Both the position numbers and the translations under genes were made by a program. A stretch of 25,400 nucleotides of DNA from IMG/VR virus record IMGVR_UViG_3300013101_000080, positions 1 through 25,400 of that record; one strand, written 5' to 3'. Numbering within the stretch: the first letter of the stretch is position 1; each line of letters opens with the position of its first letter. This DNA comes from a virus. The notes beneath the pieces are model-generated. The model saw nothing but the letters and a program-made list of their open reading frames with translations, searched no databases and had not been told where the DNA came from. Of this stretch, positions 1-25,400 are shown one piece after another.

Positions 1-987
1 TACAGTATTTAAAGCATCATCTAGTTTACTAACTGCTTCTTCTAGAGGATCTCCATCACTAATATAATATTCTTGATTGTAATCTGGAAGGGATGCTCCA
101 TTAGAACCAGTATATGATTCAAGAGCCTCTATGCCGGATGCATTAGTTGAAATATTTCCAGCATTAGTTGAAATATCACCAGTGTTGATACTGATATTTC
201 CAGTATTAGTAAAAATATCACCAGCATTTTCTGAAATACCACTAGCATTAGTAATTATATCGCCTTCATTTGTAGTTACTCTAATTTCTAGAGCGCTGAG
301 ATCTGTATCAACACCAGAAGCAGTAGCTTCCACATCAAATAATGCAATATCTAATTTATCAATTGCATCTTCAAGAGGATCTCCATCAACAATATAATTT
401 TCTTCAGTGTATTCGGTAACTGCTGGGTCAACATTATCGTCGTTACCTATGAATGACCTGATATTATCTACATTACCAGACTCATCAGTATTAGAAAGAA
501 CCCAACCAGTAGTTGCGTTCCCTGTGTAAAGCATTTCAAAATAACAATAGTCTAGGTCAACGGTTAAATCGTCCCCAGAACCATTCATATTCAAACCATT
601 TAAATCGATAGTGACATTATTGGTTGAAACATCACCTAAACCTACAAAACCTACAATATCCCCTTCTGACGGAGCAGCAGGCATAGTAACCGTAAAAACT
701 CCAGCTGAAGAATCTAATATATAACCTTTACTTACTTCAGCAGTTGTTGCTCCTGAAATAGTAGCCCAGGTAAGTCCTGCGCCTCCATCAATTTCACTAT
801 ATGGAAGCCAGTCAACATCAGCCGGTCCTGTTTTTTTATAAGAAATACCATCGGTTTTAAGATATAAAGAGCCTTCAGGAGCAGCTATTCCAGAAATAGA
901 AGGAGTTACCGCACCGTTTATTATATCTACTATTACATCGTCAGAACCTAAAATCTTAAATCCGTATTTGGCACCAAAAAGAGTCAT
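1..987 (-). CDS. Phage fibre/virion protein, C-terminus cut by window edge
   Basis: The open frame starts at ATG 985-987, with a purine-rich GGGG ribosome-binding site just upstream, and is still open at base 1, giving 329 visible residues. Residues about 72-165 look like a beta-sandwich domain common in phage fibre and baseplate proteins (a GDIVGF turn, alternating hydrophobic strands, a GWVL end). Residues 172-219 and 286-329 are two copies of one module sharing YI.DGDPLE.A..KLD.AL. Between them, residues 237-285 form heptads of pattern I-x-x-N-[AT]-x-x, which fits a trimeric coiled-coil stalk with asparagine core layers. The gene is the last of the head-side cluster in the window, 15 bases after the 108-aa gene. 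Fibre or virion-surface structural role is inferred from architecture; no receptor-binding tip is visible. I am sure it is coding and fairly sure it is structural. Confidence 0.8.
   Translation of the reverse strand, partial: MTLFGAKYGFKILGSDDVIVDIINGAVTPSISGIAAPEGSLYLKTDGISYKKTGPADVDWLPYSEIDGGAGLTWATISGATTAEVSKGYILDSSAGVFTVTMPAAPSEGDIVGFVGLGDVSTNNVTIDLNGLNMNGSGDDLTVDLDYCYFEMLYTGNATTGWVLSNTDESGNVDNIRSFIGNDDNVDPAVTEYTEENYIVDGDPLEDAIDKLDIALFDVEATASGVDTDLSALEIRVTTNEGDIITNASGISENAGDIFTNTGNISINTGDISTNAGNISTNASGIEALESYTGSNGASLPDYNQEYYISDGDPLEEAVSKLDDALNTV
11..403 (-). repeat. Duplicated fibre module, 330 bp apart
   Basis: Bases 11-73 and 341-403 are diverged direct copies exactly 330 bp (110 codons) apart; both contain AGAGGATCTCCATCA. 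In protein they give the DGDPLE module at residues 311-316 and 201-206. Similarity extends N-terminally (S[YF].G.......Y..E.YI). This suggests a fibre built by duplication of a stalk-plus-module unit, and the gene may contain further copies beyond the window. Confidence 0.75.
141..287 (-). repeat. 21-bp tandem repeat encoding the fibre stalk heptads
   Basis: About seven back-to-back 21-bp units begin near 141, 162, 183, 204, 225, 246 and 267. The first two differ at only about two positions; later ones diverge. On the coding strand each unit gives one heptad such as ISTNAGN, IFTNTGN or ISENAGD. Unit length is exactly three bases times seven residues, so gain or loss of a unit keeps the frame. 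Confidence 0.85.
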
Positions 988-1002
988 AACTAAAATTCCC
1001 CC

Positions 1003-1329
1003 TTAAAATTTTTTTACAGCAACACTACAATTCATAGGCAATGACTCGTTGTTTGTAATATTAAAAACACAGTAATTACCTGAGTATATAAATATATCTA
1101 TATCCGCCTTAAATTGTTCACCTAAAAAAGCATACGAAGTTGATTCAATTATTGAACCAGTATATAAACTAAAAATTTTAGTAATACCTCTTTGATTGTT
1201 AATTAACACCTTAACCTTCCACTCAAAAGATTCATACGAATTTAGATCAATTTTGAAAAATTCTTCTGTTTCTCCAGGAAGTATTATTTTTTCAACTATA
1301 TCAGTGTTTATCTTTTTTAAAACAATCAT
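1003..1329 (-). CDS. Small beta-rich protein, probable virion accessory
   Basis: A 108-residue protein I do not recognise. It consists almost entirely of alternating hydrophobic/polar stretches with few helices (FEWKVKVLI, IDIFIYSGNYCVFNI, MNCSVAVKKF), consistent with a beta-sandwich. There is no signal peptide or membrane segment, and two cysteines lie near the C-terminus. It sits 15 bases upstream of the fibre gene and 17 bases downstream of the 156-aa gene, so it is probably co-transcribed with the structural genes. A small virion or tail-associated protein is the likeliest role, by position only. Confidence 0.7.
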   Translation of the reverse strand: MIVLKKINTDIVEKIILPGETEEFFKIDLNSYESFEWKVKVLINNQRGITKIFSLYTGSIIESTSYAFLGEQFKADIDIFIYSGNYCVFNITNNESLPMNCSVAVKKF

Positions 1330-1346
1330 TTAACTACCTCATTAAA

Positions 1347-1817
1347 TTACACAGCAATCTGTAATTCTTTTATTCTTTTTTGTAATAGTCTACATAAACT
1401 GTCCTTATCTGCTAATTGTCTTGCTTCAGTTAGAGAGTATTTTAACAAATTCAAATCCATAATTGTAGGTAAAATCTCTCTAGCTTTTCTTACTGTCATA
1501 CCTGCAACATCTTCAACTTTCATTTTTTTTATAGTTTTATTAGTTTCCTTAGGTGAAATAGACTCTAAAACTTCTACATCAGTTTTTTTATTTTTAGAAA
1601 CCTTTTTAACATCTGAACCAAATATTATCTTCCACCTGTCTTTGTTTCTTAGTTTTATATCATATAACCATTCTACAAAGTCATTATTAGGTTTTATGTT
1701 ATGTTTTTTTCCGTATTGTTCAAATAAATCTTTTAGAGGAATTTCGCCCCCAGGTCTAATAGACCGTTTCATGGCGTATTGCCAACTATTTGATATATTT
1801 TTTACAGATCCTTTCAT
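1347..1817 (-). CDS. Conserved-looking helical protein, head module
   Basis: A 156-residue protein of unknown function. The N-terminal half is basic and contains aromatic-rich stretches (FVEWLYDIKLRNKDRWKIIFG); a lysine-rich linker covers about 70-100. The C-terminal ~55 residues (about 101-156) form a compact predicted helical domain starting VEDVAGMTVRKAREILP and ending with LLQKRIKEL. It lies in the head operon between the small membrane protein and the beta-rich 108-aa protein. A head-completion or DNA-binding role is possible but nothing in the sequence proves it. Start ATG 1815-1817 is preceded by AAAAGGAG. Confidence 0.7.
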   Translation of the reverse strand: MKGSVKNISNSWQYAMKRSIRPGGEIPLKDLFEQYGKKHNIKPNNDFVEWLYDIKLRNKDRWKIIFGSDVKKVSKNKKTDVEVLESISPKETNKTIKKMKVEDVAGMTVRKAREILPTIMDLNLLKYSLTEARQLADKDSLCRLLQKRIKELQIAV

Positions 1818-1871
1818 AATAATTTCTCCTTTTCTGTTTAATTATTTTTTTAACCTTGTCCTATTAAAAAC

Positions 1872-2183
1872 TTAGTCCTTATTTCTGTCAGTTCTATCTA
1901 TTAAATTATGTAAAATATTAGACAACCTATGTATCACAATAATATAAATAAAATAATTTATAAATATATTATCAACTATGAAAATTATAGTAAGTGTAAA
2001 TAGTGCTGCCCATACTGAAAAACAATAACCACAATCTAATATATCATGTATAAAATCGAATATCTTATTATTTTTGTTATAAAGGCTCTTACGAAGAGGG
2101 GCAAAAAAATCAGATTTTACTACCAATTCAGTAATAGCTTCTGAAAAAATAATTGCTATTAATACCTTAAAGATTATAAACAT
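1872..2183 (-). CDS. Small membrane protein with C-x-x-C-x-x-x-W motif (DUF1360-like)
   Basis: A 103-residue protein with a hydrophobic N-terminal segment (about 1-22) and a hydrophobic C-terminal half (about 55-92), so it probably spans the membrane two or three times. Between them is CGYCFSVW (Cys51, Cys54, Trp58), the hallmark I associate with DUF1360-like small membrane proteins found in phages and bacteria. It follows the major capsid gene after a 92-base gap with a strong hairpin. The role is unknown. A holin is a possible alternative since no other lysis membrane protein is visible, but the location in the head cluster and the cysteine motif do not favour it. Confidence 0.65.
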   Translation of the reverse strand: MFIIFKVLIAIIFSEAITELVVKSDFFAPLRKSLYNKNNKIFDFIHDILDCGYCFSVWAALFTLTIIFIVDNIFINYFIYIIVIHRLSNILHNLIDRTDRNKD

Positions 2184-2211
2184 TTTATATCACCTTCCTG
2201 CTAATAATACA

Positions 2212-2252
2212 ACAGTACTTTACGAAGATATTAAATCTAAATAAAGTACTGT
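2212..2252 (-). terminator. Hairpin after the major capsid gene (terminator or mRNA-stabilising)
   Basis: Perfect 11-bp inverted repeat, ACAGTACTTTA (2212-2222) and TAAAGTACTGT (2242-2252), with a 19-base loop. It lies between the capsid stop codon (2276) and the next gene (2183). The minus-strand sequence after it is only loosely T-rich (TGTATTATTAG), so it may be a weak terminator, a processing site or a 3'-end stabiliser for capsid mRNA. Confidence 0.55.
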
Positions 2253-2275
2253 CATTATTATTATTATCATAATTA

Positions 2276-3343
2276 CTAGCTTCTATCTATAATACCCATA
2301 CCTAACATACGACTATCAAGACACGCAAATCCAAGTTCTGCCCAGCCAAAGAAGCCTTGCTTCTGTACTCTGAGTAAAGCTGGATCATCATGCGCTTCAT
2401 ATTCTTTACGAACGGGCATAACAAGAGAGTCATTAACACTCAAGTCGAAACCAAGTATCTGCGTTTCACCAAGAGTACTTACAGTACTATCAGCTGCAGT
2501 AATATTAGGATTATCAAGAGTATAGCCATTATAAGTATTACCACTATCAGCGATAAACTTACCATAAGCAGAACCATAACCATTAATATTATACATACCA
2601 GTAGCACCTAAGTGCTGAATCTCATGGAGAGATACATTCCAAAGTGCGCCCATTCCGCCCGCTTGAAAAACCTCTCGTCTAGTTATAGGATCAATATCAG
2701 TGTCAGTCCACTCTCTAATATCTGCTGCATCTTCTGGAGATACATACAGATCAGTAAGAGTACGACCTGTTCTCTTAAACCCTACAATCATTTTATTAAT
2801 TAATTCTTTAGAAAGATAACCAGCACCCTGAGATGCTGAGTCTAACTCATATATTGGTGCAGGTCTAGAACCCAAAAGTCCTTTACCTGAAAAAGCAGAA
2901 GTTGCGGCTGGCATAATTACTCTCCATCCACACTCCTCCTCGTAATTTGCTAGATCTTTTGCGGCGCGATTAGCTGCTCTTGTAGCAATATCGATCCTTG
3001 AATCTCTTGCATAAGTAATTTTCCAGTCGGCTGAAGCATCAATCGTAAAAGTAGGAATATATACCTCTTCTCCGATACCTTCTATGAAGTTCTGTGCTAC
3101 GTAACCTAAACCTGGAAGTACCCATACAGGAATCTCAAAATCTTCTGCTACAGGATATACCGCCTGTGCACCCGGACCTAGTCTTTCCACAGTAAAAAGC
3201 TGTCTCATTATTGATTCCAGCTCGATTTGTTGTAATATTGGGGTTGTTATTGCTGCAGCGAATGCACGATAGGCTGCCATTCCTTCAGGAGTATTAACTT
3301 CTGAAGTAGCTTTAAACAAATCCATCATTTCCTGTCTGTCCAT
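2276..3343 (-). CDS. Major capsid protein, HK97-fold
   Basis: A 355-residue protein that forms the icosahedral shell. An N-terminal helical arm (1-55) is followed by a loop region (about 60-110) with EIPVWVLPG and EEVYIPTFTI, then a long helix rich in Ala/Arg (about 112-135) corresponding to the P-domain spine helix. A C-terminal region contains SLVMPVRKEYEAH and the terminal WAELGFACLDSR, typical of HK97-type capsid proteins. Its place at the end of terminase-portal-protease-scaffold-decoration is the classical order. Codon use and a strong GGAGG ribosome-binding site fit high expression. No propeptide cleavage site could be assigned. Sequence identity to a named phage is not recognised. Confidence 0.85.
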   Translation of the reverse strand: MDRQEMMDLFKATSEVNTPEGMAAYRAFAAAITTPILQQIELESIMRQLFTVERLGPGAQAVYPVAEDFEIPVWVLPGLGYVAQNFIEGIGEEVYIPTFTIDASADWKITYARDSRIDIATRAANRAAKDLANYEEECGWRVIMPAATSAFSGKGLLGSRPAPIYELDSASQGAGYLSKELINKMIVGFKRTGRTLTDLYVSPEDAADIREWTDTDIDPITRREVFQAGGMGALWNVSLHEIQHLGATGMYNINGYGSAYGKFIADSGNTYNGYTLDNPNITAADSTVSTLGETQILGFDLSVNDSLVMPVRKEYEAHDDPALLRVQKQGFFGWAELGFACLDSRMLGMGIIDRS

Positions 3344-3350
3344 TTAAATT

Positions 3351-3372
3351 TCCTCCTAATTATTATATAGTA
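3351..3372 (-). promoter_or_regulatory. Candidate late promoter -10 box and RBS before the capsid gene
   Basis: On the minus strand the capsid leader reads CTATATAATAATTAGGAGG: a perfect TATAAT immediately followed by the ribosome-binding site. No TTGACA-like -35 is seen at 16-18 bases. A similar CTATATAATAAATAG followed by a GAGGGG stretch lies after the large terminase gene (8349-8365). In such AT-rich DNA TATAAT can occur by chance, so this is tentative. Confidence 0.3.
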
Positions 3373-3410
3373 TTGGATGTGTTAAATTCACATTAATCCA
3401 AATATTTATT

Positions 3411-4040
3411 TTAAACCAATAATTTAACTCTGATTGGATACAGAGTCGTATTATCCATATTAGCTTGGCACTTTTCAAGACTAGCGCCTTTAAGTACACG
3501 TGCTACAACAGTGTTACTTGATCTGTCACCAGTTTCACCTGGAGCGTCAGTAGCTGGTGTACTGTTAGTAGAATTAGTAACTCTACCTTGGTACGCAGCA
3601 GCATAAAGAGAGCTGCCTGGAGCCATCTTTTCAGAGGCTGTTCCGCCACTAGCTTCACAAATATAGTGTACTGTATCAAAAATACCAAGATGAGCTACAC
3701 CTACAGGTACTGATTTATGACCAGCAATCTCTCCACCAGCATTATATAATGGCTGAGCTATAGCATCGCTAGAACCTAAATCGCCTGGCATAACAAAGCC
3801 TGAAGGATGTACACTATGGTACCCTACTTTGACTTTTTGCATGATGAATCCAAAAGGTGGTTCAGTAATAACACCTGCCATCTTCTTCACCATTGGTTCC
3901 TCATTGATAGCATCTGGATCTAGATAAACTACAGAACCAGCATATGCTACTACACCACCAACTCCTACAGCGCCAAAAGCATCATCTTCTGTGTAACTGC
4001 AAAATTGATTTTCTACAACTGAATGTCTAGGAATAAACAT
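3411..4040 (-). CDS. Probable head decoration / capsid-stabilising protein
   Basis: A 209-residue, beta-rich and Gly/Ala/Val-rich protein lacking helices, membrane segments or enzyme motifs. Segments such as FGAVGVGGVVAYAGSVVYL, PFGFIMQKVKVGYHS and VPVGVAHLGIFDTVHYICE resemble the beta-barrel capsid cement proteins encoded next to major capsid genes. Residues about 137-180 are Ser/Thr/Asn/Ala-rich and probably a flexible loop. It sits between the scaffold-like gene (23 bases) and the capsid gene (67 bases), the expected slot for a decoration protein. The assignment rests on composition and position; a minor head or tail protein cannot be excluded. Confidence 0.6.
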   Translation of the reverse strand: MFIPRHSVVENQFCSYTEDDAFGAVGVGGVVAYAGSVVYLDPDAINEEPMVKKMAGVITEPPFGFIMQKVKVGYHSVHPSGFVMPGDLGSSDAIAQPLYNAGGEIAGHKSVPVGVAHLGIFDTVHYICEASGGTASEKMAPGSSLYAAAYQGRVTNSTNSTPATDAPGETGDRSSNTVVARVLKGASLEKCQANMDNTTLYPIRVKLLV

Positions 4041-4063
4041 ATCTTATTTTCCTCCTTAGTTCT

Positions 4064-4810
4064 TTATTTATCAGATTCTGGGATTAAATTTGCTGCCATT
4101 GCTTTACCAAGGTCTGCATATTTAGATACCATACTCTCTGAGGGGTTTGTTTCAAAATTCATAGCTGCTGCAATTGCTTGACCAGCAGGTATATTAACAG
4201 GAATAGTTACATCTTCTTCCGCTACAGTATCAGTGTCAGTTTTATCTTCCTCTGATCCAGTTTCAGTTTTATCTGTGTCTACCTGTGTATTAGTGTCTTC
4301 TTCAGCAGCAGCTTTTTCTGCTTCTGCTTTAAGTTCTTTCTTTACAGCATCACGAAGTTCTACTCTTTCTACTTTATAAGCATCAAAGTCTTCATCATTC
4401 ATCTCACGCACTTTAGCTGTTTGAGATTCTTGATTAGAAGTCATAGCAACTTTCAATTCTGAAAGCTCTGACATTCTTGTTTTCGCAATCTGATCTTTCT
4501 TCATATCTTCCAAAGATTCTTCAGAAGCCTTAAGAGCTTCTTTTGCTACTTCCAATTCTTTCTGAGCTGCCTCTAACTCAGTTACAGTATTGGAAAGTTT
4601 AGAATCTTTTTCAGCCAATTCTTCTTGTGAAGTTTCTTTGACTGTAGAAAGTTCTGTTTTCACACCCTCTAGACTCTGAGTAAGTTCTTCAATAGTCTCT
4701 GCTGACTCATTCAATGCATCTTGAGTCTTCAGTTTCTGATTTGCTTGTTCTTTCTCAGAAAAGATATTACTAACAATTGATTCAATATCTTCCTTAAGTT
4801 TTTTATCCAT
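4064..4810 (-). CDS. Scaffold-like acidic coiled-coil protein
   Basis: A 248-residue protein dominated by Glu, Lys, Ala, Ser and Thr with continuous heptads from about residue 5 to 165, so a long coiled coil. An acidic low-complexity stretch (about 165-205, rich in D/E/T) follows, then a short hydrophobic C-terminal part with IPVNIPAGQAIAAAM and PSESMVSKYADLGKAMAA. This layout, between the prohead protease and the decoration/capsid genes, is typical of an internal scaffolding protein removed by the protease during maturation. The C-terminal segment would be the capsid-binding end. No enzyme motif is present. The scaffold role is inferred from composition and gene order. Confidence 0.7.
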   Translation of the reverse strand: MDKKLKEDIESIVSNIFSEKEQANQKLKTQDALNESAETIEELTQSLEGVKTELSTVKETSQEELAEKDSKLSNTVTELEAAQKELEVAKEALKASEESLEDMKKDQIAKTRMSELSELKVAMTSNQESQTAKVREMNDEDFDAYKVERVELRDAVKKELKAEAEKAAAEEDTNTQVDTDKTETGSEEDKTDTDTVAEEDVTIPVNIPAGQAIAAAMNFETNPSESMVSKYADLGKAMAANLIPESDK

Positions 4811-4946
4811 ATTAAGGTTTTCCTCCTTATTTCGTTATTATCTCGTTAATTTCGTTTAGGTTACCAACCCGGTATTAAAACTATATTTCCTTTACCATTA
4901 AACTATTTTTAACTTTTTAATTCATTTAAATATTACTAAACTGTAT
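4811..4946 (-). other. 136-bp intergenic spacer between protease and scaffold genes
   Basis: No open frame longer than about five codons on the coding strand. Close to the scaffold RBS there are three near-repeats of AACGA[AG]AT (within 4830-4857). A short GGTT/AACC inverted repeat lies near 4860-4872. No good promoter or terminator is visible. Confidence 0.4.
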
Positions 4947-6068
4947 TTAATCTTTTTTTGCTTTTAATAAAGCTGTCTGCAAACGACTCAAAGATTCTAA
5001 TATAATAGCATCTTGGTGTTTACTTTTAAAAAGATCTTGTATGTATAAAGAAGCAGTCTGTAGAGCCTCATTTCTAAGGCATGCCTGGTCAGTTGCATCG
5101 CCTCCTGGTGAGGTACATGATGTATCAAATGCTGTACACCAATTCTCTCCTATTATTTCTCCTGCTTTATCCTTTAAACACTTTTTATAATTTACACAAA
5201 TACCTATTGTGTCATTATACACTAATTCAGATTCTTCCTTTTCATAAGTCTCTTCTACTTCTTTAGAGGTTACATTAATATTTATATCCTCTGACTCATC
5301 TTTTTTATTGGATATTTCTTTTTTACTTAGTATATCCAAATCAAATAATAAATCTTTATCGTCACTTTCTGATGCGGCTGTTTCAAGTATAATAGAGTCT
5401 GGATTAGCTGGTTTTTTTACTATACCGCATCCTGAAAAACATATTCCTCTCAAAACCTTTGCTACTGTTCCTTGTGCTATCTCTTCTCCACCTTTCATAA
5501 CTACTGCATTTTTTCCATAAATATCAGCTTCCACGTCTATACCTACAGCACTAGCTGCTTCTTTAGGTATAATAGTGTTTCCGACTTTAACATCAAAATC
5601 AGTAAAATAACACTCCATAGATACTTTGTACTCTTTATTTGCAATCTCTTTAGCTATTTCAGGAAATCTATTTTTATATACAATAGACCCTATCTGTATA
5701 TGCATATCTTGTGTATCTAATGTAGCAGTTTCAGTAGAAAGAAGCTCATCCAAATCTAATTTGGCCCCTTTAGCGTCTGTAAATGCACTAGAATATAAAT
5801 GACCTATAATTTCCTGCTCATCATGCTCGATGTCAAGAGCTTTACTTACAACAGTATCTGCTGCAGCTACTAATTCTGATCCTAAAAAGTAAGCATGGTT
5901 TAGATTTTCACCACTAGAAACTAACACAGCAGAAAAATAAGATAAATCTGGCTGCTTGTTCATATCGTTTGGTAAATTAATAACTGAAGCTACCTCTTTT
6001 TTTATTTCGTCCGTCTCTAATTCTGGTGTAATAGTCGCAGTTAAATAAAATTTATATTTCTCATCCAT
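4947..6068 (-). CDS. Prohead maturation protease (S78/T4 gp21-like) with C-terminal extension
   Basis: A 373-residue protein. The first ~230 residues look like a herpesvirus/T4-type serine protease that cleaves scaffold and capsid during maturation. Visible features are NLNHAYF (55-61) near the active site, IEHDEQEIIGH (80-90) with candidate catalytic His82, KVSMECYF (148-155) with candidate nucleophile Ser150, and GCGIVKKPANPDS (213-225), the usual end of the fold. Residues about 230-285 are highly charged, and about 286-373 form a separate region with five cysteines then helices. The extension may be a tethered scaffold/core piece. Its ATG overlaps the portal stop by one base (TAATG), so translation is probably coupled. 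Catalytic residues are assigned by motif only. Confidence 0.75.
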   Translation of the reverse strand: MDEKYKFYLTATITPELETDEIKKEVASVINLPNDMNKQPDLSYFSAVLVSSGENLNHAYFLGSELVAAADTVVSKALDIEHDEQEIIGHLYSSAFTDAKGAKLDLDELLSTETATLDTQDMHIQIGSIVYKNRFPEIAKEIANKEYKVSMECYFTDFDVKVGNTIIPKEAASAVGIDVEADIYGKNAVVMKGGEEIAQGTVAKVLRGICFSGCGIVKKPANPDSIILETAASESDDKDLLFDLDILSKKEISNKKDESEDININVTSKEVEETYEKEESELVYNDTIGICVNYKKCLKDKAGEIIGENWCTAFDTSCTSPGGDATDQACLRNEALQTASLYIQDLFKSKHQDAIILESLSRLQTALLKAKKD

Positions 6069-8029
6069 TATTTTGATCCTCCGAATCGTATTCTATGTAC
6101 TTCTTCTAAAAATTTATTATAATCTTCATCTGGTAATGTTTCTTGTGCTCCACTAATAAAATCTTCCCAACTATCTATAGGTATACTTTTTATAATATCT
6201 ATTTGTTCACTTAGGAATGCAGCCTTTTTACTTTGTTCAATATTGGCTGTTTTAGTAGTAGGCTTACCTTTAGGTCTACCGTTACTTGGTGTTCCTGAAG
6301 GAGAATTCTGAACAGGTTGAGTAGAAGATTGCTGAAATGGACTACCTGTAAGTCCAAATATACCGTCTTCAACCAACGGTAACTCTACTTCCATATTTTT
6401 AAGTTCATTGGTATAATCAAACCCAAGAGCTTCAAGAGCTGTTTGATATGAAAGCATTCTTCTATCAACAAGGCTACTTAGCGTGGACATATATAGTATA
6501 TCATCTTTCAGAACTGACTCGTCCCATCTTATCTTTGGGAACCTATCAAAGCCCATTGCTTCTGCAATCTGTCTATATTCTTTATAAATCCATTTTGATA
6601 CCTGCCTACGAGCATAGTTAATCTCTTCCATTATACCCTTAGTTAGTAATCCAACCTCAGCAGTGTTAATATCACCTGTACCATCTATTATAGCCCTTGT
6701 AACAGCTAATCCGCCAGTCATGTCTTCATTAACTTGTTTATATTTGTCTTGCCCTAGAATAGCTTCTATTTCTGGAGCCACTATCTTCTCTATTTCTAAA
6801 GTATGATTCCAAACTACATCGAATGATTTACTAGGAGTATCAAATAATTGTGCTATTGTTTCTAGCTCGGTTTGAGTTACTGCAGGATACTCATCATTAC
6901 CTATAGTTATTTTTAAAATATAATTTGAAATACCATCCAATGTACTTAAATCTGCGTTCTTTAAGTGTTGTTTATAATTAATAGTATCAAACACACGAGT
7001 AGCTCTAGGTCTTGCATATCTTTCATATGGTTGTTTTCTATAAGTTACTGTGCCTACTAATCTAGAATCTAACTGAAAATCTCCTCCACCTTCTGCCGCT
7101 TTCTTTAACTCATTTGGTAGAGCTTTAATAAGAGCTTTTTCATCTTCTGTTAGTTCTGATTTATCCTTCTTTAGTACAGCACTTAATTCTGGAGGAGGGG
7201 TTAATTTTATAGACGTGTTATCGAATAGTAAATTACCTTCTACATTAACTAGTTCTGGGTTTAAAACAGTGTAAGACACTGGCAAATGTCCTTTTGACCA
7301 TATATTCTTTTTTGCAGCCTGTTCAAATTTAACTAATTCTTTTTGAGAAACCCCACTAGCTTTAGCTTGTGCTATAATAGCCAGAACAGCTGCATCCTTA
7401 TCCTCATCGAATTTAGCATGTAACTTATGCAACCTTTGTTCTTCTTTTCCTTTTGATGTGTTTGTTTTTGATTTTTGTCCAGGTACTGGTGATAAATGTG
7501 ATACTCTTGGTTCGTATTTTGCTAGCACTTTATAAGTTGTTACATGACCAACCTTAAAGAAATCTAAAAATATCCACTCTAAAAGATCATCAAAATTAAC
7601 ATCAAATGTCCACGTATCGAAAAAATTTTTTATGTTTTCATCATCTATATCGTTCTCAAATCCCTTCATTGCTAGAGATGCTAATACATTAGTAACTGAA
7701 CCTAATAAAGGATCAGTGTAATATAATTCTGAAGCCTTACTAAATAAAGTATGAGGATCTTCTTCATAAGGGTTTTTTGCCCCTGACAAATCTAAATTTT
7801 GTCTAGAAACAAAATCTCTATTTATAGTGGCTGCTGATTCTCTAAAAATATGTGGTTTTATTGCCTGTCCAGGTTTATCTAAAAATGCCAAATTTTGTTT
7901 ATTTGGTGTAACAAACAACGTAGATTCTCCAGACTCTTTATCTATCTTAATAGATTGTATACCAGAATTTGGATATTTTTGCTGTAAATCAGCTGTAAGT
8001 TTATTTGTATTTATAACATCATCTTTCAT
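6068..8029 (-). CDS. Portal protein
   Basis: A 653-residue protein likely to form the dodecameric portal ring at the packaging vertex. An N-terminal region (about 90-165) contains helices around YYTDPLLGSVTNVLASLA and a hydrophobic WIFLDFFKVGHVTTYKV stretch, as in portal wing domains. The middle (about 385-500) includes a conserved-looking GGLAVTRAIIDGTGDI, then a long helix (INYARRQVSKWIYKEYRQIA). Residues about 555-600 are a Pro/Ser/Gln/Gly/Lys linker, followed by a helical tail. Length fits large myovirus portals. It follows the large terminase (with one 65-aa gene between) and is translationally coupled to the protease. Identification rests on gene order plus general architecture. Confidence 0.75.
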   Translation of the reverse strand: MKDDVINTNKLTADLQQKYPNSGIQSIKIDKESGESTLFVTPNKQNLAFLDKPGQAIKPHIFRESAATINRDFVSRQNLDLSGAKNPYEEDPHTLFSKASELYYTDPLLGSVTNVLASLAMKGFENDIDDENIKNFFDTWTFDVNFDDLLEWIFLDFFKVGHVTTYKVLAKYEPRVSHLSPVPGQKSKTNTSKGKEEQRLHKLHAKFDEDKDAAVLAIIAQAKASGVSQKELVKFEQAAKKNIWSKGHLPVSYTVLNPELVNVEGNLLFDNTSIKLTPPPELSAVLKKDKSELTEDEKALIKALPNELKKAAEGGGDFQLDSRLVGTVTYRKQPYERYARPRATRVFDTINYKQHLKNADLSTLDGISNYILKITIGNDEYPAVTQTELETIAQLFDTPSKSFDVVWNHTLEIEKIVAPEIEAILGQDKYKQVNEDMTGGLAVTRAIIDGTGDINTAEVGLLTKGIMEEINYARRQVSKWIYKEYRQIAEAMGFDRFPKIRWDESVLKDDILYMSTLSSLVDRRMLSYQTALEALGFDYTNELKNMEVELPLVEDGIFGLTGSPFQQSSTQPVQNSPSGTPSNGRPKGKPTTKTANIEQSKKAAFLSEQIDIIKSIPIDSWEDFISGAQETLPDEDYNKFLEEVHRIRFGGSK

Positions 8030-8043
8030 AAATTAATCCTATA

Positions 8044-8241
8044 TTAAATTAAAACGCTATCCGGTAGTCCAGATATTGTAGTTGGATCATCCGTTACCAG
8101 TTTATATTTATTAACATCTTTTCTTCCAATAATATCATCAATAGTGTATCCAATATCACCTGTTCTAGTCCTTGTGTAATCTTCTGGACCGTGGTCTTTC
8201 CACCAAGGTGGAGCATTAAAATCGCCTCTGTTATCTGCCAT
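8044..8241 (-). CDS. Small protein between terminase and portal
   Basis: A 65-residue hydrophilic protein, unrecognised. It is rich in Asp, Gly, Thr and Pro and has a Trp pair near residue 13 (PPWWKDHG). The start ATG 8239-8241 has a TTAGGAGATAAAACTT leader. It ends 14 bases before the portal start, so it belongs to the same transcript. Function is unknown; a small structural or regulatory peptide is possible. Confidence 0.6.
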   Translation of the reverse strand: MADNRGDFNAPPWWKDHGPEDYTRTRTGDIGYTIDDIIGRKDVNKYKLVTDDPTTISGLPDSVLI

Positions 8242-8374
8242 AAGTTTTATCTCCTAATAGAAAATCATGATAGGATAACAATTACTGCCAGCGGTAATTT
8301 AATTTTAGCCACAGAATTGAAACCCTACCATGTTTAGTTCATGAACCCCTCTATTTATTATATAGGTTAGTTAA
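8242..8374 (-). promoter_or_regulatory. 133-bp intergenic region after the large terminase gene
   Basis: No credible ORF on the coding strand (only a two-codon and an eight-codon frame). It contains TTAACTAACCTA (8363-8374 on the minus strand), a 12-base sequence repeated exactly at 23391-23402. A TATATAATAA box follows (about 8352-8362). There is also a perfect 10-bp palindrome GTTCATGAAC (about 8336-8345) and a short hairpin ATTAC...GTAAT at 8281-8298. A leader or promoter for the portal part of the operon is plausible but unproven. Confidence 0.35.
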
Positions 8375-10123
8375 TTACTTCTTTTTCTTTTGCAGCACTG
8401 CTGCTGATAATCCAAATTTTGTGAGTGCGCTTGATCCACTACCCAACCCACTTGCTGGTCCTAAATGATTAAATCCAGGAGATCCTGCTCTTTGTCTTAT
8501 TAAACCAGACCCATTTAAAAGTATTGGTGCTTCCTCATCATCTAATTCTTTTTCTAACTGTCTTGCACCATGTGCTGCTAATATAAGGGCGGAATATAAA
8601 TCCTTATTCATATTCTTAGTAGGAGTGTCAAAATGTAAGACACCTGTTGCTGTTTGAGTCACTACAATATTTAACAACTGAGACTTTAATATGTCTATTG
8701 TTATGTGTTTTTTAGCTATAAAATCACTAGAACTAGTTGCTAATTCTGGAAATTTAAGCATCTTATCTTCGAACATTGCTTTTGTTGTAAAGTTTGCATC
8801 TGCTATCCATTTAGGACTAAAATTAACCATATCAAGTATATGTCTTCCTTCTCTTTTAGAATTATCTGGATTCCCTCTATCTAAAATAGGTTCCTCATTA
8901 TTATACCCCTCTTCTAGTAAATCCATCACAGCCTTTCCTCCACCACCTCTATCCATGAATATTCTAATAACTCTATATTGGTTACAAAGTAGTTGAACTG
9001 CTTTAGTCAAACCTTGAGTAGTTTGAGCTTTCAACTCTATAGCGTTAACAATTTTATTAGGTTTTCCATGTTCAATAACTACTACACCACAACTAGCTGA
9101 ACCGCCTTGATTTGGATCAATACCTATTATATAATTTTTAGAGCTATTACCCTTTAATTGTAAATTGAAATCAGAACCTAATGTACACTCATCCAATAAA
9201 GATGCTTTAAAAAATCCTTCTGAGTCTGAAACCATTGCTGCTTCATACTCCATAGAATATTCAGTAGTAGACATTGTACGTCTGGCTTTATTGATATTAT
9301 TCATATCTAAGAAGCCAATAGGAAGATCCCAATAAGGAACCTGCCAAACTGAATATTGAGATACTTCATCCGCTCTTTCTGCTTTTTCCATTTGGAGCCA
9401 ATGATCTTTCATTCTTCTCCACATATGATTAAACTTAAAATAACCAGAAGAAGTCATTATCATCTTATTTACTTTTTCTTCTTCGAAATCTTCTTTGGTT
9501 GCAAAACCACTATCAATTAATTTCTTTTGTTTTTCCAAACGACGAACTCTTTCCATAGGTGCTAAGTTTGTGGCTCCCATAGGAAGAAGAACCATATCTA
9601 AAGTTTGATCTGGTACTTGTGCTAACTCATCTACTAATATTAAATAAAACCTAGATCCACGAATCTTACTACCGTCTGTACCTAAAGGAAGAGCCTCAAT
9701 AAATGATGGGGTTTTTCCTCCCACAGACTTAAATTTTAGATAACAAGTATCAGATCCTCTAGTTGGTTTTTTCTGAACAGATTCTCGTAATATAGATGAT
9801 TGATCATATAATTTCTCAACTTCAGAAAATATCATTTTGCTTTGTCTAAAAACAGGACCAATTAATCCTACACGATATCCTGGATACAATAAGCATCCTA
9901 AAGTAGCTAAAATTCCAAGTAAAAAAGTTTTACCGAAACCACGACCAGCAACAGTTATCACGTAATTTTTAAACCACATGTCCCTAAAAACCAAACGCTG
10001 GATTGGAGCTAAATCCACACCCAGCAGTTCATAAGCAGCGGTACAAGGGTGCAACCTGTAAAACTCTACAAGCTCTTTCCCTCGTATCATCAACTCCTCT
10101 AAGTTTTTTCGTTTTTTAGCCAC
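8375..10123 (-). CDS. terL: Terminase large subunit (ATPase-nuclease)
   Basis: A 582-residue DNA-packaging motor. The ATPase domain shows Walker A GRGFGKT (60-66) preceded by YVITVA, and Walker B YLILVDE (160-166) with Asp165-Glu166. An SSG coupling-type motif is at about 225-227. The C-terminal RNase-H-like nuclease shows IIGIDPNQGG (Asp336), IFMDRGGGG (Asp391) and NKDLYSALI (Asp508), the expected three acidic sites. The start codon is GTG (10121-10123), overlapping the upstream TAG stop by one base (TAGTG), which implies coupled translation with the preceding gene. The C-terminal 50 residues are Gly/Ser-rich and end in four lysines. All key motifs are intact; the assignment is secure. Confidence 0.97.
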   Translation of the reverse strand: MAKKRKNLEELMIRGKELVEFYRLHPCTAAYELLGVDLAPIQRLVFRDMWFKNYVITVAGRGFGKTFLLGILATLGCLLYPGYRVGLIGPVFRQSKMIFSEVEKLYDQSSILRESVQKKPTRGSDTCYLKFKSVGGKTPSFIEALPLGTDGSKIRGSRFYLILVDELAQVPDQTLDMVLLPMGATNLAPMERVRRLEKQKKLIDSGFATKEDFEEEKVNKMIMTSSGYFKFNHMWRRMKDHWLQMEKAERADEVSQYSVWQVPYWDLPIGFLDMNNINKARRTMSTTEYSMEYEAAMVSDSEGFFKASLLDECTLGSDFNLQLKGNSSKNYIIGIDPNQGGSASCGVVVIEHGKPNKIVNAIELKAQTTQGLTKAVQLLCNQYRVIRIFMDRGGGGKAVMDLLEEGYNNEEPILDRGNPDNSKREGRHILDMVNFSPKWIADANFTTKAMFEDKMLKFPELATSSSDFIAKKHITIDILKSQLLNIVVTQTATGVLHFDTPTKNMNKDLYSALILAAHGARQLEKELDDEEAPILLNGSGLIRQRAGSPGFNHLGPASGLGSGSSALTKFGLSAAVLQKKKK

Positions 10124-10644
10124 TAATCATCTTTCTCCTCACTTACTTCAGCTATGTCATATCTATTACCATCATATTCTGATCTAGAGTCCAACATCTT
10201 TTTTTCACCTTTTCTTAGTTTTTCTAGCCTAGCCAATTGTTTAACTTTAACTTCTTGATCATATGCTACAGCCAAATCTACTATTGAAAATCCTTTATAC
10301 TCATTTGGATCTATTCTATCTCTACGTCTGTTAGATAGATTTTCTTTTAATTTAGCGTTACGATTATCCAATTTTTCTAATGTAGTAGCTATATCTAGTT
10401 GTCTATCAGTGTCGTCCCTACTCTCTTTTAATAATCTAAACGCTATAACCTTATTTGTTGCTAAATTCATTATATCATCCATATCACTAGATATCAACTC
10501 ATCTGGATCAAAATCAGAAAGATATGCTGTAATTAAATCATTATACATACTTTCCTCAACATCACTAAATATCTCAGCTGTAGGTAGAATATCTTTAATT
10601 AATTTTTTCAATGGTTTTGGTTTACCAGATCCTTGTCCACCCAT
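10123..10644 (-). CDS. terS: Probable terminase small subunit
   Basis: A 173-residue, mostly helical and highly charged protein directly upstream of terL with a one-base overlap. Residues 30-75 form helices rich in Asp/Glu. Residues 80-115 form a probable coiled coil (long Lys/Arg/Glu/Leu heptads), followed by GFSIVDLAVAYDQEVKVKQ. The N-terminus is GGQGSGKPKP, which is basic and could contact DNA. No enzyme motif is present. Position and helical character fit the oligomeric DNA-recognition subunit that loads TerL onto the genome, but no clear HTH is visible, so the call depends mostly on synteny. ATG at 10642-10644 overlaps the upstream TAA stop (TAATG). Confidence 0.6.
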   Translation of the reverse strand: MGGQGSGKPKPLKKLIKDILPTAEIFSDVEESMYNDLITAYLSDFDPDELISSDMDDIMNLATNKVIAFRLLKESRDDTDRQLDIATTLEKLDNRNAKLKENLSNRRRDRIDPNEYKGFSIVDLAVAYDQEVKVKQLARLEKLRKGEKKMLDSRSEYDGNRYDIAEVSEEKDD

Positions 10645-11078
10645 TAACGAATCTCCCCTTCATACTCTTCATTTTCTTTTCTCTTAAGTAACTCTGCTTT
10701 ATATTCTTTCTCCATTAGCAGTAGCTCTGGAGTCATGGAGTGACTAAATATTTCTTCAATATTGTCCCCATATGATAATTCTATTCTTAGTTTGTTATTT
10801 AATATCTTTTGTGTAAGTATATCTTTATATTCGTTTAATTCATCTGAGACTTTTTCTGCCCACTCAAATAGTTCGCCATTATGATCTTTGCAGTATGTTT
10901 TTATAATCTCATCTGATAAAGGATTCTTCTTTCTAAAGTAATCCTGCAACGACTTAGATATTTTATCTTTAGTTCTCTCCTTATGCCTCTGTCCTTTCTT
11001 AGCCTCGCTTATCGCTCTTTTGCTAGCCTGGCTTAATCTGAAACCTATAGGTCTCCCTTTCCTTCCCTGTCCTACCAC
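10644..11078 (-). CDS. NUMOD3-like DNA-binding protein without nuclease domain
   Basis: A 144-residue protein. Residues about 8-40 carry a two-fold basic repeat resembling NUMOD3 (LSQASKRAISEAKKGQRHKE then RTKDKISKSL), the DNA-binding module usually fused to GIY-YIG or HNH homing endonucleases. No GIY-YIG or HNH residues follow: residues 50-144 are helical and acidic. It is two bases after the zinc-ribbon gene and shares TAATG with the small-terminase gene, so it belongs to the packaging operon. It may be the real sequence-specific DNA-recognition partner of packaging or a regulator; either is inference. An N-terminal MVGQGRKGRPIGFRL echoes the GGQGSGKPKP start of its neighbour. Confidence 0.6.
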   Translation of the reverse strand: MVGQGRKGRPIGFRLSQASKRAISEAKKGQRHKERTKDKISKSLQDYFRKKNPLSDEIIKTYCKDHNGELFEWAEKVSDELNEYKDILTQKILNNKLRIELSYGDNIEEIFSHSMTPELLLMEKEYKAELLKRKENEEYEGEIR

Positions 11079-11080
11079 TA

Positions 11081-11383
11081 TTATACCTCCGATACTGTTG
11101 AAAATTTACCGCAAGCTTTACATATTACTCCTACAGTAATACGTGATGCATAGGAAATATTACCGCAGTTGTTACACTTTAACGCAGTGTTACATGCCCT
11201 TGCCTTTTTTGGTTTACTAAATGAAAAAGGTAGATTTTTATTATCATCTGCAAATTTACTTTCTTTATGGATTCTATCATTTAATTTTTTAACACCCTCT
11301 TCTGGCTCCCATCTCCTAGGAGTCACGCCAGGACGTAATTCACCTACTCCTAACGTTCCAAAGTTATTATCTTCTTTCGGCAT
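11081..11383 (-). CDS. Small C-terminal zinc-ribbon protein
   Basis: A 100-residue protein. The N-terminal ~60 residues are unstructured-looking, with Gly, Pro and charged residues (LGVGELRPGVTPRRWEPEEG). The C-terminus has CNNCGN then CKACGK about 17 residues later, a CxxC-CxxC zinc ribbon. An additional cysteine precedes it (ARACNTALK). It lies at the head of the packaging operon, 2 bases before the NUMOD3-like gene. A transcription or DNA-contact role is typical of such ribbons, but it is not demonstrated. Start ATG has AGGAGAACTT upstream. Confidence 0.6.
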   Translation of the reverse strand: MPKEDNNFGTLGVGELRPGVTPRRWEPEEGVKKLNDRIHKESKFADDNKNLPFSFSKPKKARACNTALKCNNCGNISYASRITVGVICKACGKFSTVSEV

Positions 11384-11394
11384 AAGTTCTCCTA

Positions 11395-11802
11395 TTATAT
11401 ATCTAAATCTACATTTATAATTTTTAACATGTCTCTAATTTCTATATATAAAAAATCATATGCATCTTCTAACCCAAGTTCAAAATCTTCTGTCATCTTT
11501 GCTGGTAAAACAGATAAAGATTCAAATAATTTTCCTGCTTTTGGATTTTCTGATACTTGTTTTTTATATAATTCTATATTAGCTTCGTATTTCTTACGCA
11601 AAATAGTTAATGATGACACTATAATATTATCTATTAAACTTACTTTATCATCATCACTCATCAAATCATCTCTACAAATAGCGTGTACAAAAGAAAATAG
11701 CCCACAATAACCTTTTATTGAATCCATAACTTCTCTAGTAACTAACGCTCTTTGATCTAGTAATAGATCATCTAAATACTGTGTACTACTCATAATCGAC
11801 AT
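11395..11802 (-). CDS. Helical protein of unknown function
   Basis: A 135-residue, mainly helical acidic protein with no motif I recognise. Segments such as LVTREVMDSIKGYCGLFSFVHAICRDDLM and FELGLEDAYDFLYIEIRDMLKIINVDLDI alternate hydrophobic and acidic residues. It overlaps the upstream HD-domain gene by 17 bases and is followed after 11 bases by the zinc-ribbon gene, so the three are probably co-expressed. It could be a partner of the HD protein, from overlap alone. Confidence 0.6.
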   Translation of the reverse strand: MSIMSSTQYLDDLLLDQRALVTREVMDSIKGYCGLFSFVHAICRDDLMSDDDKVSLIDNIIVSSLTILRKKYEANIELYKKQVSENPKAGKLFESLSVLPAKMTEDFELGLEDAYDFLYIEIRDMLKIINVDLDI

Positions 11803-12355
11803 CCTTATATTTTACATCAAGAAATCTTTTAGACGCTATATAATCACTTATATACATACACAACTCTTCCAATGTATATTCATCCATAGGTTTTGAAACA
11901 GCTCTAGTTGTCCAAGGACCATAATGATAAAACACACTACCCCTTATAATATTATATTCTTCTTCTGTTAACAACTGGGTATCTTGTTGTATCCTGTCAA
12001 CCAATTCAGCAGCCAGTTTTGGATGGTTTTTTAGAACCCAAGGTCCTCCTTTCCATCCATTTTTAATTAAATCGTGGATAATACAAGCACTTAAAATTGA
12101 ATCCCTACTTTCCTCAATACCTAAACCTCTAGATAATGAATAAGCTATATTAAAAACCTTCTTAGTATGGATAATAGTACCATCCCAACTAATCTCATTT
12201 ATTGGGTGATATTTCCCAGTACTACTTGCTGGGCAATCAGTGAAAAAATAGTCAGGAGCACTTGCTAAACACAGTTTAGTAAATTCCTTAATACGACTGT
12301 CACTAATCATACCTAGTTCATTTTTAAATACTTCTTCCCTTTCCTCGTTGTTCAT
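11786..12355 (-). CDS. HD-domain phosphohydrolase
   Basis: A 189-residue protein of the HD superfamily of metal-dependent phosphohydrolases. The metal-binding series is visible in order: His63 (IIHTKKVFN), His94-Asp95 (CIIHDLIKNG), His111 (NHPKLAAELV), His144 (FYHYGPWT) and Asp171 (ISDYIASKR). This five-to-six-ligand pattern suggests an active, possibly dinuclear site. Substrate cannot be read from sequence; nucleotides or cyclic nucleotides are common for this family. It precedes the packaging operon and lies a few genes from the dNMP kinase, which makes a nucleotide-pool role plausible. Start ATG 12353-12355 follows AAGGGGAATT. Confidence 0.8.
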   Translation of the reverse strand: MNNEEREEVFKNELGMISDSRIKEFTKLCLASAPDYFFTDCPASSTGKYHPINEISWDGTIIHTKKVFNIAYSLSRGLGIEESRDSILSACIIHDLIKNGWKGGPWVLKNHPKLAAELVDRIQQDTQLLTEEEYNIIRGSVFYHYGPWTTRAVSKPMDEYTLEELCMYISDYIASKRFLDVKYKDVDYE

Positions 12356-12369
12356 AATTCCCCTTAATT

Positions 12370-12615
12370 CTAATATGGTTTAAATGTCGGATTCTCTGTT
12401 GTTAAATTTATCTTCTCTGTAGTTGTTGAATTATGATTAGGATTGTAACCAGGTTGTTTCCAACCACTCCCATCTATACTATTAGCACGTGCTTGATTTA
12501 CTTTAGAATTAACAATAGTATCAGTATATCTTGCATTCTTATCATATGTCATAGGGTATCTTTCCTTGTACTTAATAAATCTAGGTTCCCTATATTCATT
12601 TTCTGAAACTGGCAT
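12370..12615 (-). CDS. Small hydrophilic protein, unknown
   Basis: An 81-residue polar protein rich in Asn, Thr, Tyr and Pro with almost no hydrophobic core (YREPRFIKYKERYPMTYDKNARY; GWKQPGYNPNHNSTT). It is likely extended or disordered. It sits 14 bases upstream of the HD gene with an RBS GGAGG. I do not recognise it; a small virion or accessory protein is possible. Confidence 0.55.
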   Translation of the reverse strand: MPVSENEYREPRFIKYKERYPMTYDKNARYTDTIVNSKVNQARANSIDGSGWKQPGYNPNHNSTTTEKINLTTENPTFKPY

Positions 12616-12641
12616 AATAGTCTACCTCCATAATTTTTTTA

Positions 12642-12950
12642 CTAAGAAATCTTTTTAGCTTGATCGCTGAAAAATTTAGATGCTCTTTCCATAGCACCTT
12701 TATACTGATCTTTTTCTTCGTCGCTAAGACTTGCTTTAGAAGTACCTAAATTTTTAATAATATCCATAGCGGTAAGTGCGAATTCTGGAACATCATCACC
12801 TTTCCACTCGTAACTGATGTTCATATACTCTTTATCTCCCATTTTTTGAGTGATACTGGTGTAATTATACCCATCTGAATACCTACTAATATTAGCACTT
12901 TTAACCTTTTTAATATCTAATTCTATACTGTAATTGTTACTTGCCATCAT
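12642..12950 (-). CDS. Small protein, unknown
   Basis: A 102-residue protein with a beta-rich N-terminal half (YSIELDIKKVKSANISRYS; YMNISYEWKGDD) and a helical C-terminal half (LSDEEKDQYKGAMERASKFFSDQAKK). Its ATG lies inside the end of the dNMP kinase gene, a 14-base overlap, so it is probably translationally coupled. Two adjacent ATG codons are available; the first was used. Function is unknown. Confidence 0.6.
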   Translation of the reverse strand: MMASNNYSIELDIKKVKSANISRYSDGYNYTSITQKMGDKEYMNISYEWKGDDVPEFALTAMDIIKNLGTSKASLSDEEKDQYKGAMERASKFFSDQAKKIS

Positions 12951-13509
12951 TGATCTCCTTTATTATCGATTTTGCTTCCAAAAATAAATTTGGAATATCT
13001 TTATTATTATTTACTATAAAATCTACATCTTCATAACCATCTAACGATGTCTCAGAAGCGTGTTCTTTACCGTGAACCTTTTCAGTTACATCTCTAACAA
13101 CTCTTATATGATAAGCTCCTAAATCTTTTTTAATGTTTACTTCATTAGGAAATCTTGCATCGGTTATAATAACATCATTAAGTTTATCTCTATTTATTCT
13201 CTTAATTAAGGTCTTAACCCAAAAATCATTATCTATTTTTCTATAACAATCAGTACCAACAAACTGTAATATTTCCCTAGGAGTCCAGCACTCGTTGCTG
13301 CCGTCTTGTTTAGGATATCTTATATCCTGAACCTCTTTTAAATCACCATGTACTTGGTTGTGTGTTAAATCAAAATCATAAGAACACTTCAATTTTAATT
13401 CTTCCGCATATGCTACCAAATGGTAGCTTTCCCCTAGAATTGATTTTAATGCTGCTGAAAACGTATCTTTTCCACTCCTAGCCTTACCGCTAACTATAAA
13501 TATTGTCAT
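12937..13509 (-). CDS. Deoxynucleoside monophosphate kinase
   Basis: A 190-residue P-loop kinase that phosphorylates dNMPs for phage DNA synthesis. It has Walker A GKARSGKDT (8-16), a TPREILQFVGTD segment (76-87) typical of T4 gp1-like phage dNMP kinases, and TDARFPNEV (about 116-124) with the conserved arginine and acidic residues of that family. A C-terminal helix completes the fold. Length is somewhat shorter than the T4 enzyme. RBS AAAGGAAAG lies upstream. Downstream gene overlaps it. Family assignment is good; the exact range of dNMP substrates cannot be read. Confidence 0.85.
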   Translation of the reverse strand: MTIFIVSGKARSGKDTFSAALKSILGESYHLVAYAEELKLKCSYDFDLTHNQVHGDLKEVQDIRYPKQDGSNECWTPREILQFVGTDCYRKIDNDFWVKTLIKRINRDKLNDVIITDARFPNEVNIKKDLGAYHIRVVRDVTEKVHGKEHASETSLDGYEDVDFIVNNNKDIPNLFLEAKSIIKEINDGK

Positions 13510-13530
13510 AATTTGACTTTCCTTTATTTC

Positions 13531-13794
13531 TTACCTTATTCTTTTAGATATTTTATTAATATGATTGACTGCTTTATTCAATTCTGAGTAAAGTTTACGT
13601 CTACTATCAGCTAAATATTTAGGAGACTTAGATAATTTTCTATTGTCAATCCTATCTATAGGTGTGAATTTAACTACGTATTCTTCACATGTAGGTTTGT
13701 CACTAAGGTTACATTTCTTATTGCCTTCGTTACAAACACATGCTACATCTAATCCATCAAACTTTACCCATAGTTTTTTAATCAAGCTTAACAC
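13531..13794 (-). CDS. Small Cys-containing protein, unknown
   Basis: An 87-residue protein. The N-terminal part has four cysteines (ACVCNEGNKKCNLSDKPTCEEY; roughly residues 19-38) that could bind a metal. The rest is basic and helical (YLADSRRKLYSELNKAVNHINKISKRIR). It overlaps the upstream DIP1984-like gene by 17 bases, suggesting coupling. No function is recognised. Confidence 0.6.
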   Translation of the reverse strand: MLSLIKKLWVKFDGLDVACVCNEGNKKCNLSDKPTCEEYVVKFTPIDRIDNRKLSKSPKYLADSRRKLYSELNKAVNHINKISKRIR

Positions 13795-14182
13795 TCCAGT
13801 CTATTAGTCTTATAGCGTTATTAATACTATTATATTCTTCTATAATACCATCTCTCTGTTTTATTAAATTCAAAATATCTAATTTATTTTCGTCTTTAGT
13901 TATTAACTTAGTAATAACATCTATTTTCGATTTAATAGCGTTTCTAATCTCTACTGCTGTAGAAATAGTTATCTCTGTTTTACCTACTAATAACTTTGTT
14001 TGTTGGTTTACTTTATCTAATATTAAATTGATATTCTGTAAATCATCTATACAACTTAATAAATGAGAAACAACCTCATCATTAACTATATTAGAAGTAT
14101 GTAAAACATGGATATTTAATTCTTCTATCTTAGTTTTTATTAATTCTTTTTCATCTAATTTTTCTCGTAAATACATAATCAT
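13778..14182 (-). CDS. DIP1984-like coiled-coil protein
   Basis: A 134-residue, entirely helical protein. The layout matches what I know of the DIP1984 family: an N-terminal coiled coil with LREKLDEKELIKTKIEELN, then NLILDKVNQQTKL, a short TEITISTAVEIRNAIKSKI helix, and a C-terminal helix ending IIEEYNSINNAIRLIDWSVKLD. In the family the equivalents are an INxTN element, a T-L-T-x-A helix and an ANWxxxL end. The family has a solved fold but no established biochemical role. This copy is a little shorter than usual. Assignment is from remembered motif order and would need a profile search. Confidence 0.55.
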   Translation of the reverse strand: MIMYLREKLDEKELIKTKIEELNIHVLHTSNIVNDEVVSHLLSCIDDLQNINLILDKVNQQTKLLVGKTEITISTAVEIRNAIKSKIDVITKLITKDENKLDILNLIKQRDGIIEEYNSINNAIRLIDWSVKLD

Positions 14183-14197
14183 CTATTCTCAATGTGT

Positions 14198-14908
14198 TTA
14201 ATGCAAATATGTGGAACAATTACCACAATATTTTAAATGACTTTTCCAACGTCGTCCGCAGGTATTACATTTAATTTTTGTTTTTACAGTAATTGGTTTA
14301 ATAATCCTTGACCTTTTAGCCTTAGATTTGATTTTACCTTTCAGTTGTATAATTATATTATGTTCTATATCCTCTAAACTTCCTATTGATCCTACAATAA
14401 AGTTTTGTGTTGTTTCTCTGCCAGGTACTGTTATACCTGAGTCATTTAAAGAGCTCTTACATTCAATATCACACGAACTGTAATTAATACTGCTCATAGT
14501 GTATGTAGAATTCATTGGATATACATAAGTTATATCTTGCCAAAGAGCAGGAACAGGTTGTTTTTCAAACCTATACTTTATCTCCACAAGACCGTCCTCT
14601 ATAAAATCACCTCTATAATCTGAAATCTCTTTAGTCTTATTTATAAATCTAAATTTATTTTTAACTGATGAGCCTTTCATAAACCCTTTTAATTCAGTCG
14701 ATGTGTTTGCTTCTAGTATTAAACTATTACCATCTAACACATCTTTTCCATCTATTGTTACCTCAACTAAGGCTTTGGAAAAATCCTTGTTCTTTAATAA
14801 AAGAGAGTAGTCAGAACCAAACGGTAATCGTACCGTATTACCTCCGAACTCTCTCATTATCTTACCTTTATGTTTTATAACTGCTATAAATTTATTACTA
14901 TATACCAT
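14198..14908 (-). CDS. Beta-rich protein with C-terminal zinc ribbon
   Basis: A 236-residue protein. Residues 1-200 are predominantly beta strands, including YSLLLKNKDFSKALVEVTIDGKDVLDG (split pattern at about 34-60) and GITVPGRETTQNF (158-170). The C-terminus has Cys214-x2-Cys217 and Cys228-x2-Cys231, a zinc ribbon. The combination of a KN...ALVEV.IDGK strand pair, a G.TVPG...TQ.F loop and a terminal ribbon resembles an uncharacterised family I associate with large DNA viruses and phages; a virion-surface or binding role has no proof. It follows a 101-base gap with an inverted repeat after the cold-shock gene. Confidence 0.65.
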   Translation of the reverse strand: MVYSNKFIAVIKHKGKIMREFGGNTVRLPFGSDYSLLLKNKDFSKALVEVTIDGKDVLDGNSLILEANTSTELKGFMKGSSVKNKFRFINKTKEISDYRGDFIEDGLVEIKYRFEKQPVPALWQDITYVYPMNSTYTMSSINYSSCDIECKSSLNDSGITVPGRETTQNFIVGSIGSLEDIEHNIIIQLKGKIKSKAKRSRIIKPITVKTKIKCNTCGRRWKSHLKYCGNCSTYLH

Positions 14909-14932
14909 TTTAATTTCTCCTTTTAACGGGAC

Positions 14933-14967
14933 ACTGGTTAAGACCCCTTATTATATTTTAAACCAGT
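14933..14967 (-). promoter_or_regulatory. Inverted repeat in the leader of the beta/zinc-ribbon gene
   Basis: Arms ACTGGTT(AA) at 14933-14941 and (TTA)AACCAGT ending at 14967 form a 7-bp perfect stem, 9 bp with one bulge, around a 20-base loop. The loop, read on the minus strand, contains TATAATAAGGGG. No T-tract follows, so an intrinsic terminator is unlikely. It could hide the GGGG purine stretch or act as an operator. Confidence 0.4.
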
Positions 14968-15009
14968 TGATATTAAACACACTTTACTAGATGATTATGC
15001 ATACTTTTT

Positions 15010-15228
15010 TTATTCGACTTTTACATCAATAGCTTGAACGCCCTTATCAGTCTGCGCTAACTTGAAAGATACTTTTTGACCCTCTTTAAGAGTCTTAAAG
15101 CCTTCCATGTTTATCGCACTGAAATGAACAAAATATTCATCAGTGGCTTCTTCGCCCTCATGAATAAATCCAAAACCTCTAGAATCATCGAACCATTTTA
15201 CAAGTCCATTTTCTCTCGTTCCTTCCAT
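15010..15228 (-). CDS. csp: Cold-shock-domain protein
   Basis: A 72-residue single cold-shock domain, the usual length for bacterial CspA/CspB. Visible are the [16 protein letters not shown] block with RNP1 (GFGFI, 18-22) and RNP2 (YFVHFSAI, about 31-38), and the [21 protein letters not shown]-terminal strands. Such proteins bind single-stranded RNA/DNA and act as RNA chaperones; a phage copy may favour phage mRNA translation or counter host responses. RBS AAAGGAGG lies about ten bases before ATG. It lies 17 bases after the endolysin gene and is close in sequence to cellular Csp, which suggests capture from a host. Confidence 0.95.
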
Positions 15229-15245
15229 ACTAGATACTACCTCCT

Positions 15246-15638
15246 TTAATTAATTAATTCAAAATGGGGCAAATCATGAAAATTTTGGTCTTTGACCTTT
15301 GTATCTCCATCCCAATCTGCTCCACACCTTATTTTTATATTCATACTATTAGCCATGCCTCTTACAAACCCAACAAACATATACATTCTATCTGTATTTT
15401 CCCATTCTATTGGATATGGTAAAACATCCACTGCACAAGATGGTTTGCTGTTATGCTTTCCATTTTGCCATTCCACTTTAGACCTACCAGAATGAAATGC
15501 TTCGTTTTGATCATGTTCATTCCTATGCCCACAAATAACACTACAATCAAAATCTTTAATAACTTCATTAAACAGATCCTGTAGTGGTTGGGCACACTGT
15601 GATAAATTCTTTTTTGATCTCTTTCCAAAACTTGGCAT
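15246..15638 (-). CDS. Peptidoglycan peptidase, M15 family endolysin
   Basis: A 130-residue zinc peptidase like the T5 endolysin (L-alanyl-D-glutamate/D-Ala-D-Ala type), cutting peptide cross-bridges of the cell wall at lysis. The core motifs are [15 protein letters not shown] (zinc ligand His62), [11 protein letters not shown] (zinc ligand Asp71) and HDLPHFEL (Asp122 as catalytic acid, zinc ligand His125). It has no signal peptide and no separate cell-wall-binding domain. An unusual cysteine occurs at 68 in SKPSCAVDV. No holin gene was recognised adjacent. The family call is strong; bond specificity is inferred from T5-like motif order. Confidence 0.9.
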
Positions 15639-15678
15639 AATATATCTCCTACCTATATTTAGGTTACTTAATTCATTA

Positions 15679-16767
15679 CTATAAATACGCTGCTAATAGC
15701 GCACCATGCGCAACTGAAGTCATAGGATTTCCAGCTAATCTAATATCACTTATATTCAATGGAAAATCTATATCATCCATAACGTCCTGAACCTTACGGA
15801 CAAAACCATCAGCAAGAGCCAATCCACCAGAAATAATTAAAGGTACATCTTCTTTAAATATAGGTAAATCTTTTTTACGTTTTGTAAGCTCATATGCAAT
15901 GTTTTCTAATGTATACTTTATTACTGCGTTATAGTAAACACTTATAGCGTTCTGAATATCACCTTTTGGGTTATATAAATCTATACCTGCTTCTTTTTCT
16001 TGCTGTATCAAACTAGGCGACATATCTAACGCCACTCCTACAGAATTATCTATGTAATCACCTGACCTTGTCAGGCTAAACTCAATAAGTGGATCTCCTT
16101 GGTGTATTACTACACAATTAGTCATTCCAGCACCATATGATAAACAAACACCAGTAAGACCTTCGTCTAACAACTCAGACAATGCTATTGCAAATGACTC
16201 GTTTATAGGTGAAGGATCGTAGCCTAATTCTCTAAGATACATACCCATAATTTCAGAGTGGTACACTATATCAAACTTATTATCTATAGGTACTGCTGGA
16301 ACAGAATAAACTACTTTAGATCCTGGTGTAGCTTCACCTAGTAAATCTTTTATAATAAGTTTTAACATTGGTAAAGATGTTTTATTCTTTGGTGATATGA
16401 CACCTCGTTGTAATGGTCTGTCTGCTTTATCATGCCTTTCTATTGCTATAGCTAGAGCATCTTCCCCAACTACTATAAAATCACCTGAATCATCTATTAC
16501 ATAACTAGCTTCTCGTTTATCTAAAGACATCTTAATACTGTTACGATTTACTTCTGACTTTGGTGTTATTTTATAGAAAGCATCTCTTTGCATCTTAAAA
16601 GAAGCGTTTCCTGATATATCCATTGTAGCGGACACAAGCATATTAGTACCTATATCTAAACCTTTGTGGGATGGACCAACGTCCTCTACTACCTCATGTT
16701 TATTTTGTACTTTAGGTATTTTTTCTTGCGGACCTTTTGTTTTATTAAAATCTTTTTCTTCATTCAT
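15679..16767 (-). CDS. Actin-like ATPase (ParM/MreB superfamily)
   Basis: A 362-residue member of the actin/Hsp70 superfamily. In order: phosphate-1 GLDIGTN (36-42), a connect-1-like PLQRGVIS (118-125), INESFAIALS (188-197), phosphate-2 LSYGAGMTN (209-217), adenosine motif IISGGLALADG (311-321) and connect-2 GNPMTSVAHGALLAA (346-360). All five are intact, so ATP binding and filament formation are plausible. It lacks a long Hsp70 substrate domain: total length is typical of bacterial actins. The N-terminal ~33 residues are a charged, probably disordered tail. It is 14 bases downstream of a coiled-coil gene and in one operon with clpP. Likely role: segregating or positioning phage DNA or proteins in the cell; this is inference. 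Confidence 0.85.
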   Translation of the reverse strand: MNEEKDFNKTKGPQEKIPKVQNKHEVVEDVGPSHKGLDIGTNMLVSATMDISGNASFKMQRDAFYKITPKSEVNRNSIKMSLDKREASYVIDDSGDFIVVGEDALAIAIERHDKADRPLQRGVISPKNKTSLPMLKLIIKDLLGEATPGSKVVYSVPAVPIDNKFDIVYHSEIMGMYLRELGYDPSPINESFAIALSELLDEGLTGVCLSYGAGMTNCVVIHQGDPLIEFSLTRSGDYIDNSVGVALDMSPSLIQQEKEAGIDLYNPKGDIQNAISVYYNAVIKYTLENIAYELTKRKKDLPIFKEDVPLIISGGLALADGFVRKVQDVMDDIDFPLNISDIRLAGNPMTSVAHGALLAAYL

Positions 16768-16781
16768 AATACTTAATACTC

Positions 16782-17381
16782 CTATTTTTGTTTGGGTAGT
16801 TTACCCATTAATTTCTTTAACTTATCTACATTAGCTTTTACTTCCGGTCTACTATCTATTACTTTTTTATTTGTAACATAGGATTTAAATTTATCCTCTT
16901 CACCTTTATGTGTAGGGTCTATAAAAATATTATCAATAGAAGGTCTAGCTTCCTCAGATACGTCTTGAACTTCGACTTGAGCATTAGTAATAGGTCTATT
17001 ACTTAATTTAGTAGTGAGGTCTATTATAACGTCATCTCTCTTATCTAATTTAATATTAAGTTTATCAATAACCTCTTTCAATTCTAGTTCTTTTTCTTTT
17101 AATTCTTTTATTTCTAAAACATATTTTTTTTCTAAATCAATAGAAACTTCTTCAATAGCGCTATTTACCATCTCATCTACTTTATCTTTAGTATAACCTT
17201 CTTTAGTTAATGGTATATTAGAAGTTAATTTTTTAATATCTTCTCTCAAAGAGTTTATTTCAGTAATACTGGTTGGAGATGGAAGTCTCTGTGCTTGTTT
17301 ACGCTTAAACTGAGCCGACCTAGGACCATTAGCTATTATTTTTTTTCTTCTTTGATTGTATGTTTTATTGTATTCTACCAT
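16782..17381 (-). CDS. Coiled-coil protein paired with the phage actin
   Basis: A 199-residue protein. The N-terminus (1-32) is strongly basic with many Arg/Lys/Gln (NQRRKKIIANGPRSAQFKRKQ), suited to nucleic-acid or surface binding. Residues about 43-125 form a long coiled coil (Leu/Ile/Lys/Glu heptads). A polar linker (125-160) leads to a short C-terminal helix, VDKLKKLMGKLPKQK. It begins three bases after the clpP stop and ends 14 bases before the actin gene. By analogy with adaptor proteins that link actin-like filaments to cargo (ParR, AlpA), it could be the actin adaptor, but no ribbon-helix-helix or HTH is evident. Confidence 0.65.
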   Translation of the reverse strand: MVEYNKTYNQRRKKIIANGPRSAQFKRKQAQRLPSPTSITEINSLREDIKKLTSNIPLTKEGYTKDKVDEMVNSAIEEVSIDLEKKYVLEIKELKEKELELKEVIDKLNIKLDKRDDVIIDLTTKLSNRPITNAQVEVQDVSEEARPSIDNIFIDPTHKGEEDKFKSYVTNKKVIDSRPEVKANVDKLKKLMGKLPKQK

Positions 17382-17384
17382 ATT

Positions 17385-17969
17385 TTATTTTCTCTTACTT
17401 TGAACTTCGTCTACTAAACCGTAATTCACAGCTTCATCAGCAGTCATGTAAAAATCCTTCTTCATGTCTTGTTTTATTCTTTTCAACGTCTTACCTGTAA
17501 ACTTAACATAATATTTAGCCATTTTTTCATATAAATGTTTTACTTGATTGAATGAAATTTCCATATCATGAAACTTGCCTTCCGAACCGCTGGACAGTTC
17601 ATGTATCATTACTTCAGAATTTTGTAATATATATCTTTTTCCTTTTGCACCTGCTGCTAAAATAAAAGAACCAGCCGATACAGCTCTTCCATAAGCAAGA
17701 GTACATACGTCTGGTTTTATATAATTCATAGTGTCATAAATACTAAACATAGAAGCGATCTCTCCACCAGGGCTATTGATATACATATAAATATCTTTCT
17801 CATTATCTTGTGATTCAAGAAACAATAGTTGGGCTGTTATAGAATCTGCGAGGCTTTGGTCAAACACCCCTTTAATAAAAATAACTCTATCTTTAAGAAG
17901 CCTACTATACAAATCATATGAATGCTCCGAACCGTTTTTTCCTTTTTCTATTACGTATGGTACTGTCAT
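17385..17969 (-). CDS. clpP: ClpP-type serine protease
   Basis: A 194-residue ClpP, the same length as cellular enzymes. It shows the N-terminal axial segment VPYVIE, then SYDLYSRLLKDRVIFI (18-32), YINSPGGE (63-70), catalytic Ser98 in GRAVSAGSF, AAGAKGKRY (105-113), His123 in VMIHEL and Asp172 in MKKDFYMT, and ends with EAVNYGLVDEV. The triad is intact, and the similarity to bacterial ClpP1 in the first 35 residues includes the region that meets Clp ATPases. Head proteases of some phages are ClpP-like, but here an S78 protease fills that role, so this one probably degrades host or regulatory proteins or joins the host ClpP barrel. It is the first gene after a strong promoter. Confidence 0.95.
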   Translation of the reverse strand: MTVPYVIEKGKNGSEHSYDLYSRLLKDRVIFIKGVFDQSLADSITAQLLFLESQDNEKDIYMYINSPGGEIASMFSIYDTMNYIKPDVCTLAYGRAVSAGSFILAAGAKGKRYILQNSEVMIHELSSGSEGKFHDMEISFNQVKHLYEKMAKYYVKFTGKTLKRIKQDMKKDFYMTADEAVNYGLVDEVQSKRK

Positions 17970-18019
17970 AATTCTTATTTCCTTTTCCTTTAATTAATTT
18001 AAACTATCTGTCAACGTAT

Positions 18020-18049
18020 ATAATATAAGACTCTTTAACGATTTGTCAA
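18020..18049 (-). promoter_or_regulatory. sigma70/sigmaA promoter for clpP-coiled-coil-actin operon
   Basis: On the minus strand: -35 TTGACA (18044-18049), then either TATTAT at 18020-18025 (18-base spacer) or TATATT at 18022-18027 (16-base spacer). Transcription would start near 18010, about 40 bases before the clpP ATG, with an AAAGGAAAAGGA RBS. The -35 context ACTTGACAAAT is identical to that of the promoter at 22545-22572. A second TTGACA lies at 18009-18014, without a good -10. Confidence 0.7.
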
Positions 18050-18052
18050 GTG

Positions 18053-18268
18053 TTAGTCTAAAAAATCTTTAATTAATTCTTCTAACTCAACCTGGTCATC
18101 TCCCTGAAGGTCTATGTTTGTTAGAGAAGTCATAATTGTATTATTCAAATTATTAAACATAATAACTGTCATTTGTTCTCGCCAAATTAAAGAAACAAAA
18201 CTCAAACATGAATTTGCTTCTCTTAGTTGAATAGTGCTTTTTGCTATATACTGTGTTAAAGTGTCCAT
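18053..18268 (-). CDS. Small helical protein, unknown
   Basis: A 71-residue protein with hydrophobic helices (SCLSFVSLIWREQMTVIMFNNLNN) and an acidic C-terminus (LQGDDQVELEELIKDFLD). It might be membrane-associated or a small helical dimer. It stands alone between the palindrome region and the clpP promoter, whose -35 box begins right after its stop codon. Its RBS is weak (GGAA about 13 bases before ATG), so the start is less certain. No function recognised. Confidence 0.5.
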   Translation of the reverse strand: MDTLTQYIAKSTIQLREANSCLSFVSLIWREQMTVIMFNNLNNTIMTSLTNIDLQGDDQVELEELIKDFLD

Positions 18269-18342
18269 TTTGTTATCATCTGTTCCAGTGTTTTTTATTC
18301 TTAATCAAAATTTATAAAATTCATTTAAACACTAATTAAGTT

Positions 18343-18360
18343 AACACTACTATAAGTGTT
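18343..18360. promoter_or_regulatory. Short inverted repeat AACACT/AGTGTT
   Basis: Arms AACACT (18343-18348) and AGTGTT (18355-18360) around a 6-base loop, followed on the plus strand by TTTA. It lies in the same 167-base gap as the paired palindromes. As a plus-strand terminator the T-tract is short; an operator is the alternative. Confidence 0.3.
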
Positions 18361-18390
18361 TTTATCTTAGTTATATCTTATCTATGTTAT

Positions 18391-18430
18391 GTATCAGTTT
18401 TTGATACACTAGTGTATCAGTTTTTGATAC
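18391..18430. repeat. Tandem pair of 17-bp palindromes beside the winged-helix gene
   Basis: Two identical copies of GTATCAGTTTTTGATAC (18391-18407 and 18414-18430), each a perfect 6-bp inverted repeat with a 5-base centre, 23 bp apart. The bases between them make another perfect 16-bp palindrome, GATACACTAGTGTATC (18403-18418). The array starts six bases after the stop of the winged-helix gene on the coding strand and is followed by about 120 bases of AT-rich DNA without genes. No T-tract follows, so this looks more like an operator or origin iteron pair than a terminator. Confidence 0.7.
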
Positions 18431-18435
18431 GCTGG

Positions 18436-18948
18436 TTAATAAATTGAAATATCATTTTTTTCGTAAATACCATCAAAACATACTCTTTTTTCTGTAAGTT
18501 TTTCTGTCTCAGTTGGGGATAATGTTTCATAACGATAAAAGTATTCTCTGTAATTTTTGTCTTTGCCTTTCCAATATCCTAATATATAAACTTTTTGACC
18601 ACCTTTTACTTTTGAGTTAGCTGTCTTTATCCATCCACTTTTTTCTAATTGTTTTACTTTATCTTGTACTTTGTTTATACTGAACCCAGTTCCTTCTGCT
18701 AATTTCCTAATAGAAACACTACAGACAAGCAAATTTTTAACATAAAACCTTTTCTTAAGTGGGTACCCCTTAGTGTCCTTCCAATTCTTCTTAATCAGAA
18801 ATTTTACCATAATTCTGTATACAGCTATTGCTCCACTAGAATAAATTAAATTATCTTGTAATTCTTGTTCTGTAATTTTCGGGTCATTAATTTCTTTTAT
18901 AAACTTGACATGTTCTTTGTAGAAGCCTTCATTACTTTTATTATTCAA
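18436..18948 (-). CDS. Winged-helix DNA-binding protein
   Basis: A 170-residue protein. Residues about 77-110 form a clear winged helix: VSIRKLAEGTGFSINKVQDK with recognition helix, then VKQLEKSGWIKT and a basic wing with VKGGQKVYILGYW. The N-terminal part is helical with acidic residues, and a basic patch (KKNWKDTKGYPLKKRFYVK) precedes the winged helix. The architecture resembles phage/plasmid replication initiators or transcription regulators of the GntR/MarR-like kind; it has no ATPase or ligand domain. A pair of palindromes lies six bases past its stop codon, the natural candidate for its binding site. Function (replication or repression) not resolved. Confidence 0.65.
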   Translation of the reverse strand: MNNKSNEGFYKEHVKFIKEINDPKITEQELQDNLIYSSGAIAVYRIMVKFLIKKNWKDTKGYPLKKRFYVKNLLVCSVSIRKLAEGTGFSINKVQDKVKQLEKSGWIKTANSKVKGGQKVYILGYWKGKDKNYREYFYRYETLSPTETEKLTEKRVCFDGIYEKNDISIY

Positions 18949-18966
18949 TTTTAATACTTGTCCTTT

Positions 18967-19167
18967 TTATTTTTTGTTAAATTGTTCTTGCATCATCTTG
19001 ATATATTCTTTTTCTTCTCTTTCAAAGAAAGACCTTTCCTCTGATGACATTGGTACATCCCACGGCATAACTGCACCATCAGGATGATCTGAAGGCAATC
19101 CACGAGTTCTTTCTAATCTATTTTGTTCAGTAATAAACTCTATCACTGTTTTAAATTGTTTTTCCAT
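18967..19167 (-). CDS. Small protein with Pro/Asp-rich centre, unknown
   Basis: A 66-residue protein, highly charged. Helices at both ends (FKTVIEFITEQNRLERTRG and SFFEREEKEYIKMMQEQFNKK) flank a loop with SDHPDGAVMPWDVPMS. Start ATG 19165-19167 is only two bases from the stop of the preceding gene, so translation is likely coupled. No known family recognised. Confidence 0.5.
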   Translation of the reverse strand: MEKQFKTVIEFITEQNRLERTRGLPSDHPDGAVMPWDVPMSSEERSFFEREEKEYIKMMQEQFNKK

Positions 19168-19169
19168 TG

Positions 19170-19442
19170 TTAAAATTTATAGTCCCTTATTAAATTAAAC
19201 CTAGAAGCTATACTATATTGGTTACATTCTCGTATAATACCATCAATTTGTTCGTCTGTCAACATACATTTATGTTGTTCTAAAGTTATATCTAGAGTAT
19301 CTTCAGCATCTACACCAATCATATCTAAATAATATTCCATATCTTCTTGTGTTAAAGGTTCTACTATTCTACTTATACGATGAATACATGTAAGACATTT
19401 TGAATTATATAATATATCTAATGAATCTATTGGTTTATTCAT
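19170..19442 (-). CDS. Small acidic protein with four cysteines, unknown
   Basis: A 90-residue protein. It has CLTCIHR near residue 16-22 and two more cysteines further on (HKC at about 58, REC at about 73), a spacing that might bind zinc or an Fe-S cluster but matches no family I know. The centre is acidic (DMIGVDAEDTLDITLEQH). Good RBS TAGGAGGAATTT precedes ATG 19440-19442. It lies 15 bases after the Myb-like gene. Confidence 0.55.
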   Translation of the reverse strand: MNKPIDSLDILYNSKCLTCIHRISRIVEPLTQEDMEYYLDMIGVDAEDTLDITLEQHKCMLTDEQIDGIIRECNQYSIASRFNLIRDYKF

Positions 19443-19457
19443 AAATTCCTCCTAGTA

Positions 19458-19676
19458 TTATTTTATACTGTCTCTCTGTTTATAAGATCTTTGAATCGTT
19501 TCACTGTCCTTTCCTTCTTTAATAACTCCTGACCTTTTTAATCTTTTTATTTTGTTATTTATAGACTCTCTAGATCTTTTAGGAAACAAATCTTCAAGCT
19601 CTTTTATAGTTAATTTGTTATACTTTTCAATTAGAAGTTTTTGTTCAGAATAACTCCAATTCTTTAATCTTGACAT
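19458..19676 (-). CDS. Myb/SANT-like helix-turn-helix protein
   Basis: A 72-residue basic protein. Residues 5-50 contain a trihelical domain: NWSYSEQKLLIEKYNKLTI, ELEDLFPKRSRESINNKIKRL, then KRSGVI. The tryptophan-led first helix and the R-S-x-E-S-I-x-N-K-I recognition helix resemble Myb/SANT-type DNA-binding domains used by phage regulators and next to homing endonucleases. There is no effector domain, so it is likely a small transcription factor. It is nine bases after the phoH gene. Confidence 0.65.
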   Translation of the reverse strand: MSRLKNWSYSEQKLLIEKYNKLTIKELEDLFPKRSRESINNKIKRLKRSGVIKEGKDSETIQRSYKQRDSIK

Positions 19677-19685
19677 AATATCTCC

Positions 19686-21014
19686 TTAACCTATAGTTTT
19701 ATCTTGTAACATATCTGCAACTTCTAATATATTACTTCTATATGAATTTTTTAAATCCACATACGCTATAGAATTGTGCGGTAATACTCTTAGTAGTTTT
19801 AATAGCCCAGATTCAGATGGCTTAACAACATCATATGTTTGTCCTAAATCACCAAGCATTATTAGTCTACCTGTCTCTGATGGTCTACTTGTTATCATAC
19901 TCATATAGTCTACAGTTATTAGCTGAACTTCGTCTACTATCAGGGTGTCATTATCAAGTAATGACAATCCTTGTATTGAGTTCAACGGTATTGGTTCAAG
20001 CTTCTGACGAAAGATAGTTTCTTTTATATAGTCATAATCAGAACCTTCATGGCTTTGTCCTCTAGTATTAGAATATAAAAAATAAAGAGCACTCATAAAA
20101 CCTGCTAACCAGTCTTGCATCTTTTCATTCTTATCTCCGGGCATAAACCCAAGATCGTACTTAGAATTTAATCCTATTGGAGGTCTAGAAATAAAAATCT
20201 TCTTATCTTCATCAGATAAAGAAGTAGCACAACTTAAAAGAGATTTTCCACTACCCCACTTACCAGTAATTAGCACATGCTGTGACTCTTTTAAAGCGTA
20301 AATCGCACAAGTTTGAAATATATCTCTAGCTTTAATATCCCTACCTTTTTTATTTCTTATACATCTGTACTCTGGAGCATCATCAATTCTTTCAAAAACA
20401 TGTTTATTAGGATGATGAGCATACACAGTTGGATTGCTAGTAGGTGTGTTAATTATAACAAAAAACCAAGTGTCTTTAGACATGGTTCTTTTACCTGCTT
20501 CACAAAATAACTTAAACATATCAATATATTCGCCATTATCAAAGTACCTTCCATAACTAAATATGTCTTCTGTGTTGGTTTTAAATAAATCACTTTGTTC
20601 AATATATACATAAGGATTAAAAATATTATTTAAAACTACATCATATAGCTTAGTATCTAGACCTTGAGCTTCTGCAATTATACCCATAGACATATCTTTA
20701 GTAGTTAATGTTGCTTGATGGTCTATTGCACATCTTATAATTTTGGCATCATTAGAATCATCCTTTTCCACATCAATACCTGATATATCAAATATTATCT
20801 TATCGCTATGGTTTTCTTTAAAGTCCTTTAATGCTCTTATTGCTTGTCTAGCACTAAAAGAAGTAGACGGTTTAAATTTGTGTTTATCTAATTCTTTTAA
20901 TACTGTTATTGGTATTACTATTTTTTCACATGTTTTAGTTAATTTAAATAATATCTTTGCATCGTCTAATAATAAATTTGTATCTACAACTACTTTCTTT
21001 TTCAGTTCGGCCAT
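19686..21014 (-). CDS. phoH: PIN-PhoH fusion ATPase/nuclease (PhoH-like)
   Basis: A 442-residue protein with an N-terminal PIN nuclease domain and a C-terminal PhoH P-loop ATPase. PIN acidic residues are visible: Asp11 (VVDTNLLLD), Glu41 (TVLKELDKH), Asp89 (DDSNDAKII) and Asp107 (TTKDMSMG), the four expected. The ATPase has Walker A GKWGSGKS (251-258), SRPPIG (276-281), Walker B TLIVDEVQ (357-364) and IMLGDLGQT (385-393), an arginine-rich end (NSYRS). Such PhoH2-type proteins act as RNA helicase plus ribonuclease. Many marine and other phages carry PhoH. Its role in phage may be RNA turnover or phosphate/stress response; not shown here. Start ATG 21012-21014 follows AAGGAGCTC. Confidence 0.95.
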   Translation of the reverse strand: MAELKKKVVVDTNLLLDDAKILFKLTKTCEKIVIPITVLKELDKHKFKPSTSFSARQAIRALKDFKENHSDKIIFDISGIDVEKDDSNDAKIIRCAIDHQATLTTKDMSMGIIAEAQGLDTKLYDVVLNNIFNPYVYIEQSDLFKTNTEDIFSYGRYFDNGEYIDMFKLFCEAGKRTMSKDTWFFVIINTPTSNPTVYAHHPNKHVFERIDDAPEYRCIRNKKGRDIKARDIFQTCAIYALKESQHVLITGKWGSGKSLLSCATSLSDEDKKIFISRPPIGLNSKYDLGFMPGDKNEKMQDWLAGFMSALYFLYSNTRGQSHEGSDYDYIKETIFRQKLEPIPLNSIQGLSLLDNDTLIVDEVQLITVDYMSMITSRPSETGRLIMLGDLGQTYDVVKPSESGLLKLLRVLPHNSIAYVDLKNSYRSNILEVADMLQDKTIG

Positions 21015-21171
21015 GTTGAGCTCCTTAGTGGTTTAATTTATAATTACAACAGTTATGGCGTCACTTCACCCCCTTTTATTATGAAATATTTAAATACAAA
21101 AAAAGGGTTAATTTATAATTTTCATATAATCCTCCTATATAAAATTTACATCTAATAGTAGTTAAGTTAGT
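21015..21171 (-). promoter_or_regulatory. Leader of the phoH gene with orphan RBS, 5-codon ORF and hairpin
   Basis: This 157-base gap contains a strong Shine-Dalgarno AGGAGG (21131-21136), five bases from an ATG that opens only a 5-codon frame, MKIIN (21108-21125), then a stop. Downstream, CCCTTTT/AAAAGGG (21071-21077, 21101-21107) can pair around 23 bases, and TTAATTTATAATT is directly repeated at 21033-21045 and 21108-21120. Either a leader peptide/attenuator or the scar of a deleted gene. Confidence 0.5.
21108..21125 (-). CDS. Possible 5-residue leader peptide MKIIN
   Basis: ATG AAA ATT ATA AAT TAA, five bases after a perfect AGGAGG (21131-21136). It is too short to be a functional protein. 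The RBS is among the strongest in the window, which is why the frame is listed. It may be a regulatory leader peptide or the truncated start of a lost gene; coding by itself is not established. Confidence 0.3.
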   Translation of the reverse strand: MKIIN

Positions 21172-21387
21172 TTATTCGCCCTCAACATCATCGTTTTGAT
21201 TAGGTATTTCCTCACCAACGCGCTCTTTAAGATAATCACCTATAAGTTCTTTTTGTTCATGATCTTTTAAATTATTGAACAACTCTTTACACATCAAAAA
21301 ACAATCTTCTGGAGCTATATCTATAGTAAGATTTAGTTTAGCACCTTCTTGATGTTTATTGTTTACTTCTAGTACTTTCTTATTCAT
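21172..21387 (-). CDS. Small acidic protein, unknown
   Basis: A 71-residue protein. It begins KKVLEVNNKHQEGAKLNL, has a helix around MCKELFNNLKDHEQKELIG, and ends with an acidic tail (NQNDDVEGE). Two cysteines occur mid-protein (EDCFLMCKE). It lies 12 bases after the deoxyribosyltransferase-like gene and has an AAAGGAG RBS. Unrecognised; could be a small modulator acting on a host or phage protein, by size and acidity only. Confidence 0.5.
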   Translation of the reverse strand: MNKKVLEVNNKHQEGAKLNLTIDIAPEDCFLMCKELFNNLKDHEQKELIGDYLKERVGEEIPNQNDDVEGE

Positions 21388-21399
21388 TTTTTATCTCCT

Positions 21400-21885
21400 T
21401 TATATTCTAAAGTATTTATTTAATACAAAACACGCTTCTTCTGTGTCTTTAACCCAACAATTAATTGATTCTTTTACAAATGGATGATTACAGTATTTGT
21501 CTGTTGTAGGATCTCCATCAAAAATACCAATTACTGCTTTATGGTTATTATCATGATACCATGCTAATTCAAACATAGTACCTACCATTGGTTTTTCTGG
21601 GTCATAATGATTCATATTAGCTATAGCTATTGTAGACTTCATTACATACATTTTGTCTTTAGGTACAAGTAAATTTATACATTCAGTAGTATAAACCTTA
21701 GTTCTATCTGGGTCAGAACCATCACCATACTCATCCTGTATTCCCTTATTAAACTCATTGTTACATGGGTCTATAAAATAGAATTGTCTATCTTGATCAA
21801 AATGTTCCTTAACTCTTTTTCTCCATCTATAGGTCTCTTCTTCATTAACACTTATTTGACCTATTAAATACACTTTATCTCTCAT
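21400..21885 (-). CDS. Nucleoside 2-deoxyribosyltransferase-like protein
   Basis: A 161-residue protein. It opens with KVYLIGQIS and YRWRKRV, typical of the Nuc_deoxyrib_tr fold's first strand and helix. It contains a probable active-site element GTMFELAWYHD with Glu106 in the position of the family's catalytic glutamate, followed by KAVIGIFDGD. These enzymes cleave N-glycosidic bonds and swap bases on deoxyribose; related proteins also act on NAD or hypermodified bases. An insertion around 40-75 (CNNEF...YGDGSDPDRTKVYTTECINLL, discontinuous) is larger than in minimal enzymes. Neighbours do not fix the substrate. Family call is good, exact reaction unknown. Confidence 0.7.
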   Translation of the reverse strand: MRDKVYLIGQISVNEEETYRWRKRVKEHFDQDRQFYFIDPCNNEFNKGIQDEYGDGSDPDRTKVYTTECINLLVPKDKMYVMKSTIAIANMNHYDPEKPMVGTMFELAWYHDNNHKAVIGIFDGDPTTDKYCNHPFVKESINCWVKDTEEACFVLNKYFRI

Positions 21886-21896
21886 AATTACTCCTT

Positions 21897-22130
21897 TTAA
21901 TATACGTCCCCATTTTCTGCAATTTTAATATCCTCGTATGGAACAGCAACCCTACGGTAGAATTCCATCTTGGCCCCTTCACACGCTCCTACAATATCAT
22001 TTATTGTAGCATAATTTAATCCATTAGTTTCCATATATGAAATTAGAAGCTCTGTTATCATAAAGTTTAATTCTCCAGCCGTTTCTGGCTTCCCTATATT
22101 ATCTCTTCTGTACTTCTCTATATACGGCAT
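21897..22130 (-). CDS. DUF6899-like small protein
   Basis: A 77-residue protein beginning MPYIEKYRRDNIGKP, with GELNFMIT (19-26), YATINDIVGACEGAK (40-54) and a conserved-looking end EFYRRVAVPYEDIKIAENGDVY. This pattern matches what I remember as the small phage/bacterial family DUF6899: MPYI start, GELNY.IT, IND..GALE..K, EFYRR, YED.K...NGDVY. No biochemical role is known. It lies 11 bases from the deoxyribosyltransferase-like gene. RBS AAGGAAAAG lies upstream. Confidence 0.65.
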   Translation of the reverse strand: MPYIEKYRRDNIGKPETAGELNFMITELLISYMETNGLNYATINDIVGACEGAKMEFYRRVAVPYEDIKIAENGDVY

Positions 22131-22140
22131 ATTCTTTTCC

Positions 22141-22194
22141 TTAAAGTAGTTTTAAATCTTTTCTTATTATAATAATTTGTTTTATTTTATCCAT
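22141..22194 (-). pseudogene. Possible N-terminal remnant of peptidyl-tRNA hydrolase 2 (17 codons)
   Basis: A 17-codon frame starting at ATG 22192-22194 overlaps the stop codon of the preceding gene and ends at TAA 22141-22143. Its product, MDKIKQIIIIRKDLKLL, looks like the beginning of Pth2-type peptidyl-tRNA hydrolases, which start with a K-Q-[IV]-[IV]-[IV]-x-R-x-D-L-K strand before a GKxAAQxxHA helix. The helix and all later parts are missing; the next gene follows directly. RBS is weak. It could be a decayed start after a deletion or a chance match. Confidence 0.4.
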
Positions 22195-22510
22195 TTTCAT
22201 CACTTAGTTGTTCTATAATAAGTTCTTGACGCGCTATTGTAGACATAAGTATAACTTCTGATACATCTCTTATAACGTGTTCCTTAGGTACATCAAACAT
22301 TTCCGCTGTTTTAATTATACCTGGATCATCCATAAGCTCTAGTTGGATACCTCCAAGATATTCCATTACTATATAAGTTCTATCTGTTAAAATACCTAAT
22401 GCTTTTTCAGTATTAAAAGCAACATCATTCTCATACATCTTTTTTAATGTGGTACTTAAAGTGTCTAAATCTCTTTGTTTTTCTGCAAAATTAAGTAACG
22501 AATCGTTCAT
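22187..22510 (-). CDS. Helical protein, first gene after an early promoter
   Basis: A 107-residue acidic, helical protein. No known motif. Segments such as LLNFAEKQRDLDTLSTTLKKMYE and FDVPKEHVIRDVSEVILMSTIARQELIIEQL look like helices of a small all-alpha fold. It is the first gene downstream of a clear promoter (22545-22572), with ATG about 35 bases from the -10 and an AAAGGAAAA RBS. Being the lead gene of this short operon suggests an early function, but none is recognisable. Confidence 0.6.
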   Translation of the reverse strand: MNDSLLNFAEKQRDLDTLSTTLKKMYENDVAFNTEKALGILTDRTYIVMEYLGGIQLELMDDPGIIKTAEMFDVPKEHVIRDVSEVILMSTIARQELIIEQLSDENG

Positions 22511-22544
22511 AATATTTTTTTTCCTTTATTATTGTTATAATTAT

Positions 22545-22572
22545 ATAATAAGCATTATAATTTATTTGTCAA
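22545..22572 (-). promoter_or_regulatory. sigma70/sigmaA promoter for the 22510-21172 operon
   Basis: Minus strand: -35 TTGACA (22567-22572), 16-base spacer, -10 TATTAT (22545-22550). ACTTGACAAAT is shared exactly with the clpP promoter, and CTTATTATAT matches CTTATATTATAT there. A TATAAT also occurs at 22540-22545 but with a 21-base spacer. It would drive the helical, DUF6899-like, deoxyribosyltransferase-like and possibly phoH genes. Confidence 0.7.
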
Positions 22573-22612
22573 GTTTTATTTTAATTGAGTTGGATTTTAA
22601 ATCAGATTGAAT

Positions 22613-23332
22613 TTAGTAGTAGTAGTAGAGTTCTTCGTTGATTGAGAACTTCTCAGTCCAAAGTGCTTGATGTCTAACAATTCTTATATTATTCATACAA
22701 CCATAAAAGTTATTTCCTTCAGTATTTGTTCCTATAGTAAATACTCTTTCTGATGAATCTATTGATTTGTCTGATGCCCATATGTTTTTAATTATACCAT
22801 CTCTAAATGTATAAAATACACCGTTACATCTTACAATAGCCCAATGGGTCCATTTATTATACATTATATCGCCCATATATCGTTTATAAGCTATGTCATA
22901 GTCTTTCCCATCACTAGACATATAAAGACATTGTCCTATGTCATTTTGGACTAAAATAGGGTGTTTGTTTGAGGACTCTGTTTTTTTACATATAGAACAT
23001 TGTATAGAATTAATATTTTTTATTATGTTGAGAGGTGGTATAAGTTTATACTCCCACCAATCCATAGAAAAATCATCTATACCAAATTTAAAAAGATTAG
23101 CATTATCAATACTAATATTAGCGCCTAAGCCATTAAAATAAATACTGTTATTATTTCTTATATTCTTTATAGCACTTGTTATAAGAATATCATTAGTTAT
23201 TATTTTATTATTGTTTGTAACGTCTATAACACTATCATTGTACACAGAAATGAACAAATCTCCTAACAATGTAGTATCCATACTAAAAGGTTTATTACTA
23301 TAACTATTTAATGTTTTAGATAGTCTTACCAT
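22613..23332 (-). CDS. LamG/concanavalin-like protein
   Basis: A 239-residue beta-rich protein. It shows the LamG/jelly-roll pattern common in phage tail and surface proteins: an IDVTNNNKIITND opening, SIYFNGLGANISI (63-75), FSMDWWEY (88-95), then WTHWAIVRCNGVFYTFRDG (about 160-178), FTIGTNTEG (193-201), and YGCMNNIRIVRHQALW near the end. Two CxxC-like cysteines (CSIC at about 112-115) sit in a loop, and the C-terminus is four tyrosines. It lies in the early region, away from the structural cluster, between an AT-rich 200-base gap and a promoter. A receptor- or glycan-binding role is inferred from fold alone. Confidence 0.7.
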   Translation of the reverse strand: MVRLSKTLNSYSNKPFSMDTTLLGDLFISVYNDSVIDVTNNNKIITNDILITSAIKNIRNNNSIYFNGLGANISIDNANLFKFGIDDFSMDWWEYKLIPPLNIIKNINSIQCSICKKTESSNKHPILVQNDIGQCLYMSSDGKDYDIAYKRYMGDIMYNKWTHWAIVRCNGVFYTFRDGIIKNIWASDKSIDSSERVFTIGTNTEGNNFYGCMNNIRIVRHQALWTEKFSINEELYYYY

Positions 23333-23533
23333 TTATTCTCCTAGCCTAGCTTTTTAAAACAATTCATAACCTATAACACCTATAATTAACTAGGTTAGTT
23401 AAAAACGTTATATCTATCCTATTTTCTTAATCCTTAAAGCTTTAAGATATTATTTTCATACCTTTGATACGACCACGATAGTTAAAAATATTTAACAGCC
23501 GTAGTACTAACTAATCTAGTACTCTTCTAGTAC
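23333..23533 (-). other. 201-bp intergenic region with several small repeats
   Basis: No ORF above eight codons on the coding strand. It contains GTTAAA-AATA-TTTAAC (23481-23496, 6-bp hairpin), TTAACTA-GGT-TAGTTAA (23386-23402, 7-bp hairpin, sharing TAGGTTAGTTAA exactly with 8363-8374), and a direct repeat TCTAGTAC at 23515-23522 and 23526-23533. No TTGACA promoter is seen. It serves as leader for the LamG-like gene; the RBS TAGGAGAATAA precedes its ATG. Confidence 0.4.
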
Positions 23534-24082
23534 CTATTTTTCTACCATTTTTACTATTTTATTTACAGTATTGTCGTCAACCTCTACTCTAGTATACGGT
23601 CCGTAGCCTTTAATTAGTTCTTCTATACGTAGGTCTATCTTCTTTGCTCCTTCTTCATCCTGTAGCCTTCCTTCGTACTTGTATTGTATGTCTGGGTTTC
23701 TTACTAGGAAGATGTTTAGGTTGTTATAATTATTATAGATATCTAGTATTAGATCACCTAGTATCTTTTTATTGTATATACCACCTATTAAGTTTTCTAG
23801 ATAAATCTGCTGCATCAATAAAGGGTGATCAGTTACCATGTAATCTACTTCGCCTTCCATACGCAATAACTTCCTGTGCTGTTTTGCTAAAATATATAAT
23901 TGATCCGTCGAGAGGATATTATGTCTATGATCGTATACTAGTTCTTTAGCATATTCTGTTACAAGTTCTATATTATAATCTTCCTTTTTCATATGATAAA
24001 ATACTCCAGCTGCTGTAGAGCTCTTGCCTGTTCCTGGTCCGCCGAATAAATTTATTATAGTTGGTGTTACTAATCTAATCAT
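23534..24082 (-). CDS. NadR-like P-loop kinase/ATPase (AAA_28)
   Basis: A 182-residue P-loop protein. Walker A GGPGTGKSS (14-22) sits at the end of the first strand, followed by a TEYAKELVYD segment (42-51), QLYILAKQHRKLL (61-73), and VTDHPLLMQQIYL (83-95) containing the Walker-B-like Asp. An FLVRNPDIQYKYEGRLQDEEGAKKID lid region (about 124-149, given in part) has the arginines expected in NadR/thymidylate-kinase-like enzymes. This phage family is usually called AAA_28 or NadR-like; the substrate may be nicotinamide riboside, a nucleoside or a nucleotide. Its ATG overlaps the stop of a 50-aa gene (ATGA). Confidence 0.8.
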   Translation of the reverse strand: MIRLVTPTIINLFGGPGTGKSSTAAGVFYHMKKEDYNIELVTEYAKELVYDHRHNILSTDQLYILAKQHRKLLRMEGEVDYMVTDHPLLMQQIYLENLIGGIYNKKILGDLILDIYNNYNNLNIFLVRNPDIQYKYEGRLQDEEGAKKIDLRIEELIKGYGPYTRVEVDDNTVNKIVKMVEK

Positions 24083-24231
24083 ATACTATCCTTATTTTTA
24101 ATTTTTCTAAAGTAAGCTAATGCTTCTTTCTTTTCTATTTTTATTTTTTCTATATATTCTTTTAAAATCTTACTAGCTCTTGAGCCTAATTTTTTAGTCC
24201 TTTTAATTTTATTATTGGTTTTTATACTCAT
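24079..24231 (-). CDS. Small basic protein, 50 aa
   Basis: A 50-residue frame, ATG 24229-24231, with AAAGGAATACTAAA upstream as a good RBS. It is strongly basic: more than a third of residues are Lys or Arg (TNNKIKRTKKLGSRASK, IEKIKIEKKEALAYFRKIK). Its TGA overlaps the ATG of the next gene (ATGA), which implies translational coupling. Predicted helix; likely nucleic-acid-associated. Not recognised. Filling an otherwise empty 160-base gap supports it as real. Confidence 0.55.
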   Translation of the reverse strand: MSIKTNNKIKRTKKLGSRASKILKEYIEKIKIEKKEALAYFRKIKNKDSI

Positions 24232-24243
24232 TTTAGTATTCCT

Positions 24244-24489
24244 TTAAAGTAACGCTTTACATTTCCAAATATTATCTTTAAGCTCCATGGCTTCTCTATC
24301 TTTTATTTCTTCTAGGCTCAATAGCGCCTCTTTTTCAGTATCATATATAGTAGTATTGTGTATTGGAGGAATAGTAGTATACTCTGTTCTACCATAACTC
24401 AACCACACAGGAAAAAGCTTTAAAAATTTTGTGCGTTTTTGTAGCTTGTATTTACCATTTTCATTTTCACATATTCTATATTCTTTCAT
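24244..24489 (-). CDS. Small phage protein, unknown
   Basis: An 81-residue protein with a beta-like N-terminal half: KEYRICENENGKYKLQKR, then FPVWLSYGRTEYTTIPP, and a helical acidic end (YDTEKEALLSLEEIKDREAMEL). Such compact proteins with a YRI...GKYK.Q start are frequent in phage accessory regions. It overlaps the preceding zinc-ribbon gene by one base (TAATG). Function unknown. Confidence 0.6.
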   Translation of the reverse strand: MKEYRICENENGKYKLQKRTKFLKLFPVWLSYGRTEYTTIPPIHNTTIYDTEKEALLSLEEIKDREAMELKDNIWKCKALL

Positions 24490-24890
24490 TATGAATTCCT
24501 TTCTAATTCATCTATTGTATCCCAACCAAGAATAGAAGCAAATTTACTTTTTAAATGTTGATATCCAGATATAATTGGTTTCTTCTTAGTTACTTCTGCA
24601 AACATAACCATTCCAGTACAACCACATTTATTACAATGAGGTCCAGCCCAATCCCATGTGTCGTCCAATTGTCTACTAGACATCTTGTTTTTACACTCTG
24701 GACACTTGTATTGTTTATAATCTTGGTCCGAATGTTCTTCGTCTTCTCTTACCCAATATGTGTTTTTATTTTTTTCTTTCTCTTTTTTTATTACTATCTT
24801 TTCAGCCTCTTGTTTATTTTTTAAACACTTAATAACTTTAAATGCAACTTTTCCGGTTCCTTCATAACCTTCACATACCCAGTACCACAT
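24489..24890 (-). CDS. Zinc-ribbon protein, unknown
   Basis: A 133-residue protein. The N-terminal ~55 residues are beta/helical (MWYWVCEGYEGTGKVAFKV; many Lys/Glu afterwards). Residues about 62-90 form a zinc ribbon with CPECKNK and CNKCGCTG. The C-terminus is hydrophilic and ends with a tryptophan-containing helix (FASILGWDTIDELE). RBS AAGGAG lies upstream. A DNA/RNA-binding or host-interaction role is possible; no family recognised. Confidence 0.6.
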   Translation of the reverse strand: MWYWVCEGYEGTGKVAFKVIKCLKNKQEAEKIVIKKEKEKNKNTYWVREDEEHSDQDYKQYKCPECKNKMSSRQLDDTWDWAGPHCNKCGCTGMVMFAEVTKKKPIISGYQHLKSKFASILGWDTIDELERNS

Positions 24891-24906
24891 TATATATCTC
24901 CTTTAA

Positions 24907-25329
24907 TTAAAAACCCTCATGTTGTTGCCCACATTCTTTACACTTATATATACCTAGATCATCTTTATATAATGAACCTTTACAAGTCCAACATTTTACT
25001 GGTGCTTGATGTGAGTTATATCTTACAGTAACAGCCGTTCTATTTCTTTGTTTATATGATATCTGATCAAGTACTTTTTCTACTCTAGCACGTCGCTGTT
25101 CTTTTTCTATCATTAGTTGCTCCATCCAAGCTCTAGTAGGTGTTATTGTGTCTGTAATTTTACCACAATCTATACACACTTTTTTATAATAATTAGTATC
25201 TTGTGTCATACGTTTGCGTCTAGCTTTAGGATCTGTACGTCTTTTTAGTTCTGTTTTAATTTGTGAACCAGTCATTTTCTCAAACACTTCATAATCATGG
25301 CATCCTATCATGCATTTAATTGACTTCAT
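24907..25329 (-). CDS. Protein with two zinc ribbons, unknown
   Basis: A 140-residue basic protein. There are two metal-binding parts: IKCMIGCHDYE at the N-terminus pairing with VCIDCGK (about 51-57), and CWTCKGS pairing with CKECGQQH at the C-terminus (about 113-137). Between them are basic helices (ELKRRTDPKARRKRM and EKEQRRARVEKVLDQISYKQRNR), giving an overall RNA/DNA-binding look. The upstream partial gene ends eight bases before its start. Not recognised. Confidence 0.65.
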   Translation of the reverse strand: MKSIKCMIGCHDYEVFEKMTGSQIKTELKRRTDPKARRKRMTQDTNYYKKVCIDCGKITDTITPTRAWMEQLMIEKEQRRARVEKVLDQISYKQRNRTAVTVRYNSHQAPVKCWTCKGSLYKDDLGIYKCKECGQQHEGF

Positions 25330-25337
25330 ATTTTTCC

Positions 25338-25400
25338 TTATACTTTTGGGTGTTTTTTAAATGACCAATCATCAAAACCATGTTTAGCTTTACGCATTGA
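25338..25400 (-). CDS. C-terminal end of a gene cut by the right window edge
   Basis: The minus-strand frame is open from 25400 to TAA at 25338-25340: 20 residues, SMRKAKHGFDDWSFKKHPKV. The start lies outside the window (an internal ATG would give only 19 residues). Basic, no motif. Eight bases separate it from the next gene, as for other genes in the operon, which supports a real upstream gene. Confidence 0.45.
   Translation of the reverse strand, partial: SMRKAKHGFDDWSFKKHPKV

Follow-up and report, generated by a model that had tools for sequence, protein, structure and literature searches.

Phage-encoded actins have so far been known from single cases. PhuZ of the nucleus-forming jumbo phages, a phage-encoded cytoskeleton with a late positioning role, is a tubulin, whereas the protein described here is an actin, and the likeness between them lies in being a phage cytoskeleton and, by analogy, in late positioning. 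The magnetosome actin MamK and MreB have the closest solved folds and are the best PDB profile matches to our protein, but they share about 18% identity with it in structure alignment, have other partners and, in the case of MamK, carry an aspartate in phosphate-2 where a serine is found here. AlpC and AlpA of the Corynebacterium prophage CGP3 are likewise a phage-borne actin with a small partner, but this system is ParM-like, uses a DNA-binding adapter and alpS sites, and belongs to a prophage (PMC5539076). The volactin of Haloferax volcanii (HVO_2015), which forms dynamic filaments in cells (PMC10869688), and the salactin of Halobacterium belong to the same Pfam family as the phage protein and have the same invariant phosphate-2 serine; as beside the phage volactin, the gene next to haloarchaeal volactin (DUF7139) encodes a protein with a related tail. 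The haloarchaeal proteins differ in their cellular setting, with a role in shape or DNA distribution, in their membrane-protein partner and in having no ClpP nearby. Literature searches, mainly of open-access articles, returned nine papers that name volactin or salactin, none of them about phages as judged from title or abstract; they returned none on DUF7139 and, with the phrases tried, none on phage-encoded ClpP.

We analysed a viral contig of 25.4 kb (the window), which is AT-rich (32% GC) and whose features are given in Table 1. The ORF coordinates confirmed the layout reported in an initial annotation of this DNA: three genes on the minus strand, in which clpP is followed after 3 bases by the gene of a coiled-coil protein (the companion) and, after a further 14 bases, by an actin-like gene. 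We give a probability of roughly 60% to the reading that the products of this operon are a volactin-type phage actin cytoskeleton, a modular adaptor of its own and a protease. The best reading of the companion is that it would be the dedicated adaptor of volactin, with a filament-binding tail and an exchangeable cargo-binding head, probably used at a late stage of infection. Downstream of volactin lie an endolysin-like gene (15246-15638; PHROG 465, 5.5e-30), present or absent across the clade, and a gene that looks cold-shock-like by eye (15010-15228) and is mostly kept in it. Elsewhere in the window, 19686-21014 encodes a protein in which a PhoH-like ATPase is joined to a PIN domain.

Table 1. 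Coordinates of the features of the window, with residue numbers for the volactin motifs.
Feature	Position	Strand	Description
Capsid gene	2276-3343		
Portal-like gene	6068-8029		
Terminase gene	8375-10123		
Volactin-family actin (PF25216)	15679-16767	minus	362 aa
Volactin motifs			phosphate-1, residues 36-41; connect-1, 188-192; phosphate-2, 209-217; adenosine, 313-322; connect-2, 348-355
Volactin adaptor, putative (companion)	16782-17381	minus	199 aa; basic N-terminus, long coiled coil, conserved C-terminal tail
Companion residues 146-199	16785-16946	minus	conserved tail at the C-terminus (FIDP ... VDKLKKLMG); presumed to bind volactin
Companion residues 1-40	17262-17381	minus	net charge +9; presumed cargo-binding part
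ClpP peptidase	17385-17969	minus	194 aa; bacterial length; triad S98/H123/D172 intact
Sigma-70-type promoter, probable	18020-18049	minus	TTGACA 18049-18044 with TATATT (spacing 16) or TATTAT (spacing 18)

The actin-like protein matched the Pfam family Volactin with an E-value of 6.2e-61 and 207.1 bits against a cut-off of 35, over positions 2-321 of the 321-position profile; no PHROG family was found for it. Relatives were searched with a five-member alignment, which found at least 496 viral and at least 287 genome stretches, and the best 80 of each set were retrieved. They span phage contigs, haloarchaea, Archaeoglobi, Omnitrophota and Magnetococcales, and volactin also occurs in two uncultured phages, 485 and 595 kb in size. 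The window volactin is about 34% identical to the haloarchaeal members. Phage and cellular volactins interleave in a quick, unrooted maximum-likelihood tree, which gives no direction of transfer, and the ClpP-bearing phages form one strongly supported clade (33 rows). A contig classified by GTDB as Fermentibacteria (L086, QNDS01000009.1; 32,411 bases) carries the full ClpP-companion-volactin operon at the same coordinates as the viral contig L022, which is equal to it in length, and may be a phage contig binned with Fermentibacteria or may truly belong to that host. The haloarchaeal genomes of L131 and L138 have a second volactin-family match within longer ORFs (649 and 1344 aa), at a site other than that of the copy linked to DUF7139.

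Comparison of the companions showed that they align over their full length among close relatives and that farther out only the C-terminal 50 or so residues remain, typically as FIDP or FIP, a spacer and a helix of the KLxxL type. A profile of 29 companion tails from the ClpP clade, searched against 15,759 ORFs, gave matches with E < 1 exclusively to genes of volactin operons. On 103 loci outside its construction, 12 of the 30 top matches of this clade-tail profile were to the gene just upstream of volactin, a position that accounts for 2.4% of the ORFs in these loci (p ~1e-12 for the enrichment), and many of the remaining top matches lay downstream of volactin in the same neighbourhood, for example in Omnitrophota. 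The neighbours of volactin that the profile recognises come from phages unrelated to the clade as well as from archaea and bacteria. When the tails of ten companion groups were compared by hhalign, 25 of the 45 pairs scored higher than any of the 220 control pairs. The most distant groups are weakly similar pair by pair, and the unity of the tail rests on a chain of links because several distant pairs score like the controls. By census, volactin has a companion beside it or close by in 66 of the 69 distinct viral loci and in 70 of the 75 cellular ones; this count is descriptive, since part of the reference set was picked by position, and the statistics on the tail are those of the 103-locus test and of the hhalign comparison. 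What persists is thus the pair, volactin with a neighbour that has a variable front and a related tail. A tblastn search for relatives of the window companion in named phages found none.

In the relative L007 the companion and volactin genes are in frame, 9 bases apart, and we read through the companion stop and predicted the structure of the two proteins as one chain. In this model the tail (residues 157-193) had a pLDDT of about 74-88 between linkers (133-156 and 200-241) that were under 50, and residues 61-130 formed one long confident helix. A short isolated segment predicted at that confidence between disordered linkers suggests that the tail docks on volactin. The possible coiled-coil adaptor proposed in the initial annotation is the more general part of the system and is better supported than the link to ClpP; its tail is common to partners that lack any coiled coil.

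The fronts of the companions were of several kinds. The basic N-terminus followed by a long coiled coil, noted from the start, was recovered in the window, where the charged stretch covers the first 40 residues, and the coiled coil is seen in L007 as the long helix. In the ClpP clade the basic start is accompanied by a YNK...GPR motif (GPRD-like) and the coiled coil is of variable length. The companions of L050-L061 and of Magnetococcales have an N-terminal membrane segment, those of L067, L102 and L117 a zinc-ribbon-like CxxC front, and in haloarchaea and Archaeoglobi the neighbour of volactin is the membrane protein DUF7139, with membrane segments, whose gene precedes the main volactin gene in all seven archaeal genomes checked. 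In Haloferax it is the tips of the volactin filaments that meet the membrane (PMC10869688), a contact that a membrane-anchored partner would explain.

ClpP gave a Pfam CLP_protease match of 1.7e-68 and is bacterial in sequence as in length, which agrees with its earlier description as intact. Its catalytic triad is invariant in 34 of 34 ClpPs of the clade and the enzyme should therefore probably be active; the residues taken as equivalent to the pocket residues Y62 and L114 are invariant as well. No AAA_2 match exceeded the cut-off in 13 records of the clade, so that ClpP would depend on, and most likely works with, a Clp ATPase of the host. Its PHROG matches are to head maturation proteases, and we considered a role as prohead protease, which was rejected: some 9 kb separate clpP from the portal gene, and it is not grouped with the portal and capsid genes. 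The slot between those genes is filled by 4947-6068 and its neighbours; no Pfam match was found for 4947-6068, and a protease role for it would follow from position only.

The strongest competing explanation is that ClpP, adaptor and actin form one machine, in which ClpP, served by a Clp ATPase of the host, would remove the adaptor or volactin and thereby reset the filaments. The gap between clpP and the companion gene has a median of 2 bp in the clade and falls within -60 to +30 in 30 of 32 cases, and the order of the three genes, whose recurrence in other phages had been put forward as a check, is the same at some 30 distinct phage loci, and the active site is invariant; however, all these loci belong to one clade. 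Their three genes are the edge of a clade-wide syntenic block in which clpP is followed by genes of a cold-shock protein, a nucleotide kinase and HD-like proteins up to terminase, and the adjacency of ClpP shows little about a functional link because these neighbours are equally conserved in order. The clpP gene is not adjacent to the companion gene in L040 and L045, and unrelated genes lie between the two in L009 (4547-5371, HNH-type endonuclease-like by eye) and L016 (3914-5260, tail-fibre-like). A gene of the former kind, also recognised by eye, separates companion and volactin in L023 (5352-5993). Volactin genes with no ClpP nearby occur outside the clade, in phages as large as 595 kb. A ClpP match was absent from 23 of 30 volactin records searched whole, including records of 329.8 and 485 kb; four of the other seven had it alongside volactin, and in three the matches were distant and located far from it. 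Phages with the actin and without clpP had been named beforehand as evidence against the coupling, and ClpP is not borne out as a general part of the system, nor did we find evidence that regulated proteolysis by ClpP controls the filaments. We regard the single machine as unlikely, and ClpP as a co-expressed, probably active protease specific to one clade, with a putative link to the filament system.

Somewhat less likely still is DNA positioning as in AlpAC or ParMRC, in which the basic N-terminus of the companion would bind a centromere-like site of the phage and volactin filaments would move or segregate the DNA. The charge of the first 40 residues together with the coiled coil, and the prophage precedent of AlpC with its DNA-binding AlpA (PMC4446434, PMC5539076), are compatible with this, as are two tandem palindromic repeats of 23 bp (18390-18435) about 400 bp upstream of clpP. 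However, searches of Pfam and PHROG found no known DNA-binding domain in the companion, many like partners are membrane-anchored or have unrelated fronts, and the palindromes immediately follow a winged-helix (RepL/O-like) gene (18436-18948), an arrangement also seen in its relatives. In L002, L007, L009, L018, L024, L025 and L029, two or three palindromes with a spacing of about 22-25 bp occupy the same place, mostly with a different sequence in each, and by their position and divergence they may be a co-diverging operator or an origin iteron array. No integrase was found in the 13 clade records, which may be fragments, and there is thus no obvious need for prophage segregation.

The TTGACA promoter reported ahead of clpP is present, its end about 50 bases from the clpP start. 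Promoter-like matches in the region are fewer than in shuffled sequence (75 against 94.6), so that the promoter alone is weak evidence. It is probably real, since TTGACA sites with 11-12 of 12 matches occur 75-96 bases upstream of the clpP frame in four close relatives, L007, L009, L034 and L022 (p <= 0.01 for each against shuffled upstream regions).

The structure of the window volactin, modelled from 72 sequences (pLDDT 91.4, pTM 0.87), is an actin fold whose best matches were the MamK filament 5ljv (Z 28.7; 2.9 A over 291 residues), the BeeR filament (Z 27.1) and MreB (Z 26), and a profile search of PDB sequences returned MamK first (4e-10), followed by MreB. The model thus supports a filament-type actin rather than EutA or Hsp70, the fold that would have spoken against the initial annotation. 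A fold search of BFVD returned mainly Hsp70-like proteins and no known phage volactin. Of the five nucleotide-site motifs reported earlier, four are canonical; phosphate-2 reads SYGAGMTN, with S210 at the position where actins have an aspartate. This serine is invariant in 72 of 72 aligned family members and is therefore a family trait rather than decay. That volactin is a non-polymerising ATPase of the actin fold, for example chaperone-like or of the EutJ type, serving virion assembly, is improbable: the serine and the presence of EutJ and DnaK among the Foldseek matches could be read in this way, but the best Z matches are to proteins that form filaments and haloarchaeal volactin, with the same serine, forms them in cells (PMC10869688). 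Intein-like insertions interrupt volactin exactly inside the phosphate-2 loop (IS-C...HN-CGAGM) in L060 (3067-5169), L072 (5980-8079) and, in shortened form, L062 (383-1870).

Under the preferred reading, an actin cytoskeleton with its own modular adaptor, volactin would bind nucleotide and polymerise, as its family and fold predict. The FIDP/FIP-type segment and short KLxxL helix of the companion tail would bind volactin, as conservation and model confidence suggest, and the front would decide what the filament is attached to. In the window clade the basic N-terminus and an oligomerising coiled coil may hold a cytoplasmic cargo, and the membrane anchors of other phages and of archaea may hold the membrane. 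In several phage lineages volactin is found among genes for necks, tail sheaths and tail fibres. With modest confidence, we therefore take its job to be a late one, in which virion assembly is positioned or organised, rather than the segregation of DNA. Among unrelated large phages, a neck protein gene adjoins the companion gene in L065, a tail sheath gene is near volactin in L070 and virion protein genes are beside the pair in L055; in two members of the window clade, L016 and L040, tail-fibre genes are just upstream. This context is not universal and differs in L050, L058, L067 and L079.

We put at about even odds the wider proposal that the volactins of phages, archaea and bacteria all use one class of adaptor, in which a conserved C-terminal tail binds the filament and the heads can be exchanged, be they membrane anchors, coiled coils, zinc-ribbon domains or virion-linked ones, that DUF7139 is the membrane anchor of haloarchaeal volactin and that phages have re-aimed this module at their own assembly sites. 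What is new is not an actin with ClpP; it is the pairing, in viruses and in cells, of volactin with a modular adaptor that bears the tail. Volactins, described in haloarchaea as a filament family, are found widely among tailed phages of small and very large size, and their neighbour almost always has a related tail; the recurrence of this pair in dozens of other phages, in archaea and in bacteria offers a route to what the filaments hold. If the tail binds volactin, a single peptide would identify filament adaptors across viruses, archaea and bacteria and would predict how the volactin of Haloferax is anchored, and a single domain swap could let a virus redirect a cytoskeleton of host type.
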